Assembly (NCBI GenBank): GCA_947627155.1
Contig: CANQUX010000002.1
Span: 1 to 64,000 of the forward strand
Length of the DNA stretch: 64,000 bases
Source: an uncultured Alphaproteobacteria bacterium
GTDB taxonomy: Bacteria > Pseudomonadota > Alphaproteobacteria > CAAHEQ01 > UBA3637
Direction of reading: 5' to 3'
Numbering within the stretch: position 1 is the stretch's first letter; each line of letters opens with the position of its first letter. Both the position numbers and the translations under genes were made by a program. Positions 1-64,000 of the stretch are shown here, piece by piece. The notes under the pieces are model-generated. The model searched no databases. It was not told the origin of the DNA and saw only the letters and a program-made list of their open reading frames with translations.

Positions 1-149
1 AATGTCGGCTCCATATCGCTCATGAGATCCGCTTCCATTGGCAATGTAACCGCTTGATAAAGGATATTTTCTTCCATATACTCTTTTTCAAGCAAAAGAG
101 TTATATCAAGGTATTTTTGTACGGCTGCTTTTAATTCTCTGATGTTCAT
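1..149 (-). CDS. Partial unknown protein, N-terminus only
   Basis: An open frame starts at an ATG whose complement is at 147-149 and runs off the left edge of the window, giving about 49 residues (MNIRELKAAVQKYLDI...). It is rich in Glu, Leu and Lys and predicted helical. It is too short for the ORF track. It is divergent from the WYL regulator, with a 141-bp shared intergenic region, so the two may be co-regulated. I do not recognise the family. Confidence 0.5.
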   Translation of the reverse strand, partial: MNIRELKAAVQKYLDITLLLEKEYMEENILYQAVTLPMEADLMSDMEPT

Positions 150-161
150 TTTATTCTCTCG

Positions 162-181
162 GTTCAAATATACCTTTGAAC
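162..181. promoter_or_regulatory. Palindrome GTTCAAA-N6-TTTGAAC, possible operator
   Basis: Perfect 7-bp inverted arms separated by six bases lie between the divergent partial gene and the WYL regulator. WYL-type defence regulators commonly bind palindromes near their own gene, so autoregulation is a reasonable guess. Only the palindrome itself is seen. Confidence 0.35.
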
Positions 182-232
182 GCAATAAAATGCAATTAAA
201 AAATATAATGCCATTTTTTGACGTGAATTTGA

Positions 233-261
233 TTGACATCTGAAACGAATCAAGGTAATGT
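233..261 (+). promoter_or_regulatory. Sigma70-type promoter of the WYL regulator
   Basis: TTGACA, a 17-base spacer, then TAATGT, about 30 bases before the start codon at 291. A GGAG Shine-Dalgarno sits near 280. The -35 box is a perfect consensus. Confidence 0.6.
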
Positions 262-290
262 ATCAACTATCGTAGGAATGGAGCCGAAAA

Positions 291-1238
291 ATGTATAAAA
301 AAACACAAACGCTCACTGACTTGATTCTGTGGATGCAGGATAGCGCTGACGGTGTGTCAATTAAAGACATTATGGGGAAATTTAATGTTTCGCAGCGAAC
401 AGCTGTCAGAATGAAAGATGCTATTGCCGAAAAATATCCGCAAATTCAAGAAATAAGCGGTCGCTATAATACCAAGCGTTGGAGGCTTCCCCAAGGAACC
501 GGTAAGGAAATAATTACATTTTCAACGGAAGAAATCCATGCACTTCAAAATGCTTCCAAGCTTTTAGCAACAAAAAATATGATAGATTCCCGCTATATTG
601 ATACGGTTTTACATAAAATTAAGGCCATAATCGGTAATGATGCGGTGAACCGAATTGAACCGGATGCCGAAGCTCTGTTGGAAGCTGAGGGTTATGCCTT
701 CAGGCCCGGACCGAAAATTATCATAAATATAGAACATTTAAAGCGACTCCGTTATGCAATTATTGCCTGCAATCGCATTAAAATAAAATACGATTCCGAG
801 CACAATAAAGATTGGCGGGAGCTATTCCCTTATGGCTTTTTGTATGGAAACAAGCATTATTTAATCGCTTGGGATCCGGCAAAGCGCAAAATGTGCCATT
901 TTAACCTGAATAAAATAAAGGAAATTGAGGTTTTAAACACCTATTTTAAGCGCGATCCTCATTTCTCGCTTAAAGAATTTAGTGAACAAGCTTTTGGCGT
1001 ATATCAGGAGGAGCCCTTTGATGTAGAGTGGTTATTTGATGCTGAAGTTGCCGATTCGGCGCAGCAATACACTTTCCATCCGAAGCAAGAAACAATTCGT
1101 AATTCGGACGGCACATTGACAGTAAAGTTTAGAGCCGGCGGTGCACGCGAGATGGACTGGCATCTTTATACCTGGGGTGGTCATGTTAAAGTGATGAAAC
1201 CGGTGGATTTTGAAGAACTTCGTAAACGGAGAAATTAA
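291..1238 (+). CDS. HTH/WYL-domain transcriptional regulator
   Basis: 315 residues. Residues 1-60 form a winged helix-turn-helix (DIMGKFNVSQRTAVRMKDAI), and about 150-230 form a WYL domain (FPYGFLYGNKHYLIAWD) followed by the usual C-terminal extension. WYL proteins are ligand-sensing regulators, often of phage-defence loci, where they repress or activate in response to nucleic-acid signals. The gene lies 178 bp upstream of, and in the same direction as, the PLD-helicase gene, and has its own strong promoter. It most likely controls the downstream restriction-like genes; that role is inferred from position. DNA-binding and sensor regions both look intact. Confidence 0.85.
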   Translation: MYKKTQTLTDLILWMQDSADGVSIKDIMGKFNVSQRTAVRMKDAIAEKYPQIQEISGRYNTKRWRLPQGTGKEIITFSTEEIHALQNASKLLATKNMIDSRYIDTVLHKIKAIIGNDAVNRIEPDAEALLEAEGYAFRPGPKIIINIEHLKRLRYAIIACNRIKIKYDSEHNKDWRELFPYGFLYGNKHYLIAWDPAKRKMCHFNLNKIKEIEVLNTYFKRDPHFSLKEFSEQAFGVYQEEPFDVEWLFDAEVADSAQQYTFHPKQETIRNSDGTLTVKFRAGGAREMDWHLYTWGGHVKVMKPVDFEELRKRRN

Positions 1239-1416
1239 AGGTAGGAAAAATAAATTTATAATTTTATTGAGGATTAATAAAGTGGTTAGGTTTTATATGT
1301 TAATGTCAAAATGTGGCAGCAAAATTTGGAATAGACTTGCTTTTTTGAATAATATTGTATAAAATTACCAAAGGAGTATATGATTTATGTAAAAGTAAAG
1401 GAAAAAGGAAAAGTAA

Positions 1417-4400
1417 ATGGCCGGAAAATTAATAACTAATCAAGAAACAACATTGTCTGATTTATTTCAAAACATATTGCCTCGCAGTAAAGAAATATGT
1501 TTTTTAGTCGGGTATTTTTATTTTTCTGGTTTCCCGGAATTTTATAAAAACATAGAAAAGAATAAATTGCGCATACTAATCGGATTAGATATTGAAGTGA
1601 CTCCTCTAAACAAGGTAAGAGAATATGAACAATTTGAACGAAAACGTATGTCGAAATGTAAAGATCAACAAGACTTCTATAAGCAATTTGTTGAGTTATA
1701 CAATAGAACAAATTTTTTTGATACGCAAGAGAAACAAGAGGCATTTAAGGTTTTCTACGATAAAATAAAAGATGGCTCTTTGGAAATTAGAAAAACAGCT
1801 GAGCCTAATCATGCCAAAATGTATTTATTTGAAGAAGAGGGAAATGATCCCACTTTGCCGGGGCATATGATTGTAGGTTCTAGCAATTTATCTATACAAG
1901 GCTTAAAAAATAGGAATGAAATTAATGTTGTTTTTCATGATGTGGACTACAATGAAGGTAAAAAATTATTTGAAAAATTATGGGAAAACGCCACACCGAT
2001 TGCAGATAAAGATACCCTTGATCTTTTTGAGAAAAACGTGATGCAAAATATTTGGTTCGAAAAGATTCCATCGCCTTATATCGTTTATCTAAGGATTCTG
2101 AAAGAGTATTTTGAAATCAAATGTAAAGATGCAAATTTTAAAACTCCTCATATGATTAATAACAATTATATGGATTTTGAATATCAAACTGATGCTATTA
2201 AAAGTGGATTAGATAAAATTGATCGCCACAATGGTGTCATCATTGCTGATGTTGTTGGTTTAGGAAAAAGTATTATTGCAGCTTCAATTGCCGCAAATTT
2301 AAATTTACATGTAATTATTATTACTCCTCCTCATTTAAAATCTCAATGGGAAGATTATTGCCAAGATTTTGGAATATTTTACCGAACACACATATATACG
2401 AATGGGAAAATAGAAGATGCACTTAAAGATTTCGGTAAAGGTTCAAATCAGCAACATTTAGTCATTATTGATGAAGCACATAAGTACAGAAATCAAAAAA
2501 ATACGGATTATTTAAGATTACACCAACTATGCCAAGGAAATAAAGTTGTATTATTAACGGCTACACCTTATAACAATAGACCGCAGGATATATATGCTTT
2601 ATTGAAATTATTTCAAATTCCTGGGAAATCAACACTTAAAAATATTGATAACTTAGGAGCTCACTTTGAAGCGTTGATTGCTGAATATAATAAAGTAGAA
2701 CTGGAAGCTAAGAAAAATGATACTAAATTAGATGCTTTTAATTCAAAAGCTAAAGACATAGCTGATAAAATTCTCAACATAATATCTCCAGTTGTCATTA
2801 GAAGATCAAGAAAAGACTTGGAAATTATATCAAGATACAAAAAAGATTTAGAAAAACAGGAGATTTCATTCCCAAAGGTCAGCGATCCTGTGGTAAAAGA
2901 ATATGATTTAGGAAAAGTAGAAAATTTATATATAGAAACATTGGATGCTATTTACGAAAAAGGTAGTGATGATTTGGATATTATATCTTCCTCCAGTTAC
3001 AGAGCTGCTCGATATCAACCTTTGCAATATATAAAAGATGAAGCTCTTGAACAGATACGTAAGAAAATTGAAAAAGAAGGTATGGAATTTAATTTTTTCC
3101 AACGTTCACAGAAAAATTTGGCCAATTTCATGCGTAGATTGCTGGTACACCGTTTTGAAAGTTCTATTAGTGCATTCAAGATATCTTTAGAAAATATGAT
3201 TTCTACATCTGAAAATATTTTAAATTGGATTAGAGAAAGAAATACTATTCCAGTATATAAGCGAGGCAATCTACCAGATATTGAGGAAATGATATATACA
3301 TCTAATGATGATGCTCCAGATATGTTTGGGAAATTTGAATTAGACTATCAAATTGAAAAACTTAACGGTAAAGGACTATTTGAGATTAGTATCGATGATA
3401 TACGTCCAGAGTTTGTTGATTATATTAAAAACGACTTAAATATTTTGAATAAAATAAAAAAATCTTGGTTCGGAAAAAACAATAAAATCATAGCAGATCC
3501 TAAATTAGATAACTTTTCCGGCGAGGTTGAAAGAATGCTAACTTCAGATCCAAATAGAAAAATAGTTGTTTTTACCGAATTTGCCGATACAGCTGAATAT
3601 TTACATAAATCACTTTTAGAAAAAGGAATGCCTGTATTCCTCTATTCATCAAGAATAGCCTCAGAAAAAAACAAAAAAATAATTCGTGAAAATTTTGATG
3701 CTGGTGTTCCAAAGGCAGAACAAAAAAATGATTTTTCTATTTTAATCGCTACAGATGCAATTTCTGAAGGTTATAATTTACATCGAGCAGGAACTATCTT
3801 TAACTACGATATTCCATATAATCCAACACGTGTGATTCAACGTATTGGTCGTATAAACCGAATTAATAAAAAAGTGTTTGATGAATTATACATCTATAAC
3901 TATTTCCCATCTGTTATTGGAGAGCGGGATGTTAGAGTTAAACGTATTTCAACCATTAAAATGCGTATGATTCACGCAATTATGGGCGGTGATATGAAAA
4001 TATTAACTAAAGATGAGCAACTATTTTTCTCTGAATTTAATAAAAAAATTAGAGAATTAGAAAATGCTACAGAACAAAAATCATGGGATACAGAATATCG
4101 TGAAGAATGGGAACAAGCAAAAAACAGTTCTTATTACGAGGAGGCAATAAAAATATGTCAACGTACAAAAATTGCAAGGATTTCAACCGACAGAATGGGA
4201 GTTATTATTTTTGGAAAACGTGGTAATGAATGTATATTTAGATATTCTGATATTAATGGCAAACCACAATCTTTGCTTCCTGAAATGGCTTTGCCGATAT
4301 TTAAGGCTTTTAAAGATGAAAAAGCAGATAAAGTATCCTCAAATTTTTATAAAGTATACGATAATTTGGAAAAAAATCTTTTCAAATCGGCAGAAGTCCC

Positions 4401-4665
4401 TTTATCCAATATACGAGGAAAGGCTTTAGCACGAGTAAAGTTATGGCTTAATGAAAATACTTGTAATAATGAAGATTACTTAAATATACTGCAACAAGTA
4501 ATAGAGCTAGATGGATTACCTGATTATTCTAAAATATGTAGTGCAAAAAAATATGAAGATGTACAAAAAATTATATCAATACATTATTTGGAAAAAATTA
4601 TAGATGCTTCTAATAAAATTGATGAAGAACCTGAAAATGTTATCCTAGCGGAGGAATTTAAATGA
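1417..4665 (+). CDS. PLD-nuclease / SNF2-type helicase fusion (restriction-like motor)
   Basis: 1082 residues. The N-terminal third is a phospholipase-D-like nuclease with one HKD-type motif (HAKMYLFEEE... then GSSNLS), so it would need to dimerise to form an active site. From about residue 250 it is a superfamily 2 helicase: Walker A-like DVVGLGKSII, DEAH box VIIDEAHKYRN, motif III LLTATPYNN, and motif VI QRIGRINRIN. Such fusions occur next to Eco57I-type methyltransferases in restriction-like and DISARM-like systems, where the motor translocates on unmodified DNA and the nuclease cuts. Its stop overlaps the methyltransferase start by ATGA, so the two are translationally coupled. A weak promoter (TTGCTT, TAAAAT) lies near 1337-1365. 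Function is inferred from domains and context. Confidence 0.85.
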   Translation: MAGKLITNQETTLSDLFQNILPRSKEICFLVGYFYFSGFPEFYKNIEKNKLRILIGLDIEVTPLNKVREYEQFERKRMSKCKDQQDFYKQFVELYNRTNFFDTQEKQEAFKVFYDKIKDGSLEIRKTAEPNHAKMYLFEEEGNDPTLPGHMIVGSSNLSIQGLKNRNEINVVFHDVDYNEGKKLFEKLWENATPIADKDTLDLFEKNVMQNIWFEKIPSPYIVYLRILKEYFEIKCKDANFKTPHMINNNYMDFEYQTDAIKSGLDKIDRHNGVIIADVVGLGKSIIAASIAANLNLHVIIITPPHLKSQWEDYCQDFGIFYRTHIYTNGKIEDALKDFGKGSNQQHLVIIDEAHKYRNQKNTDYLRLHQLCQGNKVVLLTATPYNNRPQDIYALLKLFQIPGKSTLKNIDNLGAHFEALIAEYNKVELEAKKNDTKLDAFNSKAKDIADKILNIISPVVIRRSRKDLEIISRYKKDLEKQEISFPKVSDPVVKEYDLGKVENLYIETLDAIYEKGSDDLDIISSSSYRAARYQPLQYIKDEALEQIRKKIEKEGMEFNFFQRSQKNLANFMRRLLVHRFESSISAFKISLENMISTSENILNWIRERNTIPVYKRGNLPDIEEMIYTSNDDAPDMFGKFELDYQIEKLNGKGLFEISIDDIRPEFVDYIKNDLNILNKIKKSWFGKNNKIIADPKLDNFSGEVERMLTSDPNRKIVVFTEFADTAEYLHKSLLEKGMPVFLYSSRIASEKNKKIIRENFDAGVPKAEQKNDFSILIATDAISEGYNLHRAGTIFNYDIPYNPTRVIQRIGRINRINKKVFDELYIYNYFPSVIGERDVRVKRISTIKMRMIHAIMGGDMKILTKDEQLFFSEFNKKIRELENATEQKSWDTEYREEWEQAKNSSYYEEAIKICQRTKIARISTDRMGVIIFGKRGNECIFRYSDINGKPQSLLPEMALPIFKAFKDEKADKVSSNFYKVYDNLEKNLFKSAEVPLSNIRGKALARVKLWLNENTCNNEDYLNILQQVIELDGLPDYSKICSAKKYEDVQKIISIHYLEKIIDASNKIDEEPENVILAEEFK

Positions 4666-7600
4666 GATTAGATCAAGCATATGATAGAAATGAATTTGTA
4701 AATTTTATTGTTGATTTTCTTCCAGATGATTTTGAAATTAACGAAACAAGTATTTCCTATTCTCATGGAATTATTAAAAGCATTGTAAGATTAGGAAAGT
4801 GCACTAATAGCTTAAAAAAAATAGAAGTTTTTGAAGTGACACACTCCTCAATTTCTGATGCTAGAATCACATTATCACGAGAAATATTCAAATACATGCG
4901 TCAAAATGCAATAGAATATGCGTTAGTGGCTTTTATTTCTGAAAATTCAAAATCTGTCTATAGATTATCCTTTATTACAATGGCTCCAAAAGATAATAAT
5001 GGAAAGTTAGAATTTGAACATTCCAATCCAAAGCGTTTTTCCTTTTTACTTGGCGAAAATCAACATACTAGAACCCCTCAAAATTATCTGATAGATAGAG
5101 GTAAGATTCAAAGTCTTGATGATCTCAAAAATAGATTTTCAATTGAGGTACTCACTAAGGATTTCTACGATGAATTATTCAAGTGGTATGAAAATGCGAT
5201 AAACGTTTTTGTACCGTATCCCCCAACTGATACAAAAAAAGAAGAACATATTATTCGACTTATAACCCGTTTAATGTTTGTTTGGTTTATAAAACAGAAA
5301 AATTTGGTTCCGGAAAGCCTTTTTGATGAAAATGAACTTACAAGTATATTAAAAAATTTCAATCCAAATGATACTACAAGTAGCACATATTACAATGCAA
5401 TTTTACAAAACTTATTTTTTGCTACATTAAACTGTGAGATAGAGGATCGTCAGTTTTCATCTGATAGTACTGAATCTTTTAGAGGATATGATAATGATTA
5501 TAGAATTAAAACAAAATATCGGGACAACAATAGGCAATCATATTTTATTAAGTCTCACGAAGAAATAATCAAATTATTTGAAAGCGTACCTTTCCTGAAT
5601 GGTGGTTTATTTGAATGTCTTACCCGTGAGGAAGACGATTCTATACCGGATGATGGTTTTAGTCGTGATAAAAATAAACGAGCATTCGTGCCTAATAATA
5701 TCTTCTTTGATAAGAATACTGGCATTATATCTATTTTTAAAAAGTATAATTGGACAATCGAAGAAAACTCACCGGCTGATATCGAAGTTGCATTAGATCC
5801 TGAACTGCTTGGCAAGGTCTTTGAAAACCTATTGGGTACCTATAATCCAGAAACAAGAGAAACCGCAAGAAAAGATTCCGGATCATTTTATACTCCACGC
5901 CAAATTGTTCAATATATGACAGATGAAAGCCTTACCGCCTGTTTAGCAAAAAACATAGACGGGAATAATAACAAAGCATACCGTTTAATATCATCTCTTG
6001 ATTTACCTGATGATATTAAGAACGATACAGAATACTGCGAAAAAGTGGTTGATGTTTTACAAAATATTAAAGTTTTGGATCCGGCATGTGGCTCTGGAGC
6101 ATTCCCAATGGGATTATTAAATCGCATTGTTGAAATTGTGTGTAAAATAAAACCAGACATTAATAAATATAATTTAAAGCTAAATCTAATTGAAAATTGT
6201 ATTTATGGCGTTGATATTCAAACAATCGCTATTCAAATTTCAAAATTACGGTGCTTTATCTCGCTTATTTGTGAACAAGACCGCAATAATGATAAAGCGG
6301 ATAATTATGGCATCCATCCACTACCAAACTTAGAAACAAAATTTGTGGCAGCAAATACTTTAGTATCACTTAATAAAAGTGTATCGGATGAAATGAAATT
6401 CCCGGATGAGACACTTGATAAATTAAAGAAAGATTTATATGAAATACGTGTTCATCAAATGATTAAGGTTCCGTCCTATAAAAAGAAGAAAGATCTTCGC
6501 AAAAAGGACAAAGAATTATGTAAACAACTGACCTTATTTGTATTTAACAGATTAGCTACTCCTAATCAAGAGCGTATAAATATGTGCCAAAAAGAAATAG
6601 AAGCAAAAGAAAAAGAAAAAAAGAACTATATAGGAAGTAAATATGAAACAATAACTGAAAAACGGTTTTTGTTTGATGCTCTTGAACCACAACAAACCTT
6701 TACAATTGATGTCAACAAGCAAAAACGTGATAAACTTGATAGTGATATCAAAAGACTTTACGAAACTATTAAGAAAGAGAAAAATAAAGCTTCATCATCT
6801 CAAACAGAACAGGAAATTAGACGACTCATAGAGTGGGATCCTTATAAACCAACCGTATCTTCTGACTTTTTTGATGCTCATTGGATGTTTAATATCCAAG
6901 ATGGATTTGATATTGTTATCGGCAATCCTCCGTATGTTCAACTTCAAAAATTACCAGAGCCGATAAAAACTGTTTATAAAAATCAACAGTATATGTCTTT
7001 TAATTCAATGGGAGATTTATACTGTTTATTCTACGAAAGAGGTATTCAACTACTCAAAGAAAAGGGGATTTTATGTTATATTACCTCAAATAAGTGGATG
7101 AGAGCTGGATATGGGGAAGCTTTGCGTTCATTTTTTTTAAAGTGCAATCCGACCCTTTTAATTGATTTAGGTGCTAATGTTTTTTCAAGTGCAACTGTTG
7201 ACACCAATATATTACTTGTCGAGAAAAAAGGGTATGATAAAAAAACGCTTTCATGTACTCTATTAGACCGTCAACAAGAAATGAGCGTTTTTGTTCGACA
7301 GAATGCCATAGAGATGGAATACACAAAAGATGCCTGGGCAATCCTTAACCCAATTGAACAGTCAATTAAAGCTAAAATTGAGAAATATGGTACTCCACTC
7401 AAGAAGTGGGATATCTCAATTAATTATGGTATCAAAACTGGTTGTAACGAAGCTTTTATAATCACAGGGGAGAAGCGAAAAGAGTTAGTAGCAGAGGATC
7501 CAAAATCTGACGAGATTATACGACCGATTTTACGCGGCAGGGATATTAAACGATATGGATACGAATTCGCTGATTTGTGGTTAATTGCGACTTTCCCGAG

Positions 7601-8159
7601 CAAACATTACAATATAGATGATTATCCGGCTGTAAAAAAATGGCTTCAATCTTTCGGAAAAAAGTTAGAACAAACCGGAGAAGAATATATTGATGAGTAT
7701 GGAAAGAAGCAAAAATGTCGAAAAAAAACGAATAACAAATGGTTTGAAACACAAGATAGTATAGCTTATTGGAACGATTTTTCTAGACAGAAAATAATGT
7801 ATAGTGAAATTGTTTATGCACCTCAATTTTTTCTCGATAAGGATGGCATGTTTTATCCAGAAGCAACAAGTTTTATTATGACAGGAGATAAACTGGAATA
7901 CTTATTAATAGCCTTACATTCAAAACTGCTAGTATACGCATTTAAAACTTTTTATGCAGGAGGTGGATTAGGAGAAACGGGTTATCGATATAAGAAAGCA
8001 TTTTTAGAAAAATTACCAGTATATCATGTATCTGATAAAGAGTTTGAGACCTGTAAAAACATGCTAAACAAAAAGAATTTTAGCGAATTTGAAAAATTTT
8101 TATCATCTGTTTACAAATTATCAGAAGAAGAAATTACTTTTGTTGAGAAGTTGTCTTAA
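4662..8159 (+). CDS. Eco57I-family adenine-specific DNA methyltransferase with switchable TRD
   Basis: 1165 residues. It should transfer methyl groups from SAM to adenine in a specific DNA site, protecting host DNA from its nuclease-helicase partner. Visible parts: an N-terminal nuclease-like fold (about 1-160, with IEVFEVTHSS where an ExK would be expected, so probably inactive); gate motif FYTPRQIVQYMTDESL; SAM-binding motif I VLDPACGSGAFPMG near 470; catalytic motif IV NPPYVQL near 755; and a C-terminal target-recognition region from about 900 (IRPILRGRDIKRYGYEFADLWLI). Residues 1-873 are fixed; the part from codon 874 (MSVFVRQ) lies in an inverted repeat and can probably be exchanged with the cassette at 8134-9063. 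Overlaps the helicase gene by four bases. Confidence 0.9.
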   Translation: MRLDQAYDRNEFVNFIVDFLPDDFEINETSISYSHGIIKSIVRLGKCTNSLKKIEVFEVTHSSISDARITLSREIFKYMRQNAIEYALVAFISENSKSVYRLSFITMAPKDNNGKLEFEHSNPKRFSFLLGENQHTRTPQNYLIDRGKIQSLDDLKNRFSIEVLTKDFYDELFKWYENAINVFVPYPPTDTKKEEHIIRLITRLMFVWFIKQKNLVPESLFDENELTSILKNFNPNDTTSSTYYNAILQNLFFATLNCEIEDRQFSSDSTESFRGYDNDYRIKTKYRDNNRQSYFIKSHEEIIKLFESVPFLNGGLFECLTREEDDSIPDDGFSRDKNKRAFVPNNIFFDKNTGIISIFKKYNWTIEENSPADIEVALDPELLGKVFENLLGTYNPETRETARKDSGSFYTPRQIVQYMTDESLTACLAKNIDGNNNKAYRLISSLDLPDDIKNDTEYCEKVVDVLQNIKVLDPACGSGAFPMGLLNRIVEIVCKIKPDINKYNLKLNLIENCIYGVDIQTIAIQISKLRCFISLICEQDRNNDKADNYGIHPLPNLETKFVAANTLVSLNKSVSDEMKFPDETLDKLKKDLYEIRVHQMIKVPSYKKKKDLRKKDKELCKQLTLFVFNRLATPNQERINMCQKEIEAKEKEKKNYIGSKYETITEKRFLFDALEPQQTFTIDVNKQKRDKLDSDIKRLYETIKKEKNKASSSQTEQEIRRLIEWDPYKPTVSSDFFDAHWMFNIQDGFDIVIGNPPYVQLQKLPEPIKTVYKNQQYMSFNSMGDLYCLFYERGIQLLKEKGILCYITSNKWMRAGYGEALRSFFLKCNPTLLIDLGANVFSSATVDTNILLVEKKGYDKKTLSCTLLDRQQEMSVFVRQNAIEMEYTKDAWAILNPIEQSIKAKIEKYGTPLKKWDISINYGIKTGCNEAFIITGEKRKELVAEDPKSDEIIRPILRGRDIKRYGYEFADLWLIATFPSKHYNIDDYPAVKKWLQSFGKKLEQTGEEYIDEYGKKQKCRKKTNNKWFETQDSIAYWNDFSRQKIMYSEIVYAPQFFLDKDGMFYPEATSFIMTGDKLEYLLIALHSKLLVYAFKTFYAGGGLGETGYRYKKAFLEKLPVYHVSDKEFETCKNMLNKKNFSEFEKFLSSVYKLSEEEITFVEKLS
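7279..7403 (+). repeat. Left inverted repeat of the TRD switch, inside the methyltransferase gene
   Basis: 125 bases, identical to the reverse complement of 8941-9065 by base-by-base reading. It covers the two bases before codon 874 and the first 41 codons of the variable part (MSVFVRQ... to GTPLK). Beyond 7403 the copies diverge (AAGTGG here, GACTGG in the other), and before 7279 they differ at once. The frame is the same in both copies, so recombination here gives in-frame chimeras. Confidence 0.92.
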
Positions 8160-8940
8160 CAATAAGTTGTATTTCCTCTTTGCTAAGCTTGTAAATTGTA
8201 TATAAATATTGATCTATTTGATTTTCTAAATCTTTTGTATCAGCTGAACAATTGTTAGTTTTTAACTGATTTATTTGCTCTACAAGATGAATAATTTTTG
8301 ATTGTATATCTGATGAAGTATTTAAGATTGGAAACTTTATAAAAATGTCTTTTTGAGCAATTGTTGTAGCTCCTCCTAAAGAATTCATTGATATACAACC
8401 AAAATAATAACATATCTTTGAATTTAATAAACCTAACAAAAATTTTAAATCAAGTTTATCAGTCCATATAAAATATTCATTGCTACTTAAAAAACATCCA
8501 TTATTATCAAAAGCAAATGATCCTTTTCGAAATTGACCATAAACAATTTTCTGTCTAGAAAAATCGTTCGTATAAGCACAACTACGTAATTCCCACCAAT
8601 AATCACCTTTATCATCCCTATTTATAAGACCTTTACCTTTTGTTTTAGCATTTGAGACTTGCATGAAATGCTTATATATTGCAGGATATTTTGATTTAAT
8701 AAATTCCTCCGGGGGTGTTTTTCCGCGGTGTTTATTGGTAAAACCGCATTCTATATTTATTAACCACAAATCAGCAAATTCATAACCATATCGTTTAATA
8801 TCCCTGCCGCGTAAAATCGGTCGTATAATCTCGTCAGATTTTGGATCCTCTGCTATTAACTCTTTTCGTTTTTCTCCGGATATGATAAATGCTTCATTAC
8901 AACCTGTCAAAATACCTCTATATATACTAATATCCCAGTC
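7404..8940. mobile_element. Predicted invertible DNA segment carrying two opposed TRD cassettes
   Basis: About 1.54 kb between the 125-bp inverted repeats. The expressed cassette (plus strand, stop at 8159) and the silent one (minus strand, stop at 8134) face each other tail to tail and overlap by 26 bp at their ends. Inversion would put the silent cassette in frame behind methyltransferase codons 1-873 and silence the present one. No start codon with a ribosome site is needed for the silent cassette. Inversion is inferred; only one orientation is seen in this sequence. Confidence 0.85.
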
Positions 8941-9063
8941 CTTGAGTGGAGTACCATATTTCTCAATTTTAGCTTTAATTGACTGTTCAATTGGGTTAAG
9001 GATTGCCCAGGCATCTTTTGTGTATTCCATCTCTATGGCATTCTGTCGAACAAAAACGCTCAT
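8134..9063 (-). CDS. Silent alternative target-recognition cassette of the methyltransferase
   Basis: 309 codons that begin with the same 41 residues as the expressed methyltransferase from codon 874. They then keep its framework (TGCNEAFIISGEKRKEL; RPILRGRDIKRYGYEFADLW) but differ completely in the recognition part (SKYPAIYKHF, SCAYTNDFSRQKI, GGATTIAQKD). It has no SAM-binding or NPPY motif and no convincing Shine-Dalgarno before its ATG, so by itself it is not an enzyme. It is best read as a stored C-terminus, used after inversion to give an 1182-residue methyltransferase with another DNA target. The C-terminal region has a helical dimerisation-type stretch (IIHLVEQINQLKTNN). Confidence 0.88.
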   Translation of the reverse strand: MSVFVRQNAIEMEYTKDAWAILNPIEQSIKAKIEKYGTPLKDWDISIYRGILTGCNEAFIISGEKRKELIAEDPKSDEIIRPILRGRDIKRYGYEFADLWLINIECGFTNKHRGKTPPEEFIKSKYPAIYKHFMQVSNAKTKGKGLINRDDKGDYWWELRSCAYTNDFSRQKIVYGQFRKGSFAFDNNGCFLSSNEYFIWTDKLDLKFLLGLLNSKICYYFGCISMNSLGGATTIAQKDIFIKFPILNTSSDIQSKIIHLVEQINQLKTNNCSADTKDLENQIDQYLYTIYKLSKEEIQLIVKTTSQQK

Positions 9064-9065
9064 TT
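8941..9065 (-). repeat. Right inverted repeat of the TRD switch
   Basis: Exact reverse complement of 7279-7403. It forms the 5' end of the silent cassette, 88 bp from the invertase start codon. Exact identity over 125 bp, while the cassettes behind it are strongly diverged, is what recent or ongoing exchange would leave. Confidence 0.92.
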
Positions 9066-9153
9066 ATTATAGCCTATATTTGTCTAGAAAAATTTATCAG
9101 TTTCCAGATATAAAATATATGTATTTTTAATTTATTTTTAGAAAGGATAAAAT

Positions 9154-9786
9154 ATGATTTATGCATATATTAGGGTCTCTACTGACAAGCAAACGACAGA
9201 AAACCAAAGATTTGAAATTCAAAAATTCTGTCAAAGAGAAAATCTTCAAGTAGATGTTTGGGTAATGGAGACAATTAGTTCTACCCAAGATTTAAAAAAA
9301 CGAAAATTAGGAAGACTACTTCATAAACTAAAATCCGGAGATATTCTGATTGCATCTGAATTGTCTAGACTTGGCCGAAATTTATTGCAGGTTATGAGTA
9401 TTTTGCATTTGTGTATGAATAAAAATGTTCAAGTATGGACGATAAAAGATAATTATCGACTTGGAGCAGATATTCAAAGCAAAGTCTTAGCGTTCGCTTT
9501 TGGTATATCAGCAGAAATTGAAAGAGATCTTATTTCTCAACGTACCAAAGAGGCTCTGATGCGTGTTCGTGCTGCTGGCAAAGTTCTTGGCAGACCGCTT
9601 GGACGTCAAAGCACTTTTGTTAAGCTTAGTGGTAAAGAAAATAAAGTAAAAGAGCTTTTAGATCAAAAAATTTCTAAAAGTGGTATAGCTAGAATATTAG
9701 GAGTACATAGAATTACTGTCGCTAAATTTATTAGGGAAAGAGTACAACAAAATGCTCCCGCAGGAGTTATTCCTGCAGGAACTTGA
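9154..9786 (+). CDS. Small serine recombinase, DNA invertase (Hin/Mpi type)
   Basis: 210 residues. The resolvase domain has the nucleophile in YIRVSTDKQ (Ser9) and the arginine-containing motif SELSRLGRN; the E-helix region (ISAEIERDLISQRTKEAL) follows, then a C-terminal helix-turn-helix (ISKSGIARILGVHRITVAKF). Length fits the invertase/resolvase class, not integrases. It would bind short sites inside the flanking 125-bp repeats and flip the TRD segment in its immediate neighbourhood. The Shine-Dalgarno is AGAAAGGA, seven bases before ATG. The last residues (APAGVIPAGT) lie over a GC-rich hairpin with no U-tract. The pairing with its substrate is inferred from adjacency. Confidence 0.9.
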   Translation: MIYAYIRVSTDKQTTENQRFEIQKFCQRENLQVDVWVMETISSTQDLKKRKLGRLLHKLKSGDILIASELSRLGRNLLQVMSILHLCMNKNVQVWTIKDNYRLGADIQSKVLAFAFGISAEIERDLISQRTKEALMRVRAAGKVLGRPLGRQSTFVKLSGKENKVKELLDQKISKSGIARILGVHRITVAKFIRERVQQNAPAGVIPAGT

Positions 9787-9799
9787 GAAACTGCATCAA

Positions 9800-10069
9800 T
9801 TACTTTACGACTTTCTTCAAAACTGTATCGGCTTTGAGCTTAGGAGCTTTTGATGCCGGGATTTTGATTTCTTTACCGGTAGCAGGATTGCGGCCTTTAT
9901 GAGCGGCGCGTTTTGCTACTTCAAATGTACCGAAACCGGTAATTTGAATTGATTCACCTTTTTTCAAGGCTTTTGTAACAACTGTGACAACCGCATTGAC
10001 CAATTCATTTGCGGCGGCTTTGGTGGCGTTAGCTTCTTTAATATCTGGTTTTTCGTCAATTAATCCAAA
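9800..10069 (-). pseudogene. HU-family DNA-binding protein, 5' end lost
   Basis: The frame encodes a typical HU body (GFGTFEVAKRAAHKGRNPAT, GKEIKIPASKAPKLKAD) to a normal C-terminus. Upstream, homologous sequence (DEKPDIKEANATKAA) continues to about 10062. Then an in-frame TGA appears at 10070-10072, and no ATG, GTG or TTG start is found before the internal TTG at 10003. Roughly eight N-terminal codons, the start and the ribosome site are missing. HU dimers bend and compact DNA; this copy is probably dead unless it starts at a rare codon. The break coincides with the start of an unrelated truncated gene on the other strand. Confidence 0.75.
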
Positions 10070-10568
10070 TCAATTAAAATATAATGTTGCTCTTATTTTT
10101 ACGGATGATGAAGAACAAGAATTAAAATCGATCGAGCGGGTTTTAAATGCGATATATCCCAAAATAGAAGGAAAAGGAATCTTTGGTTGTTTTGTGTGTG
10201 AACCGACTGAAATGAAACCTCTCGTGGGACAGCGTGATATAGTTATCGGGGATGACAAACATTTTATTCCTCCTGGAATTTATTGTCGTATACAAGATAT
10301 TCAACCTAATTCAGAGTTTAAATACTGTATTGGTGGAATAAAGCTAAATTTTATGATTTCACATCTGCCCCAGTATAATGTGAAAAAAATTTTAAAGAGT
10401 ATGTGCTCTTATGTTCGTATTTTAAATGAATATATAGCAAAGACACAATTAGAACAAGCAAAAGACTTCTTCGTCAACTATCTTATCTGCAATGTTGTAA
10501 GCGGACATAACCACAATTTATCGCATCTGAATCAAATTAAAAATGAGCGTAATAATCGATCACGATAG
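10060..10568 (+). pseudogene. Unknown protein fragment, 5'-truncated
   Basis: About 169 plausible codons (NPNQLKYNVALIFTDD..., VCEPTEMKPLVGQRDIVIGD, ...) lead to a stop at 10566-10568. The ORF track extends it to a GTG at 9984, but that part is antisense HU sequence, so the real gene has lost its beginning at the same junction that broke HU. No family recognised; beta-rich centre and helical C-terminus. The stop overlaps the end of the convergent GNAT gene by nine bases. Confidence 0.5.
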
Positions 10569-11063
10569 CGTTATCCAATAAAAGCGTTCATTATTTTCTG
10601 TTTTTTCCAAAATACCACCGTTTTTTTCAATGGTTTTGTAACTCCCGATATTATCAAGATTGCAGGTTAACAATACTTTATTTATGGACTTCTGTCTTGC
10701 TTCCTCTAAAACCTCTTTTAACAATATATTGGCGAAACCACGACCTCTGAATTTTGGCACTATAGCGAAGGCTAAATGTCCTGCATGTTTGAGTAAATCC
10801 TCTGTTAAATAATGTCTTAATCTGGCTAATCCTACGGGGAGGCCATCTACATAAAATATATATTCTGTTGATGGGACCCTGCCGGGTTTTAAATTTTTTC
10901 CATTTGCAGAATCTATTCTTTTTTGCAGATATCCTTCAAAATCGGAGATCGAAAGTCCAAAAGCCGGATTCTCAAAACCACATTCCGAAGCGGGTATCTG
11001 TTGATAAAAAGAATAGAGTTGGATCATTTTTTCTAAAGTAACTTTTTCTAATTGATATTGCAT
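10560..11063 (-). CDS. GNAT-family N-acetyltransferase
   Basis: 167 residues with the acetyl-CoA site in motif A (FAIVPKFRGRGFANILLKEV) and the following beta-bulge (INKVLLTCNLDNIGSYKTIEKNGG). It would acetylate a small molecule or N-terminus; the substrate cannot be read from sequence. It resembles the second GNAT in this window (12991-13548) in layout, including a central VPSTEYIFYVDG stretch, so both belong to the same COG3981-like branch. The ATG directly follows the stop of a 34-codon upstream ORF, suggesting translation coupling. Confidence 0.85.
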   Translation of the reverse strand: MQYQLEKVTLEKMIQLYSFYQQIPASECGFENPAFGLSISDFEGYLQKRIDSANGKNLKPGRVPSTEYIFYVDGLPVGLARLRHYLTEDLLKHAGHLAFAIVPKFRGRGFANILLKEVLEEARQKSINKVLLTCNLDNIGSYKTIEKNGGILEKTENNERFYWITLS

Positions 11064-11168
11064 TTAATTTTCCCCCTTTATAAAAAGTGTTTTTATTATG
11101 ATATCCTCCGGTACTCGTAAATCTAATATTTTTCGATGAGAAGGAATGCAATAAATTCTATCATACAT
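11064..11168 (-). CDS. 34-residue ORF preceding the GNAT gene (leader peptide or gene remnant)
   Basis: ATG with a Shine-Dalgarno (AGGAG, eight bases upstream), 34 codons (MYDRIYCIPSHRKIL...), and a TAA directly abutting the GNAT ATG. The promoter at 11194-11222 fits its start. It could be a coupling leader or the C-terminal leftover of a degraded gene; no family recognised. Confidence 0.35.
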   Translation of the reverse strand: MYDRIYCIPSHRKILDLRVPEDIIIKTLFIKGEN

Positions 11169-11193
11169 GATAAACAACTCCTGACAAGCTTTG

Positions 11194-11222
11194 ATTATAC
11201 AATGACCGGCTTGTTTTGTCGA
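11194..11222 (-). promoter_or_regulatory. Promoter for the 34-codon ORF and GNAT gene
   Basis: On the minus strand: TCGACA, 17-base spacer, perfect TATAAT. It is divergent from the ABC-F promoter just to the right. Confidence 0.5.
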
Positions 11223-11227
11223 TCAAA

Positions 11228-11263
11228 AATTATCTTGATAACGAAAGATAATTATGGTATTGT
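11228..11263 (+). promoter_or_regulatory. Promoter of the former ABC-F gene, with overlapping palindrome
   Basis: TTGATA (11235-11240), 17-base spacer, TATTGT (11258-11263). The inverted repeat AATTATCTT / AAGATAATT (about 11228-11253) covers the -35 box and spacer and could be an operator site or an RNA hairpin. Confidence 0.4.
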
Positions 11264-11292
11264 TTAATACAAGTTTAATGAAAGGAAGAAAA

Positions 11293-11890
11293 ATGAGCTT
11301 ACTTTCTGTTGAAAATGCTGCCATTTCCGGTCATAACGGAATGTTGTTTGAAGATTTATCTTTTTCTATCAATGAGGGGGGCAAACTTGGATTAGGTGGA
11401 AATAACGGATGCGGGAAATCCACTCTTTTGAATGCTATTGCCGGCGAAACAGAATTATCAAAAGGATCGATAAGAAAGAAGAAAGGGTTGAAAATTGGAT
11501 ATATTGCTCAATCAGTTCCGGTTCACTTCGAAAATATGACGCTTCGACAGGTATTAGAAGATGCTGTTCCTCCACAAGGATTAGATTATTCTCAATATAA
11601 AGTCGATATGGCATTGGAAGCGCGAGGGGCTCCTTCAAATATCTGTAATCGTAAAATGAAATTATTAAGTGGTGGTCGGGTATGTAGATCAAGAACTCTC
11701 AATGTTGCCTCCGGAAAAGAATTTACATGATTTTATTCAAGAGCATTTCTCTTTGGATAAAACAAAGACAATCAGAGAATTGGTTAATGCCGGTTTTTCA
11801 ATAAATGAACAAAATGCAAAAATCGGAACATTGAGTTATGGCCAAAAAGCAAGAATGGCTTTTTTGATTTTAAAGAACGATTTATCTTGA
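11293..11890 (+). pseudogene. ABC-F ATPase remnant (internal deletion, frameshift, lost 3' end)
   Basis: Starts MSLLSVENAAISG after AAAGGAAG. The first nucleotide-binding domain has Walker A (GGNNGCGKSTLLNAIAG) and reaches the signature (KLLSGG). At about 11676 the sequence jumps, out of frame, into the second domain (VDQELSMLPPEKNLHDFI), then the second signature LSYGQKARM, and stops after LILKND. Walker B motifs, the linker and the C-terminus are missing. ABC-F proteins act on ribosomes, some protecting them from antibiotics. This copy is about 200 codons against about 500 normal and cannot work. The longer start at 11254 lacks a ribosome site. Confidence 0.85.
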
Positions 11891-11944
11891 AAAAAATCAG
11901 TATAATGGTAGATTGTCTTTATGTTCATAAAAAAGGAGTGAGGA

Positions 11945-12595
11945 ATGGAACAAATTGATATTTTCGATGAAGAATTTAGACCAATTGAACCAAATAGCAC
12001 GACAATAGATATTGTGCATCAAAAAGGCTTATGGCATCAAACTTTCGCGTGTTGGTTGGTTAATCCGAAAGAAAATATTTTATTTTTACAATTATGGGGA
12101 AAGAAAAATCGAATTGGTCCAAATACTTTTGATGCCTCGGCAAGTGGTCATTTGTCGGCAGGGGAAAAACCAATAAATGGATTTCGGGAAGCAGAAGAGG
12201 AATTGGGGAAAAATCTTAATTTATATGATATTGTTTCTTTGGGAATTAACAGGAATGTGATTATTCAGGGAACATATATCAACAGGGAATTTTGTCATAT
12301 TTATATGGCAAAAACGGAAAATGATTTGAAAGATTTTCAACCGGAAGATGGGGAAGTCGCCGGATTGTTTAAATTAGATATCAATCAAGGCATTAAATTG
12401 TTTTCGAATGAAATATCGTCCGTTAAAATAACGGGAATTGTATGGGATAAACAATCCTATAAAATACAAACTCGAGAAATAACCCAACAAGATTTTTGTT
12501 CATATCATGATCGTGTTAATATATCCGGTTATTACTTGAAAGTTATGATGATGGCTGAACGATATGTTAGCAATACACCGCCATATAGAATTTAA
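11945..12595 (+). CDS. Nudix hydrolase
   Basis: 216 residues with a Nudix box fitting the consensus: GHLSAGEKPINGFREAEEELG, where the E residues of REAEEELG bind the metal. Nudix enzymes cleave nucleoside diphosphates linked to another group; this resembles the IPP-isomerase/YfcD-like branch (FACWLVNPKENILFLQLWGKK), substrate unknown. The Shine-Dalgarno AAAGGAGTGAGG precedes the ATG. Followed by a good terminator. A stand-alone gene in a region rich in debris. Confidence 0.85.
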   Translation: MEQIDIFDEEFRPIEPNSTTIDIVHQKGLWHQTFACWLVNPKENILFLQLWGKKNRIGPNTFDASASGHLSAGEKPINGFREAEEELGKNLNLYDIVSLGINRNVIIQGTYINREFCHIYMAKTENDLKDFQPEDGEVAGLFKLDINQGIKLFSNEISSVKITGIVWDKQSYKIQTREITQQDFCSYHDRVNISGYYLKVMMMAERYVSNTPPYRI

Positions 12596-12608
12596 ACATA
12601 TAAAGAAT

Positions 12609-12642
12609 ACCCCCTTACTGTTTAACACTAAGGGGCTTTCAT
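12609..12642 (+). terminator. Rho-independent terminator after the Nudix gene
   Basis: Stem CCCCTTA / TAAGGGG with an 11-base loop, followed by a short T-rich tract (CTTTCATT). Confidence 0.65.
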
Positions 12643-12646
12643 TAAT

Positions 12647-12749
12647 TCACGCATAAATCATCATAAACAAGGTTATTTCGGTCAATTTGACGGATAGCTT
12701 CTGTGGTGTCATGCTCATAATCGGCGTAAATCGGCTCGTAAATTAAGCA
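12647..12749 (-). pseudogene. Remnant of an Rz1-like spanin, 3' part only
   Basis: On the minus strand this encodes LIYEPIYADYEHDTTEAIRQ and the rest of the C-terminus to a TGA. That is nearly the same as the C-terminus of the intact spanin at 14785-14979. The 5' half is missing; sequence switches at 12750 into kinase-like sequence. It is a decayed duplicate of the prophage lysis region. Confidence 0.8.
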
Positions 12750-12781
12750 AAAATGACTGTTTCAAACTCGCGTGATTTTTT

Positions 12782-12982
12782 TTAATCCAATAATTTTTCA
12801 TTCAATCGTTTTTGGCGTTCTACCCAACCATCTTGCATAGAAAGCCCAAGTTTTGTCTCTTCTTTATTACTCATCAACTCATCCACTTCAATAAAGGTAG
12901 CATCCAGCAACAAATTCATCAAAATCTTGGAAACTGTTGTCTTTCCGGAATTCATCGGTCCGTTAATGTTCAGTATCAGCAT
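12782..12982 (-). pseudogene. Truncated copy of the P-loop kinase
   Basis: Start at the ATG whose complement is 12980-12982 (MLILNINGPMNSGKTTVSK), with a weak AAGAG ribosome site; the longer track ORF adds upstream sequence without one. The 66 codons match the start of the kinase at 13835-14716 (P-loop, ATFIEVDELMS, GW.ERQKRLN) and end soon after. Homology continues past the stop for about 30 bases and then joins the spanin remnant. Lacks the rest of the kinase and the whole ASCH domain. Nine bases downstream of the GNAT stop. Confidence 0.75.
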
Positions 12983-12990
12983 TAAAACTC

Positions 12991-13548
12991 TTATTTTATA
13001 ATATCTGTATTTAGCCAATAGCGAAGCATTTTAACACCTTTTCGTTCTTGTGGAGTGTCTATTCTACCTCCGAATTTATTCATTGCTTTTTCTATCATAT
13101 GCTTGGATATTTCGTTATCCTCTTCACAAATCAAAAGTACTTCTTTAATATTTTTTTTATCTGCTTCGATTAACATCAAGCGAAGAGCTTCTGTTGCAAT
13201 TCCTTGTTTGCGATACGCAGGAATAATCATATATCCAATATGTCCAACATATTTTTCCAGAAAATCTGTCAATTCATGACGCAAACCGATACGACCAACA
13301 AAAACATCATCTTTCATAATCCATAAATCTGTAGAAGGAACAAAACCTTCCGGAAGATTGATGCCATTCATTGTGTCAATTAAAGGTTTGACAATATAAT
13401 TTTCAAAATTTGTTTCCAATTCATGTAAATCATAATCAGCAAATTGTCGTACGGACGGAGATACAAAACCTTCCATTTTTTTGACATCTTTTACTGCATT
13501 AATAAATGTTTCTTTATATTCGACAGATGGTATTACTAATTTTATCAT
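12991..13548 (-). CDS. GNAT-family N-acetyltransferase (second copy)
   Basis: 185 residues; acetyl-CoA binding motif IGYMIIPAYRKQGIATEALR followed by NIKEVLLICEEDNEISKHMI. Same branch as the GNAT at 10560-11063, sharing PEGFVPSTDLWIM-type core and the GLRHELTD strand, but with diverged ends. Substrate unknown. It starts one base after the stop of the broken M20-peptidase frame and is followed at nine bases by the truncated kinase, so it sits in a minus-strand operon of partly decayed genes. Confidence 0.85.
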   Translation of the reverse strand: MIKLVIPSVEYKETFINAVKDVKKMEGFVSPSVRQFADYDLHELETNFENYIVKPLIDTMNGINLPEGFVPSTDLWIMKDDVFVGRIGLRHELTDFLEKYVGHIGYMIIPAYRKQGIATEALRLMLIEADKKNIKEVLLICEEDNEISKHMIEKAMNKFGGRIDTPQERKGVKMLRYWLNTDIIK

Positions 13549-13549
13549 T

Positions 13550-13800
13550 TTAATATTCCTTTTCTTTTTGTTGATTGAACCTTTTCATATTTATAAAAAA
13601 GTTTTCGAATTTTGTCAAATCATGAATTGTAACATATTCATTTGCCTTATGAGCGGTTAAAATATCACCAGGTCCACAAATTACAGTATCAATTCCCATT
13701 TTTTGGAAATAGCCAGCTTCACTTCCATATGTAACGGTCTCGGTTTGTTCTTCGTTAGATACGAACCATCCGGTTTTGTACGCTTCATCAATAGCAGTTT
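13550..13800 (-). pseudogene. C-terminal fragment of an M20 peptidase / acetylornithine deacetylase-like gene
   Basis: The minus-strand frame ending at TAA 13550-13552 reads ETVTYGSEAGYFQKMGIDTV, ICGPGDILTAHKANEYV and a typical C-terminus. This is the last conserved stretch of ArgE/M20 enzymes, including the late metal-site histidine in TAHKANEY. Everything before it is lost. Upstream it runs into Nudix-like sequence in another frame. Too short for the enzyme (about 370-400 residues). Absent from the track as a real gene. Confidence 0.75.
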
Positions 13801-13842
13801 ATTATCTTTTGTAATTATAATCGCTCTGACAGATTTACGCAT
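13753..13842 (-). pseudogene. N-terminal fragment of a Nudix hydrolase
   Basis: Starting at ATG 13842 (overlapping the kinase stop as ATGCGTAA), about 29 codons read RAIIITKDNKLLLMKRTKPD, the first strand of a Nudix fold. It stops being Nudix-like where the M20 fragment begins in another frame. No Nudix box remains. The ATGCGTAA overlap shows it was once translationally coupled to the kinase gene. Confidence 0.6.
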
Positions 13843-14716
13843 TGTTCGAAATTTCCTTTACTTCTTCCGAGTATTTTTGCTTTGTTTCAGGAACACTTAA
13901 ATGTCGAGCAAGCAAGATAGGCGTATCCAAAGTAATATCCGGATAATGAATCCGCATTTGTTTAAGACCTGTTTCTACATCCGGCGTGTGCGCATCAAAA
14001 CCATCTGTTTCTAAAGCCTGTTTTAAGGGCAGATAATAGACCTGAGTCACATAAACGACCTCTGTCCATTGTTCTTTTGGGTAATCTTTGTAAACCAAAA
14101 ATCCTTTATGAATAAATCCCTCATTCAAACGAAATGTAGAAATTTTTTCTCCGTTCAGCAAAGCAGGCCAACGCCTTTCGACCAAATGCAACCATTGTTG
14201 TTTCGGGGATATAGCATATTCAATAAATCCTTTAATAATCTCGGCAGTTTCTTGGGGTGTTTGATGGTCGTTGTTGACAATAAAATCAGAATACGGACGA
14301 TTTTGATATCCTTCTTCATACATCTCACGAATGCGATTTTTCTCCCAATCGGTAAGTTTCCGTGTGCCACGATTTCGTAAACATTCTTCCAAACTTGGCG
14401 CAAGAGTTATATTCATAAAACATGTTTCTTCATCTTCAAGAGCCTTCCAATCTTGATAGGTATTATCAGCAATCGGATAAGCAAAAATGACTGTTTCAAA
14501 TTCACGCGATTTTTTCAATGCCTGTAATTTGGCATTTAAACGTTTATGACGTTCACGCCATCCTTGTTGTAAGGTTAGTCCCAGTCTTTCCTGTTCTTCA
14601 TCACTCATCAATTCATCCACTTCAATAAAAGTGGCGTTGGGGAACATATTCACCAAAATTTTAGAAACGGTTGATTTACCAGAATTTATTGGCCCATTGA
14701 TATTCAGTATTAACAT
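13835..14716 (-). CDS. P-loop kinase with C-terminal ASCH domain
   Basis: 293 residues from ATG 14716, preceded by GAGGTG; the track start at 14797 lacks a ribosome site. Residues 1-180 form a small-molecule or nucleotide kinase fold: P-loop NGPINSGKSTVSK, acidic ATFIEVDELM, and lid-like arginines in RNRGTRKLTDWEKNR. Residues about 185-290 fit an ASCH domain (GEKISTFRLNEGF, VVYVTQVYYLPLKQAL), a PUA-like fold thought to bind RNA or nucleotides. The combination suggests nucleotide or RNA modification, but the substrate is unknown. It lies beside the prophage lysis genes and may be a lysogenic cargo gene. Confidence 0.75.
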   Translation of the reverse strand: MLILNINGPINSGKSTVSKILVNMFPNATFIEVDELMSDEEQERLGLTLQQGWRERHKRLNAKLQALKKSREFETVIFAYPIADNTYQDWKALEDEETCFMNITLAPSLEECLRNRGTRKLTDWEKNRIREMYEEGYQNRPYSDFIVNNDHQTPQETAEIIKGFIEYAISPKQQWLHLVERRWPALLNGEKISTFRLNEGFIHKGFLVYKDYPKEQWTEVVYVTQVYYLPLKQALETDGFDAHTPDVETGLKQMRIHYPDITLDTPILLARHLSVPETKQKYSEEVKEISNNA

Positions 14717-14784
14717 AACACCTCTTTCAATTTTGCTAATTAGACATACTATCAAATTATATCTGAGAATACAAACAAAATCTT

Positions 14785-14979
14785 TTAATTTGTACATAAA
14801 TTATCGTAAACCACATTGTTTCTATCAATTTGACGTATCGTTTCGGGTGTATCATGCTCATAATCGGCGTAAATCGGCTCATATATCAGGCAAAAATCAC
14901 CGTTTATACTTGTTGTGCAACCGCTTAACGCGATCAGGATCAGCCAGGCTATCCCGACTTCTTTTAGCTGTTTTAACAT
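14785..14979 (-). CDS. Outer-membrane spanin, Rz1-like lipoprotein
   Basis: 64 residues: a signal sequence with lipobox (LILIALSGCTT), Cys as the lipidation site, then a short periplasmic part (IYEPIYADYEHDTPETIRQI). Its first codons lie inside the 3' end of the inner spanin gene in another reading frame, the usual embedded Rz/Rz1 layout. Spanins fuse inner and outer membranes at the end of phage lysis. Slightly short of proline compared with lambda Rz1. Confidence 0.7.
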   Translation of the reverse strand: MLKQLKEVGIAWLILIALSGCTTSINGDFCLIYEPIYADYEHDTPETIRQIDRNNVVYDNLCTN

Positions 14980-15118
14980 TCTCCACCGCTCCTTTCATAA
15001 CTTTGATTTGTTCTTTTTCCTTGCCGCGCCGATAGCCGAGCATGTATAAAACGGCCACCGCTCCGGCGATTATCCAGTATTTACCTTTATTCCAAAGGTT
15101 TGTTATTCTGTTCAACAT
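14897..15118 (-). CDS. Inner-membrane spanin, Rz-like
   Basis: 73 residues with one N-terminal transmembrane segment (YWIIAGAVAVLYMLGYRRG) and a charged helical C-terminus (EKEQIKVMKGAVENVKTAKR). Overlaps the Rz1-like gene by 83 bases out of frame. Shorter than lambda Rz, but its position after holin and endolysin fits a lysis cassette. Confidence 0.65.
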   Translation of the reverse strand: MLNRITNLWNKGKYWIIAGAVAVLYMLGYRRGKEKEQIKVMKGAVENVKTAKRSRDSLADPDRVKRLHNKYKR

Positions 15119-15236
15119 CTTGTTGTTTCCCTCCTATTAGGTTTGTGTTTGAAATTTGTACCGTAAAGTCGGGTAAATAAACGGGTATTGCTAAATTTTT
15201 TCGCTAACAACGCTCAAAAATAAGCAATTACCTAGT

Positions 15237-15422
15237 TTATTTTCCTTTCTTCTTTAACCCAATATCTCGTACGCCACTGACACCGAGTAAAATGCCCATG
15301 GCCGTTAATAAATACTCCCAGTCCACTACCGGAAGACCCGTTACCGGTGCAATCAAGCAGTTATGGAGGAACCCGTAACACAGAATCCACCCGAGGGCCG
15401 GGATCCAAAGCCTCTTTTTCAT
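15237..15422 (-). CDS. Putative holin
   Basis: 61 residues with two or three hydrophobic segments (LWIPALGWILCYGFLHNCLI; LLTAMGILLGVSGV) and a basic tail GLKKKGK, typical of small phage holins that open the inner membrane for the endolysin. It overlaps the lysozyme gene stop by four bases. Assignment rests on size, hydrophobicity and location. Confidence 0.6.
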   Translation of the reverse strand: MKKRLWIPALGWILCYGFLHNCLIAPVTGLPVVDWEYLLTAMGILLGVSGVRDIGLKKKGK

Positions 15423-15826
15423 GACATTCGTATTCCTTTCAAGAGAGTTTCATTAGAGTATGGCTGTACGCCGTTTTCATGTCTGATGACTGCCTTAATA
15501 AAGACCATCAAAATACCATCTTCCGAAAGATCTACCGGTGTGTCCGGCGTGATGTTTAGTTGCCATGATACGCTGTCAATATATGAAACTGTTTCGTTTT
15601 CGGTTGGCGGCGCATAGCGGCTGATAATTTTACGAGGCGTATTCAGGCCATAGAGCCTCTGATAATTTCGGAGCAGTTTAGCCAACGCCCGGATACCATA
15701 TTCCGGTGTTTCAAACACACAAAAGGACGGATCTTGCTGTTTTCCGTCCTTTTTTAAGCCTTTCCAGTCTGAACCCCAACGAATGTTGCCGGGGTTGTTA
15801 TTTCTTATGCCGCGTGGTGTGCTCAT
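15419..15826 (-). CDS. Phage endolysin, P5-like transglycosylase/lysozyme
   Basis: 135 residues from ATG 15826 (MSTPRGIRNNNPGNIRWG), with GGAGATG just upstream; the track start at 15862 has no ribosome site. The N-terminal RGIRNNNPGNI signature and FCVFETPEYGIRALAKLLRN match the family annotated as structural protein P5, with lysozyme-like fold. It would cut peptidoglycan at lysis. Placed between holin and a small membrane protein, as expected. Confidence 0.75.
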   Translation of the reverse strand: MSTPRGIRNNNPGNIRWGSDWKGLKKDGKQQDPSFCVFETPEYGIRALAKLLRNYQRLYGLNTPRKIISRYAPPTENETVSYIDSVSWQLNITPDTPVDLSEDGILMVFIKAVIRHENGVQPYSNETLLKGIRMS

Positions 15827-16040
15827 TGTGCATCTCCCATAAAAGCTGATGTAATTCATCAATCTTCAACTCCAGGCGATTGATGTTAACCTGAGTGGCA
15901 TATTCCTTAGCCACCGCAACCTTAAATTCATTGAGGTCACGCTCAAGAAGCTTTATTTCCTTACGTTGCTCTCCAAGTTTATAAAAAAACCACCCAAAGG
16001 CCGGTACGCAGATGATCTGTAAAAATTGAATCCAATCCAT
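15798..16040 (-). CDS. Small phage membrane protein with coiled coil
   Basis: 80 residues from ATG 16040 (MDWIQFLQIICVPAFGWFFY): one N-terminal membrane segment, then a charged heptad-like helix (RKEIKLLERDLNEFKVAVAK) and a His-rich end. The longer track ORF reads back through the tail-tip gene. Overlaps the endolysin start by 29 bases. Common in lysis modules of alphaproteobacterial phages; possibly an accessory holin or antiholin. Confidence 0.6.
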   Translation of the reverse strand: MDWIQFLQIICVPAFGWFFYKLGEQRKEIKLLERDLNEFKVAVAKEYATQVNINRLELKIDELHQLLWEMHNEHTTRHKK

Positions 16041-16053
16041 TGTTTGTCCTTTC

Positions 16054-18285
16054 TTAGTTGGTGTGAACTCTTGAGTCCTCAATTGCCGCTGTGATTTCAA
16101 CCTTGCCGGAACGCGGTTTAATCCCGGTAACGCGTGCCAAAGTTCCCCATTTATCTTGAGTTCCAAAGGCAAAATGTGTTCGTTCTGAGTTCGTACCTGT
16201 CTCAATTTCAATGTCCGGCGTTTCTTGCAAGATAACCTCATTTGGCAGTGATCCGGCTATTACCCGGTATGGTCCGGACAGGCTCCCTGTGCGAGTTCTT
16301 AAAGCCAAGTAGTGATTTTGGCCCTTGGTAAACTCAACAGGTTCGGATAGCGTTAAAGTCATGTCATTTTTTGACAGTATTTCACCGCCTGAACCCCAAT
16401 GCGGCATATCGTGCGTGATGGAAATCAAATCCCCATAGCTTGGGATCAGACCTTCCAGTTCGGTTGAAAATGTGACAATACGCCGGCGGTATCGGTTAGC
16501 CAATGCCATATAGATGGCCTCCCGGAGAGCTTGGTTTTTATCGGTACATCCGAAAAGCTCAACAGTTGCCGTCTTATCTGAGGTAGAGCCTTCAAAACTG
16601 CCGGTTACTTCCGAGTTTTTCCACGTTCGATCCGAAAAATACTGAACACAAACGCTGTCTGCTGTATCTTCAGACGGCATAATATATTGAATTGACAAGC
16701 TGTTTTTAACGATGTTTCTCGGCCCGAACAATGCAACCGGTATTGATTTAGGCTCGTCCCGAACAAAACGAACAATACCGCCTTGAATATAGGGAACAGA
16801 ACGTCCGACTTTGCAGGTTCGGGAAAGAGCGTCATAAACCGTCAATTTTGAATCAAAAACGGCATTAAACGTATCGCCTCGCGCACTCCAAATCTGATCC
16901 AGCCGGTACAAACCGTCAAGATCGATGGATTTATCAGTCAGTCTTGCACCATAGTTGGCCTTTAAGATGTCGGCTATTGCCCATGCGATAGAACGTGTGG
17001 CCACATTATTGGTCCAACCACCGGAAGGCGACCAAATCGGCAATTTCCTTGTGACAATGCAGTTAACCATTCGGCTTGAACGTTGCGACAGGTTGTTTGT
17101 AGCTTTCATCTTAATGGCGAGTAAGGTTACATCTCCATAACTCGGATTGGAAACAATAAAGCCCTTGGCTGAAACCCACCGAAGTTCATGTCCGGCACGA
17201 GAAGATGTATCTTTATCATCTAAACGCAAAGCCCGAACTTCATATCGCCCTTGCGCCACTGAATAAGTATACGTCCGGTAAATGCCGTTGATTGTATTTG
17301 CAGAAATTGTTTCAGTTCCAAGCGTAAACCAGTCTCCCAAAGAATTATCTTCATCATCAATCTTCCGAGCATCAATACGCCATTGAACCGATTTTGTGTT
17401 AAGGCCACCACTATCGTTTGCATAATAAAGCCCACGCTGACAGGCAACATCAATTTCCACCTTATCAATAACGCTTTCGGTCGGATTTAAGACAAAAGGT
17501 CCGCATACCTCATCTTTTAGCAGTTCTTGCCCGGCAACTTCAGGCGAAGTCACAACATCATCACGAAAGAGCGTGTTTTGCTCGCCCGGATTGATTATTT
17601 GGTATGTAATCTCTTCAAATGAGTCAATCGGCGTATCTTCAATACGTATTTGTTCAATGTTGTATTCACCTTGTCCGATACAATGGAGTTGATAAACATA
17701 CTGCTCATCATTAGCATATGCATAGTAGGGCTGACTGGCAAAATCCGGATAAATCAAGTGGCGCCCGTAAATAACCGGTATCGGACTGCCAAGTCGGGCC
17801 TGATTACCTTGTGCCTGCAAGGAATAAGTCGGACTTTGCGCAGCAATAGAGCTTGAAGATCCTGAACCGTTAAGTGAAGCCCTTGGTGTGGGAACAAATG
17901 TATTAACCAAAAAGCTCCCGGCCATAGAGACACCGGCCGCCGCAACGCCACCCCAGACAGCACCATAAGCCGCTCCAACAGCACCACCCGTATAAACGGA
18001 AGCAATAATAACGGCGACCGTTAAAACGGCTTGCAACGGATTTGATCCGCCGCCACCGCCACCTTGCGGCAAAGTAATAAGGCAAACCAAAGACTTTGGT
18101 TGAACGGTATCGTTCCAAAACTTCCTGAGGACTGCGGCACCGTCTATCATACATATTGTCGGGCGCGAAAGGTCCACTTTCTGTTCCAGGACCATGTCCC
18201 AAACGGTTTTACCGTCATCAAGGACATTGTTTATCCGTCCCTTATTCGGCTGAAAAGGGTTTGTAATATGTGTAAAGTAAATCAT
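16054..18285 (-). CDS. Tail tip protein, lambda J / TipJ-like central fibre
   Basis: 743 residues. It begins with a short domain, then a glycine run (PQGGGGGGSNPLQ), a hydrophobic stretch (VLTVAVIIASVYTGGAVGAA) as in gpI/J-type proteins, and a long region with RLGSPIPVIYGRHLIYPDFA and WAIADILKANYGARL, typical of TipJ phage tail proteins. It forms the tip that contacts the host. Shorter than lambda J (1132), without an obvious receptor-binding tail; receptor contact may be given to the fibre genes upstream. Adjacent to NlpC/P60, as in lambda K-I-J. Confidence 0.85.
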   Translation of the reverse strand: MIYFTHITNPFQPNKGRINNVLDDGKTVWDMVLEQKVDLSRPTICMIDGAAVLRKFWNDTVQPKSLVCLITLPQGGGGGGSNPLQAVLTVAVIIASVYTGGAVGAAYGAVWGGVAAAGVSMAGSFLVNTFVPTPRASLNGSGSSSSIAAQSPTYSLQAQGNQARLGSPIPVIYGRHLIYPDFASQPYYAYANDEQYVYQLHCIGQGEYNIEQIRIEDTPIDSFEEITYQIINPGEQNTLFRDDVVTSPEVAGQELLKDEVCGPFVLNPTESVIDKVEIDVACQRGLYYANDSGGLNTKSVQWRIDARKIDDEDNSLGDWFTLGTETISANTINGIYRTYTYSVAQGRYEVRALRLDDKDTSSRAGHELRWVSAKGFIVSNPSYGDVTLLAIKMKATNNLSQRSSRMVNCIVTRKLPIWSPSGGWTNNVATRSIAWAIADILKANYGARLTDKSIDLDGLYRLDQIWSARGDTFNAVFDSKLTVYDALSRTCKVGRSVPYIQGGIVRFVRDEPKSIPVALFGPRNIVKNSLSIQYIMPSEDTADSVCVQYFSDRTWKNSEVTGSFEGSTSDKTATVELFGCTDKNQALREAIYMALANRYRRRIVTFSTELEGLIPSYGDLISITHDMPHWGSGGEILSKNDMTLTLSEPVEFTKGQNHYLALRTRTGSLSGPYRVIAGSLPNEVILQETPDIEIETGTNSERTHFAFGTQDKWGTLARVTGIKPRSGKVEITAAIEDSRVHTN

Positions 18286-18690
18286 TTATTTTCCTTTTAC
18301 TCGATAATAGCTGTCTATTTGCCATCCACATAGGCGTAAAGAAGGCAAATCTTGAAAAACAATTCCGGCATCACGGCAGCAATGTAAAACGCCACCGCCA
18401 TCAGCATCTAACCATAAGCCGGCATGAACAGGATGTTTTGACTGGCGAAGCAGAACAACATCGCCGTCTTGCGGCTTTTCAACCTCATTAAATGCCCGGA
18501 ACGCAGGATCCTTTTTGAATGCGATTAAAACACTTCTAAGATTATCCGGATTAACGTTTACCGCCGGCACATCTATACCATATTCATCCTTCAAAATCCA
18601 ACGCACCATACCCCAACAGTCAAAAGCATCAGGACCTTGCGCACCGGCAACCCATGGCAAGCCGATATATTTACAAGCAAAATGTGTCAT
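18286..18690 (-). CDS. NlpC/P60-family tail tip peptidase (lambda K-like)
   Basis: 134 residues with the Cys-His-type active site: Cys in AFDCWGMVRW, His in HPVHAGLWLDAD, and a third polar residue in VLHCC. It cuts peptide stems during DNA entry or acts in tail tip assembly. The stop is followed directly by the tail tip gene; its start overlaps the DUF1833 stop by four bases. Confidence 0.85.
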   Translation of the reverse strand: MTHFACKYIGLPWVAGAQGPDAFDCWGMVRWILKDEYGIDVPAVNVNPDNLRSVLIAFKKDPAFRAFNEVEKPQDGDVVLLRQSKHPVHAGLWLDADGGGVLHCCRDAGIVFQDLPSLRLCGWQIDSYYRVKGK

Positions 18691-19229
18691 CTTGTTAATC
18701 CCGGATATTTTTTAACGGTATAGTTTTCAGACGGAAAGGACTTGTTCCCAATGTCCATCATACGGGCCGTAGCCGTAATTTTATAACAGTCCACATGAAT
18801 ATCAGTAATAACCAAGGTTATGGGCGGATCCATCTGGGGCGTTGTCAGATCATTAGACAGGTACGGCCGATATGTCAGCTCAATCATATCTTGTGTTTCT
18901 ACAGCCCGATCAAGATAGGCAATCATTTCAGTTGAAACGTTATCAATTGTAACTGAAATCTCAGGTGTCGGCGTATTATTGACTGGTGGTAATTCTAAAT
19001 CAAAGGCCATAGCAACAAACTCTACAGCTTCACCGGGATTAAGCGGAGCCGAGTTTTCAAGTGTGCAAATGTGGCTGATATGGTCCCGAACGACACGAAT
19101 GGCACTTGGTTTTCCTTGCTCATCAACAAATGCCGGGTGTCGAAGTTCTAAGGTGTGCAGTAAAATCACATCACTCGGAGCCGAAGCATAGGCTTCCTTT
19201 AGTGCTTCCGAAAGCGTTGTATCGGTCAT
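18687..19229 (-). CDS. DUF1833 family tail protein
   Basis: 180 residues (LHTLELRHPAFVDEQGKPSA, IRVVRDHISHICTLENSAPL, ...). DUF1833 proteins occur in siphovirus tail operons just upstream of NlpC/P60 and tail tip genes, in the place of lambda gpL/M, and probably join the tail tip. No catalytic motif is apparent. Confidence 0.75.
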   Translation of the reverse strand: MTDTTLSEALKEAYASAPSDVILLHTLELRHPAFVDEQGKPSAIRVVRDHISHICTLENSAPLNPGEAVEFVAMAFDLELPPVNNTPTPEISVTIDNVSTEMIAYLDRAVETQDMIELTYRPYLSNDLTTPQMDPPITLVITDIHVDCYKITATARMMDIGNKSFPSENYTVKKYPGLTR

Positions 19230-19239
19230 TTTGAATATC

Positions 19240-20250
19240 CTATATGTAAAATAATTTTAATATTTGCTCGGTGCTTTCTTTGAAATAATAGCTTCCGGTC
19301 GGTCCGTTCAAAACAAATTCATATGTGGTAAAATCTTTTGTTTTATAAAGTTTTGAAGTTTCTAATAAGGCTGATTCACTGGATAAAACCAAAAAATCAT
19401 CACCATAGCGAATACAACCATAAACCACACCGGCATCAGGCTTATTTTGTTTAACAAAATTTCCACCGGGTGTTAAACACACATAAAAGTCACCTGCAGA
19501 GAGAGCGGCAAAATCTTCTCCGCGCGACACAAAAGATATCTTTTTATTTATACTGAAAACATCTTCCCATGCATTGTTTTTAAAACGAAATAAATGTTCT
19601 GAAGTATTGCCTCCCTGACCTACGGTAGTAACATACAATTCATTTTGAGTTTCCACCACGCGCGGAGCATAAGAAGCAACTATGACGCCGCCCGGTAAAG
19701 AAATATTTTGCCAGGCATCAACAGCGGGTGTGGAAGTGCATTTTTTCCCTGTGCAAGCAATACCTGAAATCCAAAACGTTCCATTAACATAGCAAAATTC
19801 AGTAATGGGATATTTTTCACAGAGTAAATCACTCCATGAATTTGTTTCAAGGGTATATTTTCTTATTGAGGCATCATCGGCAGACATTGCAGCGCCAGTA
19901 GCACGGGATGCAAAAAATAATTCATCATGAGCGACAATAAAATTGGCAAAAGAGGTTACTAATCCGCCCATATTCTCTCCACTGAACAGATTTGTTCTGT
20001 TGAGTACCTTTGTTTGAATTTTATTGTTTGAAACGACGTATTCACTTAATTGTAATACATTGGTATCACTTGTGTCAAAACAAGCACCGATGATTTTATT
20101 TTTGTAAAAAGTATTAGCAACCGGAATTCTATCACCCTCAATTTTTGTTTTCTTGTCCAAATCATAAAGAGAACCAAACATATATAAATAGGCTTTTCCC
20201 TTGCTTTTTTCAGGCGTACCAAACGGTTGAAAAGGTGTTCTGAGTGTCAT
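19240..20250 (-). CDS. Putative receptor-binding or fibre-tip protein, beta-propeller-like
   Basis: 336 residues from ATG 20250, which overlaps the preceding stop as ATGA; the track start 20280 has no ribosome site. The sequence is a series of beta strands with recurrent aromatic and Gly turns (GSLYDLDKKTKI, FFASRATGAAM, NELYVTTVGQGGN, FRFKNNAWEDVF, DDFLVLSSES), suggesting a six- or seven-bladed propeller. It is last in a run of tail-fibre genes, so a host-receptor or glycan binding role is likely. No family recognised. Confidence 0.5.
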   Translation of the reverse strand: MTLRTPFQPFGTPEKSKGKAYLYMFGSLYDLDKKTKIEGDRIPVANTFYKNKIIGACFDTSDTNVLQLSEYVVSNNKIQTKVLNRTNLFSGENMGGLVTSFANFIVAHDELFFASRATGAAMSADDASIRKYTLETNSWSDLLCEKYPITEFCYVNGTFWISGIACTGKKCTSTPAVDAWQNISLPGGVIVASYAPRVVETQNELYVTTVGQGGNTSEHLFRFKNNAWEDVFSINKKISFVSRGEDFAALSAGDFYVCLTPGGNFVKQNKPDAGVVYGCIRYGDDFLVLSSESALLETSKLYKTKDFTTYEFVLNGPTGSYYFKESTEQILKLFYI

Positions 20251-20849
20251 GCAAAAACTCCTTGTAAGTTTCCGAGCCATGTTTGACCGGCATTAAAACT
20301 TCTAAATGCAAATAAATATTTTTGAGCCGTAGTCGTTGAGGGAACCGTTGATCCTAACCACGATACTGTTGAGGGAAATTTTAAAGTTAAATTAGCGGCA
20401 GATAATGATAAGAATAATTCAAAAGTAATCACTTGATTCTTTTTGCTTAAGCTGTTCAGATTAAAAGTAAAAGTTGTATTTTGCGAGACGGTTTTTTGAT
20501 AAATGGTTGTTTCGTCTTTTAAAATAACATCCGTTCCGGATATATCGGCTTTTGCTTGATATATTGAATAAACTTGTGTTTGTAATTCAGTTTTTGTTGC
20601 ATACGTTGAAGCAATATTATTACCGTTTGCGTCTGCTGTTGCTTTAGCCGCTGTTCCGGTCTTATCCAACTTGTTATTAAGGGCGGTATAAACCGCCCCT
20701 GATGTAATTGCATTGTTTGATCCGGCAATTGGACTTGAATCCAATTTTACCTTTCCGGCTGTTGAGGTGGAAGCAGTCGGAATATTATCGGTATAAGGAT
20801 ACAAATAATCGCCGCTTTTATTTTTGAGTTTTACTTTTCTGGTTGCCAT
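20247..20849 (-). CDS. Tail fibre protein with shared N-terminal adaptor module
   Basis: 200 residues. Residues 1-30 (RKVKLKNKSGDYLYPYTDN) and the repeat KLDKTGTAAKATADANGNNI are shared with the next two upstream genes. The C-terminal half (TFTFNLNSLSKKNQVITFEL...) is a distinct beta-rich domain. The modular structure fits a short trimeric fibre with an exchangeable tip. Its end overlaps the propeller-like gene start. Confidence 0.65.
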   Translation of the reverse strand: MATRKVKLKNKSGDYLYPYTDNIPTASTSTAGKVKLDSSPIAGSNNAITSGAVYTALNNKLDKTGTAAKATADANGNNIASTYATKTELQTQVYSIYQAKADISGTDVILKDETTIYQKTVSQNTTFTFNLNSLSKKNQVITFELFLSLSAANLTLKFPSTVSWLGSTVPSTTTAQKYLFAFRSFNAGQTWLGNLQGVFA

Positions 20850-21830
20850 GGTTTTCTCCTTTAAGCCATTTCTTCATAGGAAATAATATCTGCCAATTTG
20901 GCATACGTTGAAGCAATATTATTGCCGTTTGCATCGGCCGTCGCTTTGGCCGCCGTAGCGGCTTTATCTAACTTGTTTGCCAATTCTGTTTTTGTGGCAT
21001 AGGTTGAACTTGCAGTCTCTTCCGTTAAAGCTCCGACATCCGCAGCCGTTAAGGTAATATCTCCGGAAAGAGCTTTGCCGTTTACTTTTCGCGTTGTCGG
21101 GACATAGTCGTTTAAATCAACTTTTTGTGTTTCCAAAGCCGCTACTTTATAATAGCCGACTTGAATTGTTCCCGTACCGCTTAATGCCGATACAATGGCT
21201 TCGTCCGTTGAATATTCATAAGAATTTGATGTTTCTTCAACCGAGTAAATCCATAAATCCGGAACACCTAAAACAGTAATATAAATATTATCGCCAATTT
21301 TAAAATCGCTGTTGTTCGCTCCATTCACAGCCGTTATCATTGCTTCATAAGAGGCATAACTTACTGCCCGAGATTTACCATCGGCAATGCTTTTAGCAGT
21401 ATTGGCTGTAGTTTCCACTGCAGACAATTCTGTTTTGGTGGCATAAGTGGTTGTAATTGTGTTGCCACTTGCGTCAGCCGTTGCTTTTGCTGCCGTTCCG
21501 GTCTTATCCAGTTTATTGTCCAATGCCGCTTTAACCGTTCCCGATGTTAATACTTTATTCGATTCAGCGGTCGGTGTTTCTTCCAGCTGCACCAAGCCTT
21601 TGGATGAGGTTGAGGCGTCAGGCACGTTAGTGGTGTAAGGCTCCAAATAATCTCCGGTCGCATTTTTGAGTTTAATTCTTTTATTTGCCATGTTTAATTT
21701 CCTTTCTTAATGTTAATCTTCGTATTCAAATGTGAGAATATCACTTAATTTTGCATACGTTTGGTTGATAATATTGCCTTCAGCATCAGCAGTTGCCTTG
21801 GCAGCGGTATCAGTCTTTCCCAATTTATCT
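20590..21830 (-). repeat. Four copies of a fibre module (DKxxTAAKATADAxGNxI...TYA) across three genes
   Basis: Copies at about 20595-20690, 20900-20975, 21435-21520 and 21755-21830 share DNA such as CATACGTTGAAGCAATATTA and the encoded AAKATADANGNN block. They look like products of duplication and recombination inside the fibre locus. Confidence 0.75.
20861..21691 (-). CDS. Tail fibre protein, paralogue
   Basis: 276 residues. Same N-terminus (RIKLKNATGDYLEPYTTNVP) and two copies of the KLDKTGTAAKATADA-type repeat, with an inserted beta domain (ISVASYEAM-like YASYEAMITAVNGANN) and a VNGKALSGDITLTAADVGAL motif that is common in phage tail fibres. It ends in ISYEEMA, like its neighbours' endings. 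Probably a fibre shaft. Confidence 0.7.
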   Translation of the reverse strand: MANKRIKLKNATGDYLEPYTTNVPDASTSSKGLVQLEETPTAESNKVLTSGTVKAALDNKLDKTGTAAKATADASGNTITTTYATKTELSAVETTANTAKSIADGKSRAVSYASYEAMITAVNGANNSDFKIGDNIYITVLGVPDLWIYSVEETSNSYEYSTDEAIVSALSGTGTIQVGYYKVAALETQKVDLNDYVPTTRKVNGKALSGDITLTAADVGALTEETASSTYATKTELANKLDKAATAAKATADANGNNIASTYAKLADIISYEEMA

Positions 21831-21946
21831 TTCAGTGCATTAAAGACGGCTTCGGAAGAGATAACATTGGAACTGCCTGATTTCGGTATGGAATCAAAAC
21901 TTTCATTTGAAAATCTTGATGCCGGAATTTTACTGGTATCGGTCAT
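21713..21946 (-). CDS. Small tail fibre-like protein, shortened paralogue
   Basis: 77 residues, containing DKLGKTDTAAKATADAEGNI and ending TYAKLSDILTFEYED, the same module as the two larger fibre genes but without their N-terminal adaptor. Could be a degraded duplicate or an assembly partner. Ribosome site GGAGATGCC precedes it. Confidence 0.6.
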   Translation of the reverse strand: MTDTSKIPASRFSNESFDSIPKSGSSNVISSEAVFNALKDKLGKTDTAAKATADAEGNIINQTYAKLSDILTFEYED

Positions 21947-21957
21947 ATGGCATCTCC

Positions 21958-22800
21958 TTACATTTCTTCATAAACAACGCAATCAATCATGCCGGTCATA
22001 GATTGCAGGGCAAAAAGGCACTTAACACTCCATCGCTCACCGCTTGCCAAAGGATTTGCCAAAACAACAGATTGTCCGTTACTTGATATTCCGTAAGTTT
22101 CCGGAAGTAATGCTGTGTTTTCTATAATAACAGTCAGAATTTGGTCTGTATTTGTAATTGCTTCTGCAAGGTTTAATGGAAGAACTGTCTGATTGGCGGT
22201 AGCAATGCCGGTAACCGTTATTGGAAAACTTCCGATCGTTGCCTGTTGGGCCATTTCAACCCAAGTCTGACAGGAATGTATTCCGCCTTGAGTTTGAACT
22301 TCTGTATCACTTCCTTCCGCCCAAATTTTGGCTTTATCAACTTCAGCCTTAGCATTTTGAACTTCTGCCTGTGCATGAACGACTTCCGCATGAGCGTTCT
22401 GAGCCGCTTGTTTGGCATTTTCAACTTCTGTTTGAGCCTTGGTAACCTCAGCTTTTGCCTTACTGACCTCATTTTTTGCATTTTGAACCTCGGTTTTTGC
22501 ATTCTGAACTTCCGTTTTGGCATTCTGTACTTCGTCTTTGGCGTTTTGAACCTCTGCTTGCGCTTGTGTCAGTGAATTAGCAGCCTCATTTGCCGCCGCT
22601 TGTGCCATATTGACAAGACTTGATGCTTGTCCGTAAAGCTCATTGCGTATATCTTTTAGTGCCTTAGCGACTGTCGGAACATTTCCATTTTCAGTTATAA
22701 CTGTTGCACTGTCAGGGCCATGCACCATATCGTGAAATAATGAGGAATCGGTTTCTGTCCTTTCAATTGCTGTTTCCAGCCTTTCTTGCATATTTGGCAT
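21958..22800 (-). CDS. Coiled-coil tail fibre / baseplate spacer
   Basis: 280 residues. An N-terminal helical part (MQERLETAIERTETDSSLFH) is followed by a long, strictly repeated heptad array of AEVQNAK / TEVQNAK units (about residues 80-160) and then a beta C-terminus ending in YEEM. The array would form a trimeric stalk of about 12 nm. The alanine and Asn rich heptads resemble other phage fibre stalks. The DNA is also repetitive (GCATTTTGAACTTC units), so copy number may vary by slippage. Confidence 0.7.
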   Translation of the reverse strand: MPNMQERLETAIERTETDSSLFHDMVHGPDSATVITENGNVPTVAKALKDIRNELYGQASSLVNMAQAAANEAANSLTQAQAEVQNAKDEVQNAKTEVQNAKTEVQNAKNEVSKAKAEVTKAQTEVENAKQAAQNAHAEVVHAQAEVQNAKAEVDKAKIWAEGSDTEVQTQGGIHSCQTWVEMAQQATIGSFPITVTGIATANQTVLPLNLAEAITNTDQILTVIIENTALLPETYGISSNGQSVVLANPLASGERWSVKCLFALQSMTGMIDCVVYEEM

Positions 22801-22813
22801 TTTGTGTCCTTTC

Positions 22814-23290
22814 TTAATTTAAGTTGATTGGAAGCATTCGATGAACCAAAATGTGAAGCCGGTCACACGTTTTCATCAGTTTGTTGTAGTCCGAATCCAT
22901 AACGATTGCCATGGCATCTTCGGTTAATGTCGGTCTGTCACGAATTTCAAGTTCTGAGGTAATTTCCCAAAGATAACCATTCAGAAGTTTTGCCTCAAAT
23001 TGTTGTGTGAACCGAGCTTCCTGACTACTCAGTCCCATGCCTCCGAGAAGTGTGATAAAGAACCATTCGCCACCTTCTTTTGCATGGTATTTATACCATG
23101 CTTCAAATATGCAAAATTGGTCCGGATTCATCAGCCAGCGCACAGAAATCCTAGACGGTGTCTGCGTATATCGCCGTCTTTGACGTGCCGGACCGGCTTC
23201 CATATCTGTCCGAATAATGGCTTCACCCGGTTTGATAGAGTAATTGTCAACGGTCGGATAGGGCAAATGTTGTGGAAAATAAACGCTCAT
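22814..23290 (-). CDS. Tail protein between tape measure and fibres
   Basis: 158 residues (PHLPYPTVDNYSIKPG-like start, RISVRWLMNPDQFCIFEAWY, GGEWFFITLL). Conserved position just after the tape measure gene, as lambda gpM/DUF-type minor tail proteins. Its start overlaps the tape measure stop by four bases. Function is structural by context; no active site. Confidence 0.65.
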   Translation of the reverse strand: MSVYFPQHLPYPTVDNYSIKPGEAIIRTDMEAGPARQRRRYTQTPSRISVRWLMNPDQFCIFEAWYKYHAKEGGEWFFITLLGGMGLSSQEARFTQQFEAKLLNGYLWEITSELEIRDRPTLTEDAMAIVMDSDYNKLMKTCDRLHILVHRMLPINLN

Positions 23291-25932
23291 CTGTAACTCC
23301 CATAAGCCGGATTTAACGCATACCTTTGTTCCAAAATCGGCGATAAACCCTCACCTTTACTGATGTTTTTACCGATTACACCTTCAATCTGCTCAACAAT
23401 GATATCCAGATTAATATTGCCGTTCATGTCGCGTGTCGGGTTTGCCGTTGTCCTTGTGCCTGAGGCCTTATTGACCACATTCACATTGACGTAAACCGGC
23501 GGTTTTGAATTGAGTTCTGCGCCCAGTGCTTTCATTTGTCCCGGCGTGAATACCGTTTCGCCTTTTTTCGCGATAATCGGAATCTCGCCGCCGACCAAAC
23601 CTCCGGTATGAAAACGGGGAGCATTTTCAAAAACACTTGGACTAACAGCCTTAACTGATAAAGAATCCGTACCAATAACACCTCCTGTATGCGCTGTCGG
23701 AATGCCGAAGTAGCCCATAATACCGCCCATAAGCGGTTGTATCACGGCATATTGCATAGCCATTCGGACCATTCCCTCGACAACTGAGTTAACAAAATCT
23801 CCAAAGTTCGCTTTACCGGTCATGACAAAGTTTGTCAGCGTATCTTCCATTGATTTGAAAGAATTCTTAATCAAACTTTCGGTCATGGAAGCCATGTCCG
23901 AAGCATCGTTATAAACGCTTTTCATTCCTCGGGTTAAACCGTCTTTCCAATCTGTTGAACTTTGAAGAGCGGCTTCGCCTGCTTTTTTAACCATATCGTC
24001 ATAAACCCGGTTTACATCATTTTTAAAATCCTCATAGCCGGCTTTGGTTTTATCCAGGTTTTGAAGGGCATCATCACGCCATTTGGCCGCTTTTTGCATG
24101 GCCTGATCATAAGGATCCTGCAATTCAAAAACCTTTTGTTTGATGTCCTCAATAGTCTTTTCATAAGCTGATGTGTCAGTTTTTGGCACGACAGGCAGTT
24201 TCGGAACTGCCGGCTTTTCTTCTTTCGGCCTGAGTTCCGGGTTTTGAATGTATTTCAACTCATCACGCGCCTTTTGTGCATCTATCTCAGCTGCTTTCAA
24301 AAGCAAAAGTTTTTCTTGTATTTTATCAGCTTGTGGTTTGAAATCCGGATATTCTGATGCCAAGTTCCAAATCTCGCGCTCATATTCCTCCAAGTTGTAT
24401 TTTGACTGCGAAAGAATATCGGCCAGATCATTTGCAAAAATCTCGTATTCTTTCAAAAACATATTTGGCATATGGCGTTGAAAGAACGAAATTCCCCCGG
24501 TATCTTTTAATTCTTCCTTCAGGTCCTTAATGTTCTTTTCTGCCACCTTTAATTTATACGACCATTCGGCAACAGCTTGATTCTTGCTTTGAGCGGTAAC
24601 GAGGTTATTTGTTTCTTTGACTGTTTCGGCCATTTGTTCCTTCAGTTTTGCTAAGGTTTCCGAGTGATCATTTGCCGCCCGTTTTGCCACATTATGACTA
24701 TCTATCAATTTATAAAGGCCATAGACAACCAACATAACAAGCCCGGCCGGGCCACCAAGCAGAGCCATAATACCTTTCAAAAGTCCGACCGCACCGGCAA
24801 GAACCTTTGCCGCTACCGCGGTTGCGTACATCTGCACAGCGGCCACCTTGGAAACTTGCCACATCATTTTAAGGCCGAGTGTAGCAGAGGCTCCGGCTGT
24901 TCCAGTTCCCATAAGAGCGACATTCAGCGCATAAACGCTTGCTTTTAAGAGGTCAATTCCTTTTGTAATCAGGCTTGCACCCAAACGGACAGTTAAGAGC
25001 GTGATGATCGGCTCAATGTATTGGGCTAATGTAAAGAACGCTTTACTTGCCACGTTGACAGCAACTGCCAAGGTTTGGCCGATGGCTTTTGCCGCTTCAC
25101 CTGATCCGTCCAGCAATTCATTGAACTGCAAAAATGCCTCTTTCAGAGCTTTGTTCAGACCGTTTTCACCAACTGATCGGACTAATTTACTGATAGCATC
25201 TTCAATGTTGGACATGGCACCGCCCATGGTGTCCATTTGTTCCCTCATCGCGCCGCCAAAGTTCACAAGTCCGATAGATTTTAAGTAGGCTTCAATTTCT
25301 TGCGCACTTTTACCAACACTTGTTGTAATACCTTGGAAAGTGAACAGGACTTTGTCACCCTCGACCTGCGTTTGAATACCAAAGGTCCGGAGCGACTTAA
25401 AATTCAGCATCACCGCTGAAGAAACGGCATTTGTAAAATCCATGATATTCTTAGAAAAGGCAGAAGCGGTATTTCCGTATGAGGTTAAGGCCTCAGATGT
25501 GGCATCAAGGCCCAACGCCTTTAACCGAATAAAGGCCTCAATAATCTCTTCCAACTGATATGGCGTATCCAACGCAAACTGTTCAATCATAGAAAAAGCC
25601 TCTTGTGCGCCCTTGGCCGAACCGGTCACCGTTTTTAAGGATCCGATTAAGCTTTCAAACTCTTTGTTTGTCTGCACAATACCCTTAAATACCGAAGTCA
25701 GACTGCGTAATCCAAGGTATGCTCCGACCAATGATGCCGCCTGTTTCAGGGTATTATTAAAGGCCTTGGCTGTATTATCCAAGACTTTTAAGTTATCATT
25801 TGCAGGTGTGATGACATGAGTTATCCGCTGAAAGGCCTTCTGTCCGTCTGAGCCGATATTCTTGAACTCTTGTCGGACCTTATCGCCCCCCACCGCTTCA
25901 AGCCTGATTGAAAGTTTCTTTGCCGTATTCAT
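23287..25932 (-). CDS. Tail tape measure protein
   Basis: 881 residues, the longest tail gene. N-terminal alpha-helical part (RLEAVGGDKVRQEFKNIGSD) leads into the tape-measure core (FESLIGSLKTVTGSAKGAQE, DTPYQLEEIIEAF), central hydrophobic helices around 330-410 (VAAKVLAGAVGLLKGIMALL), and a C-terminal lambda-H-like region (FGDFVNSVVEGMVRMAMQY). It sets tail length and is ejected with DNA. At about 1.5 angstroms per residue, the tail should be near 130 nm. Confidence 0.9.
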   Translation of the reverse strand: MNTAKKLSIRLEAVGGDKVRQEFKNIGSDGQKAFQRITHVITPANDNLKVLDNTAKAFNNTLKQAASLVGAYLGLRSLTSVFKGIVQTNKEFESLIGSLKTVTGSAKGAQEAFSMIEQFALDTPYQLEEIIEAFIRLKALGLDATSEALTSYGNTASAFSKNIMDFTNAVSSAVMLNFKSLRTFGIQTQVEGDKVLFTFQGITTSVGKSAQEIEAYLKSIGLVNFGGAMREQMDTMGGAMSNIEDAISKLVRSVGENGLNKALKEAFLQFNELLDGSGEAAKAIGQTLAVAVNVASKAFFTLAQYIEPIITLLTVRLGASLITKGIDLLKASVYALNVALMGTGTAGASATLGLKMMWQVSKVAAVQMYATAVAAKVLAGAVGLLKGIMALLGGPAGLVMLVVYGLYKLIDSHNVAKRAANDHSETLAKLKEQMAETVKETNNLVTAQSKNQAVAEWSYKLKVAEKNIKDLKEELKDTGGISFFQRHMPNMFLKEYEIFANDLADILSQSKYNLEEYEREIWNLASEYPDFKPQADKIQEKLLLLKAAEIDAQKARDELKYIQNPELRPKEEKPAVPKLPVVPKTDTSAYEKTIEDIKQKVFELQDPYDQAMQKAAKWRDDALQNLDKTKAGYEDFKNDVNRVYDDMVKKAGEAALQSSTDWKDGLTRGMKSVYNDASDMASMTESLIKNSFKSMEDTLTNFVMTGKANFGDFVNSVVEGMVRMAMQYAVIQPLMGGIMGYFGIPTAHTGGVIGTDSLSVKAVSPSVFENAPRFHTGGLVGGEIPIIAKKGETVFTPGQMKALGAELNSKPPVYVNVNVVNKASGTRTTANPTRDMNGNINLDIIVEQIEGVIGKNISKGEGLSPILEQRYALNPAYGSYR

Positions 25933-25943
25933 TCTTTATTCCA

Positions 25944-25977
25944 TAAAAAAACACCCCAAGGTCTAAACCTTGAGGTG
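25944..25977 (-). terminator. Strong Rho-independent terminator after the DUF4143 gene
   Basis: Minus strand: CACCTCAAGG, loop TTTAGA, CCTTGGGGTG, then seven T. It stands between the inserted ATPase gene and the tape measure gene, so late transcription must read through it or use antitermination. Confidence 0.85.
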
Positions 25978-26009
25978 CTGTAAAATTTAAACAAATTAAA
26001 TCATTTTTG

Positions 26010-27263
26010 TTAAAGCTCAAGACTATTTGGATTTAACAAAAAGTCCTTTAACCCTATTATCGTAATTCCTTTTTCATCGTGTTTGGGAATAATATCCCCA
26101 CCAACAATGATGATTTTTTTGAAAGAATCCGGAATATTTATTAAAGATTTTTCTTCTTGTTCTCTTTTCTCTATATTTGACATTTCATATGCTGATTGAA
26201 TGTAATAACGTTTGCTCCCTTGGTTAACAACAAAATCAATTTCCGCTTGTTTTTTGGTATATTGATTATCTTTTTCTCTTTCTTTTAATTCTATATTTCC
26301 GACATCTACTTGGTATCCTCTAATTATCAGTTCGTTATAAATAATGTTTTCCATCAAATGAGTAGGTTCAATCTGCCTAAAATTTAACCGAGAATTACGT
26401 AATCCGGCATCAATAAAGTAGTATTTAAAAGGCGTGTTGAGATATTTTTTACCCTTTATATCATATCGCAAAACCTTATTTACCAAAAAAGCTTCCGAAA
26501 GATACAATAAATATTGTTTTATCGTTGGTTCCGAAATAGAACTTTTTTGCACACTTTTAAAAGTATCAGACAGTTTTTTAGTATTAGTTAAACATCCGAT
26601 ATTAGAGGCAACAACATCTAGTAATTCTTCAAACTCTGTTTCATTTTGAATTTTATTGCGATCAATAACATCTCGAATGTATGTTTCCTTAAATAATCTT
26701 TTCAAATAATCTTTTTTATCAGCATCTTCCTCAAATTTAAATAACGCAGGCATTCCTCCATATGTACAATATGCATCCCAAGCTTTGTTCCAATCACCTC
26801 CTGTGACCTCATAATATTCCGCAAAGCTGAGCGGATATATGCGAATTTCATCACCACGTCCGCGAAACTCTGTTACAACATCAGTGGAAAGAAATTTTGA
26901 ATTACTTCCGGTCACATAAGTATCAAGGTTTTTGATGTGTAAAAATCCATTTAAAACACTTTCAAAATCCTCCATCATTTGGACTTCATCAAGAAGTAAA
27001 TAATACATATCATTGTCTTTAATGGCAGAAGTAACATAATTATAGCATTTATCTGGATTACGATATTCTCGGTACTTTCTATCATCCAAGGCAATTGTAA
27101 GTATGTGATCATCTGCTATTCCGGCATCCAACAAATGCTGTTTGAAAAGTTCAAACAATAAATATGATTTACCACATCTTCTAACACCACTGACAATTTT
27201 AATAAATCCGTTATGTTTGTGCTTAATTAATTTGTTTAAGTAGTAATCTCTTTTAATTTCCAT
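26010..27263 (-). CDS. AAA_14 / DUF4143 family ATPase (inserted cargo gene)
   Basis: 417 residues from ATG 27263, with GGAGTGCAAG before it (a second ATG twelve bases upstream is less well placed). Walker A SGVRRCGKSYLLFELF, Walker B YYLLLDEVQMM, sensor-like YVTGSNSKFLS; the C-terminal DUF4143 part includes AEIDFVVNQGSKRYYIQSAY, a PD-(D/E)XK-like strand. These ATPases are widespread and of unknown role; some seem tied to toxin or defence functions. It has its own promoter and terminator, sits between tail chaperone and tape measure, and is not a normal tail component: a moron. Confidence 0.85.
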   Translation of the reverse strand: MEIKRDYYLNKLIKHKHNGFIKIVSGVRRCGKSYLLFELFKQHLLDAGIADDHILTIALDDRKYREYRNPDKCYNYVTSAIKDNDMYYLLLDEVQMMEDFESVLNGFLHIKNLDTYVTGSNSKFLSTDVVTEFRGRGDEIRIYPLSFAEYYEVTGGDWNKAWDAYCTYGGMPALFKFEEDADKKDYLKRLFKETYIRDVIDRNKIQNETEFEELLDVVASNIGCLTNTKKLSDTFKSVQKSSISEPTIKQYLLYLSEAFLVNKVLRYDIKGKKYLNTPFKYYFIDAGLRNSRLNFRQIEPTHLMENIIYNELIIRGYQVDVGNIELKEREKDNQYTKKQAEIDFVVNQGSKRYYIQSAYEMSNIEKREQEEKSLINIPDSFKKIIIVGGDIIPKHDEKGITIIGLKDFLLNPNSLEL

Positions 27264-27284
27264 CTTGCACTCCATTTTATATCT

Positions 27285-27341
27285 CCGCCCATTTGGGCGG
27301 TTTTATAAAATGATACTAATTAATAAAAACACAAAAGTCAA
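27285..27341 (-). promoter_or_regulatory. Own promoter and leader hairpin of the DUF4143 gene
   Basis: Minus strand TTGACT (complement of 27336-27341), 17-base spacer, TAGTAT (27313-27318). The leader contains CCGCCC-AAAT-GGGCGG (27285-27300), which on the plus strand is followed by TTTT and could also stop antisense transcripts. Confidence 0.6.
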
Positions 27342-27350
27342 GTCTTCATT

Positions 27351-28078
27351 TTATATTTTCGGAAAATCATCTTTTGTCATATCGCTCAATCCTGCTTTTA
27401 GGCCTTGGATACCAGAAGATAAAAGCTCCGTCATTAATTCCATGTCAAAATTTAAATGTTTCGCTATTTCTAACGCTTCGCTGAGATTTGGCTCGGAAAG
27501 TTTTAATAAAACCTCCCAAGCCTGATGTCCTTCTGTGGTTTTTAAGGTTGTTTCGATGTATCGGCATCTGTAGATAGGACAGTTGATTCCTTGTTCTCCG
27601 CATCCTTGGCAGTAGTTTCGCCCGGAGCCGAAGTGCCATCTTGCTCGGGCGTATATGCGTTTTTTTCGGCCTCGAGTATTTCTTGAATGCCGCAATACTG
27701 TTGCCTGAATATTTCGGCGATACTCCAAAAGTTCGTGAAGAGCTCCTCAATTTTGACCGGTGTCAGCGGTGCTTTTTCGTCTGTGTCGGCTTCTAAAATG
27801 CCGTCCCATTCAATAATACCCGCCAGCGCAAGACCCAAAATTAACTGCTGATCGGCAAAGGCTTCACGCTTTGTGATATCCTCTAAATCCGGCAAGTTTT
27901 CATCTTTTGCACCGTTTTCGCGAACATCTTTAATGCGCTTGGCCATATCGGCCACCTTAGAATTCATATAGGCTTTTGCTTCATAAAACACAGAAGAGGT
28001 GCAGGGTTTAACTTTAACCCGGACACCCATTCCCAAATCAAGCCAATAAGGCTCATTCTTAAATTTTAACTTTAACAT
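27351..28078 (-). CDS. Tail assembly chaperone GT fusion made by -1 frameshift
   Basis: The A AAA AAC heptamer (minus strand, 27665-27659) is in the zero frame. A -1 shift moves to an open frame ending at 27351, giving 140 + 102 = 242 residues. The T-like part starts KKRIYARARWHFGSG, has four cysteines spaced as in a small zinc-binding knuckle (YCQGCGEQGINCP, YRC), and ends in a helical domain (WEVLLKLSEPNLSEALEIAK). Such G/GT frameshifts with fixed ratio are conserved in long-tailed phages. The track shows the second frame only as a separate ORF (27351-27728) with an artificial start. Confidence 0.75.
27542..28078 (-). CDS. Tail assembly chaperone, lambda G-like (zero-frame product)
   Basis: 178 residues (KLKFKNEPYWLDLGMGVRVK; ADQQLILGLALAGIIEWDGI). 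It lies between tail tube and tape measure genes, the fixed place of tail chaperones, which coat the tape measure before the tube is built. The last 38 residues after EAEKNA are low-complexity acidic. Codons 138-140 contain the slippery A AAA AAC, see the fusion entry. The start follows the inverted repeat at 28081-28163, which contains its ribosome site AAAGGAG. Confidence 0.8.
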   Translation of the reverse strand: MLKLKFKNEPYWLDLGMGVRVKVKPCTSSVFYEAKAYMNSKVADMAKRIKDVRENGAKDENLPDLEDITKREAFADQQLILGLALAGIIEWDGILEADTDEKAPLTPVKIEELFTNFWSIAEIFRQQYCGIQEILEAEKNAYTPEQDGTSAPGETTAKDAENKESTVLSTDADTSKQP

Positions 28079-28080
28079 TA

Positions 28081-28163
28081 ATTGAATCTCCTTTGAAATA
28101 TGTAAATAAAGAAATTGAAAAAGATAAAAATTAATTGTTTAGATATTTGAGAGGGGATTCAAT
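28081..28163 (-). promoter_or_regulatory. Inverted repeat A enclosing the Shine-Dalgarno of the tail chaperone gene
   Basis: Arms 28081-28106 and 28138-28163 match at 22 of 26 positions as reverse complements, loop about 31 bases. One arm overlaps the stop codon of the tail tube gene; the other contains the AAAGGAG of the chaperone gene. One of four regions with this layout. Confidence 0.65.
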
Positions 28164-29100
28164 ACCCCTCCACATCATTAATCAATTGAACGGTTACCAT
28201 TTTGCCGAGTTCGGCATTCTTAGCCCCTTGAAAATCGTAAGAGCACTCAATGCCGCCCGGGCCTGAAATGGAACGTTTCGGTTTTGGCAGATAGACTTCA
28301 TGGCAGGTAATAACCAATTTTTGTGTTTCGGAGAGCTGATAACCAAGCTCCATGTCCACTGGCACACCGGTTCTTGCCTTGTCCATTAAAGAGTTATCGC
28401 CATAACGAACTGCAATCGAACCGGATAAAGAGGCCACTCCCAAATCAATAGCTTCAACCTTACCATCGCTCCGAATTGTCTCAATTTTTTCAAGGTTATT
28501 TGAATAGGTAACCGAGGCACCGGTTACATTGGCCAATGTTTCGCCACCGGATTTGATAAAACCTTGAAATTGTGAAAAGCGCGTATAATTTTTGATTTCA
28601 GGTATTTCGGAAACAGATGTTTCAAAGGCTGTTTCGCTTTGTGCCATTAAAGAAACTGTAGCTTGCGCTTCACCGGACCTGGCAAAGTTAAAGGCGATAG
28701 AATTCGCCCGTGCGCCAAGGAATCTGATATATTCAGGCACTTCGGCTAATCCTAATTCAAGTGAATAGCTCGGAAGCGAGGTTTTACCGCTGTCAAATGT
28801 ATGCGTATAAACACCATCCTCGTTGGTCGTTTCCGGAGCTCCGAAAACAGCTTTCAGCCAAATTCCGATGTTTCTGAGATCAACCGGTACTGACAAATCG
28901 CCTTCCACATTGATAACGTCTTGAAAAGGCGTGGTCGGATCGCGTCCGAGCCCCAAAACATTTGAAGAAATAAGACCTTGTTCGCTATCAATAGCGCTTG
29001 AGGCAAACGGTACTTGGGTATAAGTTCCCGAAGAAAGAGTACCGTAAGTGCTTTCTTCAGCGATTAATAGTTTGGCATTCCAGCCATATGCTCGTGACAT
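28159..29100 (-). CDS. Major tail tube protein
   Basis: 313 residues from ATG 29100 (MSRAYGWNAKLLIAEESTYG), with GGAGGC before it; the longer track start at 29112 would place the ribosome site inside the gene. Matches siphovirus tail tube proteins (GLISSNVLGLGRDPTTPF, VEGDLSVPVDLRNIGIWLKA, ATVSLMAQSE). Its copies stack as hexamer rings around the tape measure. A C-terminal immunoglobulin-like part, as in lambda V, is possible but not clear. Confidence 0.85.
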   Translation of the reverse strand: MSRAYGWNAKLLIAEESTYGTLSSGTYTQVPFASSAIDSEQGLISSNVLGLGRDPTTPFQDVINVEGDLSVPVDLRNIGIWLKAVFGAPETTNEDGVYTHTFDSGKTSLPSYSLELGLAEVPEYIRFLGARANSIAFNFARSGEAQATVSLMAQSETAFETSVSEIPEIKNYTRFSQFQGFIKSGGETLANVTGASVTYSNNLEKIETIRSDGKVEAIDLGVASLSGSIAVRYGDNSLMDKARTGVPVDMELGYQLSETQKLVITCHEVYLPKPKRSISGPGGIECSYDFQGAKNAELGKMVTVQLINDVEGY

Positions 29101-29375
29101 TTTAGCCTCCATTTCAAGGGGGATTCACAGCCCCCAACAAGTTAATAAAATTTGATTTGCGCCGTCAGATTTTTGCAGGTGTAGCAATCTACATCAATAA
29201 AATCTGACAAGCAGGGCGGATTTTAAGACTTGCCCTACGGGTCTGTTTGCGGTTATCATCTAATTTGTCGCAAGCCTTGCAAATAGTGACGCTATTGGCT
29301 GCGCCTTGCTCCTTTTATCTGATTAACCGCAAATCAGATTGGGAGCCGCGAAGCCCCCTTAAAATGGAGGCTTTT
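29101..29375 (-). promoter_or_regulatory. Inverted repeat B: 275-bp structured intergenic region before the tail tube gene
   Basis: End arms 29101-29137 and 29339-29375 agree at 29 of the inner 34 positions, and four of the five differences still allow G-U pairing in the transcribed strand. The arm at 29101 contains GGAGGC, the tail tube ribosome site. The interior holds more hairpins (GTCAGATTTT / AAAATCTGAC; GCGGTTA / TAACCGC) and only a 21-codon ORF. No protein gene is convincing. Confidence 0.7.
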
Positions 29376-29382
29376 CCCTTTG

Positions 29383-29808
29383 TTAAATTAAGTTAGAATT
29401 TGAGGTGTATTCAAGGACAATGGGAACGATCGCACCTTTTATGGGGATACCGCCTTCGACCGGTTCTTCCACAAATTCAGGTGGTCCTGCATACATATAA
29501 TCAACTTTACCACCAAGGCTCGGATTCTCTTGTAAAAGTTCGCCAATCTGGACTAAAATCTTATCAAGAGTATGATCGCGCTCAGCCGGTGTTTCCTTTT
29601 GAACGATGACCTCCAGTTCGGCCCGATGTGTGAAAATGTAGCAAGGCGGCGATAATAAAATCTCCGGCTCGCCGACATTACCATCGAGCAGAATAACCAA
29701 ACCGCTGTCAGGGATTTTTTGCGGCAGAGGATCATTGCGCTTAACGGACACATCAAGCGTTGAAAGCCTTTCAAATAAAGCGTTTAATACGATTTCTCTT
29801 TTACTCAT
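29383..29808 (-). CDS. Tail terminator / completion protein (lambda U-like)
   Basis: 141 residues (NALFERLSTLDVSVKRNDPL; YIFTHRAELEVIVQKETPAE). Family members upstream of tail tube genes cap the tail and join it to the head; some databases call relatives acyl-CoA transferase by error. Start chosen at ATG 29808 with the GGAGGACTG site lying in inverted repeat C. Confidence 0.7.
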   Translation of the reverse strand: MSKREIVLNALFERLSTLDVSVKRNDPLPQKIPDSGLVILLDGNVGEPEILLSPPCYIFTHRAELEVIVQKETPAERDHTLDKILVQIGELLQENPSLGGKVDYMYAGPPEFVEEPVEGGIPIKGAIVPIVLEYTSNSNLI

Positions 29809-29809
29809 C

Positions 29810-29971
29810 AGTCCTCCTTAAAGGTTATTGAAGTTTTAGAATTTGATATTTTTTAATTTTTAGATTTGGATTTTTGGCGAAGATGTATGAGATATACTTC
29901 AAGACAAAAATTCAAAAAATAAAGGTTAAAAAATGCTAATTATGAAATTATGATAACTTTTAAGGAGGACT
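29810..29971 (-). promoter_or_regulatory. Inverted repeat C linking the end of DUF6441 to the tail terminator ribosome site
   Basis: Arms 29810-29828 and 29953-29971 match at 18 of 19 positions. One arm is the last codons and stop of the DUF6441 gene (AGTCCTCCTTAA), the other is the AAGGAGGACT ribosome site of the next gene. About 124 AT-rich bases lie between with no ORF. Confidence 0.7.
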
Positions 29972-30538
29972 ATCTCTCCAATTTTGTAAAATCAAGCTCG
30001 GCACTTTGTTTTGCCAACGCTCGCTTTCACTTTCAAAGTTAATTAATTTCGGCATTTTGACCTGAGGCACCAAGATAAAGGCGATGACCGTCTTTTTCTT
30101 TTGGATATGGACAAGTAATGAACAGGTATTGCGGCGATACACAAACTGTAGCCGCACGCCTTTCATCTGTTCATAAAGTGCCGGTGTCATACGTTTACCG
30201 CGTGCTTTTTTCGGGATTGCATCGGTCGGAATGGCAAGCCATAAACCGTTTTTGCCTCTGATAATGCTTGCGTATTCAAAGCCCTGCATAATCTTTTCGG
30301 CATTAGAATAGACCTGACCGGCCGCGCTGATACTCGGCTTTCCTTTCGGATAGACGACACCGCGCCAAGTGTTGGCCATACGAGAACTCATACCAGCCGA
30401 GCGGACCTGTTCACGCAAAGACGTTTTAAGTCCATTTGTTGCCGCCGATATTCCTAACGTCACAGCCTTGGCACCTTCTGAATAGTGCTTTTCCATGACA
30501 TCAGACAGTTTTCCTTGTAGTGCAAGTTTTAATTGCAT
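29960..30538 (-). CDS. DUF6441 family neck/tail protein
   Basis: 192 residues from ATG 30538 (MQLKLALQGKLSDVMEKHYS), which overlaps the previous stop by ten bases. Contains TWRGVVYPKGKPSISAAGQV and GLWLAIPTDAIPKKARGKR, known from DUF6441 phage proteins that lie between head-tail joining and tail terminator genes (lambda Z place). Its C-terminal codons form one arm of inverted repeat C. Confidence 0.75.
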   Translation of the reverse strand: MQLKLALQGKLSDVMEKHYSEGAKAVTLGISAATNGLKTSLREQVRSAGMSSRMANTWRGVVYPKGKPSISAAGQVYSNAEKIMQGFEYASIIRGKNGLWLAIPTDAIPKKARGKRMTPALYEQMKGVRLQFVYRRNTCSLLVHIQKKKTVIAFILVPQVKMPKLINFESESERWQNKVPSLILQNWRDSPP

Positions 30539-30822
30539 AGCACATCGACACTCCATATCAGATTATGAATATCTTTGACCGGTTCCGTATGTACCCGATA
30601 AGTGACCGCATCTGTTTCTATCGTATCCCCGACAGCTAAATCAGGCGCATCAGAAATCCGAATCTTCATAAAATGCGTGTTGGTGTGAGCATTAACAAAA
30701 CCCACACCAACAATTTCATCCGGTTCGGTCAATAAAAAAAGGACTTCACGTCCTTGATAATTCCCGATCGTTCCGCACCGACTAAACAGGCTGTCCACCG
30801 CCTTTTTGAGAGGAAGGGTCAT
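30529..30822 (-). CDS. Head-tail joining protein, lambda FII-like
   Basis: 97 residues from ATG 30822 after AGGAGGTAAAG (MTLPLKKAVDSLFSRCGTIG). Small beta-rich protein (YQGREVLFLLTEPDEIVGVG; AVTYRVHTEPVKDIHNLIWS) at the FII place. It forms the head-tail interface by context. Overlaps the next gene by ten bases. The track start 30903 reads through the previous gene. Confidence 0.65.
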   Translation of the reverse strand: MTLPLKKAVDSLFSRCGTIGNYQGREVLFLLTEPDEIVGVGFVNAHTNTHFMKIRISDAPDLAVGDTIETDAVTYRVHTEPVKDIHNLIWSVDVLCN

Positions 30823-31015
30823 CTTTACCTCCTGTTTCATCAGGTTTCTGTGGTTGCTGTGGCTGTGTTGCCGGCTTTTGACCACCTTTAACAGGCACTG
30901 CAAAACCGCGTTCTATCAGACTTTTTGCATCTGCTTCGTTCAGGTCATACTCCTTACCGGGAGCAATTTCTCTGCCGGCAGATACAACTAATGTAATCAA
31001 GGCCTTAATACGCAT
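30782..31015 (-). CDS. Small head protein, lambda FI-like position
   Basis: 77 residues: an N-terminal fold (KALITLVVSAGREIAPGKEY, SLIERGFAVPV) followed by a Gln/Pro/Gly-rich tail (ATQPQQPQKPDETGG). The start resembles short phage domains found after major capsid genes. Disordered tail suggests a packaging or assembly adaptor like FI. Overlaps the next gene by 41 bases. Confidence 0.6.
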   Translation of the reverse strand: MRIKALITLVVSAGREIAPGKEYDLNEADAKSLIERGFAVPVKGGQKPATQPQQPQKPDETGGKDDPSSQKGGGQPV

Positions 31016-31024
31016 TTATACCTC

Positions 31025-32053
31025 CTAACCAATGGTTGCACACAATGTTGCATTCGGACGATAAGGAACGATCAAAGGCGCAGACTGCAATAACAGCCAA
31101 CGAACCGATGGATCTTCTTCAACCCACGACTTCGTAAAGTAGCGATGAGCGGTCCAGTTTGCTTTTTCATCATGAATGGCTCCATAGCAACGGGTACCTT
31201 CAAGTCCGTCTTTGGCGCCCAAAATAACTGTCTTTGACGGCAAAAGTTTTGTTTCAACGCCGGTATCATTGATATAAAGATCATTATAAACATAAATATC
31301 AAAGTCACCGATAGAACCGACAAAGCGCGCTTTTGAGTTTTCACCGCGTATAAACGGATCCACATTCAAAGTGTTGTTTGTGCCTCTGCGGTAGTCCAAG
31401 AACTTTTTGACATCATCTTTTGAACGAAAGATTTTCCAAGCATCCGGATCCATAATGACAGTTTTTGCCACAACCCCGGATTTGCTTTGAATCAAATCTG
31501 CCCAATCTTCAAGGTCGCTTATCGGATTAACTGCCGCAGTTTCCCATGTAGCAGAGCCGATCAGAGCTTTTGTCAAGGCCTCATCTCGCCCGAAATTAAC
31601 TGTTGTTGACGGATAACCATCGCCGGAAACAACAACTTGTCCGGTTCTTAAGATTTCAGCCGCCATAACTTCTTCACGACGTGTCAAGTTTTCCAACTGG
31701 TCGGTCAAAGTTGTAGCCAAGGCGCGTTCATAACGTTGAGCCGGAGATAATGCGCCGCCTATTGTTTCACCGGCAATGCGTTTATACGGAATATTCGCAT
31801 CAAAGCGACGTTTGTCTTTCACATAAGCCGGCTTGAATGATTTGGTCTGATAACCACCGCTATCAACGACTTTTCCGGGAAGCAAAGGTGAAACAAACGG
31901 AGAAATGCGCGGTTTACTGTCCGTCACATCAAAGAAAATTTCTTCTTTATCCGAAGTTTGCACATTCGGGAAGAAGGTGTCGAGCAAAAAAGATGAAGGC
32001 GTATGTAAACGCTCAACGACTTTTGCGAGCACGTTAGTAGAGAAAATATCCAT
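31025..32053 (-). CDS. Major capsid protein, lambda E-like
   Basis: 342 residues (FSTNVLAKVVERLHTPSSFL; FFPNVQTSDKEEIFFDVTDS; KVVDSGGYQTKSFKPAYVKD), the GpE family with HK97 fold. Lambda gpE is 341 residues. It follows protease/scaffold and decoration genes in lambda order. The ribosome site AAGGAGC lies in inverted repeat D. It should be the most abundant virion protein. Confidence 0.9.
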   Translation of the reverse strand: MDIFSTNVLAKVVERLHTPSSFLLDTFFPNVQTSDKEEIFFDVTDSKPRISPFVSPLLPGKVVDSGGYQTKSFKPAYVKDKRRFDANIPYKRIAGETIGGALSPAQRYERALATTLTDQLENLTRREEVMAAEILRTGQVVVSGDGYPSTTVNFGRDEALTKALIGSATWETAAVNPISDLEDWADLIQSKSGVVAKTVIMDPDAWKIFRSKDDVKKFLDYRRGTNNTLNVDPFIRGENSKARFVGSIGDFDIYVYNDLYINDTGVETKLLPSKTVILGAKDGLEGTRCYGAIHDEKANWTAHRYFTKSWVEEDPSVRWLLLQSAPLIVPYRPNATLCATIG

Positions 32054-32057
32054 ATAT

Positions 32058-32325
32058 AGCTCCTTAAATTATAATATTATTACATTTGTGCAAGAAGAAA
32101 AAATGATGTAATGAGAAGCAAATTTTTTGCAGAAATACTTATTGATATTTCAAAGAAAATTTGCAAACAGAACACATTTTTTATCTTGCCTTCGGTTTAG
32201 TTTTTATGGGTGCTCCCTTTGTCATAATATTTGCCAATATGCTCAATATTGTCTGCATATTATTCCTTGTGTTCACCTCATAAAAACGTGAACACAAATA
32301 TGATAATATTACGATTTAAGGAGCT
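32058..32325 (-). promoter_or_regulatory. Inverted repeat D: 268-bp intergenic region before the major capsid gene
   Basis: Arms 32058-32090 and 32293-32325 match at 29 of 33 positions; all differences are transitions and two of them keep G-U pairs. The left arm includes the AAGGAGC of the capsid gene; the right arm lies just after the decoration gene stop. A nested hairpin GTGTTCAC / GTGAACAC occurs at 32270-32296. Contains a 25-codon ORF. Confidence 0.7.
32181..32258 (-). CDS. Possible 25-residue basic peptide in the capsid gene leader
   Basis: ATG with AAGGAATAAT before it, 25 codons (MQTILSILANIMTKGAPIKT...) ending in KPKAR. It is basic and might bind RNA, or be chance. Below the track cutoff. 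No homologue known to me. Confidence 0.25.
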   Translation of the reverse strand: MQTILSILANIMTKGAPIKTKPKAR

Positions 32326-32333
32326 TATTCCTT

Positions 32334-32672
32334 TCAATATGCTTGATTTGTTTTAATAAAGATGCTTTTGGCCCTAAGCTTATCAATCAGGGTTGAGACA
32401 TCAACACCGGCATTCAAAGCCGCCAAATTAAATTCGCCGGTTAAATAAATAACGGCTTGTTTATCTTTTGAAGAAGCATCAACGGTTTCGGCTAAAATTG
32501 CCTCAGGCTCATCAGAGCAAATCGTATATTTATCGTCAGATTTACTCAATACTGTTCCTTTTTCATAAGAACCACCTGTAATTGTGGCCACAATGCTAAC
32601 TCTTGGAAATTCGCCCGCCAATAAATTATCGGCAATTGTGAACCCTTGGTCCGTAAATCCTTGTACTGTCAT
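32334..32672 (-). CDS. Head decoration protein, lambda D-like
   Basis: 112 residues (FTIADNLLAGEFPRVSIVAT; YLTGEFNLAALNAGVD; LRAKSIFIKTNQAY), matching the head decoration family D. Trimers clamp the expanded capsid. Lambda D is 110 residues. Three bases after the protease gene. Confidence 0.85.
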   Translation of the reverse strand: MTVQGFTDQGFTIADNLLAGEFPRVSIVATITGGSYEKGTVLSKSDDKYTICSDEPEAILAETVDASSKDKQAVIYLTGEFNLAALNAGVDVSTLIDKLRAKSIFIKTNQAY

Positions 32673-32675
32673 ATT

Positions 32676-32984
32676 TTAACCTCCAATTGTGTAAGAAGCG
32701 ATGCGATTTGCAACGACTTCAGGTGTTTCTTCCGTTTCCTCGGCAGATGGTGTAATCGCCGGATTTTTAATTTGTGCCATAGCCTGCTCAAATATATTGC
32801 TTTGTTTGGCTGTCGGTACTGTCTCTAAAATTTCTAAAATATCAGTAGCTGCTAAATCTGTTTTTGACAGCAATAATTCTGCTGTTTGTTCTTTACCTCT
32901 TGTCACACCGGCACTAAAAACTTGGCTCATGCGCTCACGCTCTTGTGCTTTAATTTCAGAAGCGTTGATTTTTTGTTCTTCCAT
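32676..32984 (-). CDS. Internal in-frame scaffold protein, lambda Nu3-like
   Basis: An ATG inside the protease gene (complement 32982-32984) has GGAGAAT seven bases upstream, a good independent ribosome site, and would make 102 residues (MEEQKINASEIKAQERERMS...) that are nearly all helical and charged. In lambda, the scaffold Nu3 is made in just this way from the 3' part of C. Hidden in the longer ORF, so the track does not show it. Confidence 0.65.
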   Translation of the reverse strand: MEEQKINASEIKAQERERMSQVFSAGVTRGKEQTAELLLSKTDLAATDILEILETVPTAKQSNIFEQAMAQIKNPAITPSAEETEETPEVVANRIASYTIGG

Positions 32985-33782
32985 TATATTCTCCATAGGT
33001 TGATTGTTAAGGTCTGACACCAATTCCTCAAATGAGGACAAGCCGTCCGCCAGACCGATACTGACGGCTTTTTGCCCAACAAAAACATCTCCGCCACCGA
33101 AGTTTTCGATAACTTCCTTCGGGGAGATATCCCTGTTAAGCGCAACTTTATGAATAAAAATCTCTGCCAACGCATCAATATGAGCCTGGATTTTGGCTTT
33201 CCCTTCTTCTGTTTCCGGGTTCGGCCGCTTGTTCGGGCTTTGCGAAGAAACAATCTCTATGGTTTGCTTCTCGTCCTCCTTTTCAAAGATGGACACAACT
33301 CCAATGGAACCGACAATCGCAGTATCCCCCACCATAATCTTGTCGCAGGCCGAGGCAATCCAATAGGCTCCCGAGCAACAAGAGCCTGATGCATAAGCGA
33401 TAATTCGCTTTTTACCGCGAGCGTTGTAGATCATATCGGCCAGCTCGGAGCAACCGTTAACTTCGCCACCCGGACTGTCCACATCAAACAAAATGGCTGA
33501 TATGTTCGGGTCGTTCAGGGCTTTGTTAAAGTCTTGTGCCAAGAGTTCATAAGATGTTGCACCACAGACTGCCGTCAGAAGATTAGCGTGTCTGAATAGC
33601 GGACCTGTTATCGGTATAACAGCAACGCCGCCTCGGGTGGAGACGGCGTAGGTGTTTTTCATGTCGCGGCCCATTTCTTTAGCTATGGCCTCAGGACTCT
33701 TGTTCGTTTGGTGCGCTATTGCTATCATTGATGAAAGCATCGCGGGCGTTATTGCCCATACTGTCTTGTTTAATAGTTTCAT
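32676..33782 (-). CDS. Head maturation protease, S49 family (lambda C-like)
   Basis: 368 residues. The ClpP/crotonase-type fold has the oxyanion strand (FDVDSPGGEVNGCSELADMI) and the Ser nucleophile region (IIAYASGSCCSGAYWIAS); a general-base Lys should lie in the following half (SPKEVIENFGGGDVFVGQKA). It cleaves scaffold and portal/capsid parts during prohead maturation. The C-terminal part after residue 266 is the scaffold, see next entry. Follows the portal gene after a 122-bp gap with no ORF. Confidence 0.85.
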   Translation of the reverse strand: MKLLNKTVWAITPAMLSSMIAIAHQTNKSPEAIAKEMGRDMKNTYAVSTRGGVAVIPITGPLFRHANLLTAVCGATSYELLAQDFNKALNDPNISAILFDVDSPGGEVNGCSELADMIYNARGKKRIIAYASGSCCSGAYWIASACDKIMVGDTAIVGSIGVVSIFEKEDEKQTIEIVSSQSPNKRPNPETEEGKAKIQAHIDALAEIFIHKVALNRDISPKEVIENFGGGDVFVGQKAVSIGLADGLSSFEELVSDLNNQPMENIMEEQKINASEIKAQERERMSQVFSAGVTRGKEQTAELLLSKTDLAATDILEILETVPTAKQSNIFEQAMAQIKNPAITPSAEETEETPEVVANRIASYTIGG

Positions 33783-33904
33783 TATTTTCTCCTGTTGTTA
33801 AACCTAATTCGGCGAGTTTGGCAGTTTGCCTATCATACGTTTTGTTATCTGCATATTACCGGTAATCCGGCGAAAGGAACCAGAAAAACTAATTTTCCTC
33901 GCTA

Positions 33905-35314
33905 TCAACGCTCGTCAAAAAGTTTTTTCATACGTTCCTTTTCCCTTGCTCGTTGTTCCAAGACTTCCTCCCAGTCCAAGCCTTGACTTGCACATTCGGC
34001 CTCTAATGTCGAAAGCCCGATATCCATGCGGATTTGGCAGGCCTGAGCTTCCTTGACCGGATCAACCCAGCCGCGTCCCGGGCCGATCCACTTGCATCGG
34101 GTGTAAGCATAGCGATTTTCGTAAAAGTCAGGCGCATCAACCAAGCCTTTATTGACGGCTTCTTCCAACCAAAGCTCATAAACCGGCGTGGCCCAATAAG
34201 TTGATAGCCATTGTCGGCGACCGTTAAAGTATCGCCAAGCCTCGAGCAATGCCGACCGGGCTGACGAATAATTGGTCTTTGAAAAGTCTTTCAAGAGCAA
34301 TTCATAAGGAATGTTAAGGCCGGTTCCGATATGGCGGAGCAAGTTTTCAACGAAAGTTCCATAAGCCGAGTTCGGTCGTGATGGTGTGAATGGCGCGACT
34401 TTATCACCAGGAAAAACAGGGATGATAGAGCCACCTTCAAGTTTAACCTGCCAATCCTTTTTCGCAGACAGGTAATCATCACTTGAGCCGCCGAACAGTT
34501 CGTTCAGGCTTTCGCCATCCATCGGAGTTTCAATAAATGCAGCTATCATTGCGTTGACGATCGCGGCCTGAAGCTCGGATCGCTCGTAATGGTCCAACAT
34601 TTTGAACATCGGCATTATGGAACTGAGGACAGGCTTTCCACGAGATTGGCCGATACGACTGATATCGTGAACGTGTAGAACTCGTCTCCGGCCAAATGAA
34701 GTAAATGCCGGAATACGCTCCCAAGACGCAGTTCCTGTCCAAAAGTCGCCCGGGTGGTCTTTTTGAATATAGTAGGCTATCGGTGCACCATATTTATCTA
34801 TTTCAATACCACCGCGGAGGGTTTTGCTATCGGCTTTCCCGTTTGGATTAGAGAGCCGGTCCGGTTCTACCAACTGAATTGCAGTAGAAAACTTCCGGTC
34901 TTTCAGCCATAGCGGAATAGCCAAAGCCTCGCCGTTGATCAGGCAAGACTTGAAAACTTGTGTCGTCAGGCCATGGAAAGTTAAGGATTTGGCCGCATCA
35001 CATTCAAAAGTTTCGGACCAGGATCGCCATAAACTTTCAACATGTGCCTGCCATTCTTCTTCCCATTCCTTGGTTTTGCCGAGTGCCTTATAGTCCGGTT
35101 TAGCCGATAAACGAAACCCGGTGCCGACTATGTTATCGGACAAGGTCTGCATTGCACCGGCGGCAATTCCATGATTTCGCGTTAAGTCACGCGACCGGGC
35201 AACAATGGTGTCCAATTCCGGCAACAAATCGCTGTCGGCAGAACCGCGACCCGGAAGCCACGAGGCAATTTCTCGCAAAGTTTGCGAAGCTGCTTTGTGT
35301 GATGTGTCTGTCAT
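33905..35314 (-). CDS. Portal protein, lambda B-like
   Basis: 469 residues from ATG 35314 (MTDTSHKAASQTLREIASWL), which overlaps the gpW stop by one base; the track start 35347 reads into gpW. Contains VEPDRLSNPNGKADSKTLRG, QKDHPGDFWTGTASWERIPA and RIGQSRGKPVLSSIMPMFKM, typical of lambda portals. Forms the dodecamer through which DNA passes. The C-terminus has ECASQGLDWEEVLEQRAREK, also typical. Confidence 0.88.
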   Translation of the reverse strand: MTDTSHKAASQTLREIASWLPGRGSADSDLLPELDTIVARSRDLTRNHGIAAGAMQTLSDNIVGTGFRLSAKPDYKALGKTKEWEEEWQAHVESLWRSWSETFECDAAKSLTFHGLTTQVFKSCLINGEALAIPLWLKDRKFSTAIQLVEPDRLSNPNGKADSKTLRGGIEIDKYGAPIAYYIQKDHPGDFWTGTASWERIPAFTSFGRRRVLHVHDISRIGQSRGKPVLSSIMPMFKMLDHYERSELQAAIVNAMIAAFIETPMDGESLNELFGGSSDDYLSAKKDWQVKLEGGSIIPVFPGDKVAPFTPSRPNSAYGTFVENLLRHIGTGLNIPYELLLKDFSKTNYSSARSALLEAWRYFNGRRQWLSTYWATPVYELWLEEAVNKGLVDAPDFYENRYAYTRCKWIGPGRGWVDPVKEAQACQIRMDIGLSTLEAECASQGLDWEEVLEQRAREKERMKKLFDER

Positions 35315-35550
35315 TAAAAACTCACTTTCATAATCCGGCGGCGGCATGTTGGTGTGCCTTCGGCCGCGGCAATTTGCGATTTAAGAGAGCTGATGTAGCT
35401 TTCAAGGGCTGTCCGGCTCGCTTGGTTATAGGTTGTTGAGCCAAAGTTGCCAACGCTGACCGAAACCTCCTTTTCGCCGATCATCAGTTTGTGATAGGCT
35501 TCTTCGGCTTCTGTCAGGCGGGTTTTAAGAATTTCTATGTTTATAGCCAT
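35314..35550 (-). CDS. Head-tail joining protein gpW
   Basis: 78 residues (IEILKTRLTEAEEAYHKLMI; TTYNQASRTALESYISSLKS) matching the small gpW family, which sits beneath the portal. Lambda gpW is 68 residues. Overlaps the terminase end by ten bases. Confidence 0.85.
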   Translation of the reverse strand: MAINIEILKTRLTEAEEAYHKLMIGEKEVSVSVGNFGSTTYNQASRTALESYISSLKSQIAAAEGTPTCRRRIMKVSF

Positions 35551-37481
35551 GGATCATTTACCTTTGTGGGTTGGATTTGAATAAATTTCGGTTGTTTTTT
35601 AACTTTTACTTTTTGGTTCGGTTCCTTTGGAATAGCCGCTTCCAGTTCTTGCCACGCCTTTTCACTTAATCGGTCAAGGCCATAAATTGCCGCACCGGCA
35701 CGCGCATAAACGCGGCAGTCTAAAGCTTCGTTTCGTCGAGTCGGGTCTTTTTCCCAGACGGATTTCGGATAACCGTTGCTTATCTTGACGATTTGGCGTT
35801 CAGCGGTCAGCTGTTTAAAATACTCCTCCGCATACTGAGGAAAATGACAACGACCGAAATCAGTTGCATTTTCGCCGATTCGTTCCATTTTTAACCATCG
35901 GTAAAGCTCAGTTTTGATAACCGGACCGGATACATTCCATACTTTCAGACCTTTCTTTTTCGTATCGGCCTTTGAAGTGGATAGGATCATCGCGGTATCG
36001 CGACTTTGCCCTTTAATGGCAACAACGGTTCTGGGCGCATTGGCTCTGGCGCCGTTACCACCCCAAACGGCTTGGTTAAATTGCCGAACAAAATTGTAAA
36101 CGTCCTGCGTGGCATAACCGGAGTCAACACACATCACTCGGATCGGCATACTAATTCCGCTTTCGTGCGGATAGTCTTTATGAACGACATCTGCCAATTT
36201 AGTCCAAACTTCCGGCTTAGCGGTATCTCCGTCCAAAACGTAATAGTCAACGGACCAACTTTGTTTTTGCCTGCCCCAAGCAACCACTTCGCATTCAATA
36301 CGATTCTTTTGGATATCCACGCCGGCGGTCAGGAACAAACCATCACGCGGTACAACGCCCATCGGGTAATTTTCTCGAGTTTCATAGAGCCGTTGCCATT
36401 CCGGAGCCTCGCTTTCTTGTTCATAAGTTTCACCGAGAATAGTATTCCGGAAACCTTGCATCAGCGTGGCATCTTTCTTGGCTTTTTCGTAAATTTGCAC
36501 GCATTCAGCCCATGATAGCCACCCGACCGGAGAGTAAAGCGAGGACAGATGAAAACCGGCCGTCAGTCCGTCAATAGATTCTGCAGTCGCTTCCCAATGA
36601 CCGGCTTCCAACATCTGCGTTTTATAATGTTCCGCAATCAGCTTATGGCAATGTTCACATTCATAAAAGACAACGCCGTTTTCCTGCGGATGGATTTGTT
36701 CCCATTTAAGGGCCTGAAAACCGCCACAGAACGGACAAGGCAACTTATAATACCGTTGATCCGAGTGCGAAAACTCACGCTCAATGGCCGAAACTCCTTT
36801 TATTGTCGGTGTTGAAACCAAAAATATCTTTTTCTTGGTGTTAAATGTTGCTGTTCTCCGCTCTGCCAATAGGATCGGATCGCCTTCGCCCTCAATATCG
36901 GCCGGATAACCGTCAATCTCATCCATAAACAGGTATCGAGCCGGCATGGAACGAAGCCCGACAGCAGAATTCGCACCGGTCATTACGAGCACGCCACCTT
37001 GGAAGTCCTTTGACAACATCGTATTGCCTTTATCGCGTGAGCGGGCGGAACTGACCAGATTTTTTAGTGTCGGGCAATCCTCAATCAGCGGATCGATACG
37101 CTGGCGCGAGTTACGCTTGGCCATTTCCACTGTCGGCGAGATAGCCATAATCGGACCGGGAGCCTTGTGAATGATGTAGCCGATCCAATTATTACCACAC
37201 TCGGTGCCACCGATTTGTGCCCCTTTCATAAAAACAACCTTTTGGATTGGAGAACGGGGCGAAAGGCAGTCCATAATCTCTTTTAAGTAAGGCGTACGTT
37301 TGGTCCGCCACCGTCCGGGTTCCGCCGCTGACTTTGATGATAAAGTTCGGTAGGCATCTGCCCAATCTGATACCGACATGTAGCTGTCCGGTTCCAACCC
37401 TTTGAAAAATTCGCAGGCAATAAAACCTTCCAAATCAAAGTTTTCGGTCGAGAAGTTCTTCACTGTTTGAGAGGAGCTCAC
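35541..37481 (-). CDS. Terminase large subunit, lambda A-like
   Basis: 646 residues. ATPase part: VVFMKGAQIGGTECGNNWIG (Walker A-like), YLFMDEIDGYPADIEGEGDP (Walker B). A zinc-binding insert is present (CPFCGGFQAL and FYECEHCHK). Nuclease part from about 400 with TAGVDIQKNRIECEVVAWGR and VMCVDSGYATQDV supplying acidic residues. Lambda gpA is 641. It packages DNA from concatemers and cuts, in this phylum probably at cos sites. Confidence 0.92.
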   Translation of the reverse strand: MSSSQTVKNFSTENFDLEGFIACEFFKGLEPDSYMSVSDWADAYRTLSSKSAAEPGRWRTKRTPYLKEIMDCLSPRSPIQKVVFMKGAQIGGTECGNNWIGYIIHKAPGPIMAISPTVEMAKRNSRQRIDPLIEDCPTLKNLVSSARSRDKGNTMLSKDFQGGVLVMTGANSAVGLRSMPARYLFMDEIDGYPADIEGEGDPILLAERRTATFNTKKKIFLVSTPTIKGVSAIEREFSHSDQRYYKLPCPFCGGFQALKWEQIHPQENGVVFYECEHCHKLIAEHYKTQMLEAGHWEATAESIDGLTAGFHLSSLYSPVGWLSWAECVQIYEKAKKDATLMQGFRNTILGETYEQESEAPEWQRLYETRENYPMGVVPRDGLFLTAGVDIQKNRIECEVVAWGRQKQSWSVDYYVLDGDTAKPEVWTKLADVVHKDYPHESGISMPIRVMCVDSGYATQDVYNFVRQFNQAVWGGNGARANAPRTVVAIKGQSRDTAMILSTSKADTKKKGLKVWNVSGPVIKTELYRWLKMERIGENATDFGRCHFPQYAEEYFKQLTAERQIVKISNGYPKSVWEKDPTRRNEALDCRVYARAGAAIYGLDRLSEKAWQELEAAIPKEPNQKVKVKKQPKFIQIQPTKVNDPWL

Positions 37482-37944
37482 TGATATATTTCTCCAAAAT
37501 TAACGTTGTTGTATGTTCATCCGCACCTAATTCCGAGGCAATTACCGCACCATAGCGCACAGGAAAGCTTAACATTAAATCTCTGATGGATCGGCCGAGC
37601 GTGTATGCATAGTTTGCGGCTTTTTTCTTATCAACGACTTCACCATTTAAAACTCTCAATTTGGCCTTAGCAATCATGGCCCGGTAATAAACATCGGCTG
37701 TTTTGGCCTGTTGAAACGTTCCCATATTATTGGGACGGCTCCCTATCTGTGATTCGAAAATCGGATCCGGTTTGCGTTGTTTTGATTGGTCCGTATTGAT
37801 AAACCAGTCGCGATTAGCTTCTTCTACATCTATTTTACCGTCAGGTTCTGTATGAATACGTCCGGATTTAATTGCGTTCTGAACAGCACTTAAATTAACG
37901 CCTCGAAGTCGGGCATATTCCCGAAGTGAAACCTTTTGTCCCAT
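37435..37944 (-). CDS. Terminase small subunit, Nu1-like
   Basis: 169 residues. N-terminal winged helix-turn-helix (VSLREYARLRGVNLSAVQNA IKSG), then a helical oligomerisation region (NNMGTFQQAKTADVYYRAMI; TTLILEKYISELLSNS). It recognises the packaging site. Overlaps the large subunit start by 47 bases. Shorter than lambda Nu1 (181) but similar in layout. Confidence 0.8.
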   Translation of the reverse strand: MGQKVSLREYARLRGVNLSAVQNAIKSGRIHTEPDGKIDVEEANRDWFINTDQSKQRKPDPIFESQIGSRPNNMGTFQQAKTADVYYRAMIAKAKLRVLNGEVVDKKKAANYAYTLGRSIRDLMLSFPVRYGAVIASELGADEHTTTLILEKYISELLSNSEELLDRKL

Positions 37945-38034
37945 TTATTTTCCTTTTGCGCAACAATTAACTTGATATAATTTTATTTCCAAGCATTCAT
38001 TCAAGTGTGTTAACCAGATAGAAAGGATCAAAAA

Positions 38035-38400
38035 ATGACAACACAAAAGACAAAAACAGGAACTAAGGCTACAACTAAAAAATCCACCTCCCATATCACA
38101 GTTAAGGAGTTAAAAACCTTAAACAAGGTTGCGGTTGAGACCGAGACAAAGGCCGATCCGGTGCCAACAGTCACAAAGCTGCAACCGGTCGAGATAGACA
38201 AGCACGATAAAATAGCCTTTATGATTGTTATGCTCGGCCGCCCGGAAGGAGCCACCTTAAAAGAGATGGCTGAGGCCCTCGGGTGGAAAGAAAACTCGAT
38301 CCGCGGCGCGATGTCGCTTTACGCTAAAAAGACTAAAGCAACCATCGCCTCCGAAAAGAATGACGGCGTACGGACGTATTACCTAAAGACCAACGCCTAA
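38035..38400 (+). CDS. DUF3489 family protein (plus-strand gene in the prophage)
   Basis: 121 residues. A Lys/Thr-rich disordered start (KTKTGTKATTKKSTS) and a C-terminal winged-helix-like domain (MLGRPEGATLKEMAEALGWK, NSIRGAMSLYAKKTKATIAS) that defines DUF3489. Common in alphaproteobacterial mobile elements; a DNA-binding regulatory role is likely. The only plus-strand gene in the late half, divergent from the terminase operon, so it may control it. AGAAAGGA ribosome site. Codon use is more GC-rich than neighbours. Confidence 0.75.
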   Translation: MTTQKTKTGTKATTKKSTSHITVKELKTLNKVAVETETKADPVPTVTKLQPVEIDKHDKIAFMIVMLGRPEGATLKEMAEALGWKENSIRGAMSLYAKKTKATIASEKNDGVRTYYLKTNA

Positions 38401-38413
38401 ATTATTATCCGAC

Positions 38414-38446
38414 AAAAAGGGATCGGTTTTAATCCGATCCCTTAAT
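38414..38446. terminator. Bidirectional terminator between early genes and DUF3489
   Basis: Stem AAGGGATCGG / CCGATCCCTT with a seven-base loop. On the minus strand it is followed by TTTTT; on the plus strand the tract is weak (AATTTG). Confidence 0.7.
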
Positions 38447-38457
38447 TTGCTTATTTA

Positions 38458-38655
38458 TCACTCAATGTTAAACCATTCCATGCAAGTATTTAAAAGGTGT
38501 TGATAGTCACCGGACGTAGCTTCCTCTTGAAATTTATCGCGTTCTTCTTGACTCAGACCGGCCCGGCGCATGGCTCTCAAACATATACTTAATATATTAA
38601 AAGCATTGCTATTTTCACCAATCAGTTTAACCGTTATTTCAGGATATTTTGGCAT
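38458..38655 (-). CDS. Small conserved phage protein (MPKYPEITVKL type)
   Basis: 65 residues from ATG 38655 (MPKYPEITVKLIGENSNAFN), ending ACMEWFNIE-like. This short protein recurs in phage early regions of many bacteria; function unknown. Overlaps the preceding gene end by 17 bases. The longer track ORF (38799) is not supported. Confidence 0.65.
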   Translation of the reverse strand: MPKYPEITVKLIGENSNAFNILSICLRAMRRAGLSQEERDKFQEEATSGDYQHLLNTCMEWFNIE

Positions 38656-39010
38656 GGTATTCCTCCATTTTTTTGAGTTCGTTAAATACGTCAAGGCGGC
38701 GGTTAACAGCTTCTTGAGATACGAAAACCGTTGCACCGCCTTCTTTAAGAGCCACAAAGCAAACCAAGAGGTCGATGTTTTCTTTTGCCAATGCATCATG
38801 TACCTCGTTAAACGTGTGGCTTATTTCCTCAAGCCGTTGACCTGCTACTTGACAGTATTTCTTTTTCTTCGGCTGAGGGTATGGTTGGTACCCATAGAAA
38901 TTATTTCCGACAGAGATAAGCATGGTATCAACCGCGCAGTTGTGTTTGTTAATGGTTCCTGCGGCCTCTTTAATCTTGACCATCAAATCTTCAGGTACTT
39001 CTTTATACAT
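38639..39010 (-). CDS. Phage early-region protein, unknown
   Basis: 123 residues from ATG 39010 (MYKEVPEDLMVKIKEAAGTI). Contains the pattern YCQVAGQRLEEISHTFNEVH and helical stretches. Part of a cluster of three small overlapping genes (38458-39279). Ribosome site GGAGGG. Function unknown. Confidence 0.55.
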   Translation of the reverse strand: MYKEVPEDLMVKIKEAAGTINKHNCAVDTMLISVGNNFYGYQPYPQPKKKKYCQVAGQRLEEISHTFNEVHDALAKENIDLLVCFVALKEGGATVFVSQEAVNRRLDVFNELKKMEEYHAKIS

Positions 39011-39012
39011 AT

Positions 39013-39279
39013 TTAATCCCTCCAAATGGGTAAAATGTCGCCACTATCCAGATCCGAGCTGTAACCATGGAGTTTTTTCATGTCGTCTTGTGAGTGGAGG
39101 CTTACCCCGCCGATGCACTTTATCGTTACGCCGTAGGTCTTACAGAGTTTTGTTAAATCTTTTGCAAAATTTTCATAAGTGCGAGATTCAACCTCCGAGA
39201 ATGCTTTGGCTTTTGTCATGCTTTTGACCTCATCGATATCTGAAGGCTTTCTGACCATGTAAGTTTTAACTGTTTTCAT
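39013..39279 (-). CDS. Phage early-region protein, unknown
   Basis: 88 residues from ATG 39279 (MKTVKTYMVRKPSDIDEVKS) with AAGGAAATTAAA before it. Predicted alpha/beta with GVTIKCIGGVSLHSQDD. Two bases upstream of the next gene. Function unknown. Confidence 0.55.
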   Translation of the reverse strand: MKTVKTYMVRKPSDIDEVKSMTKAKAFSEVESRTYENFAKDLTKLCKTYGVTIKCIGGVSLHSQDDMKKLHGYSSDLDSGDILPIWRD

Positions 39280-39348
39280 TTTAATTTCCTTTCGCTGTTG
39301 TATCTTACAAGTCAATGAACGCTCTTTTTCGAAGAATTATCCAGTTAA

Positions 39349-40611
39349 TTATGCATTATAAGTGCTTGTTTCTGCATTATTTTTTGATATTTCGCCACTT
39401 TCTAACAGAACAGCCTTTTTACCGGTCCAATCTTCCCATCTTTTCACGATGACATCGCAGTATTTCGGGTCCAATTCCATCAATCTTGCGACTCGACCGG
39501 TCTTCTCACAGGCGATTAAAGTCGTTCCGGAACCACCAAATCCGTCCAATACAATATCACCAATCTTGGAACTGTTGTTAATTGCACGCTCCACTAACTC
39601 CACCGGTTTCATGGTCGGATGAAGATCATTGTGCTGAGGTTTATTATATTCCCATACATCTGCCTGATTTCGGTCACCACACCAATAATGAGGCTTATCG
39701 TTCACCCAACCGTAAAGAATTGGTTCATATTGCCGTTGATAGTCAGCTCGCCCCAATGTAAAGGTATTTTTAGCCCAAATGATAAAAGTGGACCATTTGC
39801 CGCCGGCTTTCACAAATGCCGAGTAAAGGGTATGAAGCTCGGAAGAACTCATGCAAACATAGGCAGCACCTTGGCAATACATCAACATATTGGTGCAGGC
39901 ATCGTAAAGGAACTGTTCGAAATCTTCGCCCAGATTATCATTCATAATGGTGCGCCCATGGTTCGGACTGGTATGATACCGGAGTTTGTCTTTCATCGTT
40001 GCACCATAGTTCACGTTATAAGGAGGATCGGTAAAAATCATGTCGGCCACGTCGTTCTGCATTAACTTTTTGAAATCATCTATCATGGTTGTGTCACCAC
40101 ACATCAAACGATGATTACCTAGCTGCCAAACGTCGCCACGTTTTGAAGTTGCGTCAACCGGTTCTTCAGGAATAATATCATCTTCAGCATTCTCTGTTTC
40201 TTGAATATCACCGAAGTTTTCAAGTGCTTTCAGTTCATCATTAGTAAAGCCGAGGTTAGCGAGGTCAAAGTCTTCGTCCTTCAGCTCGCCAATCTCCAAC
40301 GCTAACATCTTTTCATCCCAACCGGCGTTGAGGGCGATCCGGTTATCGGCAATGACCAAGGCTCGGCGTTGCGTTTCGGTCAAGTGAGGTAAACGTATAA
40401 CCGGCACTTCAGTCATGCCAAGGCGTTGTGCCGCCAAAAGTCTGCCATGTCCGGCAATAATGACATTGTCCGAACCGATAAGAATTGGGTTTGTAAAACC
40501 AAACTCCTTGATACTGGCCATAATTTGGGCAATTTGTTCGTCATTATGTGTCCGTGAGTTGCGAGCATAAGGGATAAGTTTATCCACCGGAAAGTTTTGT
40601 TGAAAATCCAT
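39349..40611 (-). CDS. DNA methyltransferase with ParB-like N-terminal domain
   Basis: 420 residues from ATG 40611 (MDFQQNFPVDKLIPYARNSR), AAGGTG upstream. Residues 1-110 are a ParB/Sulfiredoxin-type domain (IAGHGRLLAAQRLGMTEVPV), about 170-410 an N4/N6 methyltransferase of the beta order: motif IV MIFTDPPYNVNYG precedes motif I IVLDGFGGSGTTLIAC. Phages use such enzymes to protect their own DNA from restriction. Separate from the defence system on the left; no matching nuclease nearby. Neighbour of the phage SAM synthetase. Confidence 0.9.
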   Translation of the reverse strand: MDFQQNFPVDKLIPYARNSRTHNDEQIAQIMASIKEFGFTNPILIGSDNVIIAGHGRLLAAQRLGMTEVPVIRLPHLTETQRRALVIADNRIALNAGWDEKMLALEIGELKDEDFDLANLGFTNDELKALENFGDIQETENAEDDIIPEEPVDATSKRGDVWQLGNHRLMCGDTTMIDDFKKLMQNDVADMIFTDPPYNVNYGATMKDKLRYHTSPNHGRTIMNDNLGEDFEQFLYDACTNMLMYCQGAAYVCMSSSELHTLYSAFVKAGGKWSTFIIWAKNTFTLGRADYQRQYEPILYGWVNDKPHYWCGDRNQADVWEYNKPQHNDLHPTMKPVELVERAINNSSKIGDIVLDGFGGSGTTLIACEKTGRVARLMELDPKYCDVIVKRWEDWTGKKAVLLESGEISKNNAETSTYNA

Positions 40612-40644
40612 TTTACACCTTGAATTTATGCCATAAAACAAAGG

Positions 40645-40742
40645 GTGACCACCCAAAATTTAAAAGTGACCACCCAAGACTTTAATTTGTTTTTATAACT
40701 ATTTGATATTAATGTATTTTTAAGTGACCATTGACCACCCAA
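40645..40742. repeat. Three copies of GTGACCACCCAA-type repeat
   Basis: GTGACCACCCAA at 40645-40656 and 40666-40677, and a variant with inserted TTGACCACCCAA around 40724-40742. They stand upstream of the methyltransferase gene, in the 263-bp space to metK. Could be operator or replication iteron sites. Otherwise this space shows only the doubtful ORF at 40709-40891. Confidence 0.55.
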
Positions 40743-40891
40743 AATTTTTGTGTTTTGCTAAAAAAATGCCGCGGCTTGCGTCCCCGCATACGATCCGAAG
40801 CGAGGAAGGACCCGCCGGCCTCGACCAATCGAAGTTGAGCGACCAACTGGCGGAACTTCTCGGGAACTGCGGGGTTAAGCAACAAATCCAT
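40709..40891 (-). CDS. Doubtful 60-residue ORF between metK and the methyltransferase gene
   Basis: The frame (MDLLLNPAVPEKFRQLVAQL...) overlaps the end of metK by 17 bases. The Gly-rich sequence AGGGGG touches its ATG, too close for a normal ribosome site. Locally GC-rich compared with neighbours, hinting at coding or imported DNA. A plus-strand ORF covers the same bases. Not recognised. Confidence 0.25.
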   Translation of the reverse strand: MDLLLNPAVPEKFRQLVAQLRLVEAGGSFLASDRMRGRKPRHFFSKTQKFWVVNGHLKIH

Positions 40892-41918
40892 CCCCCTGAA
40901 TCGGAACGATTGTCAACACTTGTAAAGTCTTGCGACATAATTTGGTGTAGATCGGTCGATCCAAGCCGAAGAACTTGACTAAAGTGTTCGGTTTTTGGTT
41001 GCAAACAAGCGGACTGTTCGTAACAACACCGTTCTTTACGGTCCGGATCAAGCCGCTAGGCAATTCAGACTTACCAATGCAAGATGAAAGGTAGACGAAG
41101 CACTCATCATTGTCGCCGAGGTGTTCAGTTGCAAGGTAGCGCGCATAAATATTTAAGGTTACATCGGCTTTGCTGGCATCCTTAGTCCAAGGACTACCTC
41201 CGCCAATCGGGCAAGCGGTAGAGTAGAAGTCACAGGCCAATTTCCGACCGGTAACACCGCAATCTGCTATAGATGAGTGATATTGATACGTTCCTGTGCC
41301 ATTTACAATGATGCGTTTCGGCTCTTCTCCCAGAGTTTCAATGATAAACTTTGTTAAGTCTTCATCTATCAACATTGGAATGGCGACAATAGACGTTTCA
41401 ATACCGTTTAAATCGTTCAATGTAATCTGCGTTTTGATGTCTAATCCAAGATTATCAGACGTAATAGCCTTTTCATACAATGCAGCATTAAGCTTGCGAG
41501 CTAAAAATAACTCACGATTGATATGACCTTCGCCTTGACACGCATACCCCACAAACACGCCTTGATCACCCCAACCATCAGCTTCGATACCTTTATTGAT
41601 GTCTGCAGACTGCTGACCAATCATGTTGATAACTTTGATTTTGTTAATATTAATAGCATAATTTCCCCAGATTTCAGCATAATGTTCATCATAGCCTATT
41701 TCTCGGAGAGCTTCTTTGACATAATCTTCAACTTTGCTTAGTGAAACATTGCCTTTAATTTCACCTCCAAGAACAACATTGTTATCTTTGATCATGACTT
41801 CCACTGCATAATGAACGTGAGGATCCTGCTCAATAAGCCTATCTAAAATGTAACTTGAAATGTAATCGGCTGTTTTATCCGGGTGGCCGATTGAAACCGC
41901 TTCAGCTGTTCGTTTCAT
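40875..41918 (-). CDS. metK: Phage-encoded S-adenosylmethionine synthetase
   Basis: 347 residues against about 385 for host enzymes. Conserved parts: start AVSIGHPDKTADYISSYILD (ATP-site His), ADGWGDQGVFVGYACQ, NGTGTYQYHSSIADCGVTGR, and GGGSPWTKDASKADVT in place of the usual GAFSGKDPTKVDRS. It makes SAM from ATP and methionine; the divergence suggests a phage lineage. It lies between replication genes and a DNA methyltransferase that needs SAM. Preceded by a terminator-like hairpin directly before AAGGAGCG. Confidence 0.85.
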   Translation of the reverse strand: MKRTAEAVSIGHPDKTADYISSYILDRLIEQDPHVHYAVEVMIKDNNVVLGGEIKGNVSLSKVEDYVKEALREIGYDEHYAEIWGNYAININKIKVINMIGQQSADINKGIEADGWGDQGVFVGYACQGEGHINRELFLARKLNAALYEKAITSDNLGLDIKTQITLNDLNGIETSIVAIPMLIDEDLTKFIIETLGEEPKRIIVNGTGTYQYHSSIADCGVTGRKLACDFYSTACPIGGGSPWTKDASKADVTLNIYARYLATEHLGDNDECFVYLSSCIGKSELPSGLIRTVKNGVVTNSPLVCNQKPNTLVKFFGLDRPIYTKLCRKTLQVLTIVPIQGDGFVA

Positions 41919-41929
41919 CTTCGCTCCTT

Positions 41930-41962
41930 AAAAAAAAGCTCGCCGCAATAATGCTGACGAGC
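41930..41962 (-). terminator. Terminator-like hairpin immediately upstream of metK (possible attenuator)
   Basis: Minus strand: GCTCGTCAGC ATTATT GCGGCGAGC then eight T, and at once the ribosome site AAGGAGCG. As no promoter fits between it and the gene, transcripts reaching metK must pass it. An inverted repeat TATAATCGG / CCGATTATA (41985-42022) lies just upstream and could form an alternative structure or be an operator. Confidence 0.55.
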
Positions 41963-42025
41963 TGTAAGGCTGATTATCAAAATATATAATCGGAACGATT
42001 TTATAAGACTATACCGATTATACCT

Positions 42026-42457
42026 TTACTTTACGGTTTTTTTAAAAAAATGTCCACTTATTTTTTGTACTCTGCATTTTTCCTTTCCTTTTAAATAAAA
42101 TTCAATTTTTACAATGGCTTTATCATATTTGATAACAAGTCTCGATCGGCAAAGTCCAAATTCTCGGCATAAAATTTTCCACGGGATTCGGTGTGCTCGT
42201 TTCCAGACAAGTTTCCGTTCCTCAACTTCTAACAACGGTATCCATTCCAGAAGCACCGCTTCCCAGATACTTATTTGCATGTGAGTAGGTCGCGGACGAA
42301 TCGGACGGCGATCCATGAAGGCAATTTCTTGTGGTGTATAAATAATCTCCGGCATAGAACAACGATATTTCGGAGGACGTACCGGCGGCATTAACCGATC
42401 CACATAGGCTGCGGTTTCCAAATCATTTTTAATTTTTTCGACTGTTATGCTATTCAT
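42026..42457 (-). CDS. DUF6362 family phage protein
   Basis: 143 residues from ATG 42457 (MNSITVEKIKNDLETAAYVD), GGAGAAAC before it. It shows MPPVRPPKYRCSMPEIIYTP and IPWKILCREFGLCRSRLVIK, a helix-turn-helix-like end typical of DUF6362, found in prophages of alphaproteobacteria and possibly an antiterminator or late regulator. Overlaps the preceding gene by eight bases. The track start at 42583 is not supported. Confidence 0.75.
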   Translation of the reverse strand: MNSITVEKIKNDLETAAYVDRLMPPVRPPKYRCSMPEIIYTPQEIAFMDRRPIRPRPTHMQISIWEAVLLEWIPLLEVEERKLVWKRAHRIPWKILCREFGLCRSRLVIKYDKAIVKIEFYLKGKEKCRVQKISGHFFKKTVK

Positions 42458-43133
42458 GTTGTTTCTCCTTTGATTTGCCGAGCAGATCATTGCAAATTTC
42501 TGCCATGCTCTCCATTTCGGAGTAAGACAAACCGTTTTCTTTGCAAAACCATTTTCTGACAGCCTTCCGCCAATCAAGTGCAATATATTTTTTGCCGTTC
42601 ATCCAACCGCGTTCGGAATTCCACTTCACAAACGCAACCGGATCAATCGTATATCCGCTTTCTTTGCAATAAATCGCCACTTCTTCAACACTCGGAGCAC
42701 CGACATATCGTGACTTATCTACAAAATTCGCCTCTTTATTTTTATCTTTTTTATTTTTCAAATCACTGTCGGACTCTATATCTTTATCTTTCTCACTATC
42801 ATTCTCTTTATCTTCCGTGCAGGCGGTTTGCGCCGGGGTACGAGGTTCGCTTAAATTTCGCTCAGCGGTCGCTTTGCGATTACTCGTTCGCTTTTTTGCA
42901 TTTTGTGCGTTAATTTCACAGGTTTTAAGCCAACGCGAATTGCGTAAATCAATAATTTCTTGAATCGCATCAAAGTGAATTTTTTTCATATCCGTTAATT
43001 TTACCGATGTGCATCCGTATAAATTGAATTCACACAGTGCGACAATTAAATCCGCAATCTCACTTTTCTTATAATTATGCACAGCCGCAAGAAAGCCAGC
43101 CGTGTCTAACAGAATAGTTGTCTTTTTATCCAT
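42450..43133 (-). CDS. Phage replication-associated protein (DnaD/replisome organiser-like layout)
   Basis: 227 residues: an N-terminal globular region (ILLDTAGFLAAVHNYKKSEI ADLIVALCEF), a charged linker full of Lys, Glu and Asp (about 100-135), and a C-terminal domain (VEEVAIYCKESGYTIDPVAF; YIALDWRKAVRKWFCK). That layout is typical of phage replication initiators/organisers that bring in helicase. Inferred; no catalytic motif. Overlaps neighbours on both sides (8 bases each). Confidence 0.65.
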   Translation of the reverse strand: MDKKTTILLDTAGFLAAVHNYKKSEIADLIVALCEFNLYGCTSVKLTDMKKIHFDAIQEIIDLRNSRWLKTCEINAQNAKKRTSNRKATAERNLSEPRTPAQTACTEDKENDSEKDKDIESDSDLKNKKDKNKEANFVDKSRYVGAPSVEEVAIYCKESGYTIDPVAFVKWNSERGWMNGKKYIALDWRKAVRKWFCKENGLSYSEMESMAEICNDLLGKSKEKQHE

Positions 43134-43371
43134 GTCGCACTCCCGGGTATTTATCCATTTTTTTGATTCGAATAATACCTTGTACCCAACGCAAAGCTAA
43201 AACTGCCCGGTGATATTCCTTCGTCTTTTGCCTGCGCTTCAGAGTATGAGCAATAACTTCCTCTTTTAGCCGTTTTTCAAAATCACGCAATTGAGGAAAT
43301 GAAAGAGAAATCATGCTGTCTACCGGGATTGTGTGAATTATTTCATATACGCTTTTTGTATGCTTAACCAT
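43126..43371 (-). CDS. Small phage protein, first of the replication operon
   Basis: 81 residues, basic and helical (LRDFEKRLKEEVIAHTLKRR; VLALRWVQGIIRIKKMDKYP). Ribosome site AAAAAGGAGG. It follows the 35-bp leader motif at 43405-43439 also found before the gene at 46348. Unknown function. Confidence 0.55.
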   Translation of the reverse strand: MVKHTKSVYEIIHTIPVDSMISLSFPQLRDFEKRLKEEVIAHTLKRRQKTKEYHRAVLALRWVQGIIRIKKMDKYPGVRHG

Positions 43372-43404
43372 TTTTCCTCCTTTTTGACTGGTTGATACAA
43401 AAGG

Positions 43405-43439
43405 TAAATTCCCGGTAATCAGAAAATCCGCCGAAAAAA
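43405..43439 (-). promoter_or_regulatory. Shared 35-bp leader motif, copy 1
   Basis: Plus strand TAAATTCCC-N9-AAAATCCGCCGAAAAAA, equal in spacing and core to 46370-46404. Both copies stand just upstream of an AAGGAGG and a minus-strand early gene. Probably a phage operator or promoter element. Confidence 0.6.
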
Positions 43440-43441
43440 TT

Positions 43442-43960
43442 TTATTTTTTTATATTCTTTTTTCTTCCTCTTAAAATCCGCTCATGAATATCATGAAATA
43501 CCGTATGTGAAATATGCAATTCTGCACGAGCCTCTTCTGCCGTTCTGCCCTCGCAAATCAAATCTAAAAATTTGTTTTGCTTGTCAGATAATAGATTTCT
43601 GACTTCTTTTATGGCAATGGTGTTTTCAAGGTCTTGAAGAGAAAAACACGACACAGGTTCAAATCCGATACTTTCTGATAAATCATCTAACGATTTTTTG
43701 TCAAAAAGACCCGATTGCCTTTCTCGCAATCGGGTTCGTTCTATGTGCATTGCTTTTGACTTAAATGCCATAAACAATATATTATCTGATATTTTCCCTC
43801 TTCGCTTTTTTAAAAATTCTAAATAAAAGAGAACTAATTCTTGAATTAAGTCCTCTTGTTCCTGTTTTTCAAAAAGTCCTGTCAAATATAATGATCGCAA
43901 CTGGATTTTTATATATGTAACTACCTTTGGGGGTAGTCCATGAAAGAAATTTGGTCTTAT
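43442..43960 (-). CDS. Sigma-70-like factor, phage-encoded, start unclear
   Basis: The track start is a TTG at 43900 (152 residues). Coding character continues upstream: KIQLRSLYLTGLFEKQEQED with region-2-like QEDLIQELVLFYLEFLKKR, and before it NFFHGLPPKVVTYI, to an in-frame stop at 43964-43966. No ATG or GTG exists there; an ATA at 43960 is preceded by AAGG at seven bases. The end has a region-4-like helix-turn-helix (SDKQNKFLDLICEGRTAEEA). Likely an early or late transcription factor of the phage. Start uncertain, function inferred. Confidence 0.65.
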   Translation of the reverse strand: MRPNFFHGLPPKVVTYIKIQLRSLYLTGLFEKQEQEDLIQELVLFYLEFLKKRRGKISDNILFMAFKSKAMHIERTRLRERQSGLFDKKSLDDLSESIGFEPVSCFSLQDLENTIAIKEVRNLLSDKQNKFLDLICEGRTAEEARAELHISHTVFHDIHERILRGRKKNIKK

Positions 43961-43965
43961 ATTTT

Positions 43966-43996
43966 AACCTTTTGTTAATAAATTATACAAAAGGCT
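43966..43996. promoter_or_regulatory. Inverted repeat with -10-like TATAAT upstream of the sigma-like gene
   Basis: AACCTTTTGT ... ACAAAAGG arms around an AT-rich centre; minus strand contains TTTTGTATAATTT, a good -10. Could be an operator over a promoter between the integrase and early genes. Confidence 0.45.
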
Positions 43997-44070
43997 ATAT
44001 ATTTATAAGTTTTATTTCTTTCAATACAGGAGTATGTATTCCTTAAAGTATGTTGCTATGGTCTTGTTTT

Positions 44071-45777
44071 TTATATGAAACCGAGTTCTCGTCTTTGTTC
44101 TTCCCATGAATAAGGAAAACGTTCTCTTAATAACCGCCTTAGAGTAAGAAGTTTTGGCTGACGTCCTTCAAGTATTGCCATAATAATATCTGGAGCAAGT
44201 GTGGTAAGTCTTACGATTTGTCCAAGATAAGTATGGTCACAATGTTCGTGACGTGATAGTTCGGTTAATGACCATTTTTTTGTTTCCATGATGTCTTTCA
44301 AGTAAAATGCCTGTGCGATCGCATTAAAGAGTTTTTCATCTCGAACAGGAGTATTTTTGTTCGGTGGTGTTGGCTCGACTATTTTAATGCTTCCTCGTTT
44401 GCGACCGAAGTTTACCGGATATTTAAGAACTAATTTTTCTTTACAGTAGCATTCGTCTTTAACAACCATTTGATTTTCATATATATTTGCTCCATAAGGA
44501 TTAAGCTTTATTTCAATGTAATTTTGATGTAAAACAACCTTATCAACAATTTCGCCTATAAAATCATGAACAGTTGCCGGTTCAAAATATTGAAATGCCT
44601 CACCAATATTATCTACAAGCTTATAGGCCTCAGTAGCCGTATATTTTGGATTTATCTGACTTAATTGCTTTGCTATCTCCCGCATAATTTCCGGTGATTT
44701 AAATATTTGTTGTATTTTATCTAAAACAAAAGTGTTAAGCTCACCGGCGGGTACACTTCCCAGTTTACAGGCACACCTTTGCACTCCTTCTTTTATCGAT
44801 TTTAATGAACTATAATACTCATAATATTTGTTATCATTTTTACAGCGTGTAGGAATCATTGTTCCACAGCATTCGCATTCTAAAAGTCCTTTTAGCAAGC
44901 TATTTCTAATAACTCTCGATGGACGGAATGCGTTTCCTAAATTTTCGGTTTTAAAACTTTTTATACGATCCCATATTTCCTGATCAATAATTGCCTCATG
45001 TTGTCCCTCATATAATTCACCCTTATAAGGCATTTTCCCAAGATATATCGGATTATTCAAAATATTATTTACCATTGCATGATTAAACACTTCTTTGTTT
45101 TTTAAAGTTCCATCTTTGTTTTTACGTTCTTTTGGTTTATATCCTCGGTCAATGACATGTTGTGTCGTATGAACTTCGGATCGGGTCCTGATATAATCTT
45201 CAAATATAAACCGAACAATTTCAGCTTCGGCAGGCTCTATAATCAGCTTTTTATCTTTTAGCGTATAACCGAGAGGGACAGATCCACCGGTCCACATTCC
45301 TTTTTTACGACTGGCTGCAATTTTATCCCGAACTCGCTCTGCCCCAAGTTCACGTTCAAATTGTGCAAACGAAAGCAGTATATTCAATGTTAACTTTCCC
45401 ATGGAGTCACAGGTATTAAAATGCTGTGTAACGGATACAAAAGAGCAATTGTGTTGTTCCAGTATTTTCACAAGTTGTGCAAAATCAAGTAAAGAACGTG
45501 TTAAACGATCTATTTTATAAACGACAATCATATCAACTTTACCTTGTTCAACATCTTTAAGGAGTTGTTGCAGAGCCGGTCTTTTTAGATTGCCGCCGCT
45601 GAAACCTCCATCATCATAATGTTCAGGTAATGCCTCCCAACCTTGATGTTTGAAACTCTTAATATAGTTTTCCCCGGCTTCCCGTTGGGCCTCCAAGGTG
45701 TTAAATTCCTTTTCAAGACCTTCATCTGTTGATTTTCGTGTATAAATTGCACATCTTATTATCTTTTGTTGTTCCAT
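44071..45777 (-). CDS. Large serine recombinase, prophage integrase
   Basis: 568 residues. Catalytic domain with Ser in AIYTRKSTDEGLEKEFN and arginines in YKIDRLTRSLLDFAQ; E-helix region FAQFERELGAERVRDKIAAS; recombinase domain (YTLKDKKLIIEPAEAEIVRF); zinc ribbon LLECECCGTMIPTRC...RCACKLG; and coiled-coil/C-terminal part with a HTH-like end (NAIAQAFYLKDIMETKKWSL TELSRH). This class inserts phages at a short attB without host factors. It sits at the right end of the prophage, next to DUF2924, a usual partner in alphaproteobacteria. Confidence 0.9.
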   Translation of the reverse strand: MEQQKIIRCAIYTRKSTDEGLEKEFNTLEAQREAGENYIKSFKHQGWEALPEHYDDGGFSGGNLKRPALQQLLKDVEQGKVDMIVVYKIDRLTRSLLDFAQLVKILEQHNCSFVSVTQHFNTCDSMGKLTLNILLSFAQFERELGAERVRDKIAASRKKGMWTGGSVPLGYTLKDKKLIIEPAEAEIVRFIFEDYIRTRSEVHTTQHVIDRGYKPKERKNKDGTLKNKEVFNHAMVNNILNNPIYLGKMPYKGELYEGQHEAIIDQEIWDRIKSFKTENLGNAFRPSRVIRNSLLKGLLECECCGTMIPTRCKNDNKYYEYYSSLKSIKEGVQRCACKLGSVPAGELNTFVLDKIQQIFKSPEIMREIAKQLSQINPKYTATEAYKLVDNIGEAFQYFEPATVHDFIGEIVDKVVLHQNYIEIKLNPYGANIYENQMVVKDECYCKEKLVLKYPVNFGRKRGSIKIVEPTPPNKNTPVRDEKLFNAIAQAFYLKDIMETKKWSLTELSRHEHCDHTYLGQIVRLTTLAPDIIMAILEGRQPKLLTLRRLLRERFPYSWEEQRRELGFI

Positions 45778-45788
45778 GGTTTCTCCTT

Positions 45789-46190
45789 TTATTTATCTAT
45801 ACCAAAAAAATGTCTTCCGGATATTTTCTTACCGGTAATTCTTTTTGCAATAGCTGATAATGTAGGAAACTTCATTCCTTTATATTCAAAACCATCACTT
45901 AGGATTACAACGGAATGCTCAACCTGATGGTATTCACGAATAATTCTTGTTCCAACAGGTGGAAGATTCCGTCTCATTTCAGGCGGGATATACATTTGGG
46001 CAATTAATTTTTGTTGCTCACGGGGTAGTCCTCCGTAAGCTAATTCCTAGATTCGATAGGCAATTCTTGACACGAAGAACTCCTTATTTTGTGAAATGGT
46101 TGGTTCGGAAAAATACTCACCCCACATTTTTTGTAATTCTGGTAACGTCCGTTGTTTCAGTAATGCTATTTGTATTGCTATTTGTTGCAT
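45789..46190 (-). pseudogene. DUF2924 protein gene interrupted by an in-frame amber codon
   Basis: The frame from ATG 46190 (MQQIAIQIALLKQRTLPELQ) runs through KMWGEYFSEPTISQNKEFF and IAYRI, has TAG at 46047-46049 where relatives have Gln, and goes on with ELAYGGLPREQQKLIAQMYI to the normal end (GRHFFGIDK). Total 134 codons. The track shows only the last 68. DUF2924 genes accompany large serine recombinases and may be directionality or regulatory factors. One C-to-T change would explain it; readthrough is possible but not shown. Confidence 0.8.
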
Positions 46191-46348
46191 TTTTGACCTC
46201 CTTTATATTCTTGTTCATCGTCACCATAAATGCTTGGATTTTTTTGTTTATCAAGTCTTTTCTGTATAATTTCACCACTTTCTACCATTTCCAGGTACCT
46301 AAGCAGATCCGGCATGATTATTTTAATTAATTTCTCTACTCGGGTCAT
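46178..46348 (-). CDS. Small phage protein upstream of DUF2924
   Basis: 56 residues from ATG 46348 (MTRVEKLIKIIMPDLLRYLE), ribosome site AAAGGAGG, ends in an amber that overlaps the DUF2924 start by 13 bases. Its 3' end includes the AAAGGAGG of DUF2924. Below the track cutoff. Acidic linker YGDDEQEYKGG. Function unknown; likely first gene of the integrase operon. Confidence 0.6.
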   Translation of the reverse strand: MTRVEKLIKIIMPDLLRYLEMVESGEIIQKRLDKQKNPSIYGDDEQEYKGGQKCNK

Positions 46349-46369
46349 TTTGACCTCCTTTCAAAAAGA

Positions 46370-46404
46370 TAAATTCCCAAAAGATGAAAAATCCGCCGAA
46401 AAAA
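46370..46404 (-). promoter_or_regulatory. Shared 35-bp leader motif, copy 2
   Basis: TAAATTCCC-N9-AAAATCCGCCGAAAAAA with the same spacing as 43405-43439, 22 bp upstream of ATG 46348. Confidence 0.6.
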
Positions 46405-46838
46405 AATAAAAAAATTTTATTCCATTGCTATCTGTCGGTATATTTAATTGTTTTTAAAAGAAAAATATTCTTTATCCCAAGAGAGAGATATCAAAAAGTC
46501 AACCCTGCCTGTCCCGTTTGAAAGGTTTGTCCGCTTGCCATACTTTTTATAAAAAAAATTAAGAAATAAGCTTGTAATTTTAGAGATAATCCGCGAAACT
46601 TTTATCCGGTTAATCAATGGGGACATAATATTCCGGTTTAATACTCCTCACCCCGACCAAATAGAAAAAATAAAACCGGATACTGAAAAGTGTCCGCTTT
46701 TTTTATATCCTTTTGTCGCCCGAGAACAGCCCCTATTCTGCCCTGTCAAATTTTACATGTTGTTTGAATAACCACAAAAAATGTGTTGCCTTTTTTATTT
46801 TTTAGGGATAAACTTTTATCCGTAATGAGGAGCATACC
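46405..46838. other. Non-coding right border zone of the prophage
   Basis: 434 AT-rich bases. A 60-codon minus-strand ORF (46444-46626) has no ribosome site and looks like chance. Short sequences such as CCGGTTTAATACTCC / CACCCCGACCA faintly recall a tRNA end but do not fold. The right attachment site should be here; I cannot point to it because no left partner was identified. Confidence 0.35.
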
Positions 46839-47495
46839 ATGAAAAAAGGTCTTGTATATATACTTACGAACCCTTCAATGCCTGATTGGGTTAAAATCGG
46901 TTTTACCGATAATGAGGATATTCATCAGCGATTAAAAGAATTGAACAGCTCAACGGCCGTTCCGTTAAGTTTTCGTGTATATGCAACTTTGGCTGTTGAA
47001 AATCCGAGAGAAATTGAACAACATATACATGCACTGTTTGATTTAATTGATGATTCTCTTCATTCCATTGAAGAAACGGAACATGGTAAAAAAAGAGTTC
47101 GTGAATTTTTTCAAATATCGCCCTCCAAGGCCTATTCGGTTTTGGAGCGTGTTGCCCGTTTGAATAATAATTCGGAAAATCTGAAACGCATTGTACCTTC
47201 TGAAAAAGAACAAAAAGAAGATGATATTGCGCAAACTTCACGCCGAACAAAAATGACTTTTAAAAATCTTAAAATTCCTGTCGGAGCAGAATTGACATAT
47301 ATTTATGACAAAACAAAAAAATGCCTCGTCAAAGATGATAAAAGAACAGTTGAATACGAGGGCAAAGGAACATCCTTATCGGCATTAGCACAAAAGCTCA
47401 GTAATTCCAAATATAAGCCGCAAGGAACATCTTACTGGGAATATGAAGGAGAAACATTGCTTGAACGAAGATTAAGAATGGAAAAAGAGGGATAA
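46839..47495 (+). CDS. GIY-YIG-type (T5orf172) protein with DUF4357 domain
   Basis: 218 residues. N-terminal nuclease-like fold: GLVYILTNPSMPDWVKIGFT with the Y-I-L / K-I-G pair, then RLKELNSSTAVPLSF and an E-H-I-H helix. C-terminal DUF4357 (GAELTYIYDKTKKCLVKDDK; KPQGTSYWEYEGETLLERR). Such proteins are found in mobile elements and restriction-like loci and may cut DNA, but DUF4357 has no proven function. GAGGAGCATACC ribosome site. Just outside the prophage. Confidence 0.75.
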   Translation: MKKGLVYILTNPSMPDWVKIGFTDNEDIHQRLKELNSSTAVPLSFRVYATLAVENPREIEQHIHALFDLIDDSLHSIEETEHGKKRVREFFQISPSKAYSVLERVARLNNNSENLKRIVPSEKEQKEDDIAQTSRRTKMTFKNLKIPVGAELTYIYDKTKKCLVKDDKRTVEYEGKGTSLSALAQKLSNSKYKPQGTSYWEYEGETLLERRLRMEKEG

Positions 47496-47732
47496 ATTAA
47501 AGGGGTGCCCTGTTCCGGAATTTAATATCCCTTATCCTGCTTTTAAAGCCCCAAAGCATTCATACACCTTCAACTTTGCTTTTTAAAGTCAAAACTTGCC
47601 GGTGTATTTCACTTGCAAATGGAACGCAAATTCGTGAAAATAATAAACAAACACAGCCGAAAAGCAACGCTTGTTAAGCTGAAAGAAACCACTTAAAACA
47701 GAAGAAAAATATCTCTTAAATTCCTGTTTTTT

Positions 47733-48500
47733 TTAATTGAATTGCAATATTTCATTATCTGCCGGCACAAGAACGTTATTTAATCCCAGATTTTTAATAT
47801 CCGCTCTTGTCGTTGTTAAATGACTGACGGTATCCATATGACTGGCAATAACGGTTGCTGACGGTGCATAAGTTGCAAGGGCTTGAACATCTTTATCATC
47901 CATAATAATTTTTTCACCGTTCAACAATGTTGCTCCGCAGGCATTTACAACAATAACCGCCGGTTGAAAGGTATCAATTGCCTGCCGAACTTCTGCGCAC
48001 CAAATCGTATCACCTGCAATATATAAAGTTTTTTCATCTGCCGCTTGAAAAACAATACCCATCGCATCATAAGGCATATTAATTTGATTGCAAAGCGGCT
48101 CTATAATTTCGCGTTTACCGTGTTGTCCGCCTGTTTTATAAAGATGAACACCTTGAAATACGGTATTTTCTTCTATAACTTTCACTTTTTGAAAACCCGC
48201 TTTTTTAACAACGGCGGCATCTTGTTCCGATTGCACAAAAAAAGGAATAGTTTTATTTAAAGCCTTTACAGCAAACTCATCCCAATGATCGGGGTGAAAA
48301 TGCGTTAAAATAACAGCATCAACATCAACAATTTTTTCAATATCAATCGGCAAATCAACACGCGGTTGACGTATATTTGAATGAACGGCCGATTCAAAAC
48401 CCGGCATATAATCTTTTGGCATAAGCCACGGATCAATTAAAAATTTTTGCTGATGATAAGTTACAATCAATGTTGCATTTCTGATTTGATGTATTTTCAT
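47733..48500 (-). CDS. Metallo-beta-lactamase-fold hydrolase (UlaG-like)
   Basis: 255 residues. Metal motif AVILTHFHPDHWDEFAVKAL, later ligands His in ASHMDTVSH and Asp in LYIAGDTIWC. UlaG-like lactonases and related enzymes share the layout. Substrate unknown. Cytoplasmic, no signal peptide. Ribosome site AAGGAGATAAA. Stands alone; 237 bp before it and 260 bp after hold no other clear gene on this strand except the small ORF at 48617. Confidence 0.8.
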   Translation of the reverse strand: MKIHQIRNATLIVTYHQQKFLIDPWLMPKDYMPGFESAVHSNIRQPRVDLPIDIEKIVDVDAVILTHFHPDHWDEFAVKALNKTIPFFVQSEQDAAVVKKAGFQKVKVIEENTVFQGVHLYKTGGQHGKREIIEPLCNQINMPYDAMGIVFQAADEKTLYIAGDTIWCAEVRQAIDTFQPAVIVVNACGATLLNGEKIIMDDKDVQALATYAPSATVIASHMDTVSHLTTTRADIKNLGLNNVLVPADNEILQFN

Positions 48501-48616
48501 TTTATCTCCTTATAAGCTATATCACTCTTATTTATAGATAGAAACTTCTTATTTTTTTATCAAGCAAAAATAAATTCTCTCTATTATTTTCAGTTCTGTT
48601 TTTTCGATCAATTCGT

Positions 48617-48769
48617 TTAATTATATACAAAAATAATCGCCTCTGTCAAATCGTTTTGAACAGACTTGGGAAACTTAAACCACAAAACAGGCAGTTTGCC
48701 AAAATCTAAAAAAGCGGATTTAACAATTTGATCTTCTTCAAAAGCAGTTTTTAAATAAATTTTAAACAT
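48617..48769 (-). CDS. 50-residue protein downstream of the pyruvyl transferase gene
   Basis: Start overlaps the pyruvyl transferase stop (CATGTTTAA). 50 codons (MFKIYLKTAFEEDQIVKSAF, ending FVYN). Not in the track. Hydrophobic/aromatic mixture; no family recognised. The coupled start supports translation. Confidence 0.45.
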   Translation of the reverse strand: MFKIYLKTAFEEDQIVKSAFLDFGKLPVLWFKFPKSVQNDLTEAIIFVYN

Positions 48770-49832
48770 GATTAACGCTCCGAACCAGTTGATAGAAATT
48801 ATCGGTTTTATTATTAGCGGAATTGACCTTTAAGGGAAATTTATCACATAAATGAATATTGCCGTATTGACTTAATGAGCGGGCATAAACACCGGAAACT
48901 TTTTTATAAGAATTATCCAATAAATAAACTTCCTTTCCCATCAACGCCGCTGCAATGCCCACATGAAGTCTGTCGGTAATAACGGTATTAAACAAATCAA
49001 CAGCCGCTAACATTAATGTGGTTGCAAAACAAACATCCTGATAAGGCATTTTGCGCGAGCCGAAGGCGGACGATAAATCGTAATGCGATTCATAAGAATT
49101 TGACTTTTCAAGATCTTGTCTTAAAAATTGCACCGTTGAATCTATTCTTTTCAAAACAGGATACATTTTCGTCAGCAATAATTTTTGTTCCGGCGTAACG
49201 GTAAGCGGTGTTTGAAAAGTTCGATCCGTCATTCTGAAAGCCATATCATGATCCAAAATAATTTTGGCTTTTGTTTTTTGAGCCGTTAAATAATCAAATG
49301 TTTGTTTTTCCCGACAAAACACAACGAATCGTTGATCCAACATATTCACCAAAAGGGGACAGTCATAGACGGAACTGGGTAAAATCACAATTTTTTGTGC
49401 TTTCTGCATTAACTTGAAAATTTTTGAAAAATGTTTTAAATAATAATCCTTAAACCAAATACCGCCACCCCCATATACAATGGTTTCAGGCTGTCCGCCT
49501 TTATATAATTGATAAGAAATATTATTTTGGGCAAAAAAATCATACGTTGCTTTTGCAATTAAGCAATCACCCAAATTACCGGGATTAGGAATATAAGTGA
49601 TATTTTTCAATTTCTTTAATTCTTCTAATAAAACCCTGTTATCCGTTTGAAACGGCATAAAATTTTTTGAATTAAATGTAAATTTAACTTTTCTGCGCAA
49701 TAAATTATTTATAAAATTCTGTTTTAATCTTTTTTTAATCGGCAAAAAAAATAAACTTTTTTGACACAAACGATAATAAAAATCTTGTTTATTATTAAAA
49801 ATTTTATCGGGGAAAAAACCAAGTATTTCCAT
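48762..49832 (-). CDS. Polysaccharide pyruvyl transferase family protein
   Basis: 356 residues. It has the family signs NPGNLGDCLIAKATYDFF at the start of the first domain, YGGGGIWFKDYYLKHF, and a late nucleotide-sugar site VITDRLHVGIAAALMGKEVYL. These enzymes add pyruvate ketals or related groups to surface glycans. Surrounding genes do not form a large glycan cluster, so it may be a lone modifier. Upstream sequence to 50100 is very AT-rich, perhaps holding the promoter. Confidence 0.8.
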   Translation of the reverse strand: MEILGFFPDKIFNNKQDFYYRLCQKSLFFLPIKKRLKQNFINNLLRRKVKFTFNSKNFMPFQTDNRVLLEELKKLKNITYIPNPGNLGDCLIAKATYDFFAQNNISYQLYKGGQPETIVYGGGGIWFKDYYLKHFSKIFKLMQKAQKIVILPSSVYDCPLLVNMLDQRFVVFCREKQTFDYLTAQKTKAKIILDHDMAFRMTDRTFQTPLTVTPEQKLLLTKMYPVLKRIDSTVQFLRQDLEKSNSYESHYDLSSAFGSRKMPYQDVCFATTLMLAAVDLFNTVITDRLHVGIAAALMGKEVYLLDNSYKKVSGVYARSLSQYGNIHLCDKFPLKVNSANNKTDNFYQLVRSVNHV

Positions 49833-50177
49833 TTAAAATAAATCTCCTTTTACCACTGATAAATAAAAGTTTTTTTCTGTTTCGACACGAATACAATTCT
49901 TTCATTTTTTTATGATAAATTTCTGTTTCTTTTTTATCTGTCTTTGTTTGCATTAAACGATCGTTTTTTTGGTGTACTGTTTTTACAGTATATAAAGCTC
50001 AAAAAAATATGTCAATATGTTTTTATAGATTTAAATTTCAAAATTAAAATAATATATTATAAAAAATTTAAAAATTTGTCATTACGTAAAAAATTTTTGA
50101 AATAATTGCACCAAAAAAAGGATCGTTTTTTTGGTGCAATTTTTTAAGACTCTGTTTGTATTTTATAAGACTGTTTT
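49833..50177. terminator. 345-bp AT-rich spacer with terminator of the oad operon
   Basis: Hairpin TTGCACCAAAAAAA / TTTTTTTGGTGCAA at 50106-50139, followed on both strands by T-runs, ends the oadGAB operon. A partial copy of one arm (CGATCGTTTTTTTGGTG) lies at 49965. No ORF stands out in the rest. Confidence 0.75.
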
Positions 50178-51422
50178 TTATAATAATGCCAATAAAATAC
50201 CGGCGGCAACGGCCGATCCGATGGCACCCGATACATTCGCACCCATGGCATGCATAATCAGATGATTGTTCGGATTGGCTTCAACGCCCAATTTTTCACT
50301 GACACGCGCAGCCATCGGTATGGCGGAAACACCGGCCGACCCGATCAGCGGATTGATTTTCTGCTTTAAAAACAAATTCATGCCTTTTGCCATAACAACA
50401 CCGGCACCCGTTCCCAAACAAAAGGCAATGACACCCAGCAACAAAACCACCAACGTTTGTGGCACCAAAAACAATTCGGCCGCCATTTTGGAACCGACGG
50501 ACAAGCCCAGCATAATCACAACGGCATTCATTAAATCATTGGCTGCCGTTTTGGAAAGACGTTCGGTCACGTCGCATTCTTTCAGCAAATTACCCAACAT
50601 TAACATACCGATTAACGGCAAGGCCATGGGAATAAAAAATCCGGTTAACAGAAGGGTCATTATCGGAAAAATAATTTTTTCCCGCTTGGAAACCGTACGC
50701 AACTGTTTCATTTCAATTTTGCGCTCGCTTGCACTTGTTAATGCCCGCATTACCGGCGGTTGAATCACCGGCACCAACGCCATATAGGAATAGGCGGCGA
50801 CGGCAACGGCACCCAACATTTCCGGCGCCAACTTTCCGGCAAGATAAATTGATGTCGGCCCGTCTGCCCCGCCGATAATGGCAATGGAAGCGGCTTGTTT
50901 TAACGTGATATTAAAAAACGGCACATATTTTCCCAACACAATGGCACCCAAAAACGTGCCGAATATGGCAAACTGCGCCGCACCGCCCAAAAGCGCCGTT
51001 TTCGGATTGGCAATTAAGGGGCCGAAATCCGTCATGGCGCCGACTCCTAAAAAAATCAGCAACGGAAACAGCCCGTTTGCAATGCCCAAGTGATATAAAA
51101 TATATAATAATCCGCCCTCTTGCGTTAAGCCCGCTGCCGGCATATTCGCCAACAATCCGCCAACGGCAATCGGAATCAGCAACAGCGGTTCAAACTTGCG
51201 CGCAATGCCCAAATAAAGCAAAAACAGACAAATGATAATCATCGTGATCTGCCCTGCTCCCAACGGCAATGCCATATTAACGGGTGTTGATTGCGCATAA
51301 AGAGCATATAGCCCCGTTTGATGCCATACCGCGGCAATACTTTGACTGAAACAAGCGCCGATCAGAAACAAAACCATACCTGCCATAGCGGCAGCAATCC
51401 ACAAAAGCATATTTTTTTTCAT
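50178..51422 (-). CDS. oadB: Oxaloacetate (or related) decarboxylase, membrane beta subunit
   Basis: 414 residues with about eleven hydrophobic segments. The key [15 protein letters not shown] and [20 protein letters not shown] motifs contain the Asp residues that carry sodium and the carboxylate. It decarboxylates carboxybiotin on the alpha subunit and pumps Na+ out. Slightly extended N-terminus with a signal-like first helix. Overlaps oadA by four bases. Could also serve methylmalonyl- or glutaconyl-CoA systems, but the alpha subunit is of the oxaloacetate type. Confidence 0.92.
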
Positions 51423-53227
51423 GCGCTCACCTTCATTAAGAGTTGTCCGGCCGATACATTGGCTCCGCTTTGAACCGTTATTTCCGTGACTTTGCCGCTC
51501 ACACCGGCTTTAACGCGCGTTTCCATTTTCATCACCTCCACAACACAAACATCCGTATTCGCTTCAACCGTTTGTCCGGCCGATACCAAAATTTTGGTTA
51601 TAACGCCGGGTGTGGGCGCTTTAATTTCATGCGCCGAACCACCGCCGGACGCAGGCACGGAACCGGATGCGGGCGTTTGAGCGGCGCCTGTGTCGGTTAA
51701 CAGCTCAATCGGATAATCAACGCCGTTCACAATGGCTTTATCTTTTTGAATTTCAACATGATACGCTTCACCCGCAACAGAAATGTCATATACGCCGTTT
51801 GACGACACGGCAGGCTTCGGTTTTTCTTTATATCGCACTTTAACCGACCCTTTTCCCTCTAAAAAGGCAATTCCCTTATCTCCGCAAGACGCGGCAATAA
51901 ACACGTTTTCATCGGTTATGGGTAAATGCGCCTCTTCAAGCATTTTTTCATAATGGCGACGCGATTTCTTTTCGTTTCTGTCGTTAATGGACAAAACCGA
52001 TTCGGTTGTCGGCTCTAAATGCAACTGCTCGGCGGCAATTTTCACCACCTCTGCATCGGGTTTGACAGGTGTTTGTCCGAAATAACCCAAAACCATTTTA
52101 CCGTACCCTTCGGCAATTTTTTGCCACGGTCCGATCATCACATTATTAAATGCCTGTTGAAAATAAAATTGAGAAACGGGCGTTACCGAGGTACCGAATC
52201 CGCCTTTCCGCACCACTTCCTCCATAGCGGTAATAATTTCGGCATATTTATCCATCAAATTATTATCACGCAACATTTGCGTATTGGCCGTTAACGCGCC
52301 GCCGGGCATGGGTGACCAGGGAATACGCGGATCGGCATGCAAGGCTTCCGGCGGAATAAAATAATCACTTAACGCGTCTTTTAACTGTTCTTCAACTTTC
52401 ATAACGGCATCGATATTGCAATCAAGCTCATAATCCGTTCCGCGCAGGGCATGCCAAAACGTGGCAATATCCGGCTGACACGTTCCCCCCGACACGGGCG
52501 CCATCGATAAATCAACAATATCAGCCCCGCCTTCAACGGCTGCCAAATAGCAGGTTAAGCCCGTTCCCGCCGTTTCATGCGAATGAAACTCAATCGGCAC
52601 TTTTTTCCCGAGCAATTTGCGCGCCCGTGCAATGGTTTCCCGCACAACCGACGGTACTGCCGTTCCCGAGGCATCTTTAAAACAAATCGAATCAAAAGGA
52701 ATATCGGCTTTTAAAAACTTTTTCAATCTTTCTTCGTAAAAATCAGGCGTATGCGCTCCCGTGCAGGACGGCGGCAATGACATCATGGCCACGCAAAGCT
52801 GATGCTTCAAGCCGGCATTTACAATACATTGTCCGCTGTAAATTAAGTTTTGCGGATCATTTAACGCATCAAAGTTACGAATGGTTGTCATCCCGTGTTT
52901 TTTAAATAAATCGGCATGCAGTTTAATCATTTCCGAACTTTGCGAATCGAGCGCCACCACATTCACGCCGCGCGCCAACGTTTGTAAATTAACATCGTTG
53001 CCGCAAATCGCACGAAACGAATCCATCACGTCAAAAGCGTTTTCGTTATTATAGAAAAATGCCGCCTGAAACGAGGCGCCGCCACCCGCTTCAATATAGC
53101 GAATACCGGCATTAACCGCCTCTTTCACGACGGGCAAATAATCTTTGGATAAAACCCTGGCACCGAAAACGGATTGAAAGCCGTCTCGAAACGCCGTACA
53201 CATCAATGAAATTTTTTTCTTTGTCAT
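51419..53227 (-). CDS. oadA: Oxaloacetate decarboxylase alpha subunit with biotinyl domain
   Basis: 602 residues from ATG 53227 ([20 protein letters not shown]), AAAGGA upstream. HMGL-like carboxyltransferase domain (1-300; [27 protein letters not shown] metal site), conserved PYC-type domain, and a C-terminal biotinyl domain with [16 protein letters not shown], biotin on Lys. It moves CO2 from oxaloacetate to biotin for the membrane subunit. Note [10 protein letters not shown] instead of the common DTTLRDGHQS at the N-terminus: a change near a metal-binding Asp. Confidence 0.9.
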
Positions 53228-53238
53228 TTGAATTCCTT

Positions 53239-53412
53239 TCATTTTTTATGATTGTTATGCAGAGCAAAAGCTATTGCTGCGGCGATTTTATTCCGATTCG
53301 TTTCCGAACCTTGCAACGATTGCAACAAGTTCATAAAACAAACAAGCAAAAACAAAAAGAAAAAAACACCGCCCATACCTAATCCGGCAATAATTAATCC
53401 TTGAAGAAACAT
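53239..53412 (-). CDS. oadG: Oxaloacetate decarboxylase gamma subunit
   Basis: 57 residues from ATG 53412 with GGGAGG upstream, too short for the ORF track. One N-terminal transmembrane helix (LIIAGLGMGGVFFFLFLLVC FMN split as seen), then a short hydrophilic tail with IAAAIAFALHNNHKK, like OadG. It holds the alpha and beta subunits together. Stop lies 11 bases before the oadA start, which completes a G-A-B operon. Confidence 0.8.
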   Translation of the reverse strand: MFLQGLIIAGLGMGGVFFFLFLLVCFMNLLQSLQGSETNRNKIAAAIAFALHNNHKK

Positions 53413-53442
53413 TTTTAAACCTCCCTCTATGGTTCTTTTAAA

Positions 53443-53471
53443 ATCATATAAATTATTTTTACGAATTGCAA
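53443..53471 (-). promoter_or_regulatory. Promoter of the oadGAB operon
   Basis: Minus strand TTGCAA, 17-base spacer, TATGAT, 31 bp before the oadG start. Confidence 0.6.
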
Positions 53472-53546
53472 GTTTTTTTAGAAAAAATAAAAATCATTAT
53501 AAATCAATCAATTAAAAGATAATTGTATTTTTTTATAAAAAAACAG

Positions 53547-53575
53547 TTGAAAAACAAAAAAAAATGATGTAACAT
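53547..53575 (+). promoter_or_regulatory. Promoter driving the structured leader and lysozyme-like gene
   Basis: TTGAAA, 17-base spacer, TAACAT; predicted start near 53582, just before the structured segment. Confidence 0.5.
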
Positions 53576-53610
53576 ATTTCTTGAAATCAAAAAAGCATGA
53601 AAATGTTTTA

Positions 53611-53700
53611 TTTGATGTCGGTAGCGGTCAACAAGTTGACGATGAGTTTACATCAAACACTAGCATTCTCTTCTTTCTAACTCGTGCGACCGCTACTTTT
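53611..53700 (+). ncRNA. Structured RNA candidate (pseudoknot-like) in the 5' leader
   Basis: TTTGATGT (53611) pairs with ACATCAAA (53650), and GTAGCGGTC (53621) with GACCGCTAC (53688). As these cross, they form a pseudoknot or are alternatives. A smaller hairpin GTCAAC-AA-GTTGAC (53627-53640) competes. The last arm is followed by TTTTATATTT, so it may end a small RNA of about 120 bases or act as a switch for the gene at 53780. I do not recognise a known riboswitch. Confidence 0.45.
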
Positions 53701-53779
53701 ATATTTAAGGTCGTTTTTGTTTTGAACAAAATTAAAAGAAATTGAATTCTTTATTTATTTTGAGGACAGATACTCATCC

Positions 53780-55129
53780 ATGTCAAATGAAAATGTACAA
53801 AATTCTCCTGATGAAACACCCGATCAATCGGAAAAAAACGATGTTTTTTTTGCACCGTTAGAAGAAAAACCGGAAAAAGAATCGCCGGAAACGGAAACAA
53901 CGGAAAATCAAGCGGAAGAAAATAAAAAAGATGAAAAAGCTCTTCTTTCTTGCTTATTTGCCCCCACTTATTTAATGGAAAGCACGTTAACCTCTCAAAA
54001 TGAAGAAGGCATTATTCAAAGTGAGCCGATTAACCATTTTTATTTTTGTTCGGCTAACAAGTTAACCATCGGATACGGCACTAAAATCGAATGCAATGCC
54101 AACGGAAAATTAGCCAAAGAAGGCATACAGGCTCTGCAACAATTAAAAATTTACAAAGGCAACAAGGAATTAACCGAAACCGAAAAGCAACAATTGGTTC
54201 GGGATTGTTGTGCCGCACGCAATCGGTATGATCGTATTCACGGGAAGAACAAATTTTGTAAATTGGGCATTCACAGTCAATCAAGAGAGTTATTCGGCAG
54301 CAAGCCCCCTCTGGTTAGCAAAGAAAGCGCCTGGGATACGGCTTTAACGGAATATAAAAATAAGCAACAAAAATTGTTGGCGAAGAATGCAAATTTCAAA
54401 AAGAATTTAATTTTATTGGCGCTCGGAACGGATATGGCTTATCAATACGGCGATAGCGGCGTTACAAAAACAAATATTTATCATACCGTTAAAAAGGGAA
54501 ATATTCCGGCAACGACCACATTCGGCAAATACGGTGATCGAACACTTCTGCGCAAATGGATGCTGGAAACATCGCATTTGTTTAAAAAAGATCAAGAGAA
54601 TCGCCAAAATGAAACAGCAACGCCCGAATCGCAAAGTAAAATTTTTATAACGGCCTTAAAATCATTTGAAAAAACGTTTCATCAGCACATTATGGATCGG
54701 CAAAAGCATGTTAAAATTTTAATGGATCAATGTATGGCTTTGGTTATGACGCAAAATTTTCAAAACATTTACGGACGCTATCCGCAACCGGAAGAAATTA
54801 AAAACATTCGTAAAACCTCGCAAAACTTTATTTATAATGAATTATACAATTCAATCGAAATCGAGCGCGTGGGAGAACGCTATCGCGAAAACGCCATCGC
54901 CAACACCATAAAAGAGGCAGACCCCAATGCTCCCAATCCGATTGTTTCCATTCGAACGTCAGCCAAAAAAGTGGCAGACAGAAGCGCTACCGAAAGTGAA
55001 GAAAAAGCAAAAAAAACAAATCAAAAGCCGAAATTGACCGCTTTTTTGAAATCTGCCGAAGAAAAAACGGAAGAAATCAATTCAAATTTGTTGATCAATC
55101 AAGGAAATAACACACAAGGACGGGCATAA
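53780..55129 (+). CDS. Acidic protein with a lysozyme-like (GH24-type) segment
   Basis: 449 residues. Residues 1-60 are highly acidic and probably disordered (NSPDETPDQSEKNDVFF). Around 75-95, EPINHFYFCSANKLTIGYGT resembles the E-x7/8-C/D-x5-T triad and TIGYGT strand of phage-type lysozymes; it goes on with GIQALQQLKIYKGNKELTE. The remainder is helical and charged. No signal peptide. It could be a peptidoglycan-cutting effector or a dead relative; confidence in the enzyme call is low. Two bases before trpS, so co-transcribed. Confidence 0.45.
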   Translation: MSNENVQNSPDETPDQSEKNDVFFAPLEEKPEKESPETETTENQAEENKKDEKALLSCLFAPTYLMESTLTSQNEEGIIQSEPINHFYFCSANKLTIGYGTKIECNANGKLAKEGIQALQQLKIYKGNKELTETEKQQLVRDCCAARNRYDRIHGKNKFCKLGIHSQSRELFGSKPPLVSKESAWDTALTEYKNKQQKLLAKNANFKKNLILLALGTDMAYQYGDSGVTKTNIYHTVKKGNIPATTTFGKYGDRTLLRKWMLETSHLFKKDQENRQNETATPESQSKIFITALKSFEKTFHQHIMDRQKHVKILMDQCMALVMTQNFQNIYGRYPQPEEIKNIRKTSQNFIYNELYNSIEIERVGERYRENAIANTIKEADPNAPNPIVSIRTSAKKVADRSATESEEKAKKTNQKPKLTAFLKSAEEKTEEINSNLLINQGNNTQGRA

Positions 55130-55131
55130 AA

Positions 55132-56148
55132 ATGAATTATGATAACAAAGTGATTTTAACGGGTGTGAAACCGACGGGAACCATTCATATCGGCAATTAC
55201 GTCGGCGCCATTAAACCGGCTATCGAGCTGGGACATCAAATTAACAAAACGGGGCGACATATTATGTTCGTTGCCGATTATCACGCCATTAACGCCATTA
55301 AAGATGCCCCCCTGTTAAGGCAGTTAACGCGCGAAATTGCCTGCACTTATTTGGCGTGCGGATTAAATCCCGAGCAATCGTTTTTTTATCGGCAATCCGA
55401 TGTGCCGGAACTTTTTGAAATGACCACCATTTTAATGGCCTACACGCCCAAAGGCTTTATGAACAAGGCGCATGCCTATAAAGCGGCGGTTGATAAAAAC
55501 ACGGCGAAAGGCGAACCGCAAGATGCCGGCATTAACATGGGGCTATACACTTATCCCGTTTTAATGGCTGCCGATATTTTATCGTATGATACCGATATGG
55601 TGCCTGTCGGTAAAGACCAGGTACAACATGTTGAAATTGCTGCCGATATTGCCGGTGCCATAAACGCGCTTTACGGCAATGTGCTTAAAATTCCGACGCC
55701 TGTTTTAACCGAAAGCGCTGCCGTTCTGCCCGGTACGGACGGTCGCAAAATGAGTAAAAGCTATCACAATGTTATTCCTTTGTTCGGAACGGATGCGGAA
55801 ATAAAAAAAGCCGTTATGGGCATTCAAACGGATTGTCGGGATATTAACGAGCCGAAAAACCCCGATGAAATTTTGTTATATCAAATATCCAAAGGCATTG
55901 TGCCCGAAGCAACGGCGGCAGAAATTAAAGAAGGCTTGGAAAAAGGGGGTATGGGTTACGGCACCATAAAAAAAATGTTATTGGCTGCCGTTTTGGAAGA
56001 AATCGGCGACAAGCGGGAAAAATATAATTACTATTTGTCGCATTTTGATGAAGTGGAAGATATGTTGCATGCCGGCGCTCAAAAAGCGCGAGCGGTAGCT
56101 AACCCCGTGTTGCAGCGGGTGAAAGATGCTGTTTTTCATCGGGTGTAA
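55132..56148 (+). CDS. trpS: Tryptophanyl-tRNA synthetase
   Basis: 338 residues, normal length. HIGN signature in GTIHIGNYVGAIKPAIEL and KMSKS loop in GTDGRKMSKSYHNVIPLF; VPVGKDQVQHVEIAADIA in between. Charges tRNA-Trp. Its position behind an unusual acidic protein and before an exported LOG-like protein is odd for a housekeeping gene. Confidence 0.95.
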   Translation: MNYDNKVILTGVKPTGTIHIGNYVGAIKPAIELGHQINKTGRHIMFVADYHAINAIKDAPLLRQLTREIACTYLACGLNPEQSFFYRQSDVPELFEMTTILMAYTPKGFMNKAHAYKAAVDKNTAKGEPQDAGINMGLYTYPVLMAADILSYDTDMVPVGKDQVQHVEIAADIAGAINALYGNVLKIPTPVLTESAAVLPGTDGRKMSKSYHNVIPLFGTDAEIKKAVMGIQTDCRDINEPKNPDEILLYQISKGIVPEATAAEIKEGLEKGGMGYGTIKKMLLAAVLEEIGDKREKYNYYLSHFDEVEDMLHAGAQKARAVANPVLQRVKDAVFHRV

Positions 56149-56157
56149 GGAGAAAAA

Positions 56158-56886
56158 ATGAAAAAATTACGGTTTTTCTTATCTGTTTTATTTCTGTCAA
56201 GTGCTCTTTTACCGTTATCGGTATCAGCCAACACGCTTGAAACAATCAGCATTTTCGGTGATACCACAAACGGGAAAATGAGCAAAAACGACAAAATGGC
56301 CTATCAATTGGGAAAAATGCTTGCCGATAACAAAAAAAAGCTTGTGACGGGCGGCGAAACATCGGGCATTACGGGCGCCTTGTTAAAGGGCGCTTACGAG
56401 GCGGGGGCCGACATAACACCGGTTGCCGTTTCCGAATCGTTTGATGCTTATTGTCCCGAAACGCATTTTTGCCGAAAAATTCCTTATACATTTGTTGATT
56501 CGGAAGAAGAACGGCAAATGACGCGAGCCGATTTAGGCGATGCCATTGTTATTTTGCCGGGCGGCTGGGAACCGCTGGCAGTTTTTGCGCAGTTGGCAAA
56601 CATGCAAGCACAAAATCTCACCTATGTCAATGAAGATAAGGAAAATTTAAAAAGAGAAACGGCCTCGGGCAAAAAGCCGATAACGGCGCTTTCGGCCGCT
56701 GATTTGGCAACACCCGTCAAAAAGCCGATTATTTTCTTAAATATCAATCATTATTGGGATCATCTCAGATATTTCATTGATGAAATGCGGCGGCAAAAAA
56801 TTTTATCGGAGGAAGAAACCTCTTTTATCGGATTTGCCGAAAAGCCCAAAGATGTGTTACCGCTGGCGCAAAAGCTGGCAAAATAA
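56158..56886 (+). CDS. Exported LOG/SLOG-like Rossmann protein
   Basis: 242 residues. A clear Sec signal peptide (KLRFFLSVLFLSSALLPLSV SANT, cleavage after SAN) precedes a lysine-decarboxylase-like/LOG fold: IFGDTTNGKMSKNDKMAY, LVTGGETSGITGALLKGAYE, and AIVILPGGWEPLAVFAQL in place of PGGxGTxxE. The catalytic Glu may be that of WEPL. LOG proteins release cytokinin-type bases or sense nucleotides in the cytoplasm; an exported one is unusual. Ends the trpS operon before a terminator. Confidence 0.7.
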   Translation: MKKLRFFLSVLFLSSALLPLSVSANTLETISIFGDTTNGKMSKNDKMAYQLGKMLADNKKKLVTGGETSGITGALLKGAYEAGADITPVAVSESFDAYCPETHFCRKIPYTFVDSEEERQMTRADLGDAIVILPGGWEPLAVFAQLANMQAQNLTYVNEDKENLKRETASGKKPITALSAADLATPVKKPIIFLNINHYWDHLRYFIDEMRRQKILSEEETSFIGFAEKPKDVLPLAQKLAK

Positions 56887-56902
56887 AACAATCATTTGTT
56901 CA

Positions 56903-56937
56903 ACAAAAAACGCTCCCTAAATTGAGAGCGTTTTATT
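56903..56937. terminator. Bidirectional terminator
   Basis: AACGCTC / GAGCGTT stem with ten-base loop; T-run after it on the plus strand and a run of A before it (T on minus). Shared by the convergent gene at 56970. Confidence 0.75.
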
Positions 56938-56969
56938 TATATTTAAAAATTTATGCTATAATTAAAAAT

Positions 56970-57329
56970 TTATGCGTAAGCCATATCGTTATTATCACGC
57001 AAAGCCGGATTCACATTTCCCCGAGCTGCATCGCGCGCTTGATACGGATTATTCTCATTTGTAATTCTTTCGGAACATGAAGCTAATCGGGCATCTAAAC
57101 CCATACTCGCTTGATTTTCATCTTTCGCTTCTTTGGATTCTTCTTCAACCGTTAAGGCATTTCGCCCGCCGAGAACTTTTCCGATATCAGCAAGTGTTTG
57201 TTTGTTAATATTAACAGCTTCTCCAATTGTCGCTAATGCACCTTTTTCTTGTGGCGTTTCTTCTTTTTTTTCGTTTTCTTGTGTATTTGGGGCTATCAAC
57301 GAAGAGAGAATATCTAACCATCCAGCCAT
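56970..57329 (-). CDS. Unknown small acidic protein
   Basis: 119 residues. Start region MAGWLDILSSLIAPNTQENE, a helical middle (GALATIGEAVNINKQTLADI), and a polar tail (YQARDAARGNVNPALRDNND). Strong promoter and GGAGGTCGTT ribosome site, so probably well expressed. No family recognised; the divergent neighbour is also unknown. Confidence 0.55.
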   Translation of the reverse strand: MAGWLDILSSLIAPNTQENEKKEETPQEKGALATIGEAVNINKQTLADIGKVLGGRNALTVEEESKEAKDENQASMGLDARLASCSERITNENNPYQARDAARGNVNPALRDNNDMAYA

Positions 57330-57361
57330 AACGACCTCCTAAAATTGTTTACGATAAGAGT

Positions 57362-57390
57362 ATTATACCCTATTTTTCAGTAAAAGACAA
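57362..57390 (-). promoter_or_regulatory. Promoter of the gene at 56970-57329
   Basis: Minus strand TTGTCT, 17-base spacer, perfect TATAAT. Confidence 0.65.
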
Positions 57391-57448
57391 GCACTTTTTT
57401 TCAAAAATTATTGTCTTGTCGATTTTTTTCTTTTTTTATGAAAAATAA

Positions 57449-57477
57449 TTGATTTGTTTCTTAAAATACGCTATATT
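57449..57477 (+). promoter_or_regulatory. Promoter of the gene at 57511-58176
   Basis: TTGATT, 17-base spacer, TATATT, followed by GAAAGGAG before the ATG. Confidence 0.65.
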
Positions 57478-57510
57478 TGACTTGTAACCTCTTAATGAAA
57501 GGAGTCTTTT

Positions 57511-58176
57511 ATGGCAGAAGAAGGTCAATTTACATACAGCGTTCCCGAATATTTGGAAAAATCGCGTTTCCCGATTTTAAGTCGCTATCGGGATTTAATG
57601 GCATTCGTGAAAGGCGCCTTTTCAGACGGATATATTTCCGATTTGGAATTGCATCAAATCGAACGCGCCGAATCGGATATTCTGCTGGAATATCAAGTGG
57701 CCGCCGATGTGTTCTTTAAAATGAATCCGGGCTCCAAAGGATATGCCGCCGCCGAGCGCTTGCTTTACCATTTACATCGCTGCAACGTGTTTATGCGCTT
57801 TGCCCGCGATCAGGCACGATTAAAACATGCACGCGAAAAAATGGGTCCCGATCACCCTACACGCGATCGGCGAAAAGAAGATTTGGCCGTGAAAGAAGAG
57901 AAAGTTATTCTCATTGAATCGGCCGCCGCCGGATTCGGGTTGATGAAAAGTCTTGAAACGCCTTATGAACGCATTCAGGCGGAATTACCGACCATTCGGC
58001 GCAATTTGGCCAAATTAAGCCCCGAAGAACGTATTGAGTTGGAAGCCAAAATCAATGCCATGCTTGATCAGCTGCGCGACAGACAATTAGAGCATTTGTC
58101 GATTGAAGAACTCAATCGCATTATCGGGCTTGAAAAATATTTAATGGGCGAACGCGAACACGTGCGGGAATCATAA
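57511..58176 (+). CDS. Unknown helical protein
   Basis: 221 residues, nearly all predicted helix, many Arg/Glu (LMAFVKGAFSDGYISDLELH; ARDQARLKHAREKMGPDHP; EERIELEAKINAMLDQLRDR). The segment DGYISDLELHQIERAE resembles an EF-hand-like or TerB-like acidic helix pair, but this is not firm. Cytoplasmic. Own promoter. More GC-rich than the prophage, like other core genes here. Confidence 0.6.
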   Translation: MAEEGQFTYSVPEYLEKSRFPILSRYRDLMAFVKGAFSDGYISDLELHQIERAESDILLEYQVAADVFFKMNPGSKGYAAAERLLYHLHRCNVFMRFARDQARLKHAREKMGPDHPTRDRRKEDLAVKEEKVILIESAAAGFGLMKSLETPYERIQAELPTIRRNLAKLSPEERIELEAKINAMLDQLRDRQLEHLSIEELNRIIGLEKYLMGEREHVRES

Positions 58177-58211
58177 TAAACCCGTTTCAAGCAAAAAACC
58201 TTAAATTTCTC

Positions 58212-58240
58212 TTGAAAAAAAAGAAAAACGGATATATAAT
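58212..58240 (+). promoter_or_regulatory. Promoter of proS
   Basis: TTGAAA, 17-base spacer, perfect TATAAT. Confidence 0.7.
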
Positions 58241-58307
58241 TGCTTTTACTTTTTTCGATAATCAAGCAATTATCAAAGTAACGTTATAATAAGAAAGGAT
58301 TTTATTT

Positions 58308-60020
58308 ATGCGATCAAGTCGTCTCGTTTCTCGCAAGCACAAAGAAAAACCGGCGGAAGCCCAACTCATCAGTCACATTTATTTATTACGGGGCGGATAT
58401 ATTCGTCCGCTTGCCAACGGTATTTATTCGTTGCTGACGCCGGCAAAACGGATTCAAACCAAAATTATTTCCATCATTCGGGAAGAAATGGAAAAAATTG
58501 ACGGGCAGGAAATTCAAATGCCGGTTGTGTTACCGCGTGAATTATGGGACGAATCGGGGCGTTGGAACAGTGTGCAAGCCGAATTGTTACGCGTTCGCGA
58601 TCGCTCCAATCACGATTTATTGCTGGCTATGACGCACGAAGAAGCCGTTGTTGCTTTGGCTCGAACGGAAGCCATGAGTTATAAAGATTATCCGTTTATG
58701 CTTTATCAGTTTCAAACAAAGTTTCGGGATGAAGCCCGTTCGCGCGGCGGATTGGTGCGGGTGCGCGAGTTTGTGATGAAAGATGCCTATTCTTTTCATA
58801 CGACCCAGGCCGATTTGGATAATTACTATGAACGTTTTGCCAAAGCTTATCACACCATTTTTCGCCGGTGCGGTATTCCCGAAGTGGTTTCCATTCAATC
58901 CGATAACGGTATGATGGGCGGAAAAGTGGCACACGAATATCAATTACTGGTCGATTCGGGCGAAGACAAAGTGGTTATTTGCGAAAAGTGTCATTCCTAT
59001 GCCAACAATGAAGTGGCAACCTGTGTGTTTCAAGCACAACCCGAAGAATTATTGCCGCTGGAAAAAATTGAAACGCCGAATGTGAAAACCATTGACGATT
59101 TATCCCGTTTTACGGGACTTCCTGCCGAAAAAATGGCAAAAATGGTGTTTTACACCACCACGAACGGTGAAACAATTGCCGTTGTGGTCAGGGGTGATGT
59201 AGAAGTTAATGAATGTAAGCTGCAAAAGGTATTACAATCCGAATTTACTTTTGCAACCGATGAGGCTGTTGAAAAAACGGGTGCCGTGCCGGGATTTGCC
59301 TGTCCGATTAACTTAAAGTGTCGGGTGTTTACCGATTATTCTGTTGCGAACGGCTATAATTTGCTGTGCGGGGCCAATCAGGCCGATTATCATATGAAAA
59401 ACTTTAATGTTTCTCGTGATTTACCCCATGCAACCGTTGTGGATATCGCCGCCGTTAAAGATGGTGACACTTGCCCCAAATGCGGCGCTCCGTTGACCAT
59501 TAAACGCGGTATTGAAGTCGGACAAATCTTCAAACTCGGCACACGTTATACACAGGCAATGAATATGACTTTTACCGATGAAAAAGGAAATGATGTCACG
59601 CCCATTATGGGGTGTTACGGCATTGGTATCGGGCGGTTGCTGGCCTCCATTTGCGAAGCGAAACACGATGAATTCGGCCCTGTTTGGCCGCTTTCCGTTG
59701 CGCCGTGGCAAGTGCAAATTTGCGCCATGAAGCTGGACAGAAAAGAAATTTTCGAAACGGCGGAGCAGTTATATAAAGACTTGAAAGAACAAGGCATTGA
59801 AGTTTTATACGATGACAGAAATTTAGCGGCGGGCGTGCAGTTTGCCGAGGCCGATTTAACGGGTATTCCCATTCGGCTGATTGTGGCGCCGCGCGCGTTG
59901 GAACAAGGTATGATTGAATATAAAATGCGGGGTACGGATGAAAGCGGCCTTATTCCCGTCAATGAAATTATATCCTTTGTTCGGGAAAAAATTAAAACGG
60001 AAATGGAAAAATATCAATAA
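58308..60020 (+). CDS. proS: Prolyl-tRNA synthetase, bacterial type with editing insertion
   Basis: 570 residues, the long form. Motif 1 region AQLISHIYLLRGGYIRPLAN, motif 2 YQFQTKFRDEARSRGGLVRV, insertion (INS) editing domain about 220-380 (including FTGLPAEKMAKMVFYTTTNG), motif 3 CYGIGIGRLLASICEAKHDE, and an anticodon-binding C-terminus. Many alphaproteobacteria carry the short form without the editing domain, so the long form here is notable for placing the organism. Followed by the ankyrin gene after 12 bases. Confidence 0.95.
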   Translation: MRSSRLVSRKHKEKPAEAQLISHIYLLRGGYIRPLANGIYSLLTPAKRIQTKIISIIREEMEKIDGQEIQMPVVLPRELWDESGRWNSVQAELLRVRDRSNHDLLLAMTHEEAVVALARTEAMSYKDYPFMLYQFQTKFRDEARSRGGLVRVREFVMKDAYSFHTTQADLDNYYERFAKAYHTIFRRCGIPEVVSIQSDNGMMGGKVAHEYQLLVDSGEDKVVICEKCHSYANNEVATCVFQAQPEELLPLEKIETPNVKTIDDLSRFTGLPAEKMAKMVFYTTTNGETIAVVVRGDVEVNECKLQKVLQSEFTFATDEAVEKTGAVPGFACPINLKCRVFTDYSVANGYNLLCGANQADYHMKNFNVSRDLPHATVVDIAAVKDGDTCPKCGAPLTIKRGIEVGQIFKLGTRYTQAMNMTFTDEKGNDVTPIMGCYGIGIGRLLASICEAKHDEFGPVWPLSVAPWQVQICAMKLDRKEIFETAEQLYKDLKEQGIEVLYDDRNLAAGVQFAEADLTGIPIRLIVAPRALEQGMIEYKMRGTDESGLIPVNEIISFVREKIKTEMEKYQ

Positions 60021-60032
60021 AGGTCGACGCCC

Positions 60033-60722
60033 ATGTGGTTTTCCCGAAAAGATGAAATTTTCACCGAAGAAAGAATGATTAACGCCGTTGAATATAATGA
60101 CATTTCTTTTATGAAAGATTATATTAAAAACGGCTATGATGTTACCTTTGAAACTTTTGATGAATGTTATCCGAATCTTTTGTTTTATGCCCGTTCCGCC
60201 GAAGCCGTCAAGTTGTTGGTTCAAGCCGGCATTGACATCAATTCAAAATCGAGGTATGAAAAAAACGAAAATACGCCGTTGCATTACGCCGTTTTGAGAA
60301 ATAATCAGGAAATTATTGCAGCGCTTGTGCAACAGGGCGCCGATGTAAATGCGTTTAATGCCAAAAAGAAAACACCGTTTTTTCTGGCGCTTCAAAAGCA
60401 TCAATTAAACACCGTTCAAATGATGTTATCGGGAAAGCCCGATTTTCATCTTGTTGATTCCGATAAAAACACGGCACTGCATTATTTATCGGCTTGGCAA
60501 AACGAAACGGATACAAAAGAATTACTTGATTTACGCCTGGCTTTTATTCAGGCGGGCGCCGACACGAATGCGCAAAATGCGGCCGGCAAAACCCCTGCGC
60601 AACTCATTCGGCATCAAGAAGAAAATCACGTTGTTTTTCCCTTCAACAAAAGAGATAAAATTGTTATTTTAACGCCCAGGCCTCTGTTAAAAAAAATCAG
60701 GGAAAATCAACATACGCACTAA
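60033..60722 (+). CDS. Ankyrin-repeat protein
   Basis: 229 residues with about five ankyrin units, e.g. NENTPLHYAVLRNNQEIIAA, KTPFFLALQKHQLNTVQMML, and NTALHYLSAWQNETDTKELL. Acts through protein binding; partner unknown. No signal peptide. Co-transcribed with proS and converging on mnmG with only seven bases between stops. Ankyrin proteins in alphaproteobacteria may be host-directed, but nothing here shows export. Confidence 0.85.
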   Translation: MWFSRKDEIFTEERMINAVEYNDISFMKDYIKNGYDVTFETFDECYPNLLFYARSAEAVKLLVQAGIDINSKSRYEKNENTPLHYAVLRNNQEIIAALVQQGADVNAFNAKKKTPFFLALQKHQLNTVQMMLSGKPDFHLVDSDKNTALHYLSAWQNETDTKELLDLRLAFIQAGADTNAQNAAGKTPAQLIRHQEENHVVFPFNKRDKIVILTPRPLLKKIRENQHTH

Positions 60723-60729
60723 AATCGGC

Positions 60730-62580
60730 TTATTTTTTTAAGTAAGCAATCACGGCGGTCACGGCTGCCGGCGTTATGCCTCTCAATCGCATCATGGCAC
60801 CGATTGTTTCGGGACGCGCCGCATTTAAGCGCATAACAATTTCGTTGGATAAGCCGCCGATTTGCGTATAATCCGTTTCAATCGGAATGGCAAGCCCCTC
60901 CTCTTTGCGAAACGAATCGATATCCGTTTGCTGCCGGCTTAAATACCCGTGATATCGTCCTTCAATTTCCAGCTGCTTGGCCGTTTCTTCGGAAAAACGC
61001 CCTAAACTCGGCCACGCACGCACCAAATCATTCCACGAAACATTCGAATAGGAAAGCAAATCATAAGGCGTACGCTTTTGTCCGTCGGCATTAACGGAAA
61101 ACCCGAGTGCATTTAACTGCTTGGCACCGAGCGCCAACGATTCGATGTGCTTTTTGGCCTGTTCCAATTCCTGCCGTTTTAAGCGAAACGCCGTAGCGCG
61201 CGCCCCCGTTACACAACCGACATCGATTCCTTTTCCCGTTAACCGTAAATCGGCATTATCCGCCCGAATGCTCAACCGATATTCCGCACGCGACGTAAAT
61301 AATCGATACGGCTCATCAATGCCGGTTGAGGTAATATCATCAATCATCACGCCCAAATAACTGTCGGCTCTGTCAAACACAAGCGTTTTTCCCGTTTCCG
61401 TTGCTTTTAATCCCGCATTGATACCGGCCACCAGCCCCTGCCCCGCCGCTTCTTCATAACCGGTTGTGCCGTTAATTTGTCCGGCAAAATATAAGCCGTC
61501 AACGGTTTTGGTTTCAAGCGTTCGCTTTAACACGCGCGGATCAACAAAATCATATTCAATGGCATAGGCATACCGCAATATTTCAACCTTTTCCAACCCG
61601 GGAATGGTGCGCAAAAACGCCTCTTGCACATCTTTGGGAAGCGAGGTTGATATGCCGTTCGGATAAACAGAGGAGCCGTCTCTTGTTTCGGGCTCTAAAA
61701 AAATATGATGCGAATCGCGCCCCGCAAAGCGCACCAGTTTATCTTCAATGCTGGGACAATATCGCGGGCCGACGGAATGAATTTGTCCGCTGTAAAGCGG
61801 CGCACGCGACAAATTATCTAAAATAATTTTATGCGTTTCGGGCGTGGTATGCGTGATAAAACAAGAAACCTGCCTTGGTGCAAAATTTTTTGTCATAAAT
61901 GAAAAAGGCTGCGGCATTTCATCACCTTTTTGTTCCGTGCAGGAGGCCCAGTCAATGCTTTCTTTTTTCAGCCGCGCGGGCGTGCCCGTTTTTAAGCGCC
62001 CGATCGGGAAACCCATGCGTTTTAAAGCCGGCGTAATACCGGTTGAAGCCGGTTCACCATAGCGCCCGCCGGCCGTTTTTTCCAAACCGATATGCATTAA
62101 CCCGTTCAAAAACGTGCCGGTTGTCACAATCACACAGCGCGCCAAAATTGTTTTTCCGTTGGCCACAACCCCTGTAACGCGCTTGCCTTCCCGTAAAATA
62201 TCATCAACCGAGGCTTCCATCAGCGTTAAGTTCGGATAGTGTTTTAATTTTTCCTGCATCAGTGCCCGATAAGCCGCTTTATCCGCCTGCGCGCGCGGAC
62301 CTTGCACGGCCGGACCTTTCGATTGATTCAACATGCGAAACTGAATGCCCGTTTCATCAATCACTTCCCCCATCAGCCCGCCCAACGCATCAATTTCGCG
62401 CACCACCGTTCCCTTGCCCAATCCGCCGATGGCAGGATTACAAGACATATCGGCAATGGTATGAATATGATGCGTGATTAAAAGCGTTTGCGCCCCCAAT
62501 CGCGCCGCCGCGGCACACGCTTCACATCCGGCATGGCCGCCGCCGATAACAATCACGTCATAAGAAGACAACAATTCCAT
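60730..62580 (-). CDS. mnmG: tRNA uridine 5-carboxymethylaminomethyl modification enzyme
   Basis: 616 residues. FAD-binding [20 protein letters not shown] at the start, [20 protein letters not shown] with the first Cys-containing loop, [18 protein letters not shown], and a helical C-terminal tRNA-binding part. With MnmE it modifies wobble uridines. Normal length (about 620). Own promoter. Confidence 0.95.
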
Positions 62581-62605
62581 ATTTTTATCCTTTTTTTATA
62601 TGCAA

Positions 62606-62634
62606 ATTGTATGACAAACCCGCCTAAAAAGCAA
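62606..62634 (-). promoter_or_regulatory. Promoter of mnmG
   Basis: Minus strand TTGCTT, 17-base spacer, TACAAT, 26 bp before the start codon. Confidence 0.6.
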
Positions 62635-62688
62635 GCCTTTTTTAATGCTTTTTTTTGAAGAAAGAAGAGAAAAAAAGTTTTCGGCGAT

Positions 62689-63669
62689 TTATCGTTTCTT
62701 TTTGCTGATTGCACGCCAATTTTTCACATTTTTTTGATGTTCCTGATAAGTTTGCGCAAAGGAATGACCGCCGGTGCCGTTGGCAACAAAATATAAATTA
62801 TCGGACTGCGCGGGATTCAGCACCGCTTCAATTGATTTGCGCCCCGGATTGGATATGGCGCCGCGCGGCAAGCCGGATATATAATAGGTATTATACGGAT
62901 TCGGCATTTTTAAATCATCATACGTCAGTGCTCGTTTTAAATCGTATTTTCCGTCCGTTAAGCCATATAAAACCGTCGGATCCGATTGCAGTTTCATGCC
63001 TTTTTTCAAGCGATTGACAAACACGGCCGCCACTTCCAAACGCTCCGTATCAAGCCCCGTTTCTTTTTCCACGATTGAAGCCAAAATAACAGCTTCTTTG
63101 GGAGTTTTCAAAGGCAAATCGGCTTGTCGTTTTTCCCAAAGCTCCTCTGACAGACGTGTCATGGCATTTTGCATCCGCAGAATCATTCCTTGCTTGGTAT
63201 CACCGTAACTGTAATGATAAGTATCGGGCAACAGGGTACCATCTTTCGGCAATTCATCAACATTTCCGATTAACCCTTTGGCATTATTCATCAACTGCAC
63301 AATTTGATAACTGCTTAACCCCTCCGGCACGTTAAACCGCCGAATATATGTTTGTCCGCTGGCTAAAATCAGCATCACCATTTTGGCACTTGCCCCTTTC
63401 GGAAAAGCATATTCCCCCGCTTTAATGTTCTTGGTATTTCCCGATGCGCGAACACCCAACATAAAAACGGAAGCACTGTTAATCACGCCTTCCCGTTTTA
63501 ACAAATAAGCCACTTGCTTTAAGCCTTTTCCTTTGGGAATGTAAACTTCTTTTTGAGCCGATAACGGCCCTTCCGCCACAAACTGCGAATAAGTGGTAAA
63601 CACACTGCCGCCGATAACGGAAGCAATCAATAAAACAATAACGAAATAAACCGGAATGAAACGGCGCAT
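62689..63669 (-). CDS. mltG: Endolytic murein transglycosylase
   Basis: 326 residues. N-terminal membrane anchor (FIPVYFVIVLLIASVIGGSV), LysM-like region, and the YceG domain with the catalytic Glu in AVILASIVEKETGLDTERLE and conserved SDPTVLYGL and YNTYYISGLPRGAISNPG. It cuts nascent glycan strands in the periplasm. Three bases after fabF, the standard alphaproteobacterial fabF-mltG arrangement. Confidence 0.93.
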   Translation of the reverse strand: MRRFIPVYFVIVLLIASVIGGSVFTTYSQFVAEGPLSAQKEVYIPKGKGLKQVAYLLKREGVINSASVFMLGVRASGNTKNIKAGEYAFPKGASAKMVMLILASGQTYIRRFNVPEGLSSYQIVQLMNNAKGLIGNVDELPKDGTLLPDTYHYSYGDTKQGMILRMQNAMTRLSEELWEKRQADLPLKTPKEAVILASIVEKETGLDTERLEVAAVFVNRLKKGMKLQSDPTVLYGLTDGKYDLKRALTYDDLKMPNPYNTYYISGLPRGAISNPGRKSIEAVLNPAQSDNLYFVANGTGGHSFAQTYQEHQKNVKNWRAISKKKR

Positions 63670-63672
63670 TCG

Positions 63673-64000
63673 TTAAATCTTTTTGAAAATTAAAGAACCG
63701 TTCGTACCACCGAATCCGAATGAATTGGATAAAACCGCTTTCACCTGTTTTTCTTTGGCAACATTCGGCACCAAATCAAACCCTTTTGTTTCTTCTTCCG
63801 GCTCTTCCAAATTGATGGTCGGCGGTAAAATGCCCGTTTGAAGAGCCATTATGGAATAAATGGATTCAACGGCACCGGCAGCACCCAACAAATGCCCGAT
63901 ACACGATTTTGTTGATGACATGGAAACTTTTGATCCCATGCCGAACACCTCCCGAACGGCATTAAATTCAACCATATCACCAAGCGGTGTTGAGGTTCCG
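63673..64000 (-). CDS. fabF: 3-oxoacyl-ACP synthase II, C-terminal part only
   Basis: The frame enters at the window edge as [20 protein letters not shown], and includes [20 protein letters not shown] with the second active-site His, and ends [16 protein letters not shown]. About 108 of 410 residues are in the window. Elongates fatty acids by Claisen condensation. The missing start lies beyond the window, not deleted. Confidence 0.95.

Follow-up and report, generated by a model that had tools for sequence, protein, structure and literature searches.

Palindromic, probably mobile elements at gene junctions in the late operon of a lambda-like prophage from gut Alphaproteobacteria

Several kinds of small repeated DNA elements in bacteria and their phages combine inverted repeats with positions close to genes. 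Rickettsia palindromic elements (RPEs), known from Alphaproteobacteria, are small palindromes that fold into long hairpins; they have spread between sites and can even lie in frame within protein-coding sequences (PMC2229807, PMC10969869). MITEs, among them ERIC, Correia/NEMIS and RUP, are mostly non-coding and intergenic, have terminal inverted repeats and are transcribed into hairpins; they are flanked by TA target duplications, and some have related IS elements (PMC2229807). Among phages, the SAS/ESAS of cluster K mycobacteriophages form a series of inverted-repeat sequences containing a Shine-Dalgarno (SD) site just before several start codons. The ESAS consist of a shared 13-bp SD motif and 17-bp repeats with a spacer of mostly 4–13 bp, precede non-structural genes and are conserved in the cluster, and the study describing them saw little support for hairpins in the mRNA (PMC3203893). 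The same work mentions mycobacteriophage mobile elements (MPMEs), ultra-small elements that are polymorphic between near-identical phages (PMC3203893).

The locus studied here lies in a 64,000-nucleotide stretch of DNA from an uncultured alphaproteobacterium (positions 1 to 64,000 of contig CANQUX010000002.1, assembly GCA_947627155.1), which we call the window. Its late operon is lambda-like and runs on the minus strand with genes for terminase A, portal B, protease C, decoration D, capsid E, FII, Z, terminator U, tube V and chaperone G; gene names were checked against PHROGs and Pfam and agree with those of a preliminary description of this DNA. The window also contains a large serine recombinase (44071-45777) that is probably the prophage integrase, and the prophage region holds an S-adenosylmethionine synthetase adjoining a ParB/N6-N4 DNA methylase gene (40875-41918 and 39349-40656). 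The preliminary description had reported inverted repeats at four late junctions, each pairing the next gene's SD with the region of the previous stop codon. All four are indeed found there on the minus strand, far beyond chance, and the shared design was confirmed as well (Table 1).

Table 1. Inverted repeats, elements, SD sites and downstream genes at four late-operon junctions of the window
Feature	Position	Strand	Details
D-E inverted repeat (before major capsid)	arms 32293-32325 / 32058-32090	-	33 nt, 88% complementary, 202 nt between
U-V inverted repeat (before tail tube)	arms 29339-29372 / 29104-29137	-	34 nt, 85%, 201 nt between
Z-U inverted repeat (before terminator)		-	18 matching nt at ends (67-nt arms at 72%); 124 nt between 18-nt arms; 162 nt total
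V-G inverted repeat (before tail chaperone)		-	29-nt arms, ~25 nt between, 83 nt total
Type-1 element	32058..32325	-	268 nt, AGCTCC...GGAGCT, between D and E; terminal stem and two long hairpins
Type-2 element	29104..29372	-	269 nt, AGCCTCC...GGAGGCT, between terminator U and tube V
Type-3 element	29810..29971	-	162 nt, AGTCCTCC...GGAGGACT, between Z and terminator U; Z stop codon inside left arm
Fourth (V-G) element	28083..28161	-	79-83 nt, TGAATCC...GGAGATTCA; V stop codon inside left arm
Capsid gene SD AAGGAG	32060..32065	-	in type-1 right arm, 6 nt before ATG (32053)
Tail tube gene SD GGAGG	29106..29110	-	in type-2 right arm
Tail terminator gene SD AAGGAGG	29813..29819	-	in type-3 right arm
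Major capsid gene (lambda E-like)	31025..32053	-	downstream of type-1 element
Tail tube gene (lambda V-like)	28159..29112	-	downstream of type-2 element
Tail terminator gene (lambda U-like)	29383..29808	-	downstream of type-3 element
Tail assembly chaperone gene (lambda G-like)	27542..28078	-	downstream of fourth (V-G) element

Folding against 200 dinucleotide shuffles, a control proposed together with the preliminary description, gave z-scores of -9.85 (D-E), -10.05 (U-V), -5.80 (Z-U) and -3.09 (V-G), the V-G hairpin being the weakest of the four. Among 4382 SD-preceded starts scanned in the window and related loci, all arm scores of at least 15.5 came from these elements or others like them. 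As had been claimed, the downstream gene's SD is buried, with a predicted unpaired probability of 0.001 (D-E), 0.000 (U-V), 0.001 (Z-U) and 0.148 (V-G).

For comparison, relatives of the prophage were taken from viral contigs and genomes, all of them metagenome-derived assemblies. The nearest relative (L040), with a 99% identical capsid and D-E flanks that are 96–98% identical at the DNA level, lacks all four elements and has gaps, measured between BLAST ends, of 15 (D-E), 5 (U-V), 7 (Z-U) and 2 nt (V-G). The D-E gap is 8–22 nt in close viral relatives covering this junction versus 280 nt in the window, while one contig ends at that point; across the close viral relatives together with L040, L042 and L061, gaps at the four junctions are 2–22 nt. 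Empty sites were seen for type 1 in L040 and L008–L020, for type 2 in L040, L061 and L042, for type 3 in L040, L010, L057 and L059, and for the V-G element in L023, L024 and L040. Given these short gaps, the four hairpins do not belong to a conserved design but have been inserted, unless the relatives have lost them.

Other relatives carry coding morons in these late-operon gaps, including genes for Fic-like, zeta-like P-loop and DUF4143 proteins. Morons judged by eye to be zeta-toxin-like P-loop and Fic genes lie in L009 (8127-9719) and in the portal-protease gap of L041, L046 and L056. The window itself has an inserted AAA/DUF4143 gene (26010-27275) that matches the PADLOC candidate defence family PDC-S01 (E 5e-120) and whose SD and start codon are covered by a 19-bp hairpin with a 2-nt loop (27273-27312). 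A second, shorter repeated hairpin with a GACGARCGTTGWTAGYGAGGAAA core occurs in the window at 33800-33930 and 15173-15237 (minus strand), in the U-V gap of L045 and in L189; its sites are the 3' end of the portal gene, the region after a holin-like gene and the U-V gap in relatives, and it is another small element present at multiple sites.

Three of the four window elements recur in other prophages. Type 1 occupies the D-E junction in the window, G019, G023, G014 and G028, but precedes decoration gene D at the C-D junction in L052 (L053, a second contig from this MAG, has the site empty) and a tail-fibre-like gene at a tail/fibre junction in G028; the latter copy contains a run of N, and the readable part on its right matches the right half of the D-E copy from the same genome exactly. 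Type 2 is also found at U-V in L041, L020, L058 and L087, and type 3 at Z-U in L058 and L087. Further elements of the same 264–273-nt class are T5 before the portal gene (L014/L046), T6 before Z (L049), T6p in frame within the protease/scaffold gene (G023, G014), immediately 5' of where the internal scaffold gene has its SD and start, and T7, which lies inside a holin-like ORF of G028, breaks it and has no SD. T6p is translated in a frame that stays open through the element and encodes no transposase. A truncated T6p-like element, fused before an endolysin-like gene, was noted in L190 (G012:C4) just upstream of a holin-like gene at 51,585.

The type-2 copies of L020 and L058 are 92–94% identical to that of the window versus 64–75% in the 300-nt flanks, type 3 reaches 87.6% versus 64–68%, and type 1 is 91% identical between L050 and L052, whose flanking genes differ (58–61%). 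The elements resemble each other more closely than their surroundings do, and the case for horizontal movement rests chiefly on this contrast. Copies per genome are low (1–4, all types counted), with no second copy of type 2 found in the window's own genome (G000) and no full-length relative found for the V-G element; a 43-nt similarity of the latter to host contigs C23 and C24 was rejected as kinship, being an AT-rich region without hairpin or SD design. Around 50,700 phage records gave no match to type 1, type 2 or T6p, and 72,600 plasmids none to type 1. In exact-pattern searches of viral contigs type 2 was found only in L020 and type 1 nowhere, and among 385 genomes of the class pattern matches occurred only in members of the same group.

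We favor, with a probability of roughly 80%, the explanation that these are palindromic, non-coding, non-autonomous mobile elements inserted among the closely spaced late genes of a lambda-like prophage. On our best reading the four hairpins are recent insertions, and a hitherto undescribed MITE/RPE-like family of about 268 bases has type 1 as a homologous member and type 2 as a member by architecture. Counting against mobility are the lack of a detected transposase or partner, the low copy number and the missing target-site duplication, unlike in classical MITEs; near-constant length and strong covariation could instead point to a selected function.

One such function would be regulation, with long-range SD sequestration coupling consecutive late genes or setting protein ratios. 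Across copies of types 1–3 the predicted unpaired probability of the SD, located 5–9 nt from the start codon, is 0.000–0.002 and in many cases rises to 0.15–0.5 when a ribosome is simulated at the upstream stop codon, which starts -13 to +22 nt from the element start (-13 to +9 nt in the four window cases). Strong covariation (see below) also suits regulation. However, the simulated ribosome hardly frees the SD in the window's U-V junction (0.002) and in L052 (0.008) and causes no rise for V-G or T6, while in the empty alleles of the nearest relatives SDs are open and gaps are short or genes overlap or abut. The same element can precede different genes, and T7 breaks an ORF without offering any SD. 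Finally, if pairing had a role in mRNA, then G·U should exceed A·C, but one copy per type, folded with both treated alike, gave 23 G·U and 26 A·C wobbles, and this equality weakens the case for selection for mRNA control. We thus consider regulatory hairpins unlikely, and the idea in the preliminary description of a regulatory principle of this phage is not supported by a series that is absent from the closest relatives (2–15-nt gaps), moves between sites and phages, includes T7 and has no wobble bias for the mRNA strand. Translational coupling of the kind expected where genes overlap or abut in the empty alleles would rather be a plausible side effect of the elements, as far as the folding models go.

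Members of the main family are 264–273 nt long, with a terminal stem of around 30 bp, whose arms are the inverted repeats noticed initially, and, enclosed by it, two long hairpins. T5, T6 and T6p align from end to end and share a common fold with compensatory changes in 44 of 96 pairs, and three type-1 sequences have them in 15 of 100, so that the covariation suggested as a check of the preliminary description is strong; for type 2 the count is 1 of 103 pairs in copies too alike to judge. Collinear blastn matches link type 1 to T5 (E 6e-7) and T6 (E 0.004). A covariance model, R1, built from T5, T6 and T6p alone, without the window elements, recovers type-1 copies at full length (E 1e-12 for the window copy) and, with filters off, the window's type 2 with 57.5 bits and, weakly, type 3 with 22.4 bits, while the distant phage loci in a 779-kb set gave no match. 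As long palindromes suit this model, the type-2 match may reflect architecture rather than descent: Type 2 has the size and shape of the family but shares no blastn-detectable sequence with it, and type 3 and the V-G element resemble it in design only. The earlier view that the four sequences differ and hence are not one repeated element is correct only in part: Type 1 has a homologous family, type 2 fits the model of that family by architecture, and three of the elements recur elsewhere.

Near-constant length, a conserved three-way architecture and compensatory changes would also suit a structured non-coding RNA or an RNase III processing site in the late mRNA with a function of its own, e.g., in mRNA processing or assembly. 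RNase III could plausibly act on the stem of around 30 bp, as has been reported for transcripts of Correia elements (PMC10969869). Yet Rfam searches at both thresholds yielded nothing relevant, with no match of the window region even at E 1, the elements occur in a minority of phages and at differing sites, and wobbles have no strand bias; we regard this explanation as quite improbable.

In the T5/T6/T6p and type-1 alignments, both-side changes outnumber one-side changes, which together with the equal numbers of G·U and A·C appears to fit palindromes kept at the DNA level by a hairpin intermediate or by template-switch correction. Palindrome correction would leave the same trace if the palindromes had been made locally beside each gene by template switching or inverted duplication, without any mobile element, and the arms do differ between sites. 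But such an origin is very improbable given homologous interiors at different sites in phages with 58–75% identical flanks: Correction may maintain palindromes, but leaves their spread unexplained.

Excision of the elements from AG to CT leaves the exact length of the empty site in 5 of 10 comparisons and a length within 2 nt in the others, and these junction lengths indicate that there is no target-site duplication; the few nucleotides beside the element usually differ between filled and empty sites. A 3-bp target duplication (GAT, ATA, AAA) that seemed possible by eye was ruled out by the length comparison. Missing duplications, exact empty lengths and the open holin frame that results from cutting out T7 in silico would also be compatible with self-splicing introns or intron-derived elements, but these are hardly credible with no group I or II match (and so no conserved catalytic core) in Rfam, a T6p frame open through the element, mostly intergenic copies and two ends that pair with each other.

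Intergenic copies separate the native SD from the start codon, with the old SD kept on the left and a new one 5–9 nt before the start, whereas T6p is inserted before the native SD, which stays. This placement is most simply explained as the survival of harmless insertions. Under the mobile-element explanation, comparison of the loci indicates that copies have travelled from gene to gene and from phage to phage within one group of gut Alphaproteobacteria, and the junctions show that they insert without target-site duplication. Judging from the survivors, copies would mostly persist between native SD and start codon or just before the SD, where the SD-like end of the element (GGAG) may replace the displaced SD so that an essential gene is still translated. 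In a palindrome the left end would automatically be an anti-SD, burying the new SD in the mRNA, and a ribosome finishing the previous gene would open the left arm, possibly restoring a coupling like that of the abutting genes before insertion.

No autonomous partner or transposase was seen among the gap insertions, and the element arms are highly variable. The L050 prophage has a 248-aa reverse transcriptase (PF00078; 4794-5537, minus strand) and a DUF4143 ATPase inserted between its portal and protease genes; this reverse transcriptase was discarded as a driver because it occurs only in that prophage. More tentatively, and with considerable doubt on our side, the elements might form a new class adapted to translation-initiation sites that uses a DNA or RNA hairpin intermediate, inserts without target duplication near starts and carries an SD at one end and an anti-SD at the other to keep operon coupling.

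Late operons have almost no room for insertions, and a palindromic family surviving mostly at SD-ATG junctions would illustrate a way for selfish DNA to exist inside essential, coupled genes. Filled and empty alleles of one operon are natural experiments on translational coupling, and the family cautions against taking strong covariation in a phage leader as proof of regulation. The mode of movement, without target duplication, is of interest as well.

The nearest known kinds are RPEs and MITEs such as ERIC and Correia. The elements share with RPEs their palindromic nature, several sites and in-frame copies in genes, but RPEs are chromosomal and around 105–150 bp long, while the elements here measure 264–273 nt, have two inner hairpins, are located in the late operons of phages and in many cases bring an SD. 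MITE-like are the terminal inverted repeats (types 1, 2, 5 and 6, T6p and T7) and the non-coding nature without transposase, but target-site duplications are absent and no partner was found. Lacking a target duplication, differing in length and with no partner found, the elements fit neither kind in full. MPMEs are around 440 bp long with short repeats and a small ORF, whereas the elements here are non-coding palindromes. The 13-bp GGGATAGGAGCCC-like repeat and the 17-bp inverted repeats with short spacer of ESAS are absent from arms and interiors here, and the elements are not conserved at the same gene across their phage group. As to the initial impression that no phage family with such a series had been described, ESAS are a published precedent for start-associated inverted repeats (PMC3203893), but one that is shorter, conserved and built on a single shared motif.
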